Shown: one piece after another, positions 1-64,000 of the stretch
How positions within the stretch are numbered: the stretch's first letter is position 1
Layout: each line of letters begins with the position of its first letter
DNA from: Curvibacter microcysteis
GTDB lineage: Bacteria; Pseudomonadota; Gammaproteobacteria; Burkholderiales; Burkholderiaceae_C
DNA: 64,000 nt
Direction of reading: 5' to 3'
Assembly: GCF_028649455.1 (NCBI RefSeq)
Contig: NZ_JAQSIO010000001.1
Location: forward strand, 310,001 to 374,000
Notes under the pieces: generated by a model
Told to the model about the DNA's origin: nothing
What the model saw: the letters and a program-made list of their open reading frames with translations, nothing else
The model's database searches: none
Program-made: the position numbers and the translations under genes

Positions 1-452
1 CGGGCGGCAAAACCGTGGCCATGCCGGGCCAGCACATGGGTGTGAGCGCCACAGATTGCGGCCATGCCCAGGCCGAAAATCAGCATGCGGGGACGGTAGT
101 CGGGCCAGATCACAAAAAACACAAACAGCCCCACGAGGCACACAAGCACCAAACTCACCCAAGGCCACCAGCGCAAGGGTTGGCCCAGAAACTCGCGCGT
201 GCCGGCCAACAGGGCCACGGAGCAGGCCATCAGCAGCCCGTTGCCTCCCAAGCCCACCAACAGTGCCGGAGCGTACCCCAGCAGGGCATAGAAGCCGGTG
301 GCTCCCAGGCCCAGCAGCGGCGCCAGCCCCCAATACCGAAGGCCCCTGATGTTGCTCGGGAAGTTGTGCCGGATGCCCAGCAGCACAGCGCCCATCACGG
401 CACACTGCAGAGCGGCCAGAAAATTGAAACTGCGCAGGTCCAAAGAGGTCAT
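1..452 (-). CDS. Membrane N-terminus of probable diguanylate cyclase (partial)
   Basis: The reverse strand reads without a stop from an ATG at 452 to the window edge, about 150 residues, starting MTSLDLRSFNFLAALQ. Nearly all of it is hydrophobic helices separated by short basic loops, including a tryptophan-rich stretch (RWWPWVSLVLV), which suggests at least four or five membrane segments. In Burkholderiales this kind of multi-helix N-terminus commonly precedes a GGDEF domain, so a membrane-anchored diguanylate cyclase is the likeliest product, but the catalytic part lies outside the window. The start was chosen because the frame just upstream is interrupted; no strong ribosome site is seen. 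It could instead be another multi-pass membrane sensor. Confidence 0.55.
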   Translation of the reverse strand, partial: MTSLDLRSFNFLAALQCAVMGAVLLGIRHNFPSNIRGLRYWGLAPLLGLGATGFYALLGYAPALLVGLGGNGLLMACSVALLAGTREFLGQPLRWWPWVSLVLVCLVGLFVFFVIWPDYRPRMLIFGLGMAAICGAHTHVLARHGHGFAA

Positions 453-1056
453 GGGGCAAGTGCACTCACGCGGGCGGCGAGTTCTTTCATGAGTCTTCGC
501 AGTTTAGTCGCCTGCACACGGCCAGACGCCCGCCCCTCTTTCTTCCTACATCCCATCTCTGAAATCGAGGTCAGTCGATCACCGTCGTCCGAGGGGTTTA
601 TGCAGGTCGCCATGGTGACTGCAACAAATAAAGTTCGTCGGGGGCAAATAGAGTTCGCCGGGGAAATTCCATATTATGAAATGCAAAGGCACCCCAGTTA
701 AGGCGCTACCCGTTCTTATCCGAAGGTTTGTGGGCGGTAAGGCGGCTGGCTTGAGACTGACCGCCGCCCACCGATCAGCAAATCAGTGACCGCTCTGCTA
801 TGGGAGCATGAACATTGGCGACACGCACCGCTAACCGCCATTCGTCCGGATAGAGCAACAGTTTCGAGCAGAGCGGCCCAAGCAGACGGTGCAGCTACTT
901 CACTGATGTCTCGGCGGAGCACGTCCGGTAGCAGTCTAGAAATCAGTGCACAATCACCAGGCTGATAAAAGTGATCCTGCACACAGGCGGTAGATGAAGT
1001 CGCGCAGACTTCGTACCGGTGCATGAATGTTGAACCCATACCCGTAGGTGTGATTT
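453..1056. other. Intergenic region between divergent genes
   Basis: About 600 bases separate the leftward membrane protein and the rightward hydrolase. No ORF here looks like a real protein; a 107-codon reverse ORF at 716-1039 has no recognisable composition or ribosome site. The region presumably holds both promoters and contains a short imperfect tandem repeat at 626-662. Confidence 0.5.
626..662. repeat. Two-copy 20-base imperfect tandem repeat
   Basis: Two copies of a unit beginning AAATA, then A/G, AGTTCG, T/C, CGGGG start at 626 and 646, exactly 20 bases apart (about two helical turns). Such spacing is compatible with a pair of binding sites for one regulator; this is inference. Confidence 0.4.
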
Positions 1057-1872
1057 ATGGACGTTCTGAAGCGAAACAATGTCAAAGTTTTAGGCGAAGC
1101 TGGACCAACTCTGCTCTATGCACATGGCTTCGGTTGCAACCAAGATATGTGGAGCAAGGTGATTCCGGCCTTCGCAGCGACCCACCGTCAAGTGGTCTTC
1201 GATTACGTGGGCAGCGGTAACTCGGACCGTACAGCCTTCGACCCCTATCGATACAGCGACTTGCGAGGGTACGCACAAGACGTCATCGAGGTCTGTGATG
1301 CACTCAATTTGACTGAAGGTGTAACCTTCGTCGGGCATTCTGTTAGCTGTAGCATTGGAATATTGGCATCGATCAATCGGCCTTCACTGTTCGATAGGCT
1401 TGTACTCTTAGGCCCATCACCTTGCTTTTTGAACGACCCACCTGATTACTTTGGTGGTTTTGAGCGCGAAGATCTGGAGGGTTTGTTGGCTCTCATGGAT
1501 CAGAATTACATGGGTTGGGCGCAGTACCTGGCGCCAGTTGTTGCTGGTGCTTCTGGGCAAGGAGGTGTGGCGGATACGTTGAATGACAGCTTCTGCTCAA
1601 CTGACCCTGCGGTCGCGCGCGTGTTTGCGCGTGCCACGTTCTTCGCAGATAACAGAGCCGACCTGCCTCAGGTTTCACGACCATCGCTTCTCCTTCAGCA
1701 CCGTAAAGACAACTTAGCTCCATTGAGTGTTGGCGAGTATCTTCACGCTCACATGCCCGCAAGTACTCTACGGGTCATTGACGTAGAAGGCCACTGTGGG
1801 CACATGAGTAATCCATCTCTGGTCATAGAGGCGATGCGGGACTACATGGCAGTCACAGCTGTTGCAGCCTGA
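1057..1872 (+). CDS. rsbQ: RsbQ-like alpha/beta hydrolase
   Basis: 271-residue cytoplasmic alpha/beta hydrolase closely resembling Bacillus RsbQ across its length: an early YAHGFGCNQDMW oxyanion-hole loop, the VFDYVGSGNSD segment, the nucleophile elbow GHSVS (Ser95), acid Asp218 in KDN, and base His246 in EGHCGHMS. The cap region YFGGFEREDLEGLL also matches RsbQ. In Bacillus, RsbQ is needed for RsbP, a PAS-PP2C phosphatase, to activate the general stress response, probably by producing or binding a small hydrophobic ligand for the PAS domain. Here the next gene, 15 bases downstream, starts with a PAS domain but carries GGDEF-EAL outputs, so the pair likely converts the ligand signal into a c-di-GMP change. 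The substrate is unknown. Confidence 0.85.
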   Translation: MDVLKRNNVKVLGEAGPTLLYAHGFGCNQDMWSKVIPAFAATHRQVVFDYVGSGNSDRTAFDPYRYSDLRGYAQDVIEVCDALNLTEGVTFVGHSVSCSIGILASINRPSLFDRLVLLGPSPCFLNDPPDYFGGFEREDLEGLLALMDQNYMGWAQYLAPVVAGASGQGGVADTLNDSFCSTDPAVARVFARATFFADNRADLPQVSRPSLLLQHRKDNLAPLSVGEYLHAHMPASTLRVIDVEGHCGHMSNPSLVIEAMRDYMAVTAVAA

Positions 1873-1887
1873 CGCGAAGTCCCCACG

Positions 1888-4800
1888 ATGACACATTTGG
1901 ATGAGTTGCCCTGTGCCGTTTTGATCACAGACGGCATGGGGCGTGTACTGGAGGTCAATTCTGAACTTCTTGCAATGGTGGGGAGGTCGCGTGAAGTTGC
2001 TATCAGCACGTCGCTCTCAGATCTGCTCCCCCCAGCTAGTAAGATATTTTTGCAGACTCATGTGTGGCCAACACTATTTCGTGACGCCCACATTCATGAG
2101 GTCCATCTACAAGTAATTGGATCTGATACCTCGCGCATACCAGTGCTGGTGAACTCTCGGCTAGGTGAATATTTAGGACGACCAGCCTATTACTGGACAA
2201 TGTTTGCAGCCCGCGAGCGTAACCGCTTTGAGGTAGCTTTGGTGGAGCAACGTAACCTTGCAGATGCTGCAAATCGAGCACTTCTCGATGGCCAGCGATT
2301 TGTCAAAAAAGTTACCGATGCAATTCCCGGCATGGTCGCGTATTGGGACAAGGATTTACTTTGTCGATTTGCCAATAAGGCATATGAGGAGTGGTTCGGT
2401 CTGACGTCTGATCAACTGCTCGGGACATCTTTGAAAAACCTGTTAGGCGAGCAGGTTTTCTCGTTGAATCAGGTGTACATTTGCGCAGCGCTAGGCGGTC
2501 AAGAGCAGTATTTCGAGCGTAGCCTGGTTAAGTCCGATGGTACTGTTGGTTATACAGTCGCGCACTATCTGCCCGACCGTGTTAACGGCGAGACTTGCGG
2601 TTTCTTCGCGATAGTCAACGACATCACATCGCTTAAATCCGCTCAATTGGCACTGGAGGAGGCGCAGCGTCTAGGAGGCATCGGCAGCTGGACTTGGCGT
2701 ATTGATAGTGATGTTGTGGCCTGGTCTACACAGCTCTATGCGATTTTTGGCTACGATCCAGAACTACCTGCGCCAACCTTTGCAGGCCACGCCCAATTTT
2801 TTGAAGAACAAGCCTACGCTGATTTATCCAAGCACGTAGATCGAACCGTCGAAACGGGTGAACCCTACGAACTGGAGCTGCCTTACAAAAAATCCGATGG
2901 CAGTTGCGGCTGGGTGGAGACGCGTGGCGAAGTCGTACGCAGTCCCTCTGGACAAATTATTGGCTTGAGAGGAACGCTGCAAGAAATCTCACAGCGCCGA
3001 ACGCAGAAAATGGCATTGGAAGCGACACAAAGTCGCCTTCAGGCTATGTACGAGACAACGCCAGCCATGCTCCATTCGATTGATGCGCAGGGTCGCCTGT
3101 TGCATGTCAGCGATGCCTGGCTAGCCAGCCTTGGCTACCGCCGGGAGGATGTAATCGGACGAGCTTCGTCAGATTTCATGACCGAAGAATCCCGTATCCG
3201 TGCGCGCAATGAGGTTCTTCCCCAATTCTTTGCAACTGGTCGCTGTGACGACGTGCCATATCAGATGGTTACCCGAACAGGGGAAGTCATCGATGTACTT
3301 CTATCAGCCATTCTTGAGCGCGATCAGAGTGGTCAATCGGTACGCAGCCTTGCGATCGTCCAAGACGTGACGATGCGTCGTCGTGCGGAACGCGAGCTTG
3401 CTAGAGAACATGCCCGACTTCGAAACCTAATCGAAGGAACGAACGCGGGGACCTGGGAATGGAATGTTCAGACGGGAGAGGTGATAGTCAACCCACGCTG
3501 GGGAGAAATTCTCGGCTGGCCTGCTGATGAGCTAGGCGTGGTGACAAATCAATTTCGAGCCGATATCTCTCATCCAGATGAACTGTCTCAGACTCGTGCC
3601 CTTCTGAGGGAGCACTTTGCAGGTGGTTCCGATGTATACGTCACCGAAGTGCGCCTTAAGCACCGTCAAGGTCATTGGGTGTGGGTCGAAGATCGCGGGC
3701 GGTTGATTACGCGCACAGCTGATGGGCGTCCTGAATGGATGTTTGGTATACAAATCGACATCTCTGAACGCAAGCGTCGCGACGAATCATTGCTCAGACT
3801 AACTACGGAGTTGGCAACTCAGCACGAATTGATGCGGGTCACATTGAGGTCCATCGGCGATGCTGTCATCACAACCGACGCATCTGGATTGATCAGCTGG
3901 CTCAATCCAGTAGCAGAGAAGATGACTGGATGGCTATCTGCTGAAGCTGTCGGGCGACCGCTACTGCAAATCTTTCACATCGTCAACGAAGAGACCCGTG
4001 AGCCAGCGCCTGACCCAGTGGCAGCCTGCATGGCAGAAGGCCGTATCGTTGGGTTGGCCCACCACACGCTCCTGATATCGCGAGACAACACTGAGTACGG
4101 CATCCAGGACTCAGCAGCCCCAATACTGAACGCAAATGGCGAAATGCTGGGTGTTGTCCTCGTGTTCCATGACGTCAGCGAGCAGCGACGTTTGAGTGGA
4201 GAGATGACTTATCGTGCAACCCACGATGCCTTGACAGGTCTACTCAATCGTGCGGAGTTTGAGACTCGCATGTCACGTACGCTGCGACATGCACATGAGC
4301 ACGACAGCTATCACGCGCTGATGTATATCGATCTCGATCAGTTCAAGTTGGTCAACGATGCTTGTGGACACGCGATTGGGGATCAGCTGCTTCAACAGGT
4401 CAGCAAATTGCTTACTGATGCTATACGCGCCCGTGACACACTCGCTCGTTTGGGTGGAGATGAGTTCGCGATCATTCTGGAACATTGCACGATGGAGCAA
4501 GCCTGTCGCGTTGCACAGAAGATTTGCGACCGAATGGATACTTTTCGATTCATACACGAAGACCGGCGCTTTCGAATCGGAGCAAGCATTGGACTTGTAC
4601 CGGTAGATAAACGTTGGACAAGTACCTCGACTATTCAACAGGCCGCAGATACCTCTTGTTATGCAGCTAAAGAAGCTGGGCGAAACCGGGTTCATGTTTG
4701 GTTTGATACTGACGCTTCGATGCGTGCCAGAAACCATGAAATTCAATGGACCTCTCGAATTGAGAGTGCACTGGATGGCGATGGCTTCGAACTATTTGCG

Positions 4801-5493
4801 CAGCGCATTGAGTGCCTGAAGACGCAGACGCAGACGCAGGGCATTCATGCTGAAGTTCTGCTGCGAATGCGCAATGCGGACGGGTCGTTGGTACTCCCCG
4901 GCTCATTTCTACCAGCAGCCGAGCGCTTTCATTTGGTTACACGGGTTGACCGGTGGGTATTAGGTCGATCAGTCAACTGGCTGAAGAGTCTGCCTGCAAC
5001 TAACAACATCGAAAGTCTGAGTGTGAATCTATCGGGCCAGTCGGTGGGGGATCGGGCTTTTCATTCATGGGTCTATGAACTGTTCGCAGAGGTCGGTCCT
5101 TTGGTCTGCTCCAAAATTTGCCTCGAAATCACTGAAACAGCTGCAGTTACGAACCTTGCAGATGCAGTGATCTTCATCAGACAGGTCCGTGAAGCTGGCG
5201 TGAAGGTCTCGCTGGATGACTTTGGCGCCGGTGCATCATCATTTGGCTATTTGAAGGCTTTACCAGTTGACTATCTAAAAATCGACGGACAATACATTCG
5301 CAACCTGGTACTCGACAAATTGGATGATGCTGCCGTTCGTTGTTTTGTTGATATTGCGCAACTTTCGGGACTCAAGACGGTGGCGGAGTTTGTTGACAAT
5401 TCCGATGTGCTCAATCGGCTGCATGTGATAGGAGTTGATTATGCGCAAGGTTATCTTTTACACCGACCCGAGCCTATTGACCGCTTACTCTGA
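1888..5493 (+). CDS. Multi-PAS GGDEF-EAL c-di-GMP protein, RsbQ partner
   Basis: 1201 residues, no membrane segment seen, so probably soluble. The first roughly 110 residues form a PAS domain of the RsbP type (LITDGMGRVLEVN, then LLPPASKIFLQTHVWP). About five further PAS/PAC units follow to residue ~770, with FGYDPE, ILGWPADELG and ISWLNPVAEKMTGW as markers. The diguanylate cyclase domain carries GGDEF at 856-860 and an RxxD product-inhibition site at 847-850. The phosphodiesterase domain has EVL instead of EAL at 989-991 and DDFG at 1110-1113; EVL variants can be active. Both activities are therefore plausible, with balance set by the PAS sensors. It starts just after the rsbQ-like gene, so co-transcription is expected. 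The ligand sensed and dominant activity cannot be told from sequence. Confidence 0.9.
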   Translation: MTHLDELPCAVLITDGMGRVLEVNSELLAMVGRSREVAISTSLSDLLPPASKIFLQTHVWPTLFRDAHIHEVHLQVIGSDTSRIPVLVNSRLGEYLGRPAYYWTMFAARERNRFEVALVEQRNLADAANRALLDGQRFVKKVTDAIPGMVAYWDKDLLCRFANKAYEEWFGLTSDQLLGTSLKNLLGEQVFSLNQVYICAALGGQEQYFERSLVKSDGTVGYTVAHYLPDRVNGETCGFFAIVNDITSLKSAQLALEEAQRLGGIGSWTWRIDSDVVAWSTQLYAIFGYDPELPAPTFAGHAQFFEEQAYADLSKHVDRTVETGEPYELELPYKKSDGSCGWVETRGEVVRSPSGQIIGLRGTLQEISQRRTQKMALEATQSRLQAMYETTPAMLHSIDAQGRLLHVSDAWLASLGYRREDVIGRASSDFMTEESRIRARNEVLPQFFATGRCDDVPYQMVTRTGEVIDVLLSAILERDQSGQSVRSLAIVQDVTMRRRAERELAREHARLRNLIEGTNAGTWEWNVQTGEVIVNPRWGEILGWPADELGVVTNQFRADISHPDELSQTRALLREHFAGGSDVYVTEVRLKHRQGHWVWVEDRGRLITRTADGRPEWMFGIQIDISERKRRDESLLRLTTELATQHELMRVTLRSIGDAVITTDASGLISWLNPVAEKMTGWLSAEAVGRPLLQIFHIVNEETREPAPDPVAACMAEGRIVGLAHHTLLISRDNTEYGIQDSAAPILNANGEMLGVVLVFHDVSEQRRLSGEMTYRATHDALTGLLNRAEFETRMSRTLRHAHEHDSYHALMYIDLDQFKLVNDACGHAIGDQLLQQVSKLLTDAIRARDTLARLGGDEFAIILEHCTMEQACRVAQKICDRMDTFRFIHEDRRFRIGASIGLVPVDKRWTSTSTIQQAADTSCYAAKEAGRNRVHVWFDTDASMRARNHEIQWTSRIESALDGDGFELFAQRIECLKTQTQTQGIHAEVLLRMRNADGSLVLPGSFLPAAERFHLVTRVDRWVLGRSVNWLKSLPATNNIESLSVNLSGQSVGDRAFHSWVYELFAEVGPLVCSKICLEITETAAVTNLADAVIFIRQVREAGVKVSLDDFGAGASSFGYLKALPVDYLKIDGQYIRNLVLDKLDDAAVRCFVDIAQLSGLKTVAEFVDNSDVLNRLHVIGVDYAQGYLLHRPEPIDRLL

Positions 5494-5868
5494 ATCTCGT
5501 TTGGCTGATTTTTCTAGACATCTTTTAATTAGCCGCATCAAAGGTTGTTTTAGATATCTCATTCGCATGAGTTTTTGATTTTGATATTCAATTATATTGA
5601 CTTCAATTTTTGTGGAGATTTTAATATTCGTTAAATTGAGTCGGCCAGCCACGCAAAAGATAGCGGGTCTTGAAATTAGCAGGATCAGCTAGGCATAGAT
5701 CACTATGGATCTAACTTGGTTTAAAGAAAATTTCAGCTCCTAGCTCGCAGGGCCCGATTAGATAATTAGCCAAATTCACTCTCCTACTGTGCACATCAGA
5801 GGGGCGCACTTCAGAGAGTGGACCAGTGACAGTAGCTACCATAGGCTACGCGCGGTGCGACGACGTGC
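5494..5868. other. AT-rich intergenic region between converging genes
   Basis: About 375 bases, clearly more AT-rich than the flanks (5520-5640 especially), lying between the end of the GGDEF-EAL gene and the end of the reverse-strand chemoreceptor gene. No ORF or clear hairpin terminator recognised. Confidence 0.5.
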
Positions 5869-7428
5869 TCAGTTTGAAACGGAGACCGCTTCCACCAATT
5901 GTTGGGCCTGGTATTACCGGCTTTGAGCAGCTGCGGCGCTCTCCTCAACCAAGGCAGAGTTCTGTTGCGTCGTTTGATCCAGCTGATTGATGGCCTGGCC
6001 GATCTGGGTCACGCCAGAGCTTTGTTCCGAACTGGCCAAGCTGATTTCACTGACGATATGGCTCACTCGAGCGATGGCTGTGACGACTTCTTCCATGGTC
6101 TGCCCCGCTTTGTCCACCAGCATCGTGCCCTGCTCGACTTGTTCCACGCTGGCACCGATGAGGGCCTTGATCTCCTTGGCGGCCTCGGCTGAGCGGCCGG
6201 CAAGGCTCCGGACCTCCGAGGCGACGACGGCAAAGCCGCGGCCTTGCTCACCTGCTCGAGCTGCTTCCACGGCAGCGTTCAATGCGAGGATATTGGTCTG
6301 GAAGGCGATGCCATCGATGACGCCGATGATGTCACCGATCTTCTTGGAGCTGTCATTGATCCCCTTCATTGTTTCAACCACCTGGGCCACCACCATGCCC
6401 CCCTTGCTCGCCACATCAGAAGCGTTGTGAGCCAGTTCGCTGGCCGTCTTGGCGTTGTCTGCGTTGAGGCGCACCGTGTTGCCAAATTCGTCCATGGTCG
6501 CGGCCGTTTGCTGCAGTGCACTGGCCTGTTCTTCGGTTCGCTGGCTCAGATCGGTATTGCCGCTTGAGATCTGAGCCGACCCCGTTGCAATCGAGTCAGC
6601 GGCTCCGCGCACCTGGCTGACGATCTGGACCAGGCTTTGCTGCATGGCACCGAGCGATTCAAGAACACTGTCGGGAGGCGCCGTCGCAGCGCCAGCCAGG
6701 TTGGCCAGGTCTCCCTCGGCGACCCGTTGAGCCACCTGACCCAGAAAGCCGGGTTCCGCGCCCAAAGCACGGGTCAGACTGCGCACGATCAAAGCGCCTG
6801 TCAGGACCGCCGTCACAACCGCGATCAGGCAGGCTGCAACAAGCCAATTGCGTTGAATTCGGTAGTGTTCTTCGGCCTCTTTGACCATGGCCGCTGACCG
6901 TTTGGCGGTTACTTCGGCGTAGGCCTGCGACTTCTTGATCAGCTCAGCCAGCAGCGGTCGGCATTCATCATTCATCTTGGCGATGGCTTCGTCCCGTTTG
7001 TTCTGCAAGGCCAATTGGACGATGCCCAGGGCAACTGGGCCATAGGCTTGCTCGACCACAACAATGTCATTGACCAGGGCCTTGATGTCGGCAGGGACCT
7101 CAGGGCTGGCCGTCAGCTCTTTCAGAGCGGTGAGGTCTTTCTGAACCTGCTCGTGCGCCCGGGTGACAGCCAACTTCTCTTGCTCCAGCTCGGCAGGCTT
7201 GGTGATCAACACCAGATTGCGAGCCGCAATCGCCCGAGCATCCACCTCGATCAGTATTCGATTGACCAGAGAGGCTCGGGCATTGATGCCCGTCACGAAG
7301 GACTCAAAAGCTTGGTTAGCATCCTAGAGAGCGATGATGGCCAAGCCCGATGCCAGAAGCATCAGGGCTGTCAAACCGCTAAAGGCTGCGGTGAGCTTCG
7401 CCCGAACGGACATGTGTTGAGTTGACAT
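5869..7428 (-). pseudogene. Methyl-accepting chemotaxis protein, broken by two in-frame stops
   Basis: The reverse strand encodes a transmembrane chemoreceptor. An ATG at 7428 or 7413 opens a basic-then-hydrophobic first helix (SVRAKLTAAFSGLTALMLL). The frame hits TAG at 7324-7326, about codon 30 counted from the ATG at 7413, then continues with a four-helix ligand domain, a second helix ([20 protein letters not shown]), and a full signalling domain with the conserved hairpin tip [20 protein letters not shown]. Near the end a TAA at 5914-5916 interrupts the usual QAQQLVEAVS tail, which continues in the same frame to a final TGA at 5869-5871. Reading frame is preserved throughout, so decay seems recent, or one stop could be a base-calling error. 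A protein starting at 7296 would lack the first helix and be non-functional as a periplasmic sensor. Confidence 0.8.
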
Positions 7429-7961
7429 TTGGTGCCTTGGTCGGAGGTGATACGAATCCGTTTTTGCAGATCTTTTTTATCGAATAAATCATTTTAAAAA
7501 CGACTGTAGTGGGCTTCCGTCGAGTTCTTTGACTGTGTTCGGTAGCAAACATAAGCAGAGGCTTCTGGGGTCTTCGCAGGGGTGGTTCCAAGTCATGCAT
7601 GAGGTGATCTCAGCCCCTCAGGCGTAGCACGCACCAGTGAACGCAAAGGCTGCGCACAGGACATTCCATCGCGGTGCCGCGCTGTGGCGTCAAGCGGTAT
7701 GACAGCCTGGCTGTTCGCAGAGCATCTTGACGCCAGCCAGAGGCCCAGAGGCACGGCGGCCGGCACTGGCAAAAGCCGTGAGAACTGAGCTTTGCAGTCG
7801 CCGTGGTCAGCGCCGCGAAATGGTTCGCCCCCAACGGGACTGGCAGACCGTTTCCTCAAAGCCCCTCCTGTTCAGGTGCCCTGTGTTGCTCCAAAGACCC
7901 CAGACTTCAGCGGCTCAGACAGGCGTCCCAAGCGCCGTCATGCGACATAATCCGCGTCGCA
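7429..7961. other. Intergenic region upstream of chemoreceptor and czc operon
   Basis: Some 530 bases between a leftward and a rightward gene. Overlapping ORFs on both strands at 7593-8047 look like composition effects rather than genes. The promoters of the chemoreceptor gene and the czc operon should lie here; no metal-regulator site was recognised. Confidence 0.45.
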
Positions 7962-8312
7962 ATGAAATACCTGATCGCGTTTTTTGTGGCTGTGCTGTTG
8001 CCGCTCCAATTGTCTTGGGGAGTGGCGGCCGCTTATTGCCAGCATGAAACGACCGCATCAGCGGCCCAGCACTTTGGCCACCACAGCCATGTGCATGACC
8101 AGGGCGATGAAGCCCCCTCGCTCAGCAGCGCCAAGCTGATGACCGACCTGGACTGCGGCGCCTGCCATGCGTCCTCGGTGGCGGTACTGCCTGCTTTTGA
8201 AGCTCTCCCACCAGCCGGCGCGCCAACCGTCACACCCGCGTCCCCCAGCCCACAAGGGGCCTCCGCACCTCAGCGTGCCCCCGATCGCCCTCAGTGGCTC
8301 CGTCTCGCTTAG
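7962..8312 (+). CDS. czcI: CzcI-like periplasmic metal-resistance protein
   Basis: 116 residues from ATG at 7962; a longer upstream frame exists but the signal peptide MKYLIAFFVAVLLPLQLSWGVAAA begins here. The mature part has the CzcI hallmarks: YCQHE right after the signal, a histidine-rich stretch (HFGHHSHVH), a CGACH motif, and a proline/alanine-rich tail. CzcI precedes czcCBA in Cupriavidus metallidurans, where it modulates metal induction of the pump. Its position 74 bases before czcC supports this. The exact biochemical role of CzcI is not settled; periplasmic Zn/Co/Cd binding is inferred from the His and Cys residues. Confidence 0.75.
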   Translation: MKYLIAFFVAVLLPLQLSWGVAAAYCQHETTASAAQHFGHHSHVHDQGDEAPSLSSAKLMTDLDCGACHASSVAVLPAFEALPPAGAPTVTPASPSPQGASAPQRAPDRPQWLRLA

Positions 8313-8386
8313 CCGGCGAGACGTTCTTCTCCAACATCCGATCAGCAACGTTTCGCCGAATCCCCAGGTTTTAACCATGAGATTCG

Positions 8387-9595
8387 ATGAACAAATTTCT
8401 ATGGCCGCTCGGGCTGGCGGCCGCCATTTTCAGCCCTGCGCCCCTTTGGGCGCAAAACGCACTGACCCTGGACCAAGCGCTTGAACTGGCCGCGGCTCGC
8501 AGCCCCAGCCTCTCCGCCGCCGCCAGGGAAATTGAGGCCGCCGACGGGGCCTTACGCCAAGCTGGCTTGCGCCGAAACCCAGAGCTTTCCAGCTCGGTCG
8601 AAGACTTGCGCGCCAGGACGCGCACGACCACAACCCTCCTCGGCCTGCCGCTGGAGCTGGGCGACAAACGCCCAGCCCGGGTGGCCGCAGCCGAGCGCTC
8701 CAAGGATCTGGCCGTCGCCGACCTGGCCTTGGCGCGCGCCGAACTGCGCGCGCGCGTCACGGCCTCCTATTTCGGCGTCCTGCTGGCGCAAGAGCGACGC
8801 AGCTTGGCCGCCGACTCGGCCGCGATCGCCCAGCGGGCCAAAGACGCGATAGGCAAGCGCGTGGCCGCCGGCAAAGCCTCGCCGGTGGAAGACACGCGCG
8901 CCCGGGTGGACTTGGCCAACAGCCAGCTCGAAGCCGCAGAGGCCCAGGCAGAGCTGCAAACCCAGCGCTTCAGCCTGGCACTCCTCCTGGGGCAAACCTC
9001 GCCCAGCTTTGAACGGGTCGCGGGGGAAGCCAGTGCAGCCCCCAAACGCCCGGCCCTGGAGGCCTTGTTGGCTCAGCTCGACAGCGCCCCCAGCCTGCAA
9101 ACAGCGAGGCTGGAGCGAGAGCGCCGCATGGCCCTGGTGGCCGTGGAACAGAGCAAGTCCACGCCCGATGTGTTGGTGAGCCTGGGCGCCAAGCGGAACA
9201 ACGAGCAGGGCTTGACCCAAGCTGTGCTGGGCCTGTCCATCCCGCTGCCCGTGTTTGATCGCAACCAGGGAGCGATCCTGGAGGCCTTGCGCCGCTCTGA
9301 AAAGGCCAGCGATGAGCTGGAGGCCACCCGCCTGCGGCTCATGGCCGAACTCCAAGAGGCCGCCAGCCGCCTCGCCATGGCCGACCAATCCCTTCAAACA
9401 CTGCAAGAGACGGTGCTGCCCGCCGCACAACAAACCTACGAAGCGGCCAGCAAAGGCCTGGAAGCGGGCAAGTTTGGCTTTCTGGAGTTGCTGGATGCCC
9501 AGCGCTCGCTGCTGCAAGCCCGCTCGCGCTACCTGAACACCCTGGCGGGTGCCCATCAAGCGGCCGCCGTCATCGATCGCATCCTCGGTCGCTAA
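8387..9595 (+). CDS. czcC: Outer-membrane channel of Czc-type efflux pump
   Basis: 402 residues, TolC-superfamily outer-membrane factor. A signal peptide (MNKFLWPLGLAAAIFSPAPLWAQ) is followed by the two alpha-helical repeats of the family: ALTLDQALELAAARSPSLSAA near the start, and a second repeat ending ARSRYLNTLAGAHQAAAVIDR. It forms the trimeric channel through which the CzcA pump expels metal ions. It is the first structural gene of czcCBA, 12 bases before czcB. The symbol rests on order and the CzcA type rather than on this protein alone. Confidence 0.88.
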   Translation: MNKFLWPLGLAAAIFSPAPLWAQNALTLDQALELAAARSPSLSAAAREIEAADGALRQAGLRRNPELSSSVEDLRARTRTTTTLLGLPLELGDKRPARVAAAERSKDLAVADLALARAELRARVTASYFGVLLAQERRSLAADSAAIAQRAKDAIGKRVAAGKASPVEDTRARVDLANSQLEAAEAQAELQTQRFSLALLLGQTSPSFERVAGEASAAPKRPALEALLAQLDSAPSLQTARLERERRMALVAVEQSKSTPDVLVSLGAKRNNEQGLTQAVLGLSIPLPVFDRNQGAILEALRRSEKASDELEATRLRLMAELQEAASRLAMADQSLQTLQETVLPAAQQTYEAASKGLEAGKFGFLELLDAQRSLLQARSRYLNTLAGAHQAAAVIDRILGR

Positions 9596-9607
9596 GAAGG
9601 AACCCAC

Positions 9608-10834
9608 ATGACCCTCACCAACAAACAACGCATCGCCATGTTGAGCATCGTGATCGCCGGCGTCGTGGGCAGCGCCGCCCTGGTGCTGAACAAGTCACAT
9701 AGCTCAGCCCACCAGGATGAAGCCTCGCATGATCACGCCGACGAGTCGCCCAGCCAAGCCACCCACGGCGCCAAACAGGCTGGCGCCCCATCCGCCGCGC
9801 CAGAAGAAGGCTTTGTCAAACTGACGCCAGAGCAGCAAAAAGCCGCAGGCCTGGGGTTCGCGTCTGCAGGGCCCGCCAAGTTGCAAAGCGCCAGCGATTT
9901 CCCAGGCGAGATCCGCTTCAACGAGGACCGGACCGCCCATGTGGTGCCCCGGCTGGCAGGCGTGGTCGAAGCCGTGCATGCCGACCTGGGCCAGCGGGTC
10001 AAGAAAGGCCAGGTGCTGGCGGTCATTGCCAGCACCGTGTTGTCCGAGCAGCGCAGTGAATTGCTGACAGCGCAACGCCGCCAGGAGGCTGCCCGCGTCA
10101 CGCTGGAACGTGAAAGAAAACTCTGGCAGGACAAGATTTCGGCCGAACAAGACTACCTGCAAGCGCAATCCGTGCTGCGCGAGGCGGACATCGCCGTGTC
10201 CAACGCGCTGCAAAAGCTGGCCGCTGTCGGTGCGGCCCCCACCGCCACGCAGCTCAATCGCTTCGAGGTCAGAGCACCCTTTGATGGCATGGTCGTCGAG
10301 AAGCACCTCGCCTTGGGCGAGGCCGTGCGCGAAGACGCCAACATCTTCACCCTGTCAGACCTCAGCACGGTCTGGGCAGAGTTTGCCGTGGCCCCCAAGG
10401 ATCTGGCCGTGGTGCGCGTGGGACAGAAGGTGGCCGTCAGCTCGACGGCCTTTGCCGAACAGGCCGAAGGCCAGGTCTCGTACGTCGGCGCCTTGATTGG
10501 CGAACAGACCCGCACGGCACGGGCGCGGGTCACATTGGCCAATCCACAAGGCGCCTGGCGGCCTGGCCTGTACGTTACCGCCAGCGTGCTGGGCACCGAA
10601 CAGCCCGTGGCGCTGGCGGTTCCGCTCAGCGCCGTGCAAACCGTGGAAGACAAGCCCAGCGTGTTCCGGGTGGTCGATGGCGGGTTCCGCGCCGTACCGG
10701 TGAAAACCGGTCGCACCGACCGCCACCAAGTCGAAATTCTTCAAGGCCTCGCAGCTGGTGACCGGATGGTCATGGAGAACGCCTTCCTGTTGAAAGCCGA
10801 GCTGGGCAAGTCCAGTGCCGAGCACGGTCATTGA
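9608..10834 (+). CDS. czcB: Periplasmic adaptor of Czc-type efflux pump
   Basis: 408-residue membrane-fusion protein. It has one N-terminal hydrophobic helix (IAMLSIVIAGVVGSAALVL), then a histidine/acid-rich linker (SHSSAHQDEASHDHADE) likely to bind metal. Next come the lipoyl half-motif VVPRLAGVVEAVHADLGQRVKKGQVLA, a coiled-coil hairpin of about 80 residues, and the second lipoyl half and beta-barrel (VRAPFDGMVVEKHLALGEAV). It bridges CzcA and CzcC. A GGAACCC ribosome region precedes the ATG. Spacing on both sides implies translation from one operon mRNA. Confidence 0.9.
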   Translation: MTLTNKQRIAMLSIVIAGVVGSAALVLNKSHSSAHQDEASHDHADESPSQATHGAKQAGAPSAAPEEGFVKLTPEQQKAAGLGFASAGPAKLQSASDFPGEIRFNEDRTAHVVPRLAGVVEAVHADLGQRVKKGQVLAVIASTVLSEQRSELLTAQRRQEAARVTLERERKLWQDKISAEQDYLQAQSVLREADIAVSNALQKLAAVGAAPTATQLNRFEVRAPFDGMVVEKHLALGEAVREDANIFTLSDLSTVWAEFAVAPKDLAVVRVGQKVAVSSTAFAEQAEGQVSYVGALIGEQTRTARARVTLANPQGAWRPGLYVTASVLGTEQPVALAVPLSAVQTVEDKPSVFRVVDGGFRAVPVKTGRTDRHQVEILQGLAAGDRMVMENAFLLKAELGKSSAEHGH

Positions 10835-10848
10835 GCGGGAGCGACACC

Positions 10849-13800
10849 ATGTTTGAAAAACTCATTCGTTTTTGCATTGAGCAGCGCTGGCTGGTCATGC
10901 TGGTCGTTTTGGCCATGGCGGGCCTGGGCGCCTTCAGTTACAGCCGGCTGCCGGTGGATGCAGTCGCGGACATCTCGAACGTTCAGGTTGTGGTCAATAC
11001 CAGTGCGGCTGGCTACTCGCCCCTGGAGACCGAGCAACGCATCACCTACCCCATCGAAACCGTGATGGCCGGTTTGCCTGGCCTACAGCAAACCCGATCG
11101 CTGTCGCGCTACGGTCTGTCCCAGGTGACCGTCATCTTCAAGGACGGCACGGACATCTACTTTGCCCGCCAGTTGGTCAACCAGCGCTTGCAGGAAGCGC
11201 GCGACAAACTGCCCTCTGGCGTCACGCCGACCATGGGGCCGATCTCCACCGGCTTGGGAGAGATCTACCTCTGGACGGTGGAGGCCGAAGCCGGTGCCCA
11301 CAAGCCCGATGGCAGCCCCTACACCGCCGCCGACCTGCGCGAGATTCAGGACTGGGTCATCAAGCCCCAACTGCGCCACGTGCCCGGGGTGACGGAGATC
11401 AACTCCATTGGCGGCTTTGAAAAGCAGTACGCCGTGGCGCCCAGCCTGGAGCGACTGGCCGCCTATGGGTTGAGCCTGACGGACATCGTCAACGCCCTGG
11501 AAAAGAACAACGCGAACCAGGGTGCGGGCTACATCGAACGCCTGGGCGAGCAGTACTTGGTGCGCGCGCCCGGCCAGGTCCAGTCGATGGACGACCTGCG
11601 CGACATCATCGTGGGCAGCGCCCAGGGCCTGCCCATCCGGATCCGCGACATCGCTTCGGTCGAGATCGGCCGGGAGCTGCGCACCGGCGCGGCCACCGAG
11701 AACGGCCAAGAGGTCGTGTTGGGCACCGTGTTCATGCTCATGGGCGAAAACAGCCGGGCCGTCTCGCGCGCGGTGGACCAGCAAATGGCGGCGATCAACA
11801 AGTCCCTACCACCGGGCGTCAAAGCCGTCACGGTGTACGACCGCACCCACCTGGTCGACAAGGCGGTACGCACCGTGCAGAAAAACCTGATCGAGGGCGC
11901 CGCCCTGGTGGTGGCGGTGCTCTTTCTGTTCTTGGGCAACCTGCGGGCAGCCCTGATCACGGCCCTGGTGATTCCGCTGTCCATGCTGTTCACCTTCACA
12001 GGCATGGTCCGCACGGGCATCAGTGCCAACCTGATGAGCCTGGGGGCGCTGGACTTCGGCATCATCGTGGACGGTGCGGTGGTCATTGTGGAGAACTGCG
12101 TGCGTCGGCTCTCGCAAGCCCAGGTCCAACAGGGCCGGGCACTGACCCGCGCAGAGCGCTTCCAGGAAGTGTTCGCCGCCGCGCAGGAGGCTCGCCGCCC
12201 GCTGCTGTTCGGGCAAGCCATCATCATGGTGGTCTACCTGCCCATCTTGGCCCTGACCGGTGTGGAGGGCAAGATGTTCCACCCCATGGCCTACACCGTG
12301 CTCTTGGCGCTGCTGGGCGCCATGCTGCTGTCGGTGACCTTTGTCCCCGCTGCCGTCGCCTTGTTCATGAGTCAGCGCGTGTCGGAAAAGCACAACCCCC
12401 TGATGGTCTGGGCCGAGCGCCGCTACAAACCGCTGTTGGCCAGCAGCCTGGCCAACGCCCCGGTGGTGGGTACCCTGGCCGCGACCTTGGTGCTCTTTTG
12501 CGGGGTGGCGGCCACCCAGTTGGGCAGCGAGTTCGTGCCCAACCTCAATGAAGGCGATTTCTCGGTGCAGGCCCTGCGGGTGCCGGGCACCAGCCTCAGC
12601 CAATCGGTGGCCATGCAAAAGCAGCTGGAGACCCACCTGCTGTCGAAGTTTCCGGAGATCGAACGCATCTTTGCCCGCACCGGCACCGCCGAGATCGCCT
12701 CAGACCCCATGCCGCCCAACATCTCCGACGGCTACATCATGCTCAAACCGATGGACCAATGGCCCGAGCCACGCAAGACGCGCGATGAACTGTTGGCCGG
12801 CATCCGGGTGGCTGCGGGCCAGGTGCCCGGCAACAACTACGAGTTCTCACAGCCGATTCAGCTGCGCTTCAACGAACTGATCTCGGGCGTGCGATCGGAT
12901 GTGGCCGTGAAAGTGTTCGGTGACGACAACGAGGTCTTGAACAAAACCGCCAGCCAGATCGCCCAGAAACTGCAAGCCATCCCCGGGGCGACCGAGGTCA
13001 AGGTCGAGCAGACCACGGGCCTGCCCATGCTGACGGTGGCCATCGACCGCGCCAAAGCGGCGCGCTACGGACTCAACATGACCGATGTTCAGGATGTGGT
13101 GGCCATTGCCGTGGGGGGGCGGGAGTCCGGCACCTTCTTCCAGGGTGACCGCCGCTTCGACATCCTGGTGCGTTTGCCTGACGCGGTGCGTGAAGACCTG
13201 GACACCCTGAAGCGACTCCCCATTCCACTGCCCAAGCAGGGGACAGATGCCAGGGCCCGCTCGGTGTCCCTGGCCGAGATCGCCACGCTGGAGCTGGCCC
13301 CCGGTCCCAACCAGGTCTCGCGCGAAGACGGCAAGCGCCGGGTGGTAGTCAGCGCTAACGTGACGGGGCGTGACCTCGGCTCCTTCGTGGCGCAAGCGCA
13401 GGCCGCGATCGATCAAGTCCCCATCCCCTCGGGCTACTGGACACGCTGGGGTGGGACCTTCGAGCAGCTACAGTCGGCGACCCAAAGGCTCCAGGTTGTG
13501 GTGCCCCTGTCCTTGGCACTGGTGTTCGTGCTGCTGTTTGCCATGTTTGGCAACGTGAAGGACGGGCTGCTGGTGTTCACGGGCATTCCCTTTGCCCTGA
13601 CCGGCGGTGTCCTGGCCCTGTGGCTGCGCGACATCCCCTTGTCGATCTCGGCGGCCGTGGGCTTCATCGCCCTGTCAGGCGTGGCGGTCTTGAATGGCCT
13701 GGTGATGCTGTCCTTCATCCGCAATCTGCGCGAACAGGGCATGGGCCTGGAAGACGCAGTGCAAGAAGGCGCCCTGACGCGCCTGCGGCCCGTCTTGATG

Positions 13801-14037
13801 ACGGCCCTGGTGGCCTCGCTGGGCTTTGTGCCCATGGCCTTGGCCACCGGCACGGGCGCCGAGGTACAGCGCCCGTTGGCCACGGTGGTCATCGGGGGGA
13901 TTCTGTCTTCCACGGCCTTGACGCTGCTGGTGCTGCCCATGCTGTACCGCTGGGCACATCAGAAGGACAGGCCGACCGAGGGGGAGGCGGAACCGCAGAC
14001 GGCTGCGCCAAACACCAGTCCGGCCGTGACCCTGTAA
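10849..14037 (+). CDS. czcA: Heavy-metal RND pump, CzcA type
   Basis: 1062 residues from ATG at 10849, preceded by GCGGGAGCG; an in-frame TTG at 10831 is less likely. HME-RND inner-membrane pump with the CzcA-type transmembrane-4 motif DFGIIVDGAVVIVEN, giving Asp402, Asp408 and Glu415, the same spacing and numbering as the proton-relay residues of Cupriavidus CzcA. This points to Zn/Co/Cd export rather than Cu/Ag. Twelve membrane segments and two large periplasmic loops are expected and the two-fold repeat is visible. The gene closes the operon and is followed by a strong hairpin terminator. No czcRS or czcD is in the window, so the regulator lies elsewhere. Confidence 0.93.
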   Translation: MFEKLIRFCIEQRWLVMLVVLAMAGLGAFSYSRLPVDAVADISNVQVVVNTSAAGYSPLETEQRITYPIETVMAGLPGLQQTRSLSRYGLSQVTVIFKDGTDIYFARQLVNQRLQEARDKLPSGVTPTMGPISTGLGEIYLWTVEAEAGAHKPDGSPYTAADLREIQDWVIKPQLRHVPGVTEINSIGGFEKQYAVAPSLERLAAYGLSLTDIVNALEKNNANQGAGYIERLGEQYLVRAPGQVQSMDDLRDIIVGSAQGLPIRIRDIASVEIGRELRTGAATENGQEVVLGTVFMLMGENSRAVSRAVDQQMAAINKSLPPGVKAVTVYDRTHLVDKAVRTVQKNLIEGAALVVAVLFLFLGNLRAALITALVIPLSMLFTFTGMVRTGISANLMSLGALDFGIIVDGAVVIVENCVRRLSQAQVQQGRALTRAERFQEVFAAAQEARRPLLFGQAIIMVVYLPILALTGVEGKMFHPMAYTVLLALLGAMLLSVTFVPAAVALFMSQRVSEKHNPLMVWAERRYKPLLASSLANAPVVGTLAATLVLFCGVAATQLGSEFVPNLNEGDFSVQALRVPGTSLSQSVAMQKQLETHLLSKFPEIERIFARTGTAEIASDPMPPNISDGYIMLKPMDQWPEPRKTRDELLAGIRVAAGQVPGNNYEFSQPIQLRFNELISGVRSDVAVKVFGDDNEVLNKTASQIAQKLQAIPGATEVKVEQTTGLPMLTVAIDRAKAARYGLNMTDVQDVVAIAVGGRESGTFFQGDRRFDILVRLPDAVREDLDTLKRLPIPLPKQGTDARARSVSLAEIATLELAPGPNQVSREDGKRRVVVSANVTGRDLGSFVAQAQAAIDQVPIPSGYWTRWGGTFEQLQSATQRLQVVVPLSLALVFVLLFAMFGNVKDGLLVFTGIPFALTGGVLALWLRDIPLSISAAVGFIALSGVAVLNGLVMLSFIRNLREQGMGLEDAVQEGALTRLRPVLMTALVASLGFVPMALATGTGAEVQRPLATVVIGGILSSTALTLLVLPMLYRWAHQKDRPTEGEAEPQTAAPNTSPAVTL

Positions 14038-14265
14038 GAGACCCGCCTCACGGTCTTGCCATGCGCCATCACCCTGGAGAAGCTCGGCAATCAGGTGAGA
14101 TCGCTCGCCGTGAGGCAGGCAGTGAAGGCGCAGGTGGGTTGCTATCGAGGCCATGTGGAGCCCGACGCAGCGCCGGCCAGCTTCAACCGGGTCGCCTCTG
14201 AGCAACGCAATGATTTGGCAATGCGCGTGAACTTTGGCCCGGCGGCTTCGTTGGGCCTTTGGACT
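14038..14265. other. czcA-terminator spacer, possible regulator remnant
   Basis: About 230 bases between czcA and its terminator. Read on the reverse strand they give an amphipathic helical segment (LLRGDPVEAGRRCVGLHM) faintly like the end of a GntR/FCD regulator; this is a weak impression, not an identification. Confidence 0.25.
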
Positions 14266-14299
14266 GGACGTCAGGTGGAAGCACCTGACGTCCATTTTT
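14266..14299. terminator. Strong bidirectional-looking terminator after czcA
   Basis: Perfect 12-base-pair inverted repeat GGACGTCAGGTG / CACCTGACGTCC with a 4-base GAAG loop, followed by ATTTTT on the + strand. It lies between the converging ends of czcA and the LysR gene and probably ends the czc transcript. Confidence 0.85.
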
Positions 14300-14352
14300 G
14301 GGGTTCATCGAAGATTGGCGTGGCCCTCAGCGCGCGCCCTCTCCGCTGGGGG

Positions 14353-15258
14353 CTATCGCTGCGTTGCGGGGTCCAGCCGCAGAGCCTCCAGCACCAGCGA
14401 AAACGCCGGTGATGGCTGACGCCGGCTGGGGTAGTAAAGGTGGTAACCGGCGAACGGCGGGCACCAGTCTTCAAGGACGCGCACGAGGCGGCCACTCTCC
14501 AGGTGCGACGCCAGTTCGTCCTCGGGCAGCAGCGTGATACCAAGACCCGCGAGTGCTGCGTCCACCTGCGGGGGGGCCGTGTTGAAAATCAAGGGGCCAT
14601 CAACGCGCACATTGACCTGCTTGCCCTTGCGCGCGAAGTCCCACACGTAAAGCCCACCAGAGGTGGGCATGCGCTGGTTGATGCAGCGGTGTTGTGTGAG
14701 GTCATGGGGCGTCTTCGGCACCGGATGGGCTGCAAAGTAGCCGGGTGAAGCCACCACGGCCATGCGCAGCGGTGGGCCGATGGGCACCGCAATCATGTCC
14801 TTGTCGATGGTGCTGCCCATGCGCACGCCGGCGTCGAAGCGGTCGGCCACGATGTCCCGAAATCCATAGTTCATGTCGAACTCAAGCTTGATGTCGGGGT
14901 TTTCGCGCAACAAAGGCATGAGCTTGGGCAGCAGGATCGAGTGCATGACCCGGTCCCCGCAGGTGATGCGCACGGTGCCTGCGGGCTTGTCGCGCAAGGC
15001 GGTCAGCTCGTCCAGTTCGGCCTCGATCTCATCGAAGCGATGCCCGATGGCGTTCATCAACCGCTCGCCTGCGGGCGTGGGCGACACGCTGCGGGTCGTG
15101 CGCGTCAGCAGCCTGATCTTCAGCCGCTCCTCGAGCCCGCGAATCGTTTGGCTCAAAGCCGATTGCGTCACGCCCAGCGTGGCAGCGGCCCGCGTGAAGC
15201 TGCCTTCACGCGCCACGGTGACGAAGGCCAGCAGGTCATTGAGATTGCGTCGCGCCAT
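14353..15258 (-). CDS. LysR-family transcriptional regulator
   Basis: 301 residues. N-terminal winged helix-turn-helix (LNDLLAFVTVAREGSFTRAAATLGVTQSALSQ, about residues 5-37), linker helix, then a periplasmic-binding-like effector domain beginning near residue 92 (GTVRITCGDRVMHSILLPKLM). It resembles the large group of regulators placed opposite oxidoreductase or hydrolase genes in Burkholderiales. It is divergent from the cyclophilin-like/hydrolase/MFS set with 76 bases between, so it most likely controls that set and itself from the shared region 15259-15334. The effector is unknown. Confidence 0.9.
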   Translation of the reverse strand: MARRNLNDLLAFVTVAREGSFTRAAATLGVTQSALSQTIRGLEERLKIRLLTRTTRSVSPTPAGERLMNAIGHRFDEIEAELDELTALRDKPAGTVRITCGDRVMHSILLPKLMPLLRENPDIKLEFDMNYGFRDIVADRFDAGVRMGSTIDKDMIAVPIGPPLRMAVVASPGYFAAHPVPKTPHDLTQHRCINQRMPTSGGLYVWDFARKGKQVNVRVDGPLIFNTAPPQVDAALAGLGITLLPEDELASHLESGRLVRVLEDWCPPFAGYHLYYPSRRQPSPAFSLVLEALRLDPATQR

Positions 15259-15334
15259 GCTTTATTTGGCTTCTATTGATTAGTTATTCTAATAGACCTA
15301 TTCTGAATTCATTATCTAGTCAACGGAGCGGTCA

Positions 15335-15829
15335 TTGCGCAAACTCCTGCACATGCACCCAGGTCTCCGCTCCACATCGACGCTCAACCCGGGAACATCC
15401 CGGTTCGCCATCGCGCTGGGCGTTGCGACTGCGCTGGTCTGTACTTCGCTCTTTGCACAAGGTCCACCCATGAAAATTCACCTGCACGTCGATGCCCAAG
15501 TCGCCACCGCCACGCTGGACGACACCGCAGCAGCACGTGACTTTGCAGCCCTGCTGCTGCTGCCGTTGACGCTGACGCTGACGGACTACGGCGTCATTGA
15601 GCGCATCGCCGACCTGCCACGCAAGCTGTCCGTCACCGGAGCGCCAGCCGCTCATGCGCCCCAGGCAGGCGAGCTCACCTACTACGCCCCCTGGGGCAAC
15701 TTGGCCATCTTCCTGGACAGCAACGTGCGTGCACAAGGGCTCGTCAGGCTGGGTCGGGTGGACACCGGTCTGGCAACACTGAAACGCCCAGGACCGTTCC
15801 GGGTTCGCATTGAGCGGGCTCCGGACTGA
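15335..15829 (+). CDS. Exported cyclophilin-like fold protein
   Basis: 164 residues starting at TTG 15335, chosen because GGAG lies 6 bases upstream; an ATG at 15353 is the alternative. An N-terminal hydrophobic segment (FAIALGVATALVCTSLFAQ) suggests export. The rest is a small cyclophilin-like domain (family PF18050 as I recall it), recognised by ARDFAALLLLPLTLTLTDYG, IADLPRKLS, and TYYAPWGNLAIF. Members are widespread beside LysR regulators and hydrolases but have no firm activity; peptidyl-prolyl isomerase function should not be assumed. First gene of a probable three-gene unit, 82 bases before the Tat hydrolase. Confidence 0.8.
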   Translation: MRKLLHMHPGLRSTSTLNPGTSRFAIALGVATALVCTSLFAQGPPMKIHLHVDAQVATATLDDTAAARDFAALLLLPLTLTLTDYGVIERIADLPRKLSVTGAPAAHAPQAGELTYYAPWGNLAIFLDSNVRAQGLVRLGRVDTGLATLKRPGPFRVRIERAPD

Positions 15830-15911
15830 ACCCCCCTCCGTCCCGTCAAGGCGCGCCAAAGCGCCTGGCCCCCCGCCCTCTTCTTCACCTGCCTCACAGG
15901 AGGCCTCCGCC

Positions 15912-16988
15912 ATGCACCCCTCTTCAGACAAGCACCACACCGCGGATCGCCGCGAGTTCCTTCTCCAAGCCACTGCCGGTACCGCAGCGCTGAGCCTGAT
16001 GTCGGGCACCGCCCTGGCGGCGGCGCCCGATGGGGCCAACAACTTCTACGCCAGCGACAAGGTCGTCACGCGCAAGGTGGTCTTCAAGAACCAGTACCGC
16101 ATGGCGGTAGCAGGCAAGCTGTTCACGCCCAAAGCCCTCGACGGGCATGCGAAGGCCGCGGCACTGGTCATCGGACATCCGATGGGTGCGGTGAAGGAAC
16201 AGAGCGCCAACCTGTACGCCACTCAGATGGCCGAACGTGGCTTTGTCACGCTCTCGCTGGACTTGTCCTTCTGGGGCGAGAGCGAGGGGCTGCCGCGCCA
16301 TGCGGTGTCACCAGACATCTATGCCGAGGACTTCAGCGCAGCCGTGGACTTTCTGCGCACCCAAGCGTTCGTCGACGGGGAGCGGATCGGCGCCATCGGC
16401 ATCTGTGGCAGCGGCAGCTTCGTCATCAGCGCAGCCAAAATCGACCCGCGCATGAAAGCGATTGCGACCGTGAGCATGTACGACATGGGCACGGCCACCC
16501 GCAGCGCGCTGAACCACTCGCAAACGCCAGAGCAACGCCAGCAGGTCATTGCCACGGCAGCCACCCAACGCGATGCCGAGTTTCGCGGTGGGGCCACGCA
16601 GTACACGGGCGGCACGGTCCATGAGCTCAGCGCCGAGACCCACCCGATCCAGCGCGAGTTCTACGACTTCTACCGCACGCCGCGGGGCGAGTACACGCCT
16701 CCGGGTGGATCGCCGCTGACCACCACCCACCCGACCTTGACGAGCAATGTGAAGTTCATGAACTTCTATCCCTTCAACGACATCGAGACGATCTCGCCGC
16801 GCCCGATGCTCTTCATCACCGGCGATCAGGCACACTCGAAGGAATTCAGCGAGGACGCCTTCCAGCGAGCAGCAGAGCCCAAGGAGCTGCACCTTGTTCC
16901 CGGTGCGGGCCATGTCGACCTGTACGACCGCGTGAACCTGATCCCCTGGACGAAGCTGACGGCGTTCTTCAACCGCCATCTGGCCTGA
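15912..16988 (+). CDS. Tat-exported alpha/beta hydrolase (YcjY/DLH-like)
   Basis: 358 residues from ATG at 15912, which has an AGGAGG ribosome site at 15898-15903; a longer frame from 15810 is unlikely. A twin-arginine signal (DRREFLLQATAGTAALSL, cleavage after GTALAAA) precedes an alpha/beta hydrolase fold with HPMGAVKEQSANLYA, the nucleophile motif GICGSGSF, and a terminal catalytic His in VPGAGHVDLYD. It is related to the YcjY/dienelactone-hydrolase-like group often found with LysR regulators. The substrate is unknown. It ends 3 bases before the MFS gene, so they are co-translated. Confidence 0.82.
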   Translation: MHPSSDKHHTADRREFLLQATAGTAALSLMSGTALAAAPDGANNFYASDKVVTRKVVFKNQYRMAVAGKLFTPKALDGHAKAAALVIGHPMGAVKEQSANLYATQMAERGFVTLSLDLSFWGESEGLPRHAVSPDIYAEDFSAAVDFLRTQAFVDGERIGAIGICGSGSFVISAAKIDPRMKAIATVSMYDMGTATRSALNHSQTPEQRQQVIATAATQRDAEFRGGATQYTGGTVHELSAETHPIQREFYDFYRTPRGEYTPPGGSPLTTTHPTLTSNVKFMNFYPFNDIETISPRPMLFITGDQAHSKEFSEDAFQRAAEPKELHLVPGAGHVDLYDRVNLIPWTKLTAFFNRHLA

Positions 16989-16991
16989 GCC

Positions 16992-18197
16992 ATGGCCGCC
17001 CAGATCATCCATGCACCGGCACCCAGCCAAGCCGCAGACGAGCCAGCCCATTGGGGCGCGGTCTTCGCGATGGCGCTCTGCGTCTTCGCCCTGATCGCCT
17101 CCGAGTTCATGCCCATCAGCCTGCTGACACCCATCGCCGCGGACCTCCAGGTCAGCGACGGGCTGGTTGGCCAAGGTATCGCCCTGTCGGGTGTGCTGGC
17201 GGTGATCACCAGCCTGTCCATCTCGATGCTCGCCGGCCCCATGAACCGCAAGGCGCTGCTTCTGGCGCTGGTTGTGCTCATGGGCCTGTCTGGCACCGTC
17301 ATTGGTTTGGCGGATAGCTTCACCGTCTACCTGGTGGGCCGCGCCCTCATCGGCGTGGTCGTGGGGGGCTTCTGGTCGATGTCGGCAGCGACCGCCATGC
17401 GCCTTGTTCCCTCGACAAAGGTGCCGCGAGCGCTGGCGATCTTCAACAGCGGCAACGCACTGGCGACCGTGCTGGCGCCGCCGCTGGGCAGCTACTTAGG
17501 CGCCACCATCGGCTGGCGGGGCGCCTTCCTGTGCTTGGTGCCGACCTCTTTGATCGCCTTGGCCTGGCTGTGGGTCAGCCTGCCCTCACTGCCAGCCGAC
17601 AAGCGCTCAGTGCGCAGCGGCAACGTCCTCGCCTTGCTTGGAGAGCGTCGCGTCGCCCTTGGCATGTTGGCGATGGGAGCTCTCTTTTCGGGGCAGTTCA
17701 TGCTGTGGACCTACCTGCGCCCCTTTCTTGAGACGGTGACGCGAGTTCAGTTGTCGACGCTCTCGATGATCCTGCTCGTGACCGGCATGGCCGGCCTCAT
17801 CGGCTCGCTGCTCGTCGACAAGGCACTGAAGCGAAGCCTGTACCGGACTCTTGCGCTGGCGCCCTTGCTGATGGCTGGCGCCGCCTTGGCGTTGATGGTC
17901 TGGGGGACATCGCAGTTGGCGGTGGTCGCACTGCTCACGGGATGGGGCTTCGTTGCCAGCGCCACGCCCGCAGGGTGGTGGACTTGGCTGGCCAGGGCGC
18001 TGCCCGAGCGCGCTGAAGCCGGCGGTGGCCTGATGGTTGCGGTGGTTCAAATGGCCATTGCGCTCGGCTCCACGGTGGGCGGCCTGCTGTTCGACGCCCA
18101 GGGTTACCTGAGCACCTTTGCTGCCAGCGCTGTCCTTTTGGTGACCGCGTCGGGTCTGGTCACGCTGACGCAACGTGCCGACATCCAACCACACTGA
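16992..18197 (+). CDS. MFS exporter, AraJ/NepI-like
   Basis: 401 residues with twelve predicted membrane helices. N-terminal half contains VFALIASEFMPISLLTPIA and the motif GRALIGVVVGGFWSMSAATAMRL, typical of the DHA1 subfamily that includes NepI (purine riboside exporter) and AraJ. It probably expels a small metabolite or drug. It follows the hydrolase by 3 bases and closes the LysR-divergent set. Specificity cannot be inferred. Confidence 0.85.
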   Translation: MAAQIIHAPAPSQAADEPAHWGAVFAMALCVFALIASEFMPISLLTPIAADLQVSDGLVGQGIALSGVLAVITSLSISMLAGPMNRKALLLALVVLMGLSGTVIGLADSFTVYLVGRALIGVVVGGFWSMSAATAMRLVPSTKVPRALAIFNSGNALATVLAPPLGSYLGATIGWRGAFLCLVPTSLIALAWLWVSLPSLPADKRSVRSGNVLALLGERRVALGMLAMGALFSGQFMLWTYLRPFLETVTRVQLSTLSMILLVTGMAGLIGSLLVDKALKRSLYRTLALAPLLMAGAALALMVWGTSQLAVVALLTGWGFVASATPAGWWTWLARALPERAEAGGGLMVAVVQMAIALGSTVGGLLFDAQGYLSTFAASAVLLVTASGLVTLTQRADIQPH

Positions 18198-18638
18198 AGT
18201 GGAGGCGGGGCTGTGCCAAGCCCCCGCCGCCGCGAACCGCCCTCCCCTCGGCCGCCGTGCTCGTCGCGTGGGCTTCCCCCAAGTTCCCGGACGCTCTGCC
18301 GAGCCCTTTAAGCGCTGCCGCTCCGCCAATTGAACAGGGCCCACCCGTCAGGCACTGCGCGCGAGGTCCCTCAAGTCGTGCCTCATATCCCGTCGGCCCC
18401 GAACCTTGGCACACAGACCAACTAGCAACTTCAAACGGTACTGCAAGGGAAGCAGCATCTTTGTTGCTTGAGGCTGCAGGAGGTTGAGCTGGCCGCACTC
18501 GCAGTCGATGTCCGGTTAGCTCCAAAGAGCAACTTCAGGTTGTCCAGGCCATCGGCGCCCTCACCAGGGGCTGAAAACAAAGACTACCGTTGAATTTCTC
18601 ACATTGGTTTTGGGCTGCTGCACCTCAAACGCTGCAGC
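18198..18638. other. Intergenic region with GC-rich hairpin
   Basis: Just after the MFS stop, GGCGGGGCT pairs with AGCCCCCGCC (18204-18227, one bulge), but no T run follows, so it is at most a weak terminator. The rest, to the end of the reverse-strand cupin gene, shows nothing recognisable. Confidence 0.4.
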
Positions 18639-18995
18639 CTAAGCGAGTTCATAGCCGGCTTCGGCCGGACAGACAACCGAGATGAAGATCAGAGGCTCGC
18701 TGCCGTCATTGAACACACCATGGACACATCCTGTAGGGGCAACGACAACACAGCCTTGCGAAATGGTTTGCGACCTTCCGTTTTGCTCTAGTTGGTAATC
18801 GCCGGTACCTGAAAGAACCGTCCAAGTGTCTTGCCCATGAGGATGAACATGCGCAGCGATACGTTGCCCAGGGTTGAGGTGCCACGCAACGACGACCGCC
18901 TCGGCCGACTGTGTGATGACCGAGCGGATGGGCTCTCCGTAGCCCTCTATCGGCTGCATGAACTCTGCGCTTTTGAAGATGCGAGTGAGGGACAT
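18639..18995 (-). CDS. Small cupin-domain protein
   Basis: 118 residues forming one cupin barrel. Cupin motif 1 is visible as PGQRIAAHVHPHGQDTWTVLSGTGDYQL, with the histidines and glutamine expected to hold a metal, and motif 2 as PTGCVHGVFN with the later His. No partner gene is adjacent, so this could be a small enzyme or a binding protein. It is isolated between two intergenic stretches and transcribed leftward. Confidence 0.8.
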   Translation of the reverse strand: MSLTRIFKSAEFMQPIEGYGEPIRSVITQSAEAVVVAWHLNPGQRIAAHVHPHGQDTWTVLSGTGDYQLEQNGRSQTISQGCVVVAPTGCVHGVFNDGSEPLIFISVVCPAEAGYELA

Positions 18996-19424
18996 GTTGA
19001 ATATCTAGGTTTGTAGATCGTCATCAATCTGCAAGAATCGCGCCGGCGATGCACATTGCGAGTTCTGAGAGAACGCTAGACCTCACTGGGTGTTCGATCA
19101 AATGGGATGCGAGGGATATTCTGGACACGGTATTTTTCTGAAATGGGCTCGCGCGCCAGTGGAATCTGGATCAGCCAAGAGAGCCGTCATGCGGCGCCTC
19201 GTCGGGCACACTGGCGTCGCAAGATCACCCCCTGCTGGCCACAAAAATCTCTCAATGCACGCACCTTGCATGAATGCCTGCGATGGGGATGGCAAACAAA
19301 ATGCAGCGGTCGATCCTGCACCGTCCAGTCAGGGAGGCTCGGGTACCCGCTTGTGGTTGACACCAAGAAACTCTGAGCGCAAAAGCTCGTGGATACGCCG
19401 GCACGCTCGTGCTGATCGCCTTGT
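18996..19424. other. Intergenic region with a short element repeated at 34 kb
   Basis: No convincing gene. The stretch at 19113-19140 (GGGATATTCTGGACACGGTA onward) matches 34180-34207 at about 22 of 28 positions, which suggests the end of a former insertion sequence. Confidence 0.35.
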
Positions 19425-20771
19425 TCATAGAGGCTTCTTCGCAGTCTGGAACGGCAAACACACACGTGCCAGCATGTCCGAAATCACATCCATGCGGATG
19501 GATCGCAGGAGACGGGCTTCAGCGCCCATCGTCTCCAGTGTCGGGTTGCCGTGCGGACCCTCTGGATCAAGCATGGTGGCTTCCAGCTTTTTGACGATGT
19601 CGTCAGCTGCCTCTCCCAGCTTGCCCACGATCTTGCCGACCTCGCGCGCGGCGGTGGCTTTGTTGAGCCCCAGCGCCATGCCGGTGTTGATGAGCTTTTC
19701 GTAGGTCACGTCGGCGAAGTAATCCGCATCAGCGACTGGTGACGCCAGCTTTTCGTTGGGCCAAACGGCATCGCCGTCGCTATAAACCCGCGTGTGGTAC
19801 ACAGCCGTGCATAAGAGGTCGTAGAAAGGCGCCACCCGCTTACCGTCCCTGTCCACCAAGAACGAGATGTTCTTCAGGTGCGAATCCGAGTTCCCCACCA
19901 TGGTGTTGAAGACAATCCAGCGGTACACCTCCAAGCGCGCCAACGTCTTGTTACGGCACTGACCAATGAGCTCCTTGAGCTTGGGGAGCGTCGCGCTGGT
20001 GTACTTGTTGTAGGCGGGCTCGTTGAGCATCTGGATACCGTCCAGCGCATGCACTCGGGACGGCTCGATGGGCCCTGGTGTGCGGTCGAAGCGTGTGATG
20101 ATGAACACGGCCTCAGGCAGGTACAAGTGGCAGACCTCCGGCACGTTGAGCCCCAGCCGCGCGGCCAGCAACATGGTGAACGTCTCGTTGATCACCGAGT
20201 GCGGATAGCCCTCGGCCGTGGAATTCGGCTTGAGGATGTGGGTGGATGGTGTGCCTTTCAGAGGCTCACTCAACGCCTTACGCTGCGGATCGAATAGGAC
20301 CACCATCTTGTGTTGGGCCCCCGCCAAAGACATGCGCTTGGGAGCGTCCTTGTTCAGTGATGCCCTGGGCAGGTTGCGGATACGTTGAGACAGATCGCTC
20401 CATATGAGCGGCTGCATGCCTTTCTCGGGAGTCGCGGCGTTTTCAGCCTGCAGCACCAGAGCGCCAGCAGACTCCATGCCCAAGCGCTCCAGCATGCCGA
20501 AAGCATCGGTGGACTCGACATCAACCTCGCTGGCCAGCATCTGACGCATCAGTTCTTCTGGCAGCAAGTTGTCGAAGAACCACTGCACGGGCCGTACCGA
20601 TGCGCCGTCCAACAGCCAGTCGCTGGCCAGCGGGATGGATGGGGCCAGCGCGAAGGCGTTTGGACTTTCAAGCCAGGTGCGGGCGTAGTGGAAGGCCCAG
20701 ATGTTGTCCGCATCTCGCAGGGTGCCCACCAGAGCACCGTTGATGAGGACGTGGAGTGTGCGGACGGTCAC
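19425..20771 (-). CDS. hipA: HipA-family toxin kinase
   Basis: 448 residues, full length for HipA. N-terminal subdomain (VLINGALVGTL ... FDNLLPE), the P-loop-like segment SLAGAQHKM at 148-156, ATP-contacting Lys181 in THILKP, catalytic loop GNSDSHLKN with Asp296, and metal-binding Asp318 in APFYDLL. In E. coli HipA phosphorylates glutamyl-tRNA synthetase and causes growth arrest; the target of this homologue is unknown. Its start overlaps hipB by 4 bases (stop/start coupling), giving the usual antitoxin-first order. All key residues are intact, so an active toxin is expected. Confidence 0.92.
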   Translation of the reverse strand: MTVRTLHVLINGALVGTLRDADNIWAFHYARTWLESPNAFALAPSIPLASDWLLDGASVRPVQWFFDNLLPEELMRQMLASEVDVESTDAFGMLERLGMESAGALVLQAENAATPEKGMQPLIWSDLSQRIRNLPRASLNKDAPKRMSLAGAQHKMVVLFDPQRKALSEPLKGTPSTHILKPNSTAEGYPHSVINETFTMLLAARLGLNVPEVCHLYLPEAVFIITRFDRTPGPIEPSRVHALDGIQMLNEPAYNKYTSATLPKLKELIGQCRNKTLARLEVYRWIVFNTMVGNSDSHLKNISFLVDRDGKRVAPFYDLLCTAVYHTRVYSDGDAVWPNEKLASPVADADYFADVTYEKLINTGMALGLNKATAAREVGKIVGKLGEAADDIVKKLEATMLDPEGPHGNPTLETMGAEARLLRSIRMDVISDMLARVCLPFQTAKKPL

Positions 20772-21067
20772 TCACCCTCCCTCTTGAAGATCCGGGTGTG
20801 TTGGGTGCTGACCTTGGGCAAATATTTGTCCATGACCAGTGTCACGGCTTCCGCCTGTGACTCGGGCACCTCCAGCACCATGCGGATGCCCAGTTCTTCG
20901 AGTACCTTGATGACTCGACCGAACTGAACGGTGTCTTTGCCCTTTTCCAGATCGCGCAGAAACACATGGCTGACACCTGGAACATCGTCCTGGCGGATGC
21001 CGCTGACCTTGCGCACGGCGCGGATGGCCGCACCCACGCTCTCGACTGATGTGACCGGCAAGCGCAT
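20768..21067 (-). CDS. hipB: HipB-like antitoxin, XRE family
   Basis: 99 residues with an XRE helix-turn-helix (VGAAIRAVRKVSGIRQDDVPGVSHVFLRDLEKG). It is longer at the C-terminus than E. coli HipB (88 residues). The start ATG at 21065-21067 has AGGAG seven bases upstream. It should bind HipA and repress the operon; two identical 13-base sites flank the promoter just upstream. The helix-turn-helix lacks the usual alanine-glycine turn (PGVSHVF), but this is common in HipB relatives. Confidence 0.88.
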   Translation of the reverse strand: MRLPVTSVESVGAAIRAVRKVSGIRQDDVPGVSHVFLRDLEKGKDTVQFGRVIKVLEELGIRMVLEVPESQAEAVTLVMDKYLPKVSTQHTRIFKREGE

Positions 21068-21080
21068 TGCTTAACTCCTT

Positions 21081-21143
21081 AATCGCAATGAACGCTTAGA
21101 TTTTAGCGAATTTGAACTCTGGCACAAGAAAATCGCAATGAAC
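21081..21143 (-). promoter_or_regulatory. hipBA promoter flanked by duplicate operators
   Basis: Read leftward: the 13-mer GTTCATTGCGATT (21131-21143), then -35 TTGTGC (21122-21127), a 16-base spacer, -10 TAAAAT (21100-21105), then the identical 13-mer (21081-21093) and the ribosome site of hipB. The copies are exactly 50 bases apart, about five helical turns, so two repressor dimers could sit on one DNA face around the promoter. Confidence 0.7.
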
Positions 21144-21561
21144 CCTTCGTTTTTTGGTATCCGCAGTGGTGCATAAGACAAAAACTAAGCGATCGATTAG
21201 ATCAGGCTGGAAATAGGGTGGCTAAGCGCATTCATCGCAGCCATTGTTTAGGTGGCTGATGCTTCTGCTCAGCGGTCACCCACACAACACAGGTTTTCAT
21301 GTCACCGCTAGTCAGTTCACCCCTGCGCAGCGCCCAGGATCGCTTGGCTTAGCAAACGGGTGCCGTGAACTACCAGCGCCAAGGGCGCCCTGTGCAGAAT
21401 CTGCATGATCAATGCGGGGCGGTCCTACCTTCGTGATCGAGACCAGCCTTGATAGGGCAAAAGCCAGCGCCCGACTCACTAACAAAGATTCGACCCGGTG
21501 ATACCGCTGGATGACGCCCCCATGACCCTGCGCGCATCACCTTGAATTGGGCCAGAAACAA
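21144..21561. other. Intergenic region, no gene seen
   Basis: About 420 bases between hipB and the end of the IclR gene. No ORF, repeat or hairpin I can support. Confidence 0.5.
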
Positions 21562-22350
21562 TCAGGTCCGCGCATCCGCCTGGGTTGAAGCGTCGACTTC
21601 TCCAGCCAGCGTCAGTGACATGCGTCGTGCCGCATTGCACAGATGAGCGATCAATTGCATCTGAGTGGCCTGTAGGCGATCGGTAGGGCCTGTGATGCTG
21701 AGGGCTGCCAAAACTTGGCCGCTCTTGCCTCGGACAGGGGCGGCAAAAGCACCAAACCCAGACGTTATTTCACCCATCGAAACACTGTACCCCTCGGCAT
21801 GGATTCGACTGATCTCTTGGGTCAATCGGCTTCGGTGGGTCAAGGTTTGCGGGGTGTAGCGCGGCAGCTCACTGGAGAACAACGCTTGTCGAACCTCCTC
21901 TGGTGCATAAGCCAGCAGCAGTTTGCAGGAAGCGCCTGCATGCAGGCGGCGGCGACTGCCGGCCTGGCTGCGAATGGGCTGATCACGCGCGCTTTGCCAG
22001 CGATCAATACAAACCGAATCCAGACCGTCGCGCACCCGAAGCTGTACGTTCTCATGACACTCGCCAGCCAGCGCCAGCAAGTGCGGTCGGGTCAAGCCCA
22101 CCAGGTCAATCTGCTCTTGAGCAGCAACGCCCAGGTAGAGCGCCTGCACATCCAAGTGGTAGGTGGGACTCTTGCCAAGGCGAGTGACCAAACGACGCTG
22201 CTCCAACGTGTAAAGCAAGCGGAAGGTGCGTGCCTTGGTATTGCCCGATCGTTGAGCCAGCTCGCTCACACCAAGGCCTGGGTTCTGGGCCACCAACAGC
22301 ATGAGGGCTACAGCTTCATCGACAGCGGAGACCGTGTAGTCAGTAGTCAT
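21562..22350 (-). CDS. IclR-family transcriptional regulator
   Basis: 262 residues from ATG at 22350 (MTTDYTVSAVDEAVALMLLV); an upstream ATG at 22455 would add 35 residues of non-family character. Winged helix-turn-helix at residues ~5-65 (GLGVSELAQRSGNTKARTFRLL), then the IclR effector domain with RRRLHAGASCKLLLAYAP and the closing GEITSGFGAFAAPVRGKSGQVLAALSITGP. It is divergent from the porin/N-formylglutamate-hydrolase/binding-protein set and is the obvious candidate to control it in response to its substrate. An AAAGG sits about ten bases upstream of the start. Confidence 0.88.
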   Translation of the reverse strand: MTTDYTVSAVDEAVALMLLVAQNPGLGVSELAQRSGNTKARTFRLLYTLEQRRLVTRLGKSPTYHLDVQALYLGVAAQEQIDLVGLTRPHLLALAGECHENVQLRVRDGLDSVCIDRWQSARDQPIRSQAGSRRRLHAGASCKLLLAYAPEEVRQALFSSELPRYTPQTLTHRSRLTQEISRIHAEGYSVSMGEITSGFGAFAAPVRGKSGQVLAALSITGPTDRLQATQMQLIAHLCNAARRMSLTLAGEVDASTQADART

Positions 22351-22506
22351 CAGAATGCGTACCTTTTGATAGTCGTCTGTTTCGCTGCTTGAAAAACTTG
22401 AATTGAATGTATCACTGAAGCCAGTTATCGCTGTATCGAGAGGCTTTGAAATCATAGGATACCGATCGCCGGCAAGTCATTTCAAACAACGAAACGAAAG
22501 ATCCTC

Positions 22507-23607
22507 ATGAAAAACAGCTCAGCAAGTCAGCTGACACTGGCCGGCGTTGCCGCATGGTTAGCGCTGTGCGGACCCGCAAGCGCCGACGATGACACCAAGC
22601 AGGAAGCGCCCCGCGCTCAAAGCAGTCTGAGCGTCTACGGCCGCCTAGACCTGAGCGTGGAAACTGTGCATTCCGAGGCCAAGTCCAATGTGAGCTACGG
22701 TACCGCCGGAACCGGTCGCACGCAGATGTCTGACAACACGTCGCGACTGGGATTCAGAGGCATCGAGGACCTCGGCGCAGGGCAGCAGGCAGTGTTCGGG
22801 ATTGAGTTCGGCATCAACGCACCCAACGGCAGCATGGTCTCGCCGCCGATGCGCAATGCCTATGTCGGTCTGCGCGGGCCCTGGGGCACGCTCAACATGG
22901 GACGGCTTGACTCTGATACCCCCACTGGCTCGCCCTTGTACTCCCAGGCCGCACGCAATCTGCGCTGGATCGTGCACGATGCCGGAGTGGTCGCCATCGG
23001 CACCCGGGTGCTCAATGGCAACAACCGTGTGTCCAATGCAGTGACCTACAAGACCCCCGACCTGGGCGGGTTCAATGCGGTGGCTCGGGTCAATCTGGCA
23101 GGCCCTGAGGGCACGACCACGACAAGCAATCCAGCGCTGAAATCACCCGATGACTTCAAGCAGTACCAGGTGGCGCTGAACTACAAAAACGGCCCCTGGG
23201 GCGTGGGCACAGGTTACGGCTGGGATGACAAGAAGGGGGGCTTCCTGGCCAACGACTTTAAGAACAAAGCCCAGGCAGTGGCCAGCTATGAGGCACCGAG
23301 CTTCAAAACCTATGCCCTGCTCAGCCAGGAACAGTTCAATGCCGCACCGGGCGCCCGTTCGGCCGTCAAGGTGTGGCTGATCGGCGCCACCGTGCCCTTT
23401 GGCGTGCACCGCGTCACGGCCAACTTCATGCAGCGCGACGTGCAACTCGACCGAGCCGGCAAGTTGAAGAAGTTTCAGGCTGACTACAGCCACAGCCTGA
23501 GTGCGCGCAGCACCTTGTATGTGTTTGTTGATCGCGACGTGAGCAACAGCCACCTGCCCAACACCCTGGCCACCGGCTTGGGGGTGGGCATGATGCATCG
23601 ATTCTGA
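22507..23607 (+). CDS. Trimeric porin, Burkholderia type
   Basis: 366 residues. Signal peptide ending GPASA, first strand SSLSVYGRLDLSVETVH, the conserved SRLGFRGIEDLGAGQQAVFGIEFG, NAYVGLRGPWGTLNMGRLDSDT, and a C-terminal phenylalanine (GVGMMHRF) needed for outer-membrane assembly. Porins of this family (Gram-negative porin_4) pass small anions. It starts the gene set IclR-divergent porin, hydrolase, binding protein, so it probably supplies the outer-membrane entry route for the substrate. The hydrolase starts 14 bases after its stop. Confidence 0.9.
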   Translation: MKNSSASQLTLAGVAAWLALCGPASADDDTKQEAPRAQSSLSVYGRLDLSVETVHSEAKSNVSYGTAGTGRTQMSDNTSRLGFRGIEDLGAGQQAVFGIEFGINAPNGSMVSPPMRNAYVGLRGPWGTLNMGRLDSDTPTGSPLYSQAARNLRWIVHDAGVVAIGTRVLNGNNRVSNAVTYKTPDLGGFNAVARVNLAGPEGTTTTSNPALKSPDDFKQYQVALNYKNGPWGVGTGYGWDDKKGGFLANDFKNKAQAVASYEAPSFKTYALLSQEQFNAAPGARSAVKVWLIGATVPFGVHRVTANFMQRDVQLDRAGKLKKFQADYSHSLSARSTLYVFVDRDVSNSHLPNTLATGLGVGMMHRF

Positions 23608-23621
23608 AGCGGGAGCCTAGC

Positions 23622-24539
23622 TTGACCCCACTTCCTCTGAAATCAGGCCCATCACTGGCCTACGATCTGTTGCCGGCCAGGCCAGACAGAGCACGCCTCC
23701 CCCTGGTGATCGACTCTCCGCACAGCTGGCCTCATTGGCCCGAGGACGTTCCCACGCTGGCCCCCTGGTCCGCCATCCGAACCTCCTGGGACGCCCATGT
23801 GGATGCGCTCTGGGCTCAGGCTGTGGACGGGCGTGCGCCCGTTCTTTCAGCCCGATTCCACCGCTCCTTGATCGATGTGAACCGTGCTCGCGACGACATC
23901 GATCCGACCATGCTCGACGCACCCTGGCCAGGCCCTTTGGCACCCAGCGACAAGTCCGAGCGCGGCTTCGGCTTGATCCGGCGCCTGGCATTGCCAGGGG
24001 TGCCGATGTACAACCACGCCCTGCCCGTTGGGGAAGTTGAGCGGCGGCTAGCTGCCTACTACGACCCATACCACACGGCCCTGACCACGCTGATCGAGTC
24101 CACTCAGGGGCGCTTCGGCCATTGCCTGCATCTGGACTGCCATTCCATGAAGTCGGTGGGCAACGCCATGAACCTGGATGTCGGTCGGCCCCGGCCCGAT
24201 GTGGTGGTCAGCGACCTCTACGGCCAAACTGCCGCACCCGAAGTGACACAGGCAGTGGCGCAGTTGTTGCGCGACCAGGGGCTGAGTGTCTCCATCAACG
24301 ACCCCTATGAAGGGGCCGAGTTGATCCGCCGACATGGCCAGCCGATGGATCACAGGCACAGCCTGCAAATTGAGCTGAACCGCGGGCTCTACATGGACGA
24401 AACCCTGTTCACGCTGACGCCTGGCCATGGCCTGCTGGTGCAAGCCTTGCGATGCATGCTGGACGGGCTGTCTGCCGAGCTAAATCACTTGCTGCAACCT
24501 CAGACCAAGTCTTCACCCGATACCTGGGAAACAACATGA
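23622..24539 (+). CDS. N-formylglutamate amidohydrolase family protein
   Basis: 305 residues from a TTG start at 23622 with GGGAG seven bases upstream; no ATG occurs near. Family features: LPLVIDSPHSWPHWP near the start, SLIDVNRARDDIDPTML, LDCHSMKSVG (metal His), RPDVVVSDLYG, INDPYEGAELIRRHGQP, and HSLQIELNRGLYMDE. The HutG-type enzymes hydrolyse N-formyl-L-glutamate to formate and glutamate at the end of one histidine-degradation route, but no other hut gene is nearby, so another N-acyl amino acid may be the substrate. It overlaps the binding-protein gene by 4 bases (ATGA). Confidence 0.85.
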   Translation: MTPLPLKSGPSLAYDLLPARPDRARLPLVIDSPHSWPHWPEDVPTLAPWSAIRTSWDAHVDALWAQAVDGRAPVLSARFHRSLIDVNRARDDIDPTMLDAPWPGPLAPSDKSERGFGLIRRLALPGVPMYNHALPVGEVERRLAAYYDPYHTALTTLIESTQGRFGHCLHLDCHSMKSVGNAMNLDVGRPRPDVVVSDLYGQTAAPEVTQAVAQLLRDQGLSVSINDPYEGAELIRRHGQPMDHRHSLQIELNRGLYMDETLFTLTPGHGLLVQALRCMLDGLSAELNHLLQPQTKSSPDTWETT

Positions 24540-25510
24540 AAAAGCCCCTCTTACCCTTGCTGAACCGATTGAAGATTTTGGCGTGTGGCCTCGTGCTGGT
24601 GGGCACCAATGCACTGGCAGCCTATCCAGACAAGCCAGTGCGCATCGTGCTGCCTTTTCCAGCGGGGGCCGCAGCCGACACGGCCATGCGTGTGATTGCA
24701 ACCCGGCTGTCGGAGCAGTTGAAACAGCCCGTCATCATTGACAACAAGCCCGGCGCACCCGGCTTCCAATCGGTGGCGTCGGCGCCAGCAGATGGCTACA
24801 CCTTGATACTCGGCGCAGGCTCCCACATCGTGACCGAGCCCATGATCAAGACCCGCCTGGCCTACCAACCTGAGCGCGACTTGACACCCGTCGGCATGGT
24901 GCTCACCAACACTCCCGTGTTCACGGCCACACCGTCGTTGGGCGTCAAGTCGCTGGGCGGCCTGTTGAGTCTCTTGAAGAGCAAGCCCGGTGAATTGAAC
25001 TACAGCTCCGGCGGCGTGGGCAGCCCCAACCACCTGGCCATGGAAGCGTTCCAGCAAGCCACCGGTACACGATTGGTCAACATCCCCTACAAAGGCGGGG
25101 CCCCCTCGGTGAATGATTTGGTTGCCGGACATGTGCAAGTCGGCATCAATGCCATCCCCAGCGTGATTCAGTACATCCAGGTGGGCAAGCTACAGCCATT
25201 GGCGGTCGCGGCAACCAAGCGCCATGCGAGCCTGCCGCAGGTGCCGACCTTCAGTGAACTGGGGGTCAGCGGGCTTGAGTATGAGATCTGGTATGGCCTC
25301 TTCGCGCCCGCCAAGACACCCAAAGCGCTGGTCCTGCACATGAACCAAGCTCTGCAGGCTTGCCTGGGGGACCCGGGAGTGGTTCGCCAGTTGAGGGACC
25401 AAGGGGCAGAACCCAGTCCGGGCAGCGCCGAGGCACTCACCGCCTACATCAAGCGCGACACCGAAAAATGGCGCCAAGTGATCCGCCAGAGCGGCATTCG
25501 GCCGGAATGA
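24536..25510 (+). CDS. Bug/TctC-type periplasmic binding protein
   Basis: 324 residues from ATG at 24536 overlapping the hydrolase stop. Signal peptide (LKILACGLVLVGTNALA), then the family start YPDKPVRIVLPFPAGAAADT, PVIIDNKPGAPG, ADGYTLILGAGSH, NIPYKGGAPSVNDLVAGHVQVG and LPQVPTFSELGVSG. Such proteins bind carboxylates in the periplasm and serve tripartite tricarboxylate transporters; here no TctA or TctB follows, so it either shares a membrane part encoded elsewhere or acts as a sensor. Being fused by overlap to an N-formylglutamate-type hydrolase suggests that an acylated amino acid is the ligand. Confidence 0.9.
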   Translation: MKKPLLPLLNRLKILACGLVLVGTNALAAYPDKPVRIVLPFPAGAAADTAMRVIATRLSEQLKQPVIIDNKPGAPGFQSVASAPADGYTLILGAGSHIVTEPMIKTRLAYQPERDLTPVGMVLTNTPVFTATPSLGVKSLGGLLSLLKSKPGELNYSSGGVGSPNHLAMEAFQQATGTRLVNIPYKGGAPSVNDLVAGHVQVGINAIPSVIQYIQVGKLQPLAVAATKRHASLPQVPTFSELGVSGLEYEIWYGLFAPAKTPKALVLHMNQALQACLGDPGVVRQLRDQGAEPSPGSAEALTAYIKRDTEKWRQVIRQSGIRPE

Positions 25511-25992
25511 ACTCGGTCTGATCTGAGTACCAAGCGGTTGACCAACCCGCCTCGCCTGTGAGCACAGCTCGGAGGCGAAGCCACATCGCCACAGTTTTGA
25601 ACTGCCCCCAGAAGCTGGGCGATCACGATGCCGCCGTTCAGGCGGTGCTCCTCAAGCGTGACTTCACCGGACTGTGTCCCTGCAACCGGAGCAGGACTCA
25701 GAGCCGATTGACTCTGCGGCTAAGCACTGCATCAAGCGCTTGGGCGCGTATGCCACTGGTGACAACCAGCTTGCCACGTCCCGCAGAGAGATCAGTGCAC
25801 AAAAGGAGACAACGCACACAACCGATGCCAAGAAGTCAGTGAGCCTCCCAAGCGACGCAAGTCCATACCATCGTGTATGTTATTAGACTGTTTGGTATTA
25901 AACGAGTCATTCAAGTTATCATTTACTCGCGCTGGTTCAATCAGCGTGTCCCACAACGGGATCAATCAAACCCTTCTGATCTGGAGTCCGAA
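25511..25992. other. Intergenic region upstream of fasciclin gene
   Basis: Nothing I can identify as a gene; a + strand ORF at 25558-25842 has no recognisable family. The last 120 bases turn AT-rich and probably contain the promoter of the fasciclin gene. Confidence 0.45.
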
Positions 25993-26445
25993 ATGAAAAA
26001 AATCTTGGTTGCTTGCTTGGTTGGCCTCAGCGCACTGAGCTCTCAAGCTGCTGACATCGTCGACACCGCCATTTCTGCGGGTTCTTTCAAGACCCTGGTG
26101 ACGGCCGTCCAAGCCGCAGGTTTGGTAGACACGCTCAAGGGTCCGGGCCCGTTCACGGTCTTTGCCCCCACTGATGAAGCATTTGCGAAAGTCCCCAAGG
26201 CTCAGCTGGAGGCGCTTCTCAAGGACAAGGCTGCGCTGACCAAAGTACTGACCTACCACGTCGTTCCGGGCAAAGTCATGGCCAAGGACATCAAGCCCGG
26301 CAAAGTCACGACCGTGCAAGGCTCGGAGCTGACGGTCAGCACGATGGGCGGGGTGAAGGTGGACAACGCCAACGTTGTCAAAGCCGACATCGTGACCGAC
26401 AACGGCGTGATCCATGTGATTGACAGCGTGGTGCTGCCGAAATAA
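25993..26445 (+). CDS. Secreted fasciclin (FAS1) domain protein
   Basis: 150 residues from ATG at 25993 (an upstream in-frame start would not give a signal peptide). Signal [19 protein letters not shown], then one FAS1 domain with the two conserved segments [15 protein letters not shown] (H1 box) and [16 protein letters not shown], ending [14 protein letters not shown] (H2 box). FAS1 proteins mediate adhesion or interactions with the envelope or host; the precise role here is unknown. It stands alone and has strong, even codon use. Confidence 0.92.
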
Positions 26446-26466
26446 CTCTGCTCAGTCATGCTGAAT

Positions 26467-26492
26467 TGGCCCATCACATTCTCGATGGGCCA
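26467..26492 (+). terminator. Possible terminator hairpin after fasciclin gene
   Basis: TGGCCCATC pairs perfectly with GATGGGCCA around an 8-base loop, 22 bases after the stop codon. No T run follows, so intrinsic termination would be weak. Confidence 0.4.
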
Positions 26493-26582
26493 GCCCTGGA
26501 GGGCTTGCTCCAGGGCATCAAGCGCCAAGACCGTGCTTATTGAGCTCCTGAGCGCGAGCTCCAGTTCTCAAAAGTGCACAAA

Positions 26583-26754
26583 CGCCTGGTGACCTTCAGG
26601 CCTCGTATCCATGCTTGGCGGTTGATAGCACGTGCCCCCAACAACGCTGCGCGGCTGATCTGTGCCTGGCGTGGGCTTGGCGCGAAGGGTATGTCTCACT
26701 GGCTCTGGTGATCGACTGCTACAGCCGTGAGTTGCTGGGGCGGTACTCTTGAGC
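26583..26754 (+). pseudogene. IS3-family transposase (OrfB) fragment
   Basis: Two frames joined by a frameshift translate to RPRIHAWRLIARAPNN and AADLCLAWAWREGYVSLALV followed by IDCYSRELLGRYS, matching the segment of IS3-family OrfB around the first catalytic aspartate (DLCxVW...LALVIDCxxRELLG). A stop follows at 26752-26754 and neither end of an element is present. A decayed scrap with no function. Confidence 0.7.
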
Positions 26755-26831
26755 CGAGGTGGCTATCAGCTCAATACGCGGTCTTGATCAAAAATCAGGT
26801 CACGTCAGATCAAGGTCTGGACCGAGCCCAC

Positions 26832-27589
26832 TCAGTCCTTGCGATGGCGACGCATCGCGAAGGCAGCAATCATCATGAAACCAGACAGCACGATAAGCCC
26901 CACTCAGAGAGCGTCGGAACAGATGTCGGCACGGCTAAATCGGGAGAGGTGACGACTAGGCTCACACTGTCGAACCCAACCACGGCTGCGCCGGTCATAC
27001 TTTTCGACGAGATGAACAGGGCAAAGCGGACCCTCGTGCCCGCATAAGCAGACACGTTCACACTTGCAGCCGTCCTGGATACAAACGCCGTGTCGGTCAT
27101 GCCCGACCGATGAGCAACGAAATTTCCGGCATCAGTGCTGTAAGGGACCGTCGCAGTCGAATACAAGCCGGCCCGGTAGGCCATATCAGTGCTGCCCTTA
27201 CCGCCGGACTGCTTCTGCCCAACTTTCAAGCTGAAGTTCGCTGTCGTGGCGCCAGCCGGAATGACAACATCCTGGTACAGCACGCAATCGACAATCGAAA
27301 AGTCGTGTGTAGGCTGCGTATTGCTGCCCAACGCTATGTGAGAGCCGTTGTCAGCCACAAAGCCCCGCGTCGACGTCACGACCTCTGCGCTAGGAGCGCC
27401 CACTGAGGTCATCGAGCAAGTCGTGGCGCCTGGGTTATCTGTCGAAGGCGCAACTGTCCAACTCGTCATCCACATTTCGAATGAGCCGTTACTGACTACC
27501 TCGGTCGTAGCCGCCATACCAAATGCAGGCACCATCGCAGCACATGAGAGAAGAGGTCAGAATCGGGCCAAGCGAGCAAAGATAATCAT
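26832..27589 (-). pseudogene. IPTL-CTERM surface protein gene, stop and frameshift
   Basis: Reverse strand. From ATG 27589 the signal region reads MIIFARLARF, then TGA (27557-27559) where a tryptophan would fit, then PLLSCAAMVPAFGMAATTEVV and a beta-rich exported domain of about 190 residues. It ends SVPTLSEWG, the IPTL-CTERM signature, but the frame then runs to an early stop at 26873. Shifting by one base at the run of four C (26898-26901) restores the expected tail LIVLSGFMMIAAFAMRRHRKD and a stop at 26832-26834. So both ends of the export/sorting apparatus are disabled by single changes, while the body is intact. Confidence 0.75.
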
Positions 27590-27644
27590 TTTTGAAGTAT
27601 TTTTAATTCTATTCAAGCACTGTAGACGCTATTTTAACAATCGA

Positions 27645-27740
27645 TTATGCGGCGACAGAAAAGAATGTACCACTGGCGCAAGGTGCCGCATATGCAGTCA
27701 AGCTGCCTAAAATTGGGAAGGAAACCTCAACCAGCACGGC
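27645..27740 (-). pseudogene. Remnant of a second IPTL-type gene start
   Basis: Reverse translation gives LGSLTAYAAPCASGTF, closely matching the signal-peptide end FGSLTAHAALCVSGTP of the intact neighbour at 28023-28955; DNA identity is also visible (27668-27715 against 28797-28845). A stop follows at 27645-27647. This is the leftover 5' end of a duplicated gene. Confidence 0.6.
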
Positions 27741-28022
27741 AAATTTGCATTTTTTCGAGTGATGTTTATTGTAGTCATTTGATCAAGCGGCCTATTCGAT
27801 ACTGAATTGTTTGCATATTCGCCTTAATATTTGAGAGGGGGCTTCTATAAATGGCATTCAAAAGCCCATAACTCTCGGGAAAGACCAGCCGCATTGACGA
27901 CGCATCCTAGTCTGAAAAAAGTGAGTATCAAGCCACAGTCGATTATGAATCCGCTTTGCAAGTTCAGAATGGCCATCGCGTGAGGCAACAGCCAGGAGCG
28001 TGGCAAGCGCCCCTGGTAGGAG

Positions 28023-28955
28023 TTATGCCTTGGCAACTGGCCTGCGACGCAGGGTGCAAAAGGCAAAGCATGCAATGGCGGTGGCCAAGATGATTTGGCC
28101 CCACTCGGAGAGCGTGGGAATGCTGGTGGCATTGCCAGCATTGCCGCCAGGAGCAGGAGTCGCCGTGAATGTCAGGGTGATAGAGCCGTCGCCTGCCGTG
28201 GCGGCGGTTTCATAGGTCGTTGTTGCGCCGCCTGTGGAGGGGCCTGTGCTTCCGCCGGCACCGCCGCCGCCGCCTAGGGGGTCGCCGCCACCGCCACCGC
28301 CGAAGCCGCCGCCACCGCCACCGTTCACGCTGCTACCCCCGATGCCGTTGACGCCGTCACTGCCGGCGCCAGAGCCGGCCCCGCCGAAGCCGCCGCCGCC
28401 ACCACCACCGCCAAGCATGCCGTTACCGTTACCGCCGTTTCCGCCGCCACCAATGCCGCTATTGCCATTGCCGCCGGTGCTGATAACACCACCACCACCG
28501 CCTCCTCCTGCAACAATTGGATTCGAAGAGGGGGTTGTATCCAGAAGGCTTCGGCCACCGCCGCCGCCGTTGCCGTTGCCGCCGCCGCCTAAGCCGCCAC
28601 CAATGGCGCCGGCGCCACCGACAAAGAAGGACAAATCACTTCCAACGGTAACGGGATAGTTGGTGACGGTTACCTTGGCGCCCAAGCCACCTTGAACACC
28701 GTTCAAGTGATTGGCCCCACTACCGCCAATTGCCACAATATTCATGGAGGTGACCCCAGCCGGAACCGTACAGGTTATCGCTCCAGGGGTGGCGTAGGGT
28801 GTGCCACTGACGCAAAGTGCAGCATGTGCAGTCAGGCTGCCAAAAGTCAGCACAACAACAGCAGCCAGCGCAGTGACTTTGGGGTTCTTTGAGCGGGGTA
28901 TTTGGTTGGTTTTTACCAAGCGATGTACCAGATGCTGAATGGCCTGCATATTCAT
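28023..28955 (-). CDS. Glycine-rich IPTL-CTERM protein
   Basis: 310 residues (or 308 from the second ATG at 28949, which has the better-spaced AGGG). Long n-region then a hydrophobic signal core (VTALAAVVVLTFGSLTAHAA), a short beta domain (YATPGAITCTVPAGVTSMNIVAIGG) found in bacterial surface glycine-rich proteins, about 120 residues of almost pure glycine with serine/asparagine, and the C-terminal IPTLSEWGQIILATAIACFAFCTLRRRP signal: motif, membrane helix, basic tail. IPTL-CTERM proteins are thought to be processed by an exosortase-like enzyme and associate with the cell surface or matrix. No exosortase is in the window. Confidence 0.85.
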   Translation of the reverse strand: MNMQAIQHLVHRLVKTNQIPRSKNPKVTALAAVVVLTFGSLTAHAALCVSGTPYATPGAITCTVPAGVTSMNIVAIGGSGANHLNGVQGGLGAKVTVTNYPVTVGSDLSFFVGGAGAIGGGLGGGGNGNGGGGGRSLLDTTPSSNPIVAGGGGGGGVISTGGNGNSGIGGGGNGGNGNGMLGGGGGGGGFGGAGSGAGSDGVNGIGGSSVNGGGGGGFGGGGGGDPLGGGGGAGGSTGPSTGGATTTYETAATAGDGSITLTFTATPAPGGNAGNATSIPTLSEWGQIILATAIACFAFCTLRRRPVAKA

Positions 28956-29644
28956 CCCTATTTTTTAATGATTTATTTAGAACTTCGCTGTGCTTACCCA
29001 ATTCGATGGCATCTGCCGTACAAAGGGCTCCCGGGCAGATTTGGAATAGCATTTCAGCAGAGAACTACCGCCAGCCAGTTCAATCCAATCAGCGATTCAG
29101 ATTAGTATGTTTAGCCTTTTAATTGTATCTATATCCCCTGCAAGCTGGTCCAGCAAAAGGCTACAAATTGCGACGTATTGTTACAATAACGTCACAATCG
29201 GCTCGCTGTATTTATGATCCAGCGCTCAGAATCGTGTTTTGCTCGAGATATCAAGACGGCGCGCCCAGCCGGCGCATTACTTCTGTGGTAGTCGTGCTCC
29301 AAACTTTGGCTTTCGAATGACAACAAGCGGACAGTCGAGTTAAAGGTCGAACGTTTTGAACGAAAAGCACCTTTCCTCCAACGGGGCACCACTGCGCCCT
29401 GTCCACTTCGGGCCGCAGAACGACCCTCGGGTTTGGGACTACTTAACTCCAACAAAAGTAAGCGAAGGCAGCTCTCCCTTATTTCAGTAGATCCGCCTCG
29501 CCGCCTGATTTACTTAGCGGGGTCGGCTTCACGATACCGACTGACTGAAAGATTATCCAGGCCAAACCAAGGCTGACTGAAAGAGACTGAATCTCTACCT
29601 GGAGAAGGCTCATCGTTGGCGGATCTCCCTCATTGACGAACCAC
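28956..29644. other. Long intergenic region
   Basis: Nearly 700 bases without a supported gene. Starts AT-rich (promoter area of the glycine-rich protein gene). A short repeated phrase CTGACTGAAAGA occurs at 29541 and 29573. Nothing else recognised. Confidence 0.45.
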
Positions 29645-29848
29645 CTACCTCATTATGCAATCCGCCATGATTCGATAGGTATCATCTTTGACAGTCTCTG
29701 TACCAGAGGAGGCAGGCTTTATGAAGACAAGGCCTCGCATAGAGCCATGAGCAGCGAAGGCTAATGCGACCGAGATCAAGGCTAGAAATGCCGACTGAAT
29801 ACTTTCTATTCCTTCAAAGACTTCATGAGCGGGTTCGCTCTCGGCCAC
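29645..29848 (-). CDS. Small unrecognised ORF with hydrophobic segment
   Basis: 67 codons from GTG at 29848. I do not recognise the family. The hydrophobic stretch SAFLALISVALAFAAHGSM followed by a mixed polar tail (IKPASSGTETVKDDTYRIM) has the look of a signal peptide plus a small exported domain. An ATG just inside, in another frame, gives only MKSLKE before a stop, so this may be a frameshifted remnant of a gene beginning MKSLKE. No partner nearby. Confidence 0.3.
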   Translation of the reverse strand: MAESEPAHEVFEGIESIQSAFLALISVALAFAAHGSMRGLVFIKPASSGTETVKDDTYRIMADCIMR

Positions 29849-30082
29849 TTAGCAGCGCACAAGATAGAAGTGGAGCTGTTTGGCAAGGCCAAGTGCTGCA
29901 GCACAGACTCCAGCAGGTTATCAGGCAGCAACGATATCAGCCGTGAAGGAGCCGAAGTTACGGCGCCGGCCAAGGAAATCAACGATCGATTGAGGAAGAC
30001 CCTGTGTGCCCCAGCGGAAGCGCTTGGTGAACTGAATCCTCAGGCTATCGTCGCACACCAAGCAGATGACGTGGATAACGGC

Positions 30083-31474
30083 TTACGGAAAATAGCGCCG
30101 AACTCGAGCAGAAACTTTGACATGGCTAATCTGCATATCTGTGCCAAGCGTGCTTGAGAGGCGAAGCGGCAGTCGGACGGTGACCTGATGTCGATTCAGA
30201 TGTTGTCCGAACGAGAGATTGCCATGGAGACGCACCACAACTTGCTGAACAATGGCCAACCCAAGCCCAAAGCCGGGGGAACCCCGGCTGGCATCACCAC
30301 GGGCAAATGCCTCGACCAATTGATCTGCACCATTCTCAGGAAGACCTGGGCCAGCATCCGAGACGACCAGCGTAGCCCAAGCACCCTGTTCGATGAGCTC
30401 GATCTTCACTGGCGCGCCACCGTGTTTGAATGCGTTGTCGACCAGGTTGAATATCAGACGCTCGATCAACAAAACGTTGCCCCCATGCAATATGAGCGTG
30501 GGGGGTGAGTGGATCATCAACTCATCAGTGGATCGATCAAAGCCCTCGAGAACTTGTTGTATCAGTTCAGCCAGATCCACCACCTCGTTCATGGGCACTG
30601 TGCTGGCCCGAACGAACTCCAGAAAGCTGGCCGTCAGTCGGTCTGCAACATCCACATTCCGGGTGATGGACGCCACACCCTCTGCATTGTCTGGTGACTC
30701 CGGCAGCATCTCCGCTGCAAGCCGAATCCTGCTCAAGGGGCTGCGCAGATCATGAGAAACGCCCGCCATCAGCAGTGCGCGTTCGCGCTCGTTGCGGTGA
30801 AGACGTTCAGCCAACAGGCGGTAGGCTTGGTCGATCTCAATGAGCTCAGGCGGAGCCTTTCGCTCTTGCATGGACTGTGCAGGCGGCGGCAGTTCAATTC
30901 CGCTGATCGCGTGCGCTTGCATGCGATTGCGCAGTTGCGCAAGCGGATTGGTGACGCGCCGCGCAAAATTCCAACTGAACAAGCAGATGACAAGGCTCAA
31001 AAGCACCATGGCTGCGGTCAGTCGGTATGTCCAGACGGGTAGCAAGGCCCAGGGGACGGTGCCGCTCATCCAGACCGGCTCGGCACCCGGTACTTGCACG
31101 AGCAGCCACATGTCGAAGTGTTCATTGGTGTAGCGAAGGCGGGCGTCGTCCACCTTGACGCCGAAACGGCTCAACTCTGCCATGAAGATGGCGACCGCCG
31201 GAAAGGCAGATATGGGCAGGGTCAGCCCTGGCGGGGAGGCCTCGTGACGAACGATGAGGGTTTCTGGCCTGCCTGCGTCGGCCCTGACAATATTCTCCGG
31301 ATCGTGCGCCATGGCTTTGATTCGTGGTGCCCAAAGCTCGGCAAACTGGGGTGCCAGCATCTCATTGCGCTGGACCCTCAAGAGGCCCACGACCAGCAAC
31401 AAGGTACAGACCAGCAGCACCACTTGTGCACGCACCAGACGCAAAAACAGCGAGTCAAATTTGGCTGAGATCAT
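30083..31474 (-). CDS. Sensor histidine kinase, EnvZ-like
   Basis: 463 residues. First membrane helix at ~13-31, a periplasmic domain of about 115 residues, a second helix at ~150-170, HAMP (RRVTNPLAQLRNRM), then the phosphoacceptor box AGVSHDLRSPLSRIRLAAEM with His241. The ATPase domain has the N box NLVDNAFKHG (Asn347), G1 DAGPG (373-377) and G2 GFGLGLAI (401-408). All catalytic residues are intact. It starts 15 bases after the response-regulator gene and shares its mRNA. Topology and box sequences are of the EnvZ class, but the stimulus is unknown. The last 20 residues are basic and may be a frame extension. Confidence 0.92.
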   Translation of the reverse strand: MISAKFDSLFLRLVRAQVVLLVCTLLLVVGLLRVQRNEMLAPQFAELWAPRIKAMAHDPENIVRADAGRPETLIVRHEASPPGLTLPISAFPAVAIFMAELSRFGVKVDDARLRYTNEHFDMWLLVQVPGAEPVWMSGTVPWALLPVWTYRLTAAMVLLSLVICLFSWNFARRVTNPLAQLRNRMQAHAISGIELPPPAQSMQERKAPPELIEIDQAYRLLAERLHRNERERALLMAGVSHDLRSPLSRIRLAAEMLPESPDNAEGVASITRNVDVADRLTASFLEFVRASTVPMNEVVDLAELIQQVLEGFDRSTDELMIHSPPTLILHGGNVLLIERLIFNLVDNAFKHGGAPVKIELIEQGAWATLVVSDAGPGLPENGADQLVEAFARGDASRGSPGFGLGLAIVQQVVVRLHGNLSFGQHLNRHQVTVRLPLRLSSTLGTDMQISHVKVSARVRRYFP

Positions 31475-31489
31475 TCATTTGCAGGGCTG

Positions 31490-32191
31490 TCACGAAGCAC
31501 CCCGAGGCACAAAGGCGTATCCCTCACCGCGGACGGTCTCGATCCACTCAGCACCTGGCAATTCTTGCTCAAGGCGTCGGCGCAGACGACTGACCTGGAC
31601 ATCAACCGTCCGGTCCTGTGGCCTGTAGGCACTGGCCTGGACTGCGTTGCTCAATTGTTGCCGGCTGACGACCTGTCCTGGCATTCTGGCCATCTCAACC
31701 AACAGCTTGAATTCGGTACCGCTCAAAGCAATGGCCTCGCCATTGACCCGCACTTCCCGAGTCAAAAAATGGATGCTCAGCACCCCAAATTCCCAAACCA
31801 GGGTTGGTGTTTGAGGCTGCAAAGACTGACGCCTGATCAGTGAGCGCAGGCGGGCTACGAGCTCGCGCTTCTCAAACGGCTTGGCCAGGTAGTCGTCAGC
31901 CCCCAGCTCCAACCCGAGCACCCGGTCAATGGGATCGCCCCGTGCGGTCAGCATCAGGATACTCAGGTGAGGATGGGCTAGGCGCCATCGGCGGCACAAC
32001 TCCATGCCATTGGCATCGGGCAGCATCACATCCAGCAACACGACATCGGGCAGTCGCTCGCTCAAGGACAACTCGGCCTGCGCCGCATTGAAAGCGGCCT
32101 TAGCGGTCCAGCCTTCGTTCTCCAGCAGCCGCTGAAGCATGGTTGAGAGTTCCTCGTCGTCGTCGACGACAAGCACGACAGGTTTGATCAT
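31490..32191 (-). CDS. OmpR-family response regulator
   Basis: 233 residues from ATG at 32191 (MIKPVVLVVDDDEEL); an upstream frame to 32299 adds an atypical basic leader and is unlikely. Receiver domain with acidic pocket Asp10-Asp12, phosphoacceptor Asp54 (LLDVMLPDANG) and Lys104. The winged-helix DNA-binding domain follows from ~130, with LSGTEFKLLVEMARMPGQVVSRQQL and DRTVDVQVSRLRRRLE. It is the partner of the kinase that follows. An inverted repeat TTGAGAC-N16-GTCTCAA lies about 80 bases upstream and could be its own site. Target genes are not evident; the next genes are unrelated. Confidence 0.92.
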   Translation of the reverse strand: MIKPVVLVVDDDEELSTMLQRLLENEGWTAKAAFNAAQAELSLSERLPDVVLLDVMLPDANGMELCRRWRLAHPHLSILMLTARGDPIDRVLGLELGADDYLAKPFEKRELVARLRSLIRRQSLQPQTPTLVWEFGVLSIHFLTREVRVNGEAIALSGTEFKLLVEMARMPGQVVSRQQLSNAVQASAYRPQDRTVDVQVSRLRRRLEQELPGAEWIETVRGEGYAFVPRGAS

Positions 32192-32269
32192 GAGATAGCA
32201 AATAGGGATGGGCTGTGAGCGATGTCGCCTCCATGGTACGCGATGACAGTGGATAGGAATCAAGACATA

Positions 32270-32299
32270 TTGAGACGCTTTGTTACAGCATTGTCTCAA
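32270..32299. promoter_or_regulatory. Inverted repeat upstream of response regulator
   Basis: TTGAGAC (32270-32276) and GTCTCAA (32293-32299) form a perfect 7-base inverted repeat with a 16-base gap, in the divergent region between the two-component operon and the gene at 32542. Candidate operator, possibly for autoregulation. Confidence 0.45.
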
Positions 32300-32541
32300 T
32301 TCGTCGCGATATGTCGTGAAAATTTCAAGCTACTCTCGCTACATTGAGGGACGACAGAGAGAGCGCAGGAATTTAAAAATTTTCACAGTGGTCGGTGCGA
32401 TGCAAGCTTATCAAGCAATATACAGGATCAAATATCCTGTGTTGAGAAGTCGTGATATACGACTGAGGTATTCACATCGCAAAGACCCACTAAACAAAAA
32501 CCCCTTGCCTCCATAAATTCAATCAGGGATAGGATGACGTC

Positions 32542-32937
32542 ATGCGCGAAAAACGACGGGGCTTGGAGGTTCAATTTTTGGACTCAATCGATTCCGAAAT
32601 TTCACCCGAGGAACTCAACAAGCAGCTTCATAATGCATTCTCTTCGGACGATGCCAGCACACAGGATTTCATCGACTCAGTCTTCAAGCCATCTGAGAAT
32701 TCAAAATATGATATTAACCTTCGCGAACTGAGCCATGACAAGTTCAATAGGGATGAGTTTTCAATATGGAAAAGGGATCCAAAACCGATCAAAGATATGA
32801 GGCCGGCGAGGCGAGGAAAGAAGGCAGGCCCTCCACAAAGGGCGTACTGGTTAAAAAACATGTGGATTCGGATCTTTGCCCGATTCAACCCTCAAAACAA
32901 GAAGATTGACGGATGGCAGCATGCGGCACGCAAGTGA
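32542..32937 (+). CDS. Hypothetical protein, low-GC
   Basis: 131 residues from ATG at 32542, with an AGGATG purine stretch nine bases upstream. I do not recognise a family. The protein is soluble, acidic in the first half (LDSIDSEISPEELNKQLHNAF) and strongly basic in the second (ARRGKKAGPPQRAYWLKNMWIRIFARF), suggesting a nucleic-acid or membrane contact. Base composition is clearly lower in GC than the neighbours, pointing to lateral transfer. It overlaps the next gene by about 17 bases, so the two probably act together. Confidence 0.6.
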   Translation: MREKRRGLEVQFLDSIDSEISPEELNKQLHNAFSSDDASTQDFIDSVFKPSENSKYDINLRELSHDKFNRDEFSIWKRDPKPIKDMRPARRGKKAGPPQRAYWLKNMWIRIFARFNPQNKKIDGWQHAARK

Positions 32938-33184
32938 TCTTCTGTATATCTATGCCGGGCTCGGCATATTTATTTCCCTTATCATTCACATGATCAATGG
33001 ACGCAGTCATGTTGATGAATGGAAGCACTCATCGATAGACATCGACGAAGATTCAGAGACGCCACTCTTCAGGCTCAAAAAAGTCCTCAATAAACTCCTA
33101 TCCATGACTTTGCACACGTGCATTTTCATGGCGTTTTGGCCTTTATTTTTGGCAACTTTCATCCTCTCTCACATCAGAAGATGA
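32921..33184 (+). CDS. Hypothetical two-helix membrane protein
   Basis: 87 residues from ATG at 32921 (MRHASDLLYIYAGLGIFISL); a longer frame starts at 32876 but within the previous gene. Two membrane helices, at ~8-24 and ~63-82 (CIFMAFWPLFLATFILSHI), separated by an acidic loop containing HSSIDIDEDSETP. Family not recognised. Low GC like its upstream partner, with which it overlaps. A soluble basic protein next to a small membrane protein could be a toxin-immunity or phage-derived pair, but nothing in the sequence proves it. Confidence 0.6.
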   Translation: MRHASDLLYIYAGLGIFISLIIHMINGRSHVDEWKHSSIDIDEDSETPLFRLKKVLNKLLSMTLHTCIFMAFWPLFLATFILSHIRR

Positions 33185-33631
33185 AACATTGGAATGTTGA
33201 ATTTCATAAATAAAACCAAATATCAATTGGTATTTTGGATGGCTTTCCAGAGGAAGGTTCGCTTTCAATCGAACTAGGATCACCGGCACCACCTCCCGTG
33301 TCGACAAGTCCCCCTTCGAACCAGCACGGTCTCCAGAGGCCAGCGCGTCGACAGCAGCATTTGCTCTGCGGCGGCCTAGTGGATTCCTATTCAGATCTGA
33401 ACATGCTGAACCAACAACTCATGGCCTGAGGATATCTAAGGCTAACCAGTTCTAGACTCTGAAATCAACCAAGTCTGAATTTCTAGCTCTTGTGGTCATT
33501 TAGGGCTGAACAATCAGCACACATGGCGGCAAGAGCATTGGACCCTTGCGTATTTCGCTCGGTGCTTGAGAGTGGGGGGAATTGCGTTGGGCACCGGCTT
33601 CACTCATGATCTTGCACAGATCCTGGGCAGG
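33185..33631. other. Intergenic region, no gene seen
   Basis: About 450 bases. Small ORFs (for example 33235-33429) have no recognisable features. Confidence 0.45.
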
Positions 33632-33757
33632 TCAAACCCGCGCCACCTTCCTCCATTCTCTGGATCTTTGCGACATGAGCGCCTCATCGATGAGAACAAG
33701 CTCCGCCGCGCTGAGCTTGCTGACTCGTTCTATTTGAGCCGGTGACAGGTCTGGCGG
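33632..33757 (-). pseudogene. 3' fragment of an unrelated conserved gene
   Basis: In a frame different from the GNAT fragment, the reverse strand reads PPDLSPAQIERVSKLSAAEL followed by VLIDEALMSQRSREWRKVAR and a stop at 33632-33634. The pattern LIDEAL..QR.R.WRKVARV is a C-terminal motif I associate with small conserved betaproteobacterial proteins. The 5' part is missing, replaced by the GNAT gene, which marks a recombination joint at about 33750. Confidence 0.45.
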
Positions 33758-34134
33758 GCGGCGGCTTCCTCGCGTGCCCTGGCTTCTGCGGCTTCGAGCA
33801 GTGACCTGCCGATGCCCTGACCAATAAAGTGCTCTTGAACATAGAGCGTTTGTAGCTCAACTGTCGACTTGGCAATGGACGGACACGAGGCACCGAACCT
33901 AATAGCGGCAAAGCCCACAAGCCACTCCTGGAATTCGCCAACGAGGATGTGGGACTGAGGTTCAGTCAGGCGCACGGCAAACCGCTCAACCGTGAGTTCT
34001 GACAGGACATACTGGGCAACCTCGGTGTTGACGCCGTTGGTGCAGTAGGTGTGCAGCCAGACCTGGGTTGCCAGGACAGCGAGGCGATCCGCATCGCTAG
34101 GCCGCCCGGCCCTAATTTGAAGCCTATGACGCAT
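33730..34134 (-). pseudogene. GNAT acetyltransferase, 3' truncated
   Basis: From ATG 34134 (MRHRLQIRAGRPSDADRLAVLA) the frame gives 134 residues of a GNAT N-acetyltransferase: strands 1-4 and the acetyl-CoA loop VQEHFIGQGIGRSLLEAAEARARE (motif A, GQGIGR). The family normally continues with a strand plus NxxAxxFY segment; here it breaks off into ARQTCHRLK and a stop at 33730, where the sequence joins another gene fragment. Half the cofactor site and the last strands are missing, so it should be inactive. Confidence 0.65.
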
Positions 34135-34713
34135 AACGTGATGTATCCCGAACGACCAGCAGAATAAACAGGACCATGCGGGATATTTTGGACACCGATT
34201 TCTCCTGGAAGTTGTTTTCAGTGTAAGTTTGCAAAGGATGGCCTGTTTAGGCTGTTGAATCACGAGCAGAACGAATCGTATGAAAGTCAACAGGCTGCAT
34301 CTGGCCGAATTCCGCCGTCAGTCTGCAGCGCTAGCAGTTCCATCATCGACGTTCCAGCCAGCAGACACACAGAGAGCGTCCAACTGGGTGACCTCATCCT
34401 GGACTGGAGAGAATTGCTGGCCAATTGATCACGCTTGCGAAGCATTCATTGAGGCCGTGAAGTGGTGGGCAGCAATAGCAGTGGGTGGCTTGCTTTGAAT
34501 CGGAATCCGTGGCAGGTTCAGATCGGAAGGGTTGCCGGGTTTGAATCGTAGCTGGTGGTTGAACGAGTCGGAATACTCAGTTTCCCCATGCGGCCTGCGC
34601 GGTGTCGCTGATGGACCGGTTGGTCCACCGCAGCGCGGTTGTGCCCATTGAGTGCGAATCGGACCGGCGCATGAAAGCCATGGCGCGCGCCGCGCAAAAG
34701 GCTACGGTACGAA
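34135..34713. other. Intergenic region with possible IS-end scrap
   Basis: Contains the 34180-34207 element (GGGATATTTTGGACACCGAT onward) similar to 19113-19140. Small ORFs at 34280-34498 and 34577-34804 are not recognisable as proteins. Confidence 0.35.
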
Positions 34714-35639
34714 CTACCCCGCCCTGCAAGGAGAAGAAGGCATGGCGCGCAGTGGCGCGGGGGCTAGAGTGAATTGAGCGGCCTGCGCTTGGAGCCAATC
34801 GCAAAACAGGTCAAGACGCAGGTTGCGCTGCTGACGGCATTTAGCGACGTAGTGCAAGCCGCTGCTGCAAAATCCGAACGGTGCCACCAAGCGACCTGCG
34901 AGTATGTCGTCGGCCACCAAATGCCAAGGTGCAAGCGCTATTCCCAGACCACTCACAGCCCCCTCAAGCGCAAAGTAGTAGTGGTCAAATGTGGCGCCAG
35001 GTCCCAATGGGGTGGCACACCCCATCGCCGAAGCCCACATGGCCCAGGCGTCAAGACGGCCCTTGGACTGAAGCAGGGTTTTTCCTGGCAAATCGAGCGG
35101 TGTTTTCAATGCAAGACGGTCTGCAAGCGCAGGCGCCAAGACGGGGCCCAGTTGCTCGGGAAACAAGGGCACTGCGTTGGGCATGCTGGATGAGAGCTCT
35201 TGGACTGCAATGACCAAATCCATTCGCTCCTGATCAGGATCATCAGCGCGCTGAGTGGTTTGCAGCCGAATTTCATGTCTGAATGAAGCGCGTTGAAATC
35301 AAACAACTTGGGTATGAGCCACTTCACCATGAAGGTGCTGAAGCACGCCACGTCCAGCACGCCGCTGTTTGCATTGCTGATTGCCTTGACCGCCGCTTCC
35401 ATCTGGTCCAGAGCGGGCGATAGCGCCGACAAGAGTGTTTGAGCCGCGGGGGTGAGTAGGGGCTTATTTTTTGAGCCCTCGAACAACTTCACATTGAGGC
35501 TGCGTTCCAGCTGCTGCACTTGGCGGCTGATGGCCCCGGGTGTCACGGACAGCTCAAGTGCTGCTGCGCTCATGCGGCCTAAGCGAGCAGCGGCTTCAAA
35601 GGCTCGCAAGGCATTGAGAGGGGGTAGCTGGCGTTTCAT
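34714..35639 (-). pseudogene. LysR regulator (GcvA-like), one-base frameshift
   Basis: Reverse strand. From ATG 35639 the first frame encodes the helix-turn-helix (LNALRAFEAAARLGRMSAAALELSVTPGAISRQ) and the start of the effector domain (LIPKLFDFNALHSDMKF). Then a one-base loss near 35268 (TTCGG where TTCCGG fits) throws the frame off. The remainder (LQTTQRADDPDQERMDLVIA onward, ending at 34714 after LRLDLFCDWLQAQA) continues perfectly in another frame. Otherwise undamaged, so the change is recent or an assembly error. It lies opposite a tautomerase gene, its probable target. Confidence 0.8.
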
Positions 35640-35743
35640 TTACTTGAGTTTAAGTCACATAGAGACCGAGTATAAATCGCTTTTCTTCTGGCTTTAAGCA
35701 CTACAAAATTCGTCCTCCAGTTCCATGATTCAAGAAAGTTCAA

Positions 35744-36151
35744 ATGCCTTTTATTCGTACTAACCTACCAGCAGACACCAGCCCGGAGAAACAACAAGGC
35801 ATTGTGCAAGGGATTCACGATGCGCTAGTAGAAAGCATCGGAATGCCGCCGGATGAGTTGTTTAACATGGTATCTCCCTACGTCACTGGCCAGTTTGCAT
35901 GCAGCCCAACCTTCAATGGAGTCAAAAGATCTGACCGTGTTGTGGTTATTGAAATCACCATGCGCCGTGGCCGGAGCGATGCCATGAAACGCACCTTATA
36001 CGCGAGCATCGCCCGCAACCTTGAGGCCAATGCGGGCGTGCAACCGTCAGACATATTTATTTTCATGCATGAAAACGATTACTCTGACTGGTCTGTAGGA
36101 CATGGTGCATTTGCCATGGCACTGGTACAGCAAGTCGGCTCACCCAAGTAA
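35744..36151 (+). CDS. Tautomerase-superfamily protein
   Basis: 135 residues starting MPFIRTNLPADTSPEKQQGIVQGIHDALV. After removal of Met, Pro2 would be the catalytic base of the tautomerase/MIF fold, and the two beta-alpha-beta units are visible (first to ~residue 60, second from VVVIEITMRRGRS). Length fits the two-repeat tautomerases related to MSAD and MIF-like proteins. Possible substrates include keto-enol acids from aromatic degradation. It is divergent from the frameshifted LysR gene; the 104-base gap should contain its control site. Confidence 0.82.
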   Translation: MPFIRTNLPADTSPEKQQGIVQGIHDALVESIGMPPDELFNMVSPYVTGQFACSPTFNGVKRSDRVVVIEITMRRGRSDAMKRTLYASIARNLEANAGVQPSDIFIFMHENDYSDWSVGHGAFAMALVQQVGSPK

Positions 36152-36233
36152 CTGATTGAGTCGAACCAGCGATACCGTCTTCCATCAGTGTGCCATTTGT
36201 GTTTCCTATTCATATTAACACTTGAGCAGGAAA

Positions 36234-36775
36234 TCACTGGGCAAATACAAGGCGAGCAAGCAGAACAGCCTGCAGTCTTTCAATTTGCTCCTGCACTGCC
36301 AATCGCTCCTGCTGCCAGGCTAATTGAGCAAAAGTATGAATTGCTTCCATCTGCTCCTGCTCTGACTTCACGCGTTGCTGAGTCCGCAAGGTCTCTTCCA
36401 AGGCGACCTTCAACTCCTTCTCGGTGACGGTCCTTGGGTGGCGCCCAGACCTGCGCCCCTGACGTGAGCGATCAATTTCCAGGCAGACCCGACATCGACG
36501 CAGTCATAGCGCTCAGCTGCTCGGCGGCAGTCTTCGGTCAGTTGATGCAGCATCTTCCGGTGCCGGGCTGCAGGCTGCGCTCCAAGCCAACATGACGCGT
36601 CAACAACAAGGCCACATGCTGGACCCAAGCCTGAGCCGGCTCGTTGACGCGCTGCTCCTGCTGGGCTAGCGCGTCTTTGGCGACCTCGAGTTCGCGCAGG
36701 GCAGCTTGACCAACTTCAGCCAGCAACGGGTCGGCTGCGCGCTCGGCTTCGCCCTTCTAGATGCATGTACGGCCC
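36234..36775 (-). pseudogene. Broken coiled-coil protein gene
   Basis: Reverse strand, in several frames: AEAERAADPLLAEVGQAALR continuing ELEVAKDALAQQEQRV, then KMLHQLTEDCRRAAERYDCV, then PRTVTEKELKVALEETLRTQ running on through EQEQMEAIHTFAQLAWQQER to a stop at 36234. The glutamine/glutamate-rich heptads indicate a long coiled coil, as in KfrA-like plasmid proteins. At least two frameshifts break it. The identification as KfrA-like is a guess; the decay is clear. Confidence 0.45.
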
Positions 36776-37105
36776 TGGATTTGCGTGCTTGGGCCACCCG
36801 CATATCCACCCACGATAAGAGATAGTTATCGTTTTTTATTAATCTTTGTCTTTTTTTATATAACAATACACATAATTTTTAATACAGTGAATTTGAAAAA
36901 CGTACTTTAAGAAGGTCTGAGGGGCATGGCGGGTAAGGGCAGCGGTCCGCGACCGAGCAGCGCATCGATGTCAGCGTCCAAAGGACCACCCGAGCCTTTA
37001 GCAGGTAGCCCTTTGCAGCGAAACCCGAAAGATTCCAACAACTAGCAGGCATGCTGCGATCTTCACATTCGACGCAGTCATCTCCCCACAAAGGAGGTAC
37101 CGCCG

Positions 37106-37183
37106 ATGCGTAATGTCGCGAAACGGGTGGTACAAGCACTGATCGTGCTTGTACTGGTCTGCTGGCCAGTTTTGGCTAGATAA
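37106..37183 (+). CDS. 25-residue single-helix membrane peptide
   Basis: ATG at 37106 is preceded by AAAGGAGG (37090-37097), one of the strongest ribosome sites in the window, at good spacing. It encodes 25 residues: a basic head MRNVAKRVVQ followed by the hydrophobic helix ALIVLVLVCWPVLAR, then TAA. Six bases later a perfect hairpin with a GAAA loop could end the transcript. Gene, ribosome site and terminator form a compact unit of about 120 bases. Type I toxins and regulatory membrane micropeptides have this architecture, but I recognise no known family. It lies between a decayed coiled-coil gene and an IS3 remnant. Confidence 0.5.
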   Translation: MRNVAKRVVQALIVLVLVCWPVLAR

Positions 37184-37189
37184 CTAAGA

Positions 37190-37209
37190 GCCAGACCGAA
37201 AGGTCTGGC
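37190..37209 (+). terminator. GAAA-loop hairpin after micropeptide gene
   Basis: GCCAGACC / GGTCTGGC, 8 perfect pairs with a GAAA tetraloop, 6 bases after the stop of the 25-residue ORF, followed by CTCTTGT. The T tract is poor, so termination strength is uncertain. Confidence 0.6.
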
Positions 37210-37339
37210 CTCTTGTCGAGTGCTCGAAAGTCTTGTGCGACAGAAGCTGGCAAACGGCTAACTGTTCATGTCTGGCCATACCCCGAAACCTCAGGGCCAG
37301 GAACCGAATGCCATAGGCCTTGTCTGTGCGCACCGCCTT

Positions 37340-37711
37340 CGGATAGCTGTCGCGGGAGGGCCCCACAAGCCGGCACGCGCATCGCTCGGACAGCGGGTGA
37401 TCTTTCACCATGCGCCCAACCGCTTCTCGCTTAGCCTGCGGGGGTAGCGCTTTACCCCCAGAACGCTCTTGGGCGCGTGCCTGTCAAGGTGCGCCTCTGC
37501 TAGCAGCCGCTTGAGCTTGGCGTTCTCAGAGTCCAACTCTCGCAGGCGTTGGGCCTCCGAGACCCGCACGCCGCCGAACTTGGCTCGCCACTTGTAGAAA
37601 GTCGCGACACTGAAGCCGCCATTGCGGCAAAGTTCCTTGATGGGCGTGCGTGCCTCTGCCTGCCGAAGGAAGCTGCGGATCAGATTTGAGAGGCGGCTCG
37701 ATATTCATCAA
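37340..37711 (-). pseudogene. IS3-family OrfA/OrfB remnant
   Basis: Reverse strand, in shifting frames: FLRQAEARTPIKELCRNGGF continuing SVATFYKWRAKFGG, then LRELDSENAKLKRLLAEAHL, which is the helix-turn-helix and leucine zipper of IS3 OrfA. This is followed by KREAVGRMVKDHPLSERCAC and RLVGPSRDSY, the start of OrfB. The catalytic DDE region is absent and the OrfB frame runs into unrelated sequence. No terminal repeats seen. A dead element. Confidence 0.8.
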
Positions 37712-37816
37712 GCTTTGCTCACCTTGGCTGCCGCCATCATCTGTTCTCGGTTCGTGGACCGGCCGAGTTAGCCGGTCTTAGGCAGCACATGCATTTGGTG
37801 CCGGGCAGCCTGGGTT

Positions 37817-38740
37817 TCAAGATTTGAAGACCACACTCTGCCGTGGGCGCTCATCCACGGTCAGCGAGAAAACGTCCGGACGCGAATAGTGACCCACCAC
37901 ATCGAAGTCGTAGCGGGCACGGGTCAGTTCAGCGGTGTCGATCTGGGCCACCAGCAAGCCAGTCTCTTGCTTCAGCGGGCCGGCCAACACATCGCCCAAG
38001 GGGCCCACGATCATGCTGTTGCCTTGAATCAGGGGTAACTCGGCGTCCCAGTGCGGGGCGTTCACGCCCAGGGCCTGGGGTGAGGGCTGCACCTGGCAGG
38101 CGCTGATCACAAAGCAGCGTCCCTCATGCGCAATGTGGCGCATAGACGACTGCCAGATGTCGCGCGCGTCCACGGTGGGAGCACACCAGATTTGCACGCC
38201 CTTGGCGTACATGGCGGTACGCAGCAAGGGCATGTGGTTTTCCCAACATATCACCGCGCCGACGCGCCCTGCCGGGGTGTCGAGCACCGGCAAGGTGGAG
38301 CCATCGCCTTGGCCCCAAATCAGCCGCTCGGTGCCAGTGGGCATCAGTTTGCGGTGCTTGGCCACCAAGCCGCCCTCGGGCGCAAAAAACAGAGCAGTGC
38401 AATACAGGGTGCTGCCCGCGCGCTCGATCACGCCGATCACGATGTGGGCCTGGCAGCGCTCCGCCAGACCGGCAAGCGCTTCAGTCTCGGGCCCAGGGAC
38501 ATCGATGGCGTTGTTGTAGTAGCGCTCAAAAGCCTGACGCCCTTCGGGCAGGCGGTAACCCAGATAGGTGCCGAAGCCCTCGCCCTTGGGGTAGCCGCCC
38601 AGCAAGGCCTCTGGCATGACCACCAAGCTGGCGCCAGCGGCGAGGATGGCATCCTCATAGGACAGGATCTGCGCCAGTGTGGCAGCCTTGCCGCCGGGGT
38701 GGGCGCCGATTTGAAGCGCAGCGACAGTCGATCGGGTCAT
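37817..38740 (-). CDS. Nitrilase
   Basis: 307 residues from ATG at 38740 ([22 protein letters not shown]); an in-frame ATG at 38764 would add eight. Carbon-nitrogen hydrolase with the Glu-Lys-Cys triad at Glu44 ([13 protein letters not shown]), Lys131 ([20 protein letters not shown]) and Cys165 ([12 protein letters not shown]). The CWENxMP context and the GxYPKG segment are those of true nitrilases (nitrile to carboxylic acid and ammonia) rather than amidases. Cytoplasmic, probably forming a spiral oligomer. It is divergent from a LysR gene with 87 bases between, which likely senses the nitrile or product. Confidence 0.92.
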
Positions 38741-38827
38741 GTGAACTCGCCTTCTAAACAACAAGATGATGGCGTCATGCTCGGTCTTTGGCGATCATCA
38801 ATCAACCGCCCAATCAGACAATAAGAT

Positions 38828-39748
38828 ATGAATAAAATAAATATCGATAGCGTCGATCTGAACCTGCTCAAGGTGCTGCTGGCCTTGCATGAGGAGGGCA
38901 CGGCCAGCCGCGCCGCAATCCGGCTGGGGGTCACGCAGTCGGCCGTCAGCGCAGCACTGGGCCGGCTGCGGGGCCTGTATGGCGACCCTTTGTTCGAACG
39001 CACCGGCCGCGGCCTGCGCCCCACGCCCAAGGCCGAGGAGCTGCGCCCTCTGATCGCCGATGCCCTGCACAAGCTGCGACAAAGCCTGGCGCTGGCCCAG
39101 CCCAATGGGGCCACCCTGGCTGGGCGCACAGTGGTGCTGGGCCTTTCGGACGACCACGAGATGGCCCTGGGGCGACGGCTGATCGACCGCCTTCAGCAGG
39201 CCGCGCCTGGCCTCCGCCTGGTGCTGCGTCAGACACACAGCGGCCTGGCCGCCGACATGCTGATGGACCGGCGCATCGATCTCAGCCTGGGCTCCGGCAC
39301 GGGCAGTTCACGCACACTGACACGCCAGGTGCTGGGTACCGGGCGCTACGCCTGCGTGATGGACATTGCACAGGCACAGGCCGGGGCCTTGGGGCTGGAG
39401 GACTACCTGCGCCGCCCTCATCTGCTGATCTCATCGGGCGGCTTCGTGGGAGTGGTCGACGAAGCCCTGGCCGCCCAGGGCCTGAGCCGGCGTATCGAGG
39501 CCTCCACCAGCCACTTTGCCGCCTTGCCCCACCTGTTGTGCGGCAGCACGTCCGTGGCCACACTGCCCGAGCACGCAGCCCGAGCCCTGGCAAGCCTGGG
39601 CACGCTGGTGTGCCTGCCCTGCCCCATTGAACTACCTCACTATTCCATCGAGCTCGCCTGGCGCAGCAGCAGCCTGCGAGACCCGGCGCTGCAATGTCTG
39701 AAGGACAACCTGACAGAGGTTGTGAAGACATTGACCCCTCTTGACTGA
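38828..39748 (+). CDS. LysR-family regulator next to nitrilase
   Basis: 306 residues. Helix-turn-helix at ~15-45 (ALHEEGTASRAAIRLGVTQSAVSAALGRLR) followed by YGDPLFERTGRGLRPTPKAEEL, the typical LysR linker start of the NodD/LinR-like branch. Effector domain begins about residue 98 (RTVVLGLSDDHEMALG). Divergent from the nitrilase gene, which is its probable target. No ligand can be inferred. Confidence 0.9.
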   Translation: MNKINIDSVDLNLLKVLLALHEEGTASRAAIRLGVTQSAVSAALGRLRGLYGDPLFERTGRGLRPTPKAEELRPLIADALHKLRQSLALAQPNGATLAGRTVVLGLSDDHEMALGRRLIDRLQQAAPGLRLVLRQTHSGLAADMLMDRRIDLSLGSGTGSSRTLTRQVLGTGRYACVMDIAQAQAGALGLEDYLRRPHLLISSGGFVGVVDEALAAQGLSRRIEASTSHFAALPHLLCGSTSVATLPEHAARALASLGTLVCLPCPIELPHYSIELAWRSSSLRDPALQCLKDNLTEVVKTLTPLD

Positions 39749-40062
39749 GCAGGCATCGATCCGTTCGATCGGCCCAAGGCTCATGCGTTGTCAAAACATC
39801 CAATCCATCGATGCATTCCCGGCTTGATCCACCTTTGGTGGTGGTCATCACGGATGGGCGCTCACGCTCATGGCGCTCAGAAGCCCATCGAACGAGTCAA
39901 GCGACCCGCGAAATCAGATTCGGGCCAAAGCCGCGCGGTTCTTGGCAAGGACGTGACCGCAGACGACTGGACGTCTTTCTGACTGTGGCTTCATGCTGGG
40001 CTTCCCCCGTTTACTAGCCACATCGGATGACCTGATGTGTTCAGGAGTCAAACGTCCCAAGA
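39749..40062. other. Intergenic region, no gene seen
   Basis: About 310 bases after the LysR gene; no supported ORF or hairpin. Confidence 0.45.
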
Positions 40063-40200
40063 ATGAGCAGAACTCTGACTGACAGGTCCGGGCGAGAAAC
40101 AGTGCAGCTGGCCAAGCGGTCTGGAGCGATGATCACGCAAATGGCGGGGGACCTCGGTGTTGAGCAGCGCATGCTGCAGCGCTGGGTCGGCCAGGCCAAA
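40063..40200 (+). pseudogene. Transposase OrfA-like scrap
   Basis: MSRTLTDRSGRETVQLAKRS leading into ITQMAGDLGVEQRMLQRWVG resembles the helix-turn-helix of IS3-family OrfA proteins (REExVxLA...A..LGV....L.RW). The frame then continues into unrelated sequence. No catalytic part or inverted repeats seen. Confidence 0.5.
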
Positions 40201-40267
40201 GCGGGCCAGCGTTCAGCAATAATGAATTGGAGGGCGTGCAGTCTTCAGAGCCATCATCAAACCTGAA

Positions 40268-41266
40268 ATGCAATCAGATTCCATCCCATCCAATCCCCCG
40301 CTTCATGTTGAAGCGGTTTTCGAGCAATGGCTTGAAGCCAGGATGAATGCGGCATGGGACGGCGACCGGGTGAAATCCGCATCGACGAAGAACCATTACC
40401 GCGCCATCTGGAAGCTCTGGTGCCAGCACCTGACGGATCACCAAACACGGTGGCACGACGCCAGCCCGGAATTGGTTCACGCGTTCTTGCAAAAGATCAG
40501 AGCACGCCGCGCGACCAACGCCGATGGCGCCGTGCGCAGCTCCAGTGTGGTGTCTCGGGACCGCTACTGGACCCTGATCGATCGCATCTACGATTGGGCT
40601 CTCCGGCGAGAACTGACCCGATCCAACCCAGCACAAGCCATGCTGGAAGCGGATATTCCACCAACGGTCCTGGTCGAATCCAATGTACTAAACCCCATCC
40701 TTTGGCGCGCCCTGCCCCAGGCGTTCCCCGATCCGGTCCAAGCCAGCACCTTCGATCTGCGCGATATCGCCATCCTCCACCTCCTCTATCACCACGGGCT
40801 GACAGGTGAGGAGATTCGTGAGTTTCTGCTGGCGGACCTTGTCTGGCCGGGTGGCCTGGACCCCATGGCCAACGAAGGGACCTCGGTCACGCGTCCAGTG
40901 GGTATCCGCATTGTGGGCACCAGGATCCGACAGGCCCGTGAAATCACTTTGGCGCCGACCTCCCAAATCGCCTTGCAGCAGTGGCTCAAAGCTCGGCGCA
41001 TGAACCCCCGCCTGCACGGTCACGATTTCCTCTTCATGAGCAACCGGGCCAACCAGCTGTCGATTCGGATGCTATTCCATCTTGTGACCAACGTCATCGA
41101 GCGCGCCGCAGCGGCCTGTGCTCAAGAACCGCCCATCAAGACCGGCCCCCAGGTGATCAGGAACACCGTCATCCACAACTGGATCACCAGCGGCCTGTCG
41201 ATGCCAGAGGTCTGTGCCTTGGCGGGGCTGAAGAACGCCAAAAGCCTACTCCGACACCGCCACTGA
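40268..41266 (+). CDS. Integrase-like protein with defective active site
   Basis: 332 residues. A SAM-like N-terminal domain (residues ~15-130; TKNHYRAIWKLWCQHLTDH) and a catalytic-fold domain of the tyrosine recombinase type. The usual GLRxxEL becomes GLTGEEIREF (about 178-187), losing the first catalytic Arg. HxLRHT becomes PQVIRNTVIH (about 295), keeping only the second Arg. The LGH segment reads LAGLKNAKSLLRHRH and the protein stops before any Tyr nucleophile. It is therefore not expected to cut DNA. It may be a decayed integrase, or a member of a conserved catalytically dead lineage that binds DNA. A hairpin terminator follows at once. Confidence 0.7.
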   Translation: MQSDSIPSNPPLHVEAVFEQWLEARMNAAWDGDRVKSASTKNHYRAIWKLWCQHLTDHQTRWHDASPELVHAFLQKIRARRATNADGAVRSSSVVSRDRYWTLIDRIYDWALRRELTRSNPAQAMLEADIPPTVLVESNVLNPILWRALPQAFPDPVQASTFDLRDIAILHLLYHHGLTGEEIREFLLADLVWPGGLDPMANEGTSVTRPVGIRIVGTRIRQAREITLAPTSQIALQQWLKARRMNPRLHGHDFLFMSNRANQLSIRMLFHLVTNVIERAAAACAQEPPIKTGPQVIRNTVIHNWITSGLSMPEVCALAGLKNAKSLLRHRH

Positions 41267-41271
41267 GAAGA

Positions 41272-41296
41272 GCCATCGCCTGCGATGGCGGCTTTT
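41272..41296 (+). terminator. Terminator after integrase-like gene
   Basis: GCCATCGC / GCGATGGC (8 perfect pairs, 2-base loop CT, probably opening to 4) starting six bases after the stop codon and followed by GGCTTTTG. Plausible intrinsic terminator. Confidence 0.6.
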
Positions 41297-41575
41297 GAAA
41301 AACGACCCCGAATGAAGCTGCGTAGCTGATCCCGTACACAGACTTGCGCCGCCGCATGCGAATCGACGGCAAGAGGGGGCTGGAGATTCAAAGGGCCATC
41401 TCGGCCGCTGGCTGAAGCGCAGCTGAACAGCTATACCTGCCGCGCGATGGCTGATTTCTCCAATTGCCCGCTACCTCGGCCCGCCTGTCAAACCTAGAGT
41501 CCTTTCACCGGCTCACCTGCCAGCTCACGACGGCGGGACAGGCCAGTGAACCCCAGGACTTGACAGGAGACAACA

Positions 41576-42643
41576 TTGAAAAAGATCGGACTTCCGCTGG
41601 CGATTTGCGGACTCGCACTCAACGCCGCAGCGCAAAGCTCAGTGACGCTGTATGGCGTTTTGGACACCACGGTGCAACGAGCTTCGCAAGGCAGCGCCAG
41701 CATGACCAGGGTGTATGGCACCGGTGGTAACCAGTACAGCCGCTTGGGCATCCGCGGTACAGAGGACTTGGGCGGCGGCTTGTCCGCCGGGTTTGTGCTG
41801 GATGCCGGACTGAACGTGGCCAGCGGCACTGGTGGTGCGCTCAGCACCGACAACGCCACAGCGGGCACGGTCGGCGGCCTGGTGTTCAACCGCCGGGCCT
41901 CGCTGAGCCTCATGTCAAAACAATGGGGTGAACTGCGATTGGGCCGGGGGTTTGTGCCCAGTTACTGGAACCTGATCGTGTTCGATCCCTTTGGCACCGC
42001 AGGCGCAGGCGGTATCACCAACATCGCCCAAAGTGCCTTGACCCGGGTGTCGACAGTTCAGACGGCGGTGCGCGCCTCCAATTCGGTGGGCTACCACTTG
42101 CCAGAGCTGAACGGCGTGTATGGCGAACTGATGGCCGCAGTCAACAATGCCCCCTCCAATGCGGCCACGCCGGACAACGGCAACTACCAAGGGGTGCGAA
42201 TCGGTTACACCCGCGGTGATGTCAACGTGGCCGTCGCATCCGGACGCACGGCCATGGCCAACGGTGCCGTCAGCACCAGCAACCTCGGCGCCAGCTACCA
42301 GTTCGGTTCCGTCACGGCATCCGCCCTGTACTTCACCGACAGCAAGAATGCCGTCGCGGGGCCCAACCGCTCCAATGGCTGGATGTTGGGTGCCAAGGCC
42401 AAGGTCGGATCGGGCTACATCCCGGTGTCGCTGTCGAAGGTCACGGACAACTCGACTTCAGCGCGCTCTGCCAACCAGTTCGCTGTCGGTTATGTGCATG
42501 AGCTGTCCAAGCGCACCGCCGTGTACACCACCTATTCGCAGATCCGCAACCGCAACGGCGCAGCACTCAGCGGTGGTGGGGTGACCGGGGTGGCCAACGC
42601 GACTTGGACCGGCATGGACTTCGGCGTTCGCCACTCGTTCTGA
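41576..42643 (+). CDS. Trimeric porin, Burkholderia type
   Basis: 355 residues from TTG at 41576 with AGGAGA at 41565-41570; the signal peptide MKKIGLPLAICGLALNAAAQ supports this start. Mature N-terminus SSVTLYGVLDTTVQ, then SRLGIRGTEDLGGGLSAGFVLDAGLN, RRASLSLMSKQWGELRLGRGF, and terminal FGVRHSF. Outer-membrane anion-preferring porin. It lies beside the LysR-divergent FAH/hydantoinase operon with its own binding protein, so it may be the outer-membrane port for that pathway's substrate. Confidence 0.9.
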   Translation: MKKIGLPLAICGLALNAAAQSSVTLYGVLDTTVQRASQGSASMTRVYGTGGNQYSRLGIRGTEDLGGGLSAGFVLDAGLNVASGTGGALSTDNATAGTVGGLVFNRRASLSLMSKQWGELRLGRGFVPSYWNLIVFDPFGTAGAGGITNIAQSALTRVSTVQTAVRASNSVGYHLPELNGVYGELMAAVNNAPSNAATPDNGNYQGVRIGYTRGDVNVAVASGRTAMANGAVSTSNLGASYQFGSVTASALYFTDSKNAVAGPNRSNGWMLGAKAKVGSGYIPVSLSKVTDNSTSARSANQFAVGYVHELSKRTAVYTTYSQIRNRNGAALSGGGVTGVANATWTGMDFGVRHSF

Positions 42644-42796
42644 AGGCGCTGGCGACCAGGGTTTCAATGCGAGGGGCTGTGCGCCACAGCGTTCAGCCCA
42701 ATTTGCCCGGTCTCGGGGAGTCCGGGCGCTTTTTTGCGCGAGCCGGATCTGTGGATGCGCCCGCCTCCGGCGCCAAAGACAAAAACTGAGCCAGGC

Positions 42797-43708
42797 TCAA
42801 GGGCTTGGGTGGTAACCCAACAAGTCGCCTTTGTCCTTGATGATCTTGGAAACCGCTCGCAGTGCCTGGGTCAGCTGCCCTTGTTTGGGCAAGGCCAGGG
42901 TGACATAGCGCTTGAGGTCCGGGTCAACGATTTTGGCCGCCTGCAATTTGCCCGAGCGGAGCTCCTCTTGCACCGAAAAAGGCCCCAGCAGCGCACACAG
43001 ATCATCGCTTTGCGCCAGGATCTCCTTTTGCAGGCGCAGGGAGTCGGCCTCGATCTCGGCCTGCAACGAGAAGCCCTGGCTGCGCGCCGTCTCATCCAAG
43101 ATGGATCGCCAGTGCGAGGGACGCCTGGGCAGCACCAGCGGCAAGCCATTGAGCTGCTGGAAGGACACCGTTCCCGCTTGGGTGATGGGCAGGCCTGGCC
43201 GCGACACCAGGTAGGTGTCCGCGGTGGCGAGGTGGATCTCTTCCTGGCTGCGCGGCGGCTCGTAACGAAACAAGATGGCCATGTCCACGGCACCGGTGTC
43301 GAGCATGGCATCCAACTCGCCGCCCTGGCCCTCGCGCACGTTGAGGCGGATCTGAGGAAAGTGGCTGCGCAACTCCTTGAACACCTGGGTCATCAACGGG
43401 TGGGCAGCCGACGGCAGGATGCCGATCTTCACATCGCCCATCGGCACCCGGGACAGCTGCTGGAAGTCAGCAAACATCTCCTCGCTGTCGCGGATCCAGA
43501 TGCGAACCCGCCGCTCCACGGACTCGCCGAACTCGGTCAGCACCACGCCACGACCCGTGCGACGAAACAAAGCACCCCCGCATTGCTTCTCCAACTCGCT
43601 GACCTGGCGGCTGATGTACGACTGAGCCGTGTGGCGCTGGGCCGCGACCTTGGTCAGGCTACCAGCCTCCACCACTTCGAGGAACAGTCGAAAGTCCTGG
43701 ATGTTCAT
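42797..43708 (-). CDS. LysR-family regulator (Cbl/CysB-like fold)
   Basis: 303 residues. Helix-turn-helix at the extreme N-terminus (IQDFRLFLEVVEAGSLTKVAAQRHTAQSYISRQ), then LEKQCGGALFRRTGRGVVLTEFGE. Effector domain from ~90 (GDVKIGILPSAAHPLMTQVF). It resembles NAC-like regulators of organic-acid catabolism. Divergent from the FAH-hydantoinase operon across a 269-base region that holds an inverted repeat GATAT-N12-ATATC, the likely operator. Confidence 0.9.
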   Translation of the reverse strand: MNIQDFRLFLEVVEAGSLTKVAAQRHTAQSYISRQVSELEKQCGGALFRRTGRGVVLTEFGESVERRVRIWIRDSEEMFADFQQLSRVPMGDVKIGILPSAAHPLMTQVFKELRSHFPQIRLNVREGQGGELDAMLDTGAVDMAILFRYEPPRSQEEIHLATADTYLVSRPGLPITQAGTVSFQQLNGLPLVLPRRPSHWRSILDETARSQGFSLQAEIEADSLRLQKEILAQSDDLCALLGPFSVQEELRSGKLQAAKIVDPDLKRYVTLALPKQGQLTQALRAVSKIIKDKGDLLGYHPSP

Positions 43709-43874
43709 GGGTGAGTTTCAAGCCCTTGCACAAGGCAAGGCGCAGGTCATGGGGTTGACGGAACAGGACGTCGGGCAGAGCCAAGACGTCCTTGCGGCAC
43801 GCCCTGGCTGAATGCACCAAAGGCATGGCCAGGGCGGTCACAGGCTCGATTCTGGCCGCATTGTTCTCGGTATT

Positions 43875-43896
43875 GATATGCCTTATTAGAGATATC
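43875..43896. promoter_or_regulatory. Candidate LysR operator
   Basis: GATAT (43875-43879) and ATATC (43892-43896) form an interrupted palindrome with 12 bases between, a usual LysR-type (T-N11-A class) site, about 100 bases upstream of the FAH-family start. Confidence 0.45.
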
Positions 43897-43977
43897 TGAA
43901 AGACTTTATTTGCATCTATCAGGATTTCTCGGTCAAACCTACAGTCTGCCGTCATCGACATACCGCAAGGAGACCCC

Positions 43978-44838
43978 GTGAAACTCGTGAGCTTTATTCA
44001 AGACGGCCAAGCCCGCTATGGCGTGATCCAAGGTGACGCCTTTGTGGCCCCCGCAGCTGACTTCTTGGCTCGTTACCCTGATCTGACGGCCGTCCTGGCG
44101 GCCAACGCCCTGCCGGAATTTCAGGCCGCTGTTCAAAGCGGTGGCCAGCGCATCGACCCCGCTCAAGTCAAGGCCCAACCGGTGATCCCGGCCCCCGGCA
44201 AGGTCATCTGCGTGGGGCTCAACTACAAGACCCACGTGGCCGAAACCAAGCGCGCCGACAGCGAATTTCCATCCCTGTTCCTGCGCTTTGCAGACTCCCT
44301 GGCGGCGCATGGCGACGAGGTGCTGCGGCCCGCGTTCTCGGAGCGCTTCGACTGGGAAGGCGAACTGGCCTTCGTGGTGGGCAAGGGGGGACGACACATC
44401 GCCGCGGAGAACGCTTTTGAGCACATCGCCGGCTACACCTGCTTCAACGACGTGAGCGTGCGCGACTGGCAGCGCCACACCCACCAGTTCACGCCGGGCA
44501 AGAACTTCCCGGGCACCGGGCCCTTGGGCCCCTACCTGCTGACGCGCGATGAGGTGTCCGACGTGACCCAGATGGCCCTGGAGACGCGCGTCAATGGGCA
44601 AGTGATGCAACACGCCAGCCTGGCCGACCTGATTTTTGACATCCCGACCATCGTGGCTTACGTCTCCCGTTTCACCCCGCTGTCGCCCGGCGATGTGATC
44701 GCGACCGGCACCCCAGGTGGGGTGGGCGACCGCCGCGAACCGCCGCTCTACATGAAGGAGGGCGATGTCGTCGAGGTCGAGATCACGGGCCTGGGTGTGT
44801 TGCGCAATCGCATCGGCACCGACCGCAGCGCGGCCTGA
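43978..44838 (+). CDS. Fumarylacetoacetate hydrolase family protein
   Basis: 286 residues from GTG at 43978 with AAGGAG nine bases upstream. C-terminal FAH domain: VICVGLNYKTHVAETKR (start of fold), FDWEGELAFVVGKGGRHI (metal Glu), GYTCFNDVSVRDWQ (Asp), KNFPGTGPLGPYLLTRDEV, and VIATGTPGGVGDRREPPLYMKEGD. Relatives are hydratases, decarboxylases or C-C hydrolases acting on 2-keto or acylpyruvate acids with Mg2+. First gene of the operon; hyuA-like gene follows after 13 bases. The exact reaction is unknown. Confidence 0.9.
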   Translation: MKLVSFIQDGQARYGVIQGDAFVAPAADFLARYPDLTAVLAANALPEFQAAVQSGGQRIDPAQVKAQPVIPAPGKVICVGLNYKTHVAETKRADSEFPSLFLRFADSLAAHGDEVLRPAFSERFDWEGELAFVVGKGGRHIAAENAFEHIAGYTCFNDVSVRDWQRHTHQFTPGKNFPGTGPLGPYLLTRDEVSDVTQMALETRVNGQVMQHASLADLIFDIPTIVAYVSRFTPLSPGDVIATGTPGGVGDRREPPLYMKEGDVVEVEITGLGVLRNRIGTDRSAA

Positions 44839-44851
44839 AGGGGAGAAACGC

Positions 44852-46930
44852 ATGACACAGAAACCCCAATTGCGCATTGCCGTGGACATCGGCGGCACCT
44901 TCACCGACATGGCCGCCTTTGACGAGGCCAGCGGTCGCTTGCTCTTTGGCAAGGCCTTGTCCACCCACGGTGAGCTGGTCAAAGGCATCCAAGCCACGAT
45001 CGACAGCGCCAAGATCGACTGGCGCGACGGTCACCTGTTCCTGCATGGCTCCACCATCGCCATCAACACGCTGCTGGAGCGCAATGGCGCCAAGACCGCC
45101 TTGCTGATCACCGAGGGCTTCCGCGACATCTATGAGATCGGCCGCGTCAACCGCCCCGACGCTTACAACCTGTTCTTCAACAAGCATCAACCGCTGGTCA
45201 AGCGTTCACTGCGCTTTGAGGTGGCCGAACGCCTGCGGGCCGACGGCAGCACCCACAAGCCGCTGGACGAGGCCGCGGTGCGTGAACTCGCCCGGGATCT
45301 GAAAGGCGAAGGGGTCGAGGCCGTGGCCGTGTTGCTGTTGCACAGCTACCGCAATCCGAGCCATGAACAACGCGTCAAGCAGATCCTGCAAGAGGAACTG
45401 CCCGGGGCTTTCGTCTGCGCCTCACACGAGCTGAGTCAGGAATACCGCGAATTTGAACGCGTCTCCACCGCCGTGGCCAATGCCTATGTGGGCCCGCGTG
45501 TGTCCCAATACCTGGGCCAGTTGGAAGACCACCTGGGCCAGCAAGGCTTTGAGGGCGACTTCTACATCGTGCAATCCACCGGGGGCCTGTTCCCGGTCGA
45601 GCACGCCAAGGTCGGCTGTGTGCGCATGCTCGAATCGGGGCCTGCGGCAGGCGTCATCGGCGCTCAGGCCATCTGTGCGCAATTGGGCATGGGCGACGCG
45701 ATTGCCTTTGACATGGGCGGCACCACGGCCAAGGCGGGCGTCATCAGCGAGGGCCGCCCCCTGACCACCGGTTCGGCCTTGATCGGGGGCTATGAACGGG
45801 CCCTGCCGATCCAGATCCCAATGATGGACATCCATGAGGTCGGCACGGGCGGTGGCTCGATCGCCCGGGTTGAGACGGGCAAGGCCTTGCGCGTGGGGCC
45901 CCAAAGTGCCGGCTCCATCCCCGGCCCGGTCGCCTATGGCCGCGGGGGCACTGAGCCCACCGTGACCGACGCCAACCTGGTGCTGGGCCGCCTGGACGCG
46001 GACAACTTCCTGGGCGGTGAACTCAAGCTGGACCTGGCGGGTTGCCAGCGCCAAATGCACGAGCGCATCGCGGCGCCCCTCGGCTTGGATGCGACCCAGG
46101 CCGCCGATGGCATCTTGCAGATCGCGGTGACCCAAATGTCCCATGCCGTGAAGGCAGTGACCACCGAGCGCGGCCTGGACGCTGGCAGCTTCACCATGGT
46201 GGTGTACGGCGGTGCTGGTCCCCTGCATGCCTCGGCAATTGCCCGCGAAATCGGCATTCGCAAGGTGCTGATCCCTTACGCACCGGGCTACTTCTCGGCC
46301 TACGGCATGTTGTTCTCCGACCTGCGCTACGACTACGTGCGCTCGGTGTTCCGCAAGCTCAATGACCTGTCCTTCGATGAGATCGAAGCCGCCTACCAAA
46401 AGATGGAAGACGAAGGGCGAGCCGCATTGGCCCAGTCCGGCGTGCAGGCCGATGGCGTGGTGATCGAACGCGCCGCCGACATGCGCTATGTGGGCCAGGA
46501 GCACGCCGTGACGGTGGACCTGCCGCTGGCCTTCTTTGAAGGCAAGGACCGGGCGGCCATCAAGAAGCAGTTCGACCAACTGCACCAGGTGCGCTACGGC
46601 ACTTCGGCTCCGCAAGAGCCGGCTGACTTGGTGAGCTTGCGCGTGACGGTGCTGGGCACGATGAAGAAGCCGCCCAAGCACAGTGTGGCGCAGGGGACTG
46701 CGGTACCCGAAGCGGCGGCGGTGCGGGCCGTCAAGCCGGTGTACTTCCGCTCCACGGGCTGGGCCCAAACGCCGGTCTACCTGCGCGACCGCTTGCTGGC
46801 GGGCAATCAGATCACGGGTCCGGCCCTGATCGAAGAGCACGCCTCCACCACGGTGATTCAACCCGGAGACGCGCTGCGTGTGGATGAACTTGGAAACCTG
46901 CAAATCGAGATTGGGAGTGATCGGACATGA
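44852..46930 (+). CDS. Hydantoinase A/oxoprolinase-family subunit
   Basis: 692 residues from ATG at 44852 with GGGGAG six bases upstream. ASKHA-type ATP-binding protein: VDIGGTFTDMAAFD (phosphate loop, ~11-24), HGSTIAINTLLERNGAKTALLITEGF, ESGPAAGVIGA, FDMGGTTAKAGVI and VYGGAGPLHASAIAREIGI. The family includes the ATP-hydrolysing subunits of N-methylhydantoinase, 5-oxoprolinase, and acetone/acetophenone carboxylases. It overlaps the B-subunit gene by ATGA. Whether it opens a lactam or drives carboxylation cannot be decided from sequence. Confidence 0.92.
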   Translation: MTQKPQLRIAVDIGGTFTDMAAFDEASGRLLFGKALSTHGELVKGIQATIDSAKIDWRDGHLFLHGSTIAINTLLERNGAKTALLITEGFRDIYEIGRVNRPDAYNLFFNKHQPLVKRSLRFEVAERLRADGSTHKPLDEAAVRELARDLKGEGVEAVAVLLLHSYRNPSHEQRVKQILQEELPGAFVCASHELSQEYREFERVSTAVANAYVGPRVSQYLGQLEDHLGQQGFEGDFYIVQSTGGLFPVEHAKVGCVRMLESGPAAGVIGAQAICAQLGMGDAIAFDMGGTTAKAGVISEGRPLTTGSALIGGYERALPIQIPMMDIHEVGTGGGSIARVETGKALRVGPQSAGSIPGPVAYGRGGTEPTVTDANLVLGRLDADNFLGGELKLDLAGCQRQMHERIAAPLGLDATQAADGILQIAVTQMSHAVKAVTTERGLDAGSFTMVVYGGAGPLHASAIAREIGIRKVLIPYAPGYFSAYGMLFSDLRYDYVRSVFRKLNDLSFDEIEAAYQKMEDEGRAALAQSGVQADGVVIERAADMRYVGQEHAVTVDLPLAFFEGKDRAAIKKQFDQLHQVRYGTSAPQEPADLVSLRVTVLGTMKKPPKHSVAQGTAVPEAAAVRAVKPVYFRSTGWAQTPVYLRDRLLAGNQITGPALIEEHASTTVIQPGDALRVDELGNLQIEIGSDRT

Positions 46931-48714
46931 ACACCAACGCTGAGCTCAAGACCGTCGACCCGGTCACCGTGGAAATCATCCGCAACGGCCTGTACGCCGT
47001 GACGGAGGAAATGAAGACCAACCTGACCCGCACGGCCTACAACCTCATCATTTACGAGGCGCTGGACTTCACGGTGGGCCTGTTCACCAAGGAAGGCGAC
47101 ACCGTCTCCATCGGCCTGGGGCTGCCGATGTTCATCCGGGGCATGTCGGAAACAGTCAAGGCGAAGATTCGCCACTTCGGCTACGACAACATCCGCCCGG
47201 GCGACATCCTGGTCACCAACGACGCCTACACCACGGGCAGCCACCTGAACCACTTCACGTTCACCATGCCGGTGTTCCATGAGGGCCGGCTGGAGGGCTT
47301 CACCTGCTGCATGGCGCACTGGCTGGATGTGGGCGGCACGCTGGGCAATGTGACCACCGACATCTTCAGCGAGGGGATCCAGATCCCCATCATGAAGTAC
47401 CAGCGCGAGGGCGTGGTCAACCAGGACCTGATCGACATCATTGCCATGAACGTGCGTTTGGCTGAGCGTGCCCTGGGCGACTTGCGCGCCCAGATCACGG
47501 CCATCACCACCGGCGAGCGCCGCTACGTGGAGCTGCTGCAGCGCTACGGTGCAGGTGCCGTCAACGGGGCCATCGCGCAGATCATGGATTCGAGCGAGGC
47601 CGTGGCGCGCCAGAACACGCTGTCCATCCCCGACGGGGTCTACGAGGCCGAGTCCTTCATGGACGACGACGGACTGGAGATTGGCAAGCGCATCCCGATC
47701 CGCGTCAAGGTGACGGTTTCGGGCGACGAGATGACCGTGGACCTGTCCGACGTGAGCAAGCAGGTGCGGGGCTTCTACAACTCGGGCTTCACCACCGGCA
47801 TTGCGTGCGCCCAGGTAGCCTACAAGTGCCTGACCACGCCCACCGACTACCCGGTGAACGACGGCTCCTTCCGCCCACTCAAGGTCATCATGCCGATGGG
47901 CACGGTGATCAGTGCCGAGCGGCCTTACCCGATGCGGGTGTGGATGACCTTCCCGATGACGGTGATCGACACCATCTTCAAGGCACTGGCACCCGCCATC
48001 CCGGACCGCTCCATTGCGGGTCACCATGCCGACCTGGTGTTCCCCAACATCCACGGCATCAGCCCCGAGGATGGCCGCTTGTTCATCGTCGGCATCGGCC
48101 CCCTCGGCGGCGGCTGGGGCGCCAAGAGCAAGGAGGACGGTGTGTCGGTCACGGTCTGCATCAACGACGGTGACACGCACAACAGCCCGACCGAGCAGCT
48201 GGAGGCCAAGTACCCGGTGCTGGTCGAGAAGTATGAGATCCGGCGAGACTCCGGCGGCGCCGGTCAGTACCGTGGTGGTCTGGGAGCGGAGATGGTGGTC
48301 CAGGCCCTGTCGCCCTTCACGGTCACCACCCGGATTGACCGCGTCCATTGCAAGCCTTGGGGCCTGGAGGGCGGCGGCGACGCCATGGGCAACGGCCTGG
48401 CCGTGCGCCACAAGGGAGAGTGGAAGACCGACCACCCGAACGCCAAGATCTTCAACGTGCGTCTGGAACGTGGCGATGCCTACAAGATGCTGTCGGGCGG
48501 CGGTGGTGGCTTTGGCAACCCGCTGGACCGTGAGCTGGAGCGCGTCGCCGACGACGTGCGCGAAGGCTATGTGAGCGCCGAAGTGGCCCGTGAGGTCTAC
48601 CGGGTGGTGCTCGACGCCCGGGGGCAGGTGGACACCGAAGCCACCCAGGCCCTGCGCGCCCAAGCCCCTGTGGCCGCCTCGGCCGCTGACCCGGTTGCTT
48701 GGGCCGGCCAGTGA
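46927..48714 (+). CDS. Hydantoinase B/carboxylase-family subunit
   Basis: 595 residues, ATG overlapping the A-subunit stop. Hydantoinase_B family: PVTVEIIRNGLYAVTEEMKTNL, NDIRPGD-like segment DNIRPGDILVTNDAYTTGSHLNHFTF, DVGGTLGNVTTDIFSEG, and the Gly-rich end SGGGGGFGNPLDRELERVADDV. In acetophenone carboxylases and N-methylhydantoinases this subunit carries the second catalytic centre and can bind a metal; the HxxH-like histidines HLNHF fit that. It is followed by a small Cys-motif protein and a COG0523 GTPase, which supports a metalloenzyme. Confidence 0.92.
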   Translation: MNTNAELKTVDPVTVEIIRNGLYAVTEEMKTNLTRTAYNLIIYEALDFTVGLFTKEGDTVSIGLGLPMFIRGMSETVKAKIRHFGYDNIRPGDILVTNDAYTTGSHLNHFTFTMPVFHEGRLEGFTCCMAHWLDVGGTLGNVTTDIFSEGIQIPIMKYQREGVVNQDLIDIIAMNVRLAERALGDLRAQITAITTGERRYVELLQRYGAGAVNGAIAQIMDSSEAVARQNTLSIPDGVYEAESFMDDDGLEIGKRIPIRVKVTVSGDEMTVDLSDVSKQVRGFYNSGFTTGIACAQVAYKCLTTPTDYPVNDGSFRPLKVIMPMGTVISAERPYPMRVWMTFPMTVIDTIFKALAPAIPDRSIAGHHADLVFPNIHGISPEDGRLFIVGIGPLGGGWGAKSKEDGVSVTVCINDGDTHNSPTEQLEAKYPVLVEKYEIRRDSGGAGQYRGGLGAEMVVQALSPFTVTTRIDRVHCKPWGLEGGGDAMGNGLAVRHKGEWKTDHPNAKIFNVRLERGDAYKMLSGGGGGFGNPLDRELERVADDVREGYVSAEVAREVYRVVLDARGQVDTEATQALRAQAPVAASAADPVAWAGQ

Positions 48715-49094
48715 GCATCGCCATGGCAGAGCGAGCATCGCTGCAGCAGGCCGCCAGGCTGGTGAGCCTGTGGAGCGAGCTGTCCATCCGCCACGTGGCC
48801 CTGGGCATGTCCTGTGGCTGCGGCGCGGGCGGCATCAGCCTGCGCCTGGAGGACTTCGAGCTCGACATCGTCGACTACCTCGAGGATGCCGCCTTGCGCT
48901 GCGACCAGCCCGATGTGGCGGCGTACTTCCGTGCGCGCCAGACCGAGGGCTGGCCGCCGTCGCCCCTGCTGGTGCTGTTGCAAGACGCCAGCGAAGGCGA
49001 TTTGCCTCAGGCGGTCAGCGACTGGGTCTTGCCCCGCATCGAAAAGACCTTGACCTCGTTCAAGGCCTTGCACGGCGGAGGGGCTGGCGCATGA
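48711..49094 (+). CDS. Small CGCG-motif protein between HyuB and CobW
   Basis: 127 residues from GTG at 48711 overlapping the previous stop (GTGA), or 123 from ATG at 48723. Family not recognised. Counting from the ATG, Cys31 and Cys33 in MSCGCGAGG, and Cys60, could hold a metal; the rest is helical and acidic (LEDFELDIVDYLEDAALR). Its last codons overlap the GTPase start (ATGA). Tight coupling on both sides means it is made in step with the HyuB-like subunit and the GTPase, so it may be a small third subunit or an assembly factor, comparable in position to the small zinc-binding subunit of acetone carboxylase, though not shown to be homologous. Confidence 0.7.
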   Translation: MSIAMAERASLQQAARLVSLWSELSIRHVALGMSCGCGAGGISLRLEDFELDIVDYLEDAALRCDQPDVAAYFRARQTEGWPPSPLLVLLQDASEGDLPQAVSDWVLPRIEKTLTSFKALHGGGAGA

Positions 49095-50143
49095 GCGGTC
49101 ACTTCTCTGCCTTGCTGCGCGCCGACACCCCAGCCCAGGGGCCCCGGGTGCCAGTCAGCGTGCTGACCGGCTTCCTGGGCAGCGGCAAAACCACTTTGCT
49201 GAACCAGCTGCTGGCCTCGCCGGACCTGTCGGGAACCGCCGTCATCGTCAACGAGTTTGGTGAGGCCGGCCTGGACCAGGACCTGCTCACCGCAGCGGCG
49301 CCCGACGACGTCGTGCTGCTGCCCAATGGGTGCCTGTGTTGTGCCGTGCGCGGCGATCTGGTCCAGGCGCTGGGGGCCCTGATGGACCGCCCGGGTCAGG
49401 CCATCCAGCGCGTGGTGATCGAAACCAGCGGCCTGGCCGAGCCCGGCCCCATCCTACGCACGCTGTTGCTGGACCCGCTGCTGTCGACCCGCTACCGGCT
49501 GGGCACGGTGTTCTGCACCGTCGATGCGGTCTTGGGCCAGAACAGCCTGGCACAGCACCCCGAGGCCCTGGCCCAGTTGGCGGCGGCCGACGAGGTGCTG
49601 GTGACCAAGCTGGACCTCATCACCCATCCCGCAGAGACTGCGTCTTTGCTGAACTGCCTCGCCCAACTCAACCCGAGCGCGCCAGTTCGGCAGCTGGGCC
49701 TGGACGGCGTGGAACTGCTGCGTCAACGCTTGCTCGCCCCAAGGGCTGATCTGGCGCCCCCCCCTGCTCCGGCGTTTTACCACCCCGTCGGGGCGCCCAC
49801 CGCCAGCCCACGCCATCTGGCGGATGTGCAGAGCTTTGTGCTGCTACGCGATGAGCCCCTGGACTTGGACGGCTTTGCGCAGTGGCTGGACATGGTCGTC
49901 GCGGCCCAGGGCGAGAAGCTGCTGCGCTTCAAGGGCCTTGTGCAGACGGTCCAGTCCCCTGAAAAGCCCCTGGTGGTCCATGCCATACAGCACCTTTTTC
50001 ATCCACCGGCCTACCTGCCTGCTTGGCCAACGGCGGACCACCGCACCCGCCTGGTGTTCATCACGCGAGGCATGGACCGGGAGGCCCTGGAGAGCACCTT
50101 GGACGTCATGGCTCGGCCGCGGCGCCGGCGGCGGCCCACCTGA
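49091..50143 (+). CDS. COG0523 GTPase, CobW-like metallochaperone
   Basis: 350 residues from ATG at 49091 overlapping the previous stop; a longer in-frame extension upstream lies in another gene. Walker A GFLGSGKTTLLN (27-38), switch-like IVNEFGEAGLD, the family's metal site CLCC at 81-84 (LPNGCLCCAVRGDL), ETSGLAEPGPI, guanine-binding TKLD, and the C-terminal CobW_C domain with LRFKGLV and RLVFITRGMD. Such G3E GTPases deliver Zn, Co or Fe to target enzymes. The genomic position just after HyuA/HyuB-like genes suggests delivery to that complex. Confidence 0.9.
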   Translation: MSGHFSALLRADTPAQGPRVPVSVLTGFLGSGKTTLLNQLLASPDLSGTAVIVNEFGEAGLDQDLLTAAAPDDVVLLPNGCLCCAVRGDLVQALGALMDRPGQAIQRVVIETSGLAEPGPILRTLLLDPLLSTRYRLGTVFCTVDAVLGQNSLAQHPEALAQLAAADEVLVTKLDLITHPAETASLLNCLAQLNPSAPVRQLGLDGVELLRQRLLAPRADLAPPPAPAFYHPVGAPTASPRHLADVQSFVLLRDEPLDLDGFAQWLDMVVAAQGEKLLRFKGLVQTVQSPEKPLVVHAIQHLFHPPAYLPAWPTADHRTRLVFITRGMDREALESTLDVMARPRRRRRPT

Positions 50144-50173
50144 ACGGATAGCTTGATCACAATGGAGACACCC

Positions 50174-51154
50174 ATGAAAAACTCGAGAAGACAAGTGCTG
50201 GGCGCCCTGGCGGGCCTGGCAAGCCCGGTCCTGGCGCAAGCCCAGGCCAGCGCCTTTCCGGAGGCCGACCGCCTCCTGCGCATCGTCGTGCCCTTCGCGG
50301 CCGGGGGCGGTGTGGATTCAGCGGCCCGCTTGTTGGCCAACCAACTGGGCAAGCAATTGGGCCTGTCCGTGATCGTGGAAAACCGGGCGGGCGCCAGCGG
50401 GACGCTGGGGGGCAAGTTTGTCCAGACCGCGCCCAGCGATGGCTACACCTTGCTGTTTTCTGCAGCCACCCACGTCCATGCCCGCCAGGTGCTGAAGAAC
50501 CCGCCCTACGACCCGCAGACCGACTTTGCCCCAGTCGCCCGCGTCGGCGAAGCACCGCTGATGCTGGTCATCGCCCCCGACCTGGAGCCGCGCAAGCTGT
50601 CGGAGGTGCTCAGCGCGGCGCGCAGCAAGTCGGACAGCTGGACCGCTGGCATCCCTGCCGCGGGCGCGCCAAGCCACCTGGCGACGCTACTGCTGGCGCG
50701 CATGGGGCAGGTCAATTTCAGCTACATCGCCTACAAGGGCACCCAGCCCGCGCTGGTGGATGTGGCGGGCGGCCATGTCAATTTGCTGCTGGACTCGATG
50801 ATCTCGCTGCTGCCCCTGGCCAAGTCGGGCAAGGTCAGGCCTATTGCCATCACCTCGCGCAAGCGCAGTGCCCTGGCACCCGAGGTCCCGACCGTGGCCG
50901 AAAGCGGGCTGCCCCAGTACACCTACAGCTCGTGGTACGGGGTCTGGGCACCAAGGGGCACACCAAACGACCGGGTGCAAGCGCTGAACAAGGCGATCAA
51001 TGCATCGGTGGCCGAAATCGGTCGCAGCGGAGGCTTCAGTGCCATGGGGATCGAGACGGTGTCCGAGACACCAGAGGAGTTTCGGCGCTTTGTCACGTCA
51101 GAGGTCTCACAGGGCATGGAGCTTCTGAAGGCGGCCGGTTTTAAACCCGAATGA
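50174..51154 (+). CDS. Bug/TctC-type periplasmic binding protein
   Basis: 326 residues from ATG at 50174 (GGAG six bases upstream; the ATG at 50162 lacks this). Signal region NSRRQVLGALAGLASPVLAQA has a twin Arg. Then ADRLLRIVVPFAAGGGVDS, LSVIVENRAGASG, SDGYTLLFSAATH, YIAYKGTQPALVDVAGGHVN and LAPEVPTVAESGLPQ. Binds an organic acid for a tripartite tricarboxylate transporter, whose membrane parts are not here. As the last gene of the FAH-hydantoinase operon it probably brings in the substrate. Confidence 0.9.
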   Translation: MKNSRRQVLGALAGLASPVLAQAQASAFPEADRLLRIVVPFAAGGGVDSAARLLANQLGKQLGLSVIVENRAGASGTLGGKFVQTAPSDGYTLLFSAATHVHARQVLKNPPYDPQTDFAPVARVGEAPLMLVIAPDLEPRKLSEVLSAARSKSDSWTAGIPAAGAPSHLATLLLARMGQVNFSYIAYKGTQPALVDVAGGHVNLLLDSMISLLPLAKSGKVRPIAITSRKRSALAPEVPTVAESGLPQYTYSSWYGVWAPRGTPNDRVQALNKAINASVAEIGRSGGFSAMGIETVSETPEEFRRFVTSEVSQGMELLKAAGFKPE

Positions 51155-51196
51155 GCCAACGATTGAAGTAGGACACACCGGGAGGGGGGCGATGTC

Positions 51197-51523
51197 CTAT
51201 AGCTTCTGCTGAGTCATGAGGCCAAGGTCCTGGATGGCGCTGCCGACTTGGTCAAGACTTTGGCTCTGTTCTCTGGCGCCAGTTGCGATCTCGCTCAACA
51301 ACTGACTGACACGGCTTGTCGACTGCACTGTGTCTTCGATTGAGGCGCCGGCCCGCTGCGCAACATTCGCCCCTTGAGCAACCTCTTCTTGGCTGGATTG
51401 AATCAACGTTTTGATCTCACTGGCAGCTTGAGTGCTCCTAGGGGCAAGAACCCGAACTTCAGAGGCCACGACTGCGAAACCCCGGCCTTGCTCACCCGCA
51501 CGCGCGGCTTCGCGACCCGAAAA
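51197..51523 (-). pseudogene. Chemoreceptor signalling-domain fragment
   Basis: [20 protein letters not shown] continuing LAPRSTQAASEIKTLIQSSQ and onward to SLDQVGSAIQDLGLMTQQKL before a stop. This is the second half of an MCP signalling hairpin, missing the first helix, all sensor and membrane parts. The upstream sequence joins unrelated DNA right at the hairpin tip. Not functional. Confidence 0.75.
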
Positions 51524-51651
51524 CAACGATGCTTGAATACAGCACCTCGAAAGCATGCAAATCGGTGCAAGACCCACAACCGATTCCGTTTTCAGGCTGT
51601 GGATCATTTTGGCGATCAGGACCCATTGTGGGCAGCCGGCAAGGGCGGGTG

Positions 51652-51912
51652 TTACGCCGTAGGCTGGGTGGCGAAGTCCTTGGGGTTCACGCCCAAATCT
51701 TCCAGCTTTTTCGCGTACGAGTCCCTGCGTTTGGCTGCCTTGGCCGCTGTCTCGGAGGCGGCTTGTATGGCCTTGGGCCCTTTATGGGCAGCCGCCTGGA
51801 TCAGCCCGAACTTGTGAGTGGCCTCCGCCTCGGCCCGCTTGAACGTGGCGATGAGTTCAGCGTGGGCAACGGATGGATTCACAGCAACTCCCCGATCAAT
51901 CGACGCCGTCAT
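51652..51912 (-). CDS. Hypothetical protein, helical
   Basis: 86 residues, MTASIDRGVAVNPSVAHAEL onward. Unrecognised. A mostly helical, Ala/Lys-rich region (FKRAEAEATHKFGLIQAAAH) looks like a short coiled coil. It starts two bases after the upstream gene's stop, so the two are co-transcribed. No export signal. Confidence 0.5.
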   Translation of the reverse strand: MTASIDRGVAVNPSVAHAELIATFKRAEAEATHKFGLIQAAAHKGPKAIQAASETAAKAAKRRDSYAKKLEDLGVNPKDFATQPTA

Positions 51913-51914
51913 TC

Positions 51915-52328
51915 TTAAATTTTGACGCTGGCGCGAAGCAAGGCGGTTCTCAAATCGCGCGTGGCTTCTTTATGAACATCCACCTTTTGAACCGCCAGGT
52001 CGAAAGAAGAGCCTGGCTTGATGCTGGTAGGCAGTATCTTTTTGGCTGGAAGCTTGGATGGGTACGTACCTTGACGTGGACACATGCGAACGGAAAACCC
52101 GAATTCTTCGAGCACGCCTTTCGCATACAACTCCGCCAATTGTTGAAACGTCACGTAGGTTGAGCGTTTCACGTCTTTGCGTCCTGGTTGGCAGACGTCG
52201 CGAACCAGTTCGAATTTTCCGTGTGAATCGCGCTGGGTATCGGTGAACGGATGCAGCAAGAAAGTCTGACGAACGCCATCCTTTTTGGACACCCGAATGT
52301 GCTCGACAGCGATATCGGTTAACAGCAT
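51915..52328 (-). CDS. Hypothetical protein upstream of coiled-coil ORF
   Basis: 137 residues, MLLTDIAVEHIRVSKKDGVRQTF onward. Not recognised. Mixed alpha/beta composition with basic patches (QPGRKDVKRSTYVTFQQLAE) and a strongly basic end. A competing overlapping frame (51970-52383) looks less protein-like. The mRNA continues into the 86-residue gene. Neighbours give no functional hint: a dead chemoreceptor fragment and the nitrite-reductase regulator. Confidence 0.5.
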   Translation of the reverse strand: MLLTDIAVEHIRVSKKDGVRQTFLLHPFTDTQRDSHGKFELVRDVCQPGRKDVKRSTYVTFQQLAELYAKGVLEEFGFSVRMCPRQGTYPSKLPAKKILPTSIKPGSSFDLAVQKVDVHKEATRDLRTALLRASVKI

Positions 52329-52616
52329 GTTGTTTTTCCAGCTCCGAAAGCTGCGGGTTGCGTGACCGCATCAGCCGACACATCGCAGACAGCAGATTTT
52401 GTTTTCAAGAGATGTCAACGGGGAGCCGAGTGGCCCTTGGGATGCGGGTTGATCGTGCGGGCAAAAATCACCCAGCGGGCGCGGACTTTAACTGAACGAC
52501 CGCCAGTGGTCGATCCCGATGGCACGACTATGGACCGCTTGGGGTCCCAAACTGCATGCCGAGGGTGGTCAATTCAAAGCCCGTTGCCAGCCTCAAGCCG
52601 TCACCCGATACCCCTA

Positions 52617-54083
52617 TCACTTCCCCGCCCCTCTCCCCTCAAACACAAAATCCGGCAGCGCCAGCGTCGCCTCCGCCACATCCAGCAAGCGCCGGTTGTG
52701 GTCCATCGACGCTTTTTGCAGCGCGCGCAGCGCGGCGTCTTCGGTCAGGCCCAGGCGGGCCATGAGGGCGCCTTTGGCGCGTTCGATCACCTTGCGTTCG
52801 TTCAAGGCGCGGCGCGCGGTGTCCAGTTCGACTTCCATGCGGGCCAGGCGCTCAGACTGGGCTTGCAGCAGCTCGACCAAGGACGACACGCTGGGTTCGT
52901 GCCCTGGCGCTGCATTGACGGCAGCGCTTGCATCGACGACACCGACACCGGCACCGGCACCGCCAGAACCAGAACCAGCAGCCACAGAAGCGGCCGCCGA
53001 ATGAGCCGCCCCGGCCAGGCCCGCCACAGGCAGCGCCTCGCCACCGGATTGCGAGAAAAAGCGCTCCACCGCCTGGGCGCGCGGCAAAGGCTTGTCACGC
53101 AGTTGGCGCAGCAGGCCTTCCGAGTCTTGCAGATCGCGCTCCACGGCCTCGATCTGGGCCTGGCAGGCCTGGCGCAGGCAGGCGACCAGCTCGGTTTGCA
53201 GTTGCCACAGCTCGGCAATGCGCACGCTGGCCACTTCAAACCAATCGTCGCTCAGGCTGCTGTCCAGCGCGGCTTCGTGGCGCGCCATGCACAGGGTGCG
53301 GCGCAGGCGCTCCAGCAGGGCGACCTTGGGGGTCAGCTGCAGTTGCTGCCAGCGGGTGCGCAGGGCGGGCTCGGCAAATTCTTCAAACAGGTGCAGGCTG
53401 CGCTCTTGCGCCTCAATCAGCTGCACCACGCGCTGTTGCAGAGCCTCGGTGCACAGGCCCGAGGCGTACAGCTGGGCGCCCACGGCGCGCTCTTGGCCGG
53501 CCGCCTCTTTGCCTTGCACCAGGTGCACAAAGGCGACCAGCAGGCGCGACACATCGGGGTTGGGGGCCGCATCGGCCAAATGAAAAATCAGCTCCACCAG
53601 ACCCGCAATCACGCGGCTGAAGGCGGCCACGGCGTCGCTGGCGCTGGGGGCTTGGCGTTCGATCTGGGCGCGCAGCGCGGGCAGCGCCTCCAGGTCCAGC
53701 AGCACCCAGGCCATCAGCGACAACAGGCGGGTGGACGCGCCCAGGGGCGGCTGCAGGTGTTGGGCAAATTGCTCGCGCAAAGCGGCTTCGACCGGCTCGG
53801 CCACGGCGCTGGCGGCGCGGCGCTCGGCGGCAAAGCGCTGCCCGCCCGAGGCCAAAAAGCCGCTGCTGGCGCCGCGCTCGCGCTGCAAGGCGTCGATCAA
53901 CTGGCCGGTGACGTCGACCAACTCCACGCGCCCAGCCAGGTGGCGCAGGGCCTCAATCTCCAGTTGCTTGGCACGCAATACCAGTTGTGAGACGGACAGG
54001 GGCATGGCTTGATCGGGGTCGGTGGTGTAGTTGGCAGACCAAGCACCTTCCGTACCCTGCGCACGCGGGGCCGCCGCTGACAT
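52617..54083 (-). CDS. nasR: NIT-ANTAR antiterminator, NasR-like
   Basis: 488 residues from ATG at 54083 (MSAAAPRAQ); MPLSVSQLVL at 54005 is a possible later start. Residues ~35-350 are a NIT nitrate/nitrite-sensing domain (RELVD-like ELVDVTGQLIDALQRERGASSGFLASGGQRF, the family signature around the conserved Arg). A long Gly/Ala/Val low-complexity linker follows (AAGSGSGGAGAGVGVV). The C-terminal ANTAR domain (ALNERKVIERAKGALMARLGLTEDAALRALQKASMDHNRRLLDVAE) binds paired RNA hairpins to stop termination. It lies directly downstream of nirB-nirD, so it should control that operon's leader in response to nitrate or nitrite. Confidence 0.88.
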   Translation of the reverse strand: MSAAAPRAQGTEGAWSANYTTDPDQAMPLSVSQLVLRAKQLEIEALRHLAGRVELVDVTGQLIDALQRERGASSGFLASGGQRFAAERRAASAVAEPVEAALREQFAQHLQPPLGASTRLLSLMAWVLLDLEALPALRAQIERQAPSASDAVAAFSRVIAGLVELIFHLADAAPNPDVSRLLVAFVHLVQGKEAAGQERAVGAQLYASGLCTEALQQRVVQLIEAQERSLHLFEEFAEPALRTRWQQLQLTPKVALLERLRRTLCMARHEAALDSSLSDDWFEVASVRIAELWQLQTELVACLRQACQAQIEAVERDLQDSEGLLRQLRDKPLPRAQAVERFFSQSGGEALPVAGLAGAAHSAAASVAAGSGSGGAGAGVGVVDASAAVNAAPGHEPSVSSLVELLQAQSERLARMEVELDTARRALNERKVIERAKGALMARLGLTEDAALRALQKASMDHNRRLLDVAEATLALPDFVFEGRGAGK

Positions 54084-54094
54084 GCGCGCGGGAC

Positions 54095-54439
54095 TCAAGG
54101 GGCGGCCACGCAAACCTGGTCGCCGTCCAGGCGCACCGGGTAGGCGCGCACCGAATACTCCGGGGCTTCCAGGCACTCGCCGTTGCGCAGGTCAAAGTGG
54201 TGCTTGTAAAGCGGTGAGGCTACCACGGTGCGGTCGGCCAGGTTGCCCACCAGCCCGCGTGAATTGACGCTGGCCTGGGACTTGGGGTCCACGTTGTCGA
54301 TGGCAAAAAACTGCGCGTCGCCCACGCGGAAGATGGCCACATGGTGCTGCGCCACGCGGGCACAGACGCCGGTGTTGGGCAGGATGTCGGCCACGGTGCA
54401 AACCGCGGTCCAGTTCAGGGTGTCGGTGGGGGTGCTCAT
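54095..54439 (-). CDS. nirD: Nitrite reductase small subunit
   Basis: 114 residues from ATG at 54439, with GGAGGA at good spacing; a longer start at 54469 lies in nirB. Rieske-fold protein (WTAVCTVADILPNTGVCARV ... AIFRVGDAQFFAIDNVDPKSQASVNSRGLVGN ... ASPLYKHHFDLRNGECLEAPEYSVRAYPV) that lacks the Fe-S cysteines and histidines, as expected for NirD. Partner of the NADH-dependent cytoplasmic nitrite reductase. 26 bases after nirB and 11 bases before the NIT-ANTAR gene. Confidence 0.93.
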   Translation of the reverse strand: MSTPTDTLNWTAVCTVADILPNTGVCARVAQHHVAIFRVGDAQFFAIDNVDPKSQASVNSRGLVGNLADRTVVASPLYKHHFDLRNGECLEAPEYSVRAYPVRLDGDQVCVAAP

Positions 54440-54465
54440 GTTCAATTCCTCCAGGCCTGGGGGGC

Positions 54466-57027
54466 TCAAGCCAGGGCGCGCGGGGCGCTGGCGGATGCGG
54501 ATGCGTTGGCTGTGGCGGCGGCCAAGTCACGCTCTTCGGGGCGGGCCGGGCGGATCTGGCCGCGCTCTTCGACAAACACGATGTGCTCGTCGGCGCGGTC
54601 GCTGTTCACAAAAGACCGGAAGCGCTGGCGCACCTCGGGCGTGGTGACGGCGGTTTTCCACTCGCATTGGTAGGTGTCGACCACTTGCTGCATCTGGCTT
54701 TCCAGCTCGGCGCACAGGCCCAGGCTGTCGCGCAGGATGACGTCTTGCAAATAGGCCAGGCCGCCCTCCAGGTTCTCACGCCAGGTGCTGGTGCGTTGCA
54801 GGCGGTCGGCGGTGCGCACATAAAACATCAGCACGCAGTCGATCAGGCGGATCAGCTCGGCCTGGCTCAGGTCGGACGCGAACAACTCGGCGTGGCGCGG
54901 CTTCATGCCACCGTTGCCGCACACGTACAGGTTCCAGCCCTTGTCGGTGGCGATGACGCCAATGTCCTTGCCCTGGGCTTCGGCGCATTCGCGGGTGCAG
55001 CCCGAGACGCCAAACTTGATCTTGTGCGGCGCGCGCAGGCCTTTGTAGCGGTTCTCCAGCAGCACGGCCAGGCCCACGCTGTCGCCCACGCCGTAGCGGC
55101 ACCAGGTGGACCCGACACAGCTCTTCACCGTGCGCAGCGACTTGCCGTAGGCGTGGCCGGACTCAAAGCCCGCCGCGATCAGCTCTTCCCAGATGGCGGG
55201 CAGTTGCTCGACGCGGGCGCCAAACAAGTCCACACGCTGGCCGCCGGTGATCTTGGTGTACAGGCCGTACTTCTTGGCCACCTGGCCCACGGCGATCAGA
55301 CCGTCGGGCGTGACCTCGCCGGCGGGCATGCGCGGCACCACCGAGTACGAGCCGTCTTTTTGGATGTTGCCCAGGTAGTAGTCGTTGCTGTCTTGCAGGC
55401 TGGCCAGGTCTTTCTTGAGCACAAACTCGTTCCAGCACGAAGCCAGCACGCTGGCGGCCACGGGCTTGCAGATGTCGCAACCCAGGCCGTGGCCGTGGCG
55501 CGCCAGCAGCGCGTCAAAGCTGCGGATCTGGCCCACGCGGACCAGGTGGTACAGCTCTTGGCGTGAGTAGGCAAAGTGCTCGCACAGGTGGTTGTTGACG
55601 GCCAGGCCCTGCTTCTTCATCTCGGCCTTCATGACCTGGGTGACCAGGGGCACGCAGCCGCCGCAGGTGGCGCCCGCCTTGGTGCAGGCCTTGAGCGCCC
55701 CGATGGAGGTCGCGCCCTCGCACACGGCCTGGCAGATCTGGCCTTTGCTGACGTTGTTGCACGAGCAGATCTGCGCGCTGTCGGGCAGCGCGTCCACGCC
55801 CAGCGTGGGCTTGGCCTGGCCGTCGCTGGACGGCAGGATCAAGAACTCCGGCTGGGCCGGCAGCGCGATGGCGTTGAGCGCCATTTGCAGCAGGCTGCCG
55901 TACTCGGCCGCATCGCCCACCAGCACGGCGCCTAGCAGGCGCTTGCCGTCTTCGCTGACCACGATCTTCTTGTAGACCTGCTTGATCTCGTCGCTGTACT
56001 GAAAGCTGCGGCTGCCCGGCGTCTTGCCATGGGCGTCACCCAGGCTGGCCACGTCCACCCCCATCAGCTTGAGCTTGGTGCTCATGTCGGCGCCCACAAA
56101 GGCGGCGTCGTCCTGGCCCCCGATGTGGCGCGCGGTGACGCGGGCCATCTCGTAGCCGGGCGCCACCAGGCCAAAGGTCTGGCCGTTCCAGGCGGCGCAC
56201 TCGCCAATGGCGTAGATGTCGGGGTCGCTGGTGCGGCAGGCGCTGTCGATGTTGATGCCGCCGCGCGGGCCCAGGTCCAGGCCGCTGGCACGGGCCAGTT
56301 CGTCACGCGGGCGGATGCCGGCGGAGAACACGATCATGTCCGCCTCCAGCGCCGAGCCGTCGGCAAACACCATGCGGTGGCGGGCCTCGGTGCCGTCCAC
56401 GATCTCCAGGGTGTTCTTCTGGGTGTGCACTTGCAGGCCCAGGTCTTCGATCTTCTGGCGCAGCACGCGGCCACCGCCCTCGTCCACCTGCACCGCCATC
56501 AGGCGCGGGGCAAACTCGACCACATGGGTTTGCAGGCCCAGGTCGCGCAAGGCCTTGGCACATTCCAGGCCCAGCAAGCCGCCGCCCACCACCACGCCGG
56601 TCTTGGCGCGGGCGCCACAAGCGGTCATGGCCTCCAGGTCTTCGATGGTGCGGTAGACAAAGCAGTCGGCGCGGTCGTGGCCGGGCACGGCGGGCACAAA
56701 GGGGTTGGAGCCCGTGGCCAGCACCAGTTTGTCGTAGGGCAAGACCTCGCCCGCCGCGGTGGTCACGGTGTGGGCGCTGCGGTCAATGGCCACGGCCCGC
56801 GAGGCCAGGCGCAGGGTGTAGCCGGTGCGTTCAAAAAAGCCCGGCTCGACCAGGCTCAGGTCTTCGGCGGTCTTGCCGGCAAAGAACTCGGACAGGTGCA
56901 CCCGGTCGTAAGCGGGGCGAACTTCTTCGCCCAAGACGGTGATCTGGGCCTGGGGCAGGCCGGCTTCGGCCAGGCTTTCCAGGAACTTGTGGCCGACCAT
57001 GCCATGACCCACAACGACGATTTTCAT
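54466..57027 (-). CDS. nirB: NADH-dependent nitrite reductase large subunit
   Basis: 853 residues from ATG at 57027 (MKIVVVGHGMVGHKFLESL), with GAGG five bases upstream. FAD/NAD(P)H oxidoreductase domain first (two Rossmann folds, e.g. VVVGGGLLGLECAKAL); a BFD-like [2Fe-2S] centre at Cys421, Cys423, Cys455, Cys458; then the ferredoxin-like and siroheme/[4Fe-4S] domain with Cys637, Cys643, Cys677 and Cys681. All ligands are present, so an active enzyme reducing nitrite to ammonium is expected. First gene of nirB-nirD-nasR. No nitrate reductase or transporter gene is in the window. Confidence 0.96.
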   Translation of the reverse strand: MKIVVVGHGMVGHKFLESLAEAGLPQAQITVLGEEVRPAYDRVHLSEFFAGKTAEDLSLVEPGFFERTGYTLRLASRAVAIDRSAHTVTTAAGEVLPYDKLVLATGSNPFVPAVPGHDRADCFVYRTIEDLEAMTACGARAKTGVVVGGGLLGLECAKALRDLGLQTHVVEFAPRLMAVQVDEGGGRVLRQKIEDLGLQVHTQKNTLEIVDGTEARHRMVFADGSALEADMIVFSAGIRPRDELARASGLDLGPRGGINIDSACRTSDPDIYAIGECAAWNGQTFGLVAPGYEMARVTARHIGGQDDAAFVGADMSTKLKLMGVDVASLGDAHGKTPGSRSFQYSDEIKQVYKKIVVSEDGKRLLGAVLVGDAAEYGSLLQMALNAIALPAQPEFLILPSSDGQAKPTLGVDALPDSAQICSCNNVSKGQICQAVCEGATSIGALKACTKAGATCGGCVPLVTQVMKAEMKKQGLAVNNHLCEHFAYSRQELYHLVRVGQIRSFDALLARHGHGLGCDICKPVAASVLASCWNEFVLKKDLASLQDSNDYYLGNIQKDGSYSVVPRMPAGEVTPDGLIAVGQVAKKYGLYTKITGGQRVDLFGARVEQLPAIWEELIAAGFESGHAYGKSLRTVKSCVGSTWCRYGVGDSVGLAVLLENRYKGLRAPHKIKFGVSGCTRECAEAQGKDIGVIATDKGWNLYVCGNGGMKPRHAELFASDLSQAELIRLIDCVLMFYVRTADRLQRTSTWRENLEGGLAYLQDVILRDSLGLCAELESQMQQVVDTYQCEWKTAVTTPEVRQRFRSFVNSDRADEHIVFVEERGQIRPARPEERDLAAATANASASASAPRALA

Positions 57028-57460
57028 AAGCACCTCAGAGGCGTACAGGCGCTGCTGTCCCTTGCCAAGACGGGACTGCTTCGCCTGGGCAGGGGTGGCG
57101 CTGAGCGCTCACACCCGCCTGGGTTGAAGAAATCTAAGAAAAATGGACCTCCGAAGCAGCCTTGAATGAACCAAGACCGATGGGGGCGCCATGCTTCTCC
57201 GCCGTCGTTAGCGGAAACCGGGTGCGAACGCGTGGGCGACAATACCTGCGGGCACGGCCACATCAAGCAATCTTCATGCCCAAGCAAACTGGCCTCTGAC
57301 GGCCCCCGGCAGCACCGAAACATGGCGACGCGCGCCAACTTGGTGCCCTGGGTGGGGTCGCGCCAAGTTGGCAGCGCCCCAAATAGACCTTGACCTGTGC
57401 GACCGACGGAGTAAAACCCAAGGTAAGCGGCCCCATCAGGCCGCCAGCAGCGAGGGCCTT
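57028..57460. other. nirB leader and divergent promoter region
   Basis: On the reverse strand this holds the nirB leader. Hairpin-forming stretches include TCCGC/GCGGA (57194-57210) and GTCCC/GGGAC (57057-57076), possible ANTAR targets, but I could not make out the paired hexaloops with confidence. No ORF of interest. Confidence 0.4.
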
Positions 57461-57631
57461 ATGAACAACAAGCGCTTTTGGGACGAAGACCTTCGGGTCT
57501 GGGCGCGCCAATGCCTGGCCGACCTGGTGACCCTGGTGTTGTTTGTCGCCGTCTTCATGACCCTGACCCTGCCCGTGGTGGTGCCGGGACTGCTGCTGTG
57601 GTGGTTCCAGCAGATCACGGGCAGGCCCTGA
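57461..57631 (+). CDS. Small membrane protein, 56 residues
   Basis: From ATG at 57461 (GAGG six bases upstream): MNNKRFWDEDLRVWARQCLA then a hydrophobic stretch DLVTLVLFVAVFMTLTLPVV VPGLLLWWF-like, giving one or two membrane helices, ending QQITGRP. Unrecognised. It is the only candidate gene between nirB and the RRM gene. Amphipathic Trp/Arg head is typical of inner-membrane small proteins. Confidence 0.55.
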   Translation: MNNKRFWDEDLRVWARQCLADLVTLVLFVAVFMTLTLPVVVPGLLLWWFQQITGRP

Positions 57632-57968
57632 GGGGTGGCGGGGCGAAGGGCGCGCAGGCCGCCAGGCCCCAGATCAGCGCCTCCGGCCAGCCGACGGCTG
57701 ACCGTCCGGCGGGTCTGCTCGCTGTCAGTCTGGTGAAAGCAGGGGCGAAATCTGTCTTTTCCAGTCAACAACCGGCCCCTCCAGCCCACTTAAATCAAGA
57801 AAGCCAAGCTTATTTCTAAAAAATTGCTAGGTGTTTTTGGATTCCGCGCATTTAATGCATGAGTGCAATTCAAGTTGCACAGGCTTGCGGTGATTGGCCA
57901 GGTTTTCGTCTGAAATGTGCGTTTTCGGGACTCCATCGCTTTCTCTATGTATTTTTAGGAGTCCCAAA
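57632..57968. other. Upstream region of RRM gene
   Basis: Long region in front of the RNA-binding gene; a 6-base inverted repeat GTGCAA/TTGCAC sits at 57863-57880. An AT-rich block at 57790-57860 is probably the promoter, leaving a 5' leader of about 100 bases before the AGGAG site. Could act in cold-shock control; not shown. Confidence 0.4.
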
Positions 57969-58355
57969 ATGGGCAACAAACTCTACGTCGGCAACCTGCC
58001 GTACCAAGTTCGCGACAACGATCTCGAACAAGCTTTCAGCGAATTCGGCACCGTGACCAGCGCCAAGGTCATGATGGAACGTGACACCGGCCGCTCCAAG
58101 GGTTTCGGCTTTGTCGAAATGGGCAGCGATGCTGAAGCTCAAGCCGCTATCAACGGCATGAACGGTCAATCCATGGGCGGCCGCAGCGTCACCGTGAACG
58201 AAGCCAAGCCGATGGAACCCCGTCCCCCGCGCAGCGGTGGCGGCTTCGGCGGCGGCGGCGGCGGTTACGGCGGTGGCCGTAGCGGCGGCGGCGGCGGCGG
58301 CTACGGCGGTGGCCGCAGCGGCGGCGGCGGCTACGGCGGCGGCAGCAGCTACTAA
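57969..58355 (+). CDS. Glycine-rich RRM RNA-binding protein
   Basis: 128 residues from ATG at 57969 (AGGAG upstream). One RNA recognition motif: RNP2 LYVGNLPY, RNP1 KGFGFVEM, with intact aromatic positions. A C-terminal tail of repeated GGGGGYGGGRSGG blocks (about 40 residues) resembles plant and cyanobacterial cold-induced glycine-rich RNA-binding proteins, which bacteria of this group also make. Expected to chaperone or regulate mRNA, often cold-inducible. Followed by a strong terminator. Confidence 0.93.
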   Translation: MGNKLYVGNLPYQVRDNDLEQAFSEFGTVTSAKVMMERDTGRSKGFGFVEMGSDAEAQAAINGMNGQSMGGRSVTVNEAKPMEPRPPRSGGGFGGGGGGYGGGRSGGGGGGYGGGRSGGGGYGGGSSY

Positions 58356-58440
58356 ATAGAATCGATCTGCGGCTGAGGCCCTGGCGCTTCGGGTGGTCTC
58401 AAAGCCACTCAGCCCCCAGCAGCCTCTGCCCCGATTCAAG

Positions 58441-58466
58441 AAAAGCCCCTCTCGAGGGGCTTTTTT
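58441..58466 (+). terminator. Strong terminator after RRM gene
   Basis: AAAAGCCCCTC / GAGGGGCTTTT, 11 perfect pairs with a 2-base loop, running straight into a T tract (58461-58466). Works for the + strand and, with the A run, possibly the other. Confidence 0.9.
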
Positions 58467-58763
58467 GCGTCTGGGCCCTCCGAAACACCCCCTCTCGGTG
58501 TTGGTTGGACGCGTCAAACCAAGCGCTCAACACCTCAGGCCCAACCCGAAGTTCCCAGGGTTTACCCCCAGGCTTCCCCCCAAAACAGCACTTGGCTACG
58601 ACAAAGCAGCATAAAGCAACGCACAGCGCCTGAGCTCATGCGGTAAACCTGCCAGAGGCTCCGATGGGGCTTTGCTTTCTCCTGCACAATCCGCGATCAC
58701 GTCCGCTTGAGCCCAACCCGGGGCTGGGCCGCGACGCCTGTCTGCCAACCGGATGCCTGATCA

Positions 58764-61700
58764 ATGTGGATCGTCAATATTGCGCTGCGCCGCCCCTACA
58801 CGTTCATCGTGATGGCCTTGCTGATCGTGCTGGCCACGCCGTTGACGCTGATGCGCATGGCGACAGACATCTTTCCGGAAATCAACATCCCGGTCATCAG
58901 CATCATCTGGAACTACAGCGGCTTGTCGGCCCAAGAGGTGGGCACCCGCATCACCAACGTCAATGAGCGATCGCTGACCACCACCGTCAACGACATCGAG
59001 CACATCGAGTCGCAGTCCCTGGCCGGGATCGCGGTGATCAAGGTTTTCTTCCAGCCCAACGCCAACATCCAGACCGCGCTGGCCCAGGTCACGTCCTCGG
59101 TGCAGGCGGTGGTGCGGCAAATGCCGCCCGGCATCACGCCCCCGCTGGTGATCAAGTACTCGGCCTCCAGCCTGCCCGTGATCCAACTGGGCTTGTCCAG
59201 CCCCAGCATGTCCGAGCAGGGCTTGTTCGATGCGGCCGTCAACTTTTTGCGCCCGCGCCTGATCACCATCCCCGGCGCGGCCGTGCCCTTCCCCTACGGC
59301 GGCAAAAACCGGCTGGTGTCGGTGGACCTGGACACCAAGGCCTTGCAGGCCAAGGGACTGACGCCCACCGATGTGATCACCGCCATCAACGCGCAAAACC
59401 TGATCCTGCCCGGCGGCACGGCCAAGCTGGGCGAGACCGAATACACCATCTCCATGAACGGCTCGCCCGACACCCTGGCGGGCCTGGGCAACCTGCCCGT
59501 GCGGTCCAGCAACGGCAGCACCATCGTGCTCAGCGACGTGGCCAATGTGCGCGACGGCTTCTCACCCCAGACCAACGTGGCGCGCCAGGACGGCAGCCGG
59601 GGCGTGCTGCTGTCGGTGCTGAAAAACGGCAATGCCTCCACGCTGGAGATCGTCGACAAACTGCGCAGCCTGCTGCCCACGGTGGCCCAGACCCTGCCGC
59701 CAGACCTGAAGATCACCCCGCTGTTTGACCAGTCCCTGTTCGTCAAGGCAGCCATCACCGGCGTGGTGCATGAGGCCTTGATCGCCGCCTGCCTGACCGC
59801 CGCGATGATCCTGCTGTTCCTGGGCAACTGGCGCAGCACCTGCATCATTGCGGTGTCGATCCCGCTGTCGGTGCTGGCCTCGATCCTGGCCTTGTACGCG
59901 CTGGGCGAGACCATCAACCTCATGACCCTGGGCGGCCTGGCGCTGGCCGTGGGCATCTTGGTGGACGACGCCACGGTGACCATCGAGAACATCGAGCGCC
60001 ACCTGCACCTGGGCACGCCGCTGGAGCAGGCCATCCTGGACGGGGCGGGCGAAATCGCGGTGCCGGCCTTTGTCTCCACCCTGTGCATCTGCATCGTGTT
60101 CGTGCCCATGTTCTTCCTGACCGGCGTGGCGCGCTTTCTGTTTGTGCCGCTGGCCGAGTCGGTGGTGTTTGCCATGCTGGCCTCTTACGTGCTGTCGCGC
60201 ACCCTGGTGCCCACCCTGGTCATGCTCTTGATGCGCAAGGCCCCGGTGCCTGACGACAGCCGCCCCGGTCCGCTGCGCCGCATCTACCTGGGTTTTGACG
60301 CGGCCTTTGAGCGCCTGCGTGGCGCCTATGTGGTGATCCTGAGCGCACTGCTGCCGCGCCGGGGCAGCTTCATCTTGTTGTTCTTGCTGTTCTGTGTGGG
60401 CTCGTGCGGCCTGTACGGGGTGCTGGGTCGGGACTTCTTCCCCACCGTGGACGCGGGCCTGATCCGCCTGCACTTCCGCGCCCCCACCGGCACCCGCATC
60501 GAAGAAACCGCCCGACTGGCCGACCGCATTGAAAACGCGGTGCGCCAGATCGTGCCGCCCGAGGAGCTGGAAACCATCCTCGACAACCTGGGCCTGCCCT
60601 ACAGCGGCATCAACCTGTCGTACAGCAACGCCGGCACCATCGGCACCCTGGACGGCGAGGTGCAGATCGCGCTGAAAAAAGGCCACGCCCCTACCGACGA
60701 CTATGTGCGCCGCCTGCGCGCCGAGCTGCCGCCGCAGTTCCCGGGCGTGGAGATCTTCTTCCAGCCGGCGGACATCATCACGCAGATCCTCAATTTCGGT
60801 CAGCCCGCGGCCATCGACGTGCAGTTTGCCGGCCCCAATGTGGCCGAGAACTACCGCCTGGCCAGTCTGCTGCAAAGCAAGGTGCGGCAGATCGATGGGG
60901 CCGTGGACGTGCACATCCAGCAGCGCATCAACCAGCCCACCAAAAAGCTCGACATCGACCGTGCCCAACTGCAGCAGCTGGGCCTGAACGCCAACAACGT
61001 GGCGCAGAACCTGTTGGTCTCGCTGTCGGGCAGCTTCCAGACCGCCCCGGCCTTCTGGCTCAACCCCAGCAACGGCGTGGTCTACACGGTGGCGGTGCAA
61101 ACCCCGCAGTACAACGTGGACTCGCTGGACACCTTGCTGCAGATCCCGGTCGGCGCCCCCATCACCAACAACAACCCCAATGCCACGCCGCCCACCCCGC
61201 AGCTGATGAGCAACCTGGTCACCGTGCGCCCGGCGCGCGAGCAGACCGTGGTGTCGCGCTACAACATCCAGCCGGTGGTGGACCTGTATGTCAGCGTCTC
61301 CGGGCGTGACCTGGGCAGCGTGGCCAGCGAGGTGCAAAAAGCCATCGACAGCATCAAAGACGAGCTGCCCCGGGGCAGCACCGTCAAGATGCGCGGCCAG
61401 GTGGAGACCATGCAGTCCTCCTTCCTGGGCCTGGGCCTGGGCCTGATGGGCGCCATCGTGCTGGTCTACCTGCTGATCGTGGTGAACTTCCAGTCCTGGA
61501 TCGACCCGCTGATCATCATCACCGCCCTGCCCGCCGCCCTGGCCGGCATCGCCTGGATGCTCTTCCTGACCGGCACACCGCTGAGCGTGCCCGCCCTGAC
61601 CGGCGCCATCATGACCATGGGCGTGGCCACGGCCAACAGCATCTTGATGATCTCGTTTGCCCGCGAGCGCTTGCTGGACGGCGCCGCACCGCTGTCGGCC

Positions 61701-61982
61701 GCGCTGGAAGCCGGCACCACCCGCCTGCGCCCGGTGCTGATGACGGCCCTGGCCATGATCATCGGCATGCTGCCCATGGCCATCGGCCTGGGCGAAGGTG
61801 GCGAGCAAAACGCCCCGCTGGGCCGCGCCACCATTGGCGGCCTGCTGTTTGCCACCGTCTCGACCTTGTTCTTTGTGCCGGTGGTGTTTGCCGGCGTGCA
61901 CCGTTGGCTGGAGCGCCGTGCCGCCCGCCACACGCCCCCCAGCCTGCCCACCCCCACGCCCTCCAGCCTAGGAAATGCCTGA
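58764..61982 (+). CDS. RND efflux pump, HAE1-type
   Basis: 1072 residues. N-terminal helix MWIVNIALRRPYTFIVMALLIVL, then the porter domains (DIFPEINIPVISIIWNYSG), twelve membrane helices, and the proton-relay pair Asp401-Asp402 in GILVDDATVTIEN, as in AcrB-like drug/lipid exporters rather than metal pumps. The second half repeats the fold (e.g. LPAALAGIAWMLFLTGTPLSVPALTGAIMTMGV). Gene order here is pump, then fusion protein, then outer-membrane lipoprotein, the reverse of the common order. Overlap with the following gene supports one operon. Substrate unknown. Confidence 0.92.
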   Translation: MWIVNIALRRPYTFIVMALLIVLATPLTLMRMATDIFPEINIPVISIIWNYSGLSAQEVGTRITNVNERSLTTTVNDIEHIESQSLAGIAVIKVFFQPNANIQTALAQVTSSVQAVVRQMPPGITPPLVIKYSASSLPVIQLGLSSPSMSEQGLFDAAVNFLRPRLITIPGAAVPFPYGGKNRLVSVDLDTKALQAKGLTPTDVITAINAQNLILPGGTAKLGETEYTISMNGSPDTLAGLGNLPVRSSNGSTIVLSDVANVRDGFSPQTNVARQDGSRGVLLSVLKNGNASTLEIVDKLRSLLPTVAQTLPPDLKITPLFDQSLFVKAAITGVVHEALIAACLTAAMILLFLGNWRSTCIIAVSIPLSVLASILALYALGETINLMTLGGLALAVGILVDDATVTIENIERHLHLGTPLEQAILDGAGEIAVPAFVSTLCICIVFVPMFFLTGVARFLFVPLAESVVFAMLASYVLSRTLVPTLVMLLMRKAPVPDDSRPGPLRRIYLGFDAAFERLRGAYVVILSALLPRRGSFILLFLLFCVGSCGLYGVLGRDFFPTVDAGLIRLHFRAPTGTRIEETARLADRIENAVRQIVPPEELETILDNLGLPYSGINLSYSNAGTIGTLDGEVQIALKKGHAPTDDYVRRLRAELPPQFPGVEIFFQPADIITQILNFGQPAAIDVQFAGPNVAENYRLASLLQSKVRQIDGAVDVHIQQRINQPTKKLDIDRAQLQQLGLNANNVAQNLLVSLSGSFQTAPAFWLNPSNGVVYTVAVQTPQYNVDSLDTLLQIPVGAPITNNNPNATPPTPQLMSNLVTVRPAREQTVVSRYNIQPVVDLYVSVSGRDLGSVASEVQKAIDSIKDELPRGSTVKMRGQVETMQSSFLGLGLGLMGAIVLVYLLIVVNFQSWIDPLIIITALPAALAGIAWMLFLTGTPLSVPALTGAIMTMGVATANSILMISFARERLLDGAAPLSAALEAGTTRLRPVLMTALAMIIGMLPMAIGLGEGGEQNAPLGRATIGGLLFATVSTLFFVPVVFAGVHRWLERRAARHTPPSLPTPTPSSLGNA

Positions 61983-61983
61983 C

Positions 61984-63279
61984 ATGAGCCACGCGCAGCG
62001 ACACTCTTCCATCGGAATCCATGGCCTGCACGAGCATGAAGGCGCTCACCAGATCCGCCGCCTGCTGCTGTTGCGCCGCGCCAAGTGGGTGGCCCTGGCC
62101 GCCCTGCTGGCCTTGGGGGCGGGTGCCGGCGCAGTGATGTTCGAGCGCGCCGCCCACGCGCGCGAACTCAGCGCCGCCACCCAGACCAACGCCAAGATCC
62201 ACGTCTACGTGGTCTCGGCCCGCCCAGGCCGCGGTCAGCAGTCCTTGCAGCTGCCGGGCACGCTGCAGGGCTACATGGAGACGCCGCTGTACGCCCGCGT
62301 CAGTGGCTATGTGCAACGCTGGCACAAAGACATTGGCGAGCGCGTGAAGAAGGGGGATTTGCTGGCCGAAATCGCCACCGGCGAGACCGAGCAGCAACTG
62401 GCCGAGGCCCGCGCCAACCGCCAGCAAGCCCAGTCCAACCTGCAACTGGCGCGCACCAGCTTTGAACGCTGGCAAGGCCTGCGCCAGCGCGACGCGGTGT
62501 CGCAACAAGAGCTGGACGAGCGCCAAAACACCTTGAAGCTGGTGCAGGCCAATGTGGCCGCCACCGAGGCCAATGTGCAGCGCCTGGAGCAGCTGCTGTC
62601 CTATGGCCGCATCGTGGCGCCGTTCTCCGGTGTGATCACCAAGCGCAACATCGACGTCGGCAGCCTGGTCGACGCGGGCAACGGCGGCGCGCCCAAGCTG
62701 CTGTTCACCCTGTCGCAGGTCGACCCGCTGCGCCTGTACGTGGCGGCCCCGCAAAGCGCGGCGCCGCGCATCAAGGTCGGCAGCGATGCCGTGGTCACCC
62801 TGTCCGAGCTGCCGGGCCAGAGCTTCACCGGCAAGGTGGTGCGCACGGCTGGCGCCATCGACCCGGCCACCCGCACCTTGCAGGTTGAAATCAACCTGCC
62901 CAACGCTGAAGGCAAGCTGCTGCCGGGCTCTTACGTGCAGGTGGCGCTGCAAACCGCCGCCGCCGACAAGCCCACGCTGACCGTGCCCAACAACGCCTTG
63001 CTGTTCCGCCCCGAAGGCACCCTGGTGGCCACAGTGACCGACGGCAAGGTGCACCTGCAAAAAGTGACGCTGGGCCGCGACCTGGGCGTGCGCATCGAGA
63101 TCCTGAACGGCCTCAAGCCCAGCGACAAACTGATCGTCAACCCGCCGGACTCGCTGGCCGAGGGCGATGCCGTGGAAGCCTCCGACCTGCCCGAGCCCAA
63201 GGCCCCCGAAGGCAAGGGCGGCGGCAGCGACAACAAGCCGGCTGGCGACAAGCCCACCCCGGCCCGGAGCGCATCGTGA
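61984..63279 (+). CDS. RND periplasmic adaptor protein
   Basis: 431 residues from ATG at 61984; ATG 61975 overlapping the pump stop is the alternative. N-terminal membrane anchor (KWVALAALLALGAGAGAVMF), lipoyl halves (TPLYARVSGYVQRWHKDIGERVKKGDLLAEI and IVAPFSGVITKRNIDVGSLV), alpha-hairpin of about 80 residues between them, beta-barrel, and a Gly/Pro/Lys-rich C-terminal tail. Links the pump with the outer-membrane lipoprotein. The stop overlaps the GTG start of the third gene. Confidence 0.92.
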   Translation: MSHAQRHSSIGIHGLHEHEGAHQIRRLLLLRRAKWVALAALLALGAGAGAVMFERAAHARELSAATQTNAKIHVYVVSARPGRGQQSLQLPGTLQGYMETPLYARVSGYVQRWHKDIGERVKKGDLLAEIATGETEQQLAEARANRQQAQSNLQLARTSFERWQGLRQRDAVSQQELDERQNTLKLVQANVAATEANVQRLEQLLSYGRIVAPFSGVITKRNIDVGSLVDAGNGGAPKLLFTLSQVDPLRLYVAAPQSAAPRIKVGSDAVVTLSELPGQSFTGKVVRTAGAIDPATRTLQVEINLPNAEGKLLPGSYVQVALQTAAADKPTLTVPNNALLFRPEGTLVATVTDGKVHLQKVTLGRDLGVRIEILNGLKPSDKLIVNPPDSLAEGDAVEASDLPEPKAPEGKGGGSDNKPAGDKPTPARSAS

Positions 63280-64000
63280 GCGCGTCCAGCCCCACGCCAC
63301 TGCGCCGCCCGCTCTGGCTGGCGCTGAGCTTGAGCGGCCTGCTGCTGGCGGGCTGTTCGGCCGTGGGCCCCGACTACCAGCGCCCCGCCGTCACCACCCC
63401 GGCCCAATGGCAGACCGAGCCCGGCTGGCAAAGCGGCCAACCGCGCGACACCGAGCCCAAAGGCAGTTGGTGGACGCTGTACGGCGACAGCCAGCTCAAC
63501 GCCTTGATGGACCTCGCCCAGCGCCAGAACAACACCCTGGCCCTGGCCCAGTCGCGGCTGGAACAGGCACGCGCGCAAACCAGCTCGGCCCTGGGCGCGC
63601 TGCTGCCGCGCGTGGGCCTGCAAGGCGGCACCTCCCGCTACCAGACCTCGGCCAACCGGCCGGTGACCAGTTACACCAGCACCAACAGCTCGGTGCAGCA
63701 AAACGACTACAACCTGGCCTTGACGGTCAGCTACGAGGTGGACCTGTCGGGCCGCGTGCGGCGCCAGCTCGAAGGCGCGCGCGCCAGCGAGGCGCAATCG
63801 CAGTCCGACCTGGAGAACACCCGCCTGTTGCTGGGCGCCCAGTTGGCCAGCAGCTACCTGGCCCTGCGCGGCCTGGACGCCGAGATCGAGGTGCTGCAGC
63901 AAACCCTGCGCGCCCAGCGCAAGACGCTGGACTTCGTCAACGCGCGCCACGAGCTGGGCAGCGCTTCCGGCATTGACGTGGGCCAACAGCAAGGCCTGCT
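63276..64000 (+). CDS. Outer-membrane efflux lipoprotein, NodT/OprM type (partial)
   Basis: GTG start at 63276 overlapping the adaptor stop (GTGA); 241 codons before the window ends. Lipoprotein signal with lipobox LLAGCSAVG, then DYQRPAV, TEPKGSWWTLYGDSQLNALMDLAQRQNNTLALAQSRLEQARAQ, and TVSYEVDLSGRVRRQLEGARASE, the first half of the TolC-type channel. Third component of the tripartite system. The rest lies to the right of the window. Confidence 0.9.
   Translation, partial: MSASSPTPLRRPLWLALSLSGLLLAGCSAVGPDYQRPAVTTPAQWQTEPGWQSGQPRDTEPKGSWWTLYGDSQLNALMDLAQRQNNTLALAQSRLEQARAQTSSALGALLPRVGLQGGTSRYQTSANRPVTSYTSTNSSVQQNDYNLALTVSYEVDLSGRVRRQLEGARASEAQSQSDLENTRLLLGAQLASSYLALRGLDAEIEVLQQTLRAQRKTLDFVNARHELGSASGIDVGQQQGL

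Follow-up and report, generated by a model that had tools for sequence, protein, structure and literature searches.

In a 64,000-nucleotide stretch of the Curvibacter microcysteis genome (hereafter the window; contig NZ_JAQSIO010000001.1), an open reading frame for an RsbQ-type alpha/beta hydrolase of 271 aa (1057..1872, + strand) is followed by one for a 1201-aa protein in which Pfam, run by segment, recognized six PAS domains plus GGDEF and EAL domains (1888..5493, + strand), raising the question of whether the hydrolase acts as the sensing half of a c-di-GMP enzyme. The arrangement itself has precedents. In 2011, Nadezhdin, Brody and Price collected 45 pairs of RsbQ with an RsbP-type PAS protein, whose outputs were phosphatases, histidine kinases or diguanylate cyclases (PMC3183031); three of the cyclases in their set had an EAL domain, and the Psychromonas protein A1SX34 (P. 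ingrahamii) was a PAS-PAS-GGDEF-EAL protein with tandem cyclase and phosphodiesterase domains. The kinase and cyclase links of the RsbQ module were restated in an eLife paper of 2025 that also used AlphaFold2 to model RsbP and RsbQ as a 2:2 complex (PMC12143880). Among the titles and abstracts listed in searches of the open-access literature, none reported experiments on a pair of RsbQ and a GGDEF protein, a result that does not prove the absence of such work.

The window pair is a well-supported example of the arrangement published in 2011, to which we add natural fusions, a reversed gene order, an adjacency test in the reverse direction and a hint concerning the hydrolase lid. Our preferred reading, to which we give a probability of about 0.75, is that the pair forms a bipartite RsbQ-PAS sensor wired to c-di-GMP turnover through docking of the hydrolase lid on helix F-alpha of the first PAS domain (PAS1); for this sensor we infer a ligand, a dimeric partner, a direction of effect and an outcome for c-di-GMP. 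The original prediction, that a hydrolase-PAS logic sets c-di-GMP at this locus, was right in outline and supported in part, given the adjacency in both directions and the fusions described below and an output predicted to be a c-di-GMP enzyme, though it had in substance been published, since the 2011 module already included a diguanylate cyclase output.

The gene pair and its domains

By sequence, the window hydrolase is an RsbQ homologue. Among solved structures searched with phmmer, its nearest match was B. subtilis RsbQ (1wom, E 2.2e-94), followed by 'Olei00960' (3qvm, 3.6e-81) and an alpha/beta-hydrolase (7ukb, 3.2e-57), and plant KAI2/D14-type receptors matched from 1.2e-56. The comparison with karrikin and strigolactone receptors made in the original prediction was sound at this level, and a joint structure prediction (pLDDT 93.6, pTM 0.72) gave the window hydrolase four lid helices at about residues 137-195, the limits being those of the predicted model. 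Plant KAI2/D14-type receptors likewise have four lid helices, and their partners are F-box and repressor proteins, not a PAS domain. The triad Ser95, Asp218 and His246, claimed to be intact, aligned to 1wom and was invariant across the 26 rows of alignment A1. For tallies over paired homologues, 185 loci were scanned (window included, several obtained by two routes), from which loci without an adjacent PAS domain, hydrolase matches with a stop codon and PAS domains containing X were dropped to leave 166 pairs, and removal of hydrolases at least 90% identical left 146. The triad was S-D-H in 144 of these 146 (window counted). Residues F25, V96, F135 and F195 occupy the aligned positions of the pocket and gate residues of B. 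subtilis RsbQ, F27, V97, F136 and F196 (PMC3183031).

The sensor gene starts (ATG 1888) 15 nt past the hydrolase stop codon (TGA 1870-1872), the distance originally given, and the intergenic gap (1873..1887, + strand) separates two genes that share a common reading frame with the TGA between them. Scans for promoter-like and terminator-like sites gave 1 and 4, respectively, against shuffle means of 4.6 and 5.1, none above chance.

PAS1 (1897..2226, + strand) reached 130 bits with an RsbP-PAS profile derived from PAS domains sitting beside RsbQ, PAS1 itself being among the seeds, and the match began at residue 4 of 1201, which makes the RsbP-type domain the most N-terminal of the six. Among its residues Cys9, Leu12, Leu47, Lys52, Phe54, Leu55, His58, Pro61, Glu71 and Pro85, all except Pro61 agree by class with the nine RsbP class residues, under a one-residue register and a class for each position that we assume from spacing. 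In RsbP itself these are C10, L13, L48, Q53, F55, C56, Y59, E72 and P86 (PMC3183031). Across the 146 non-redundant pairs (window counted), Glu71 was kept in 144 and Pro61 in 140, His or Tyr stood at position 58 in 129 and an aromatic residue at position 54 in 108, and Cys stood at position 9 in 102/144. A DIT-like end was found in 0/146 paired PAS1 domains, again with the window counted; PAS2 to PAS6 (2263..4200, + strand), generic PAS folds recognized by Pfam in segments, all close with a DIT-like motif as judged by eye. Profile score, class residues and the missing DIT motif agree with the earlier assignment of PAS1 to the RsbP type. A PDB search with PAS1 alone returned no match at E up to 1. 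In the predicted model, PAS1 is followed by a helix (residues 388-421 of the joined chain), and by Pfam five PAS domains precede the output; in the 2011 set, a coiled coil lay between PAS and output in 36 of 45 proteins, with extra-PAS proteins listed as exceptions (PMC3183031).

The GGDEF domain (4216..4689, + strand; Pfam 1.9e-45) carries its GGDEF motif at residue 856 and an RxxD motif (RARD) at 847, with the usual spacing of five residues. In the EAL domain (4762..5469, + strand; Pfam 1.3e-54), we found EVLLR at 989, NLS at 1047, EITE at 1080, DDFG at 1110, KID at 1131 and Glu1167, with N1047, E1080, D1110-D1111, K1131 and E1167 at the metal and catalytic positions. As the GGDEF, RxxD and EAL motifs that were searched are intact, we predict both domains to be enzymatically competent. 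The outputs had been described as GGDEF and 'EVL' domains, of which the first stands, while the second is an ordinary EAL domain whose EVLLR fits the ExLxR motif. An inactive 'EVL' domain was ruled out by the intact EAL motifs that were searched, and identity of the protein with RsbP itself by Pfam, which showed GGDEF and EAL domains and no PPM phosphatase.

Of the partners in the 146 non-redundant pairs, 63 had GGDEF, in 23 cases together with EAL; 55 resembled histidine kinases in their motifs, and the other 28 were left unclassified by simple motifs, although several of these resemble a kinase or a phosphatase or are truncated. Since 63/146 pairs carry GGDEF, c-di-GMP appears to be a major output of the module. 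The window pair shares with the module of 2011 the RsbQ gene directly upstream, the N-terminal RsbP-type PAS domain with its class residues and no DIT motif, the GGDEF output, and the additional PAS and EAL domains; it differs in having six PAS domains, where PMC3183031 mentions one or two extra ones. With B. subtilis RsbQ-RsbP it shares the hydrolase and the PAS type, and it differs in its output, which in RsbP is a PPM phosphatase that feeds sigma-B.

Adjacency, gene order and fusions across genomes

We searched 399 sampled genomes of the family of the window for the hydrolase (cut E <= 1e-50, 6 candidates scored per genome), and 58 of them (own genome included) held it, in 74 places. At the 73 places besides the window, an RsbP-type PAS domain (at least 20 bits) was found downstream in 63 and fused in 1, and none was found in 9. 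At 24 further places, 2 from a sample of the class and 22 from one of the phylum, the corresponding numbers were 20, 1 and 3. A wide scan of 84,980 species genomes with one peptide pattern yielded at least 589 confirmed candidates, of which the best 80 were kept; PAS lay downstream in 73 and upstream in 5 of these 80, and the two others were L132, which runs to a contig edge, and L161, with no PAS. The broad PAS profile used here was retrained on part of this set, so its counts are not fully independent; the family-only profile had already given 73/80 downstream. Placed by record title and taxonomy, the best 80 of at least 589 loci come from Pseudomonadota, Bacillota, Bacteroidota, Acidobacteriota, Gemmatimonadota, Cyanobacteria, Actinomycetota, Chloroflexota and Verrucomicrobia.

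The association was also visible from the side of the PAS domain. Searching the same 399 genomes with the RsbP-PAS profile (11 candidates scored per genome) gave 84 PAS places, 64 at 75 bits or more and 20 weaker, and RsbQ (E 1e-50) lay within 500 nt of 60/64 strong matches versus 1/20 weaker ones. In this search 61 of the 74 family hydrolases had an adjacent PAS match and 13 had none, which differs from the 64/73 of the forward search because a stricter cut was used. Four strong PAS matches were without RsbQ within 500 nt, and the one that was checked, L261, is a true orphan, its 3.3 kb being free of any hydrolase; in its F-alpha (ILLQTQ), Phe54 is replaced by Leu and His58 by Gln. The genome search that had been proposed as a check on the pair thus showed adjacency to be conserved among related genomes, and on these numbers (64/73 in the family, 78/80 among the best of at least 589, 60/64 in reverse) chance neighbours were rejected as an explanation. 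The hydrolases without a neighbouring PAS domain (9/73 at 20 bits, 13/74 at the stricter cut) suggest that RsbQ-like proteins can also act alone.

Hydrolase and PAS were joined in one chain in three proteins. L084 and L225, from two species of one genus in which an RsbQ match was found in 2/41 genomes, are hydrolase-PAS-histidine kinase proteins of 649 and 651 aa, and L198, from a single-contig genome, is a hydrolase-PAS-GGDEF protein with a 585-aa frame; RsbQ matched in 7/13 genomes of the genus of the latter, and the other six have separate adjacent hydrolase and PAS genes. The order was reversed, with a PAS-GGDEF-EAL gene followed by the hydrolase, in five loci of Halomonas, Vreelandella and Marinobacter, one of which has a GGDEF that is degenerate by motif. 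The 2011 study sought PAS downstream of RsbQ, and its accessible text does not mention reversed orders or fusions (PMC3183031). From adjacency in both directions, the five reversed loci and the three fusions, we consider it very probable that hydrolase and PAS1 function together, a coupling for which comparative genomics gives strong support. The partners of hydrolases 72% identical to that of the window were kinases, cyclases or cyclase-EAL proteins, which suggests that what is portable is the unit of hydrolase and PAS.

Several minor observations were made in these searches. L261 encodes an RsbP-type PAS-PAS-GGDEF-type protein, upstream of which is an HDOD-like gene. In six family genomes (L046, L049, L053, L057, L071 and L079), the hydrolase match contains stop codons, representing either decayed genes or matches running beyond the true stop. 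A plasmid search gave 65 records with RsbQ relatives; among the matches listed, all were below 60% identity and the hosts included Streptomyces, Rhizobium and Phaeobacter; under one Neorhizobium match, the annotation shows a PAS histidine kinase.

A candidate contact between the lid and helix F-alpha

We compared 13 orphan hydrolases without an adjacent PAS domain with 111 paired ones less than 55% identical to the window protein. The triad was kept in 13/13 orphans, and the consensus dropped from paired to orphan proteins at Asn150 (0.90 to 0.08), Asp139 (0.90 to 0.31) and Leu175 (0.94 to 0.38). The lid (residues 134-197) accounts for 9 of the 10 greatest losses in the orphans; these are partly interrelated and, on average, a little more divergent, and therefore do not represent 13 independent events.

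Alignment A2 omits L166 and L186 as well as the PAS rows of L152, L153, L157 and L170, whose hydrolase rows were kept. Mean-field covariation was calculated over the 146 pairs. The top score was 1.255, and the highest value reached when partners were shuffled 25 times was 1.226. Hydrolase residues 144-152 and PAS1 residues 52-62 formed one of the densest boxes (pairs 144-57, 144-58, 148-52, 151-54, 152-62 and 147-60), and the fixed box 136-150 x 50-64 was equalled or beaten by 5.5%, 1.7% and 0.9% of 15x15 boxes for the top 50, 100 and 200 pairs, respectively. The box of hydrolase 105-121 and PAS1 33-54 was equally dense, and the expected boxes of hydrolase 136-150 with PAS1 4-18 and 104-118 showed no enrichment. 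Taken singly, the lid and F-alpha counts in the top 100 did not exceed the shuffle maximum (21 versus 23 and 18 versus 18), and the wider combined interface region was partly picked after the top pairs had been seen. The tree distances of hydrolase and PAS1 correlated with r = 0.68 (maximum 0.10 in 1000 shuffles), a value that is uninformative alone because inheritance in a shared operon yields the same.

The PAS1 residue paired with hydrolase 151 in the covariation is Phe54, which we take by the assumed register to be RsbP Phe55. In RsbP, Phe55 lies in F-alpha and the F55A substitution abolishes RsbQ binding in two-hybrid and pull-down assays (PMC3183031). Lid losses, covariation and this residue together make docking of the hydrolase lid on helix F-alpha of PAS1 moderately likely.

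Proposed mechanism, competing readings and genome context

In the mechanism that we propose, a small molecule would enter the Ser-Asp-His pocket of the hydrolase, whose lid helices would then dock on helix F-alpha of PAS1, this being a moderately supported step. The state of the pocket would be relayed from PAS1 by the helix that follows it, across the five remaining PAS domains, to GGDEF and EAL in a partner that is presumably a dimer, shifting the balance between synthesis and breakdown of c-di-GMP. With five extra PAS domains between PAS1 and the output, the control exerted by the hydrolase may be weak or shared.

The 2011 study set out two models, in which the hydrolase either delivers a product to the PAS domain or is itself the sensor (PMC3183031). 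According to the former (Model 1 of that paper), a product or cofactor made by the hydrolase is handed to the pocket of PAS1, which would then do the sensing. We regard this as possible and somewhat short of an even prospect here: it would account for the triad being required for signalling in B. subtilis (as cited in PMC3183031) and kept in nearly all paired hydrolases, and PAS folds are often ligand binders (PMC3183031), whereas it is the lid and not the triad that differs between paired and orphan hydrolases. The plant relatives also speak against it, as their signalling proceeds by a change that the ligand induces in the hydrolase and in its contacts. Far less probable, to the point of being nearly negligible, is that the two genes are mere co-transcribed neighbours and the hydrolase has an unrelated metabolic job. 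Short gaps are frequent in operons and 9/73 family hydrolases lack an adjacent PAS domain, as such a reading would have it, but the adjacency in both directions with its sharp score threshold, the reversed pairs and the fusions are not readily accounted for by a common operon alone.

The remaining alternative concerns the output and accepts that the pair cooperates, with the GGDEF-EAL part having a regulatory or local role instead of setting bulk c-di-GMP. In many dual GGDEF-EAL proteins the action is local or one of the domains has a regulatory function, and the GGDEF domain was degenerate by motif in 3 of the 23 GGDEF-EAL partners; in the window protein, on the other hand, GGDEF, RxxD and all searched EAL motifs are intact, and we consider the local role unlikely. 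We prefer the bipartite sensor with lid docking to these three readings.

A more specific version of this sensor is that RsbQ-PAS is a bacterial counterpart of KAI2/D14, in which the occupied hydrolase would offer F-alpha the part of its lid near Asn150 (helix T1 and the T1-T2 turn), and a possibly butenolide-like molecule would directly gate c-di-GMP turnover; we put this forward as a rather doubtful proposal. According to the 2011 study, neither a ligand nor a signal had been identified for RsbQ-RsbP (PMC3183031), and the KAI2 ligand was still termed undiscovered in a 2023 review. The single-chain hydrolase-PAS-GGDEF and hydrolase-PAS-kinase proteins offer ready-made receptors for testing the KAI2/D14-like reading. 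In the absence of cell extract, purified RsbQ failed to bind purified RsbP in vitro (PMC3183031), a difficulty that natural fusions bypass, giving a direct route to ligand screening.

The genome carries a second pair on another contig (G000:C4:42240-43037), with a hydrolase 81% identical to that of the window and a 1210-aa PAS-GGDEF-EAL partner. Among eight other genomes of the same genus, one had a hydrolase match, so the pair is patchy in distribution, and the closest named record among the best 80 of at least 589 loci was Acidovorax sp. A1169 (87%). GC content was 0.50-0.56 across window positions 1-6000 and 0.59-0.69 in most of the remaining window, with further dips at 26-38 kb, and the low GC around the pair may reflect acquisition. 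Divergent from the hydrolase gene is a membrane diguanylate-cyclase-like gene (GGEEF, by eye; window 1 to 452, - strand; L232 13305-14453), so that two c-di-GMP genes flank a single intergenic region. On the other side, a gene resembling those for methyl-accepting chemotaxis proteins (5914-7296, - strand, by eye) is convergent with the sensor gene, and chemotaxis-like genes were also seen upstream of the window in L232.
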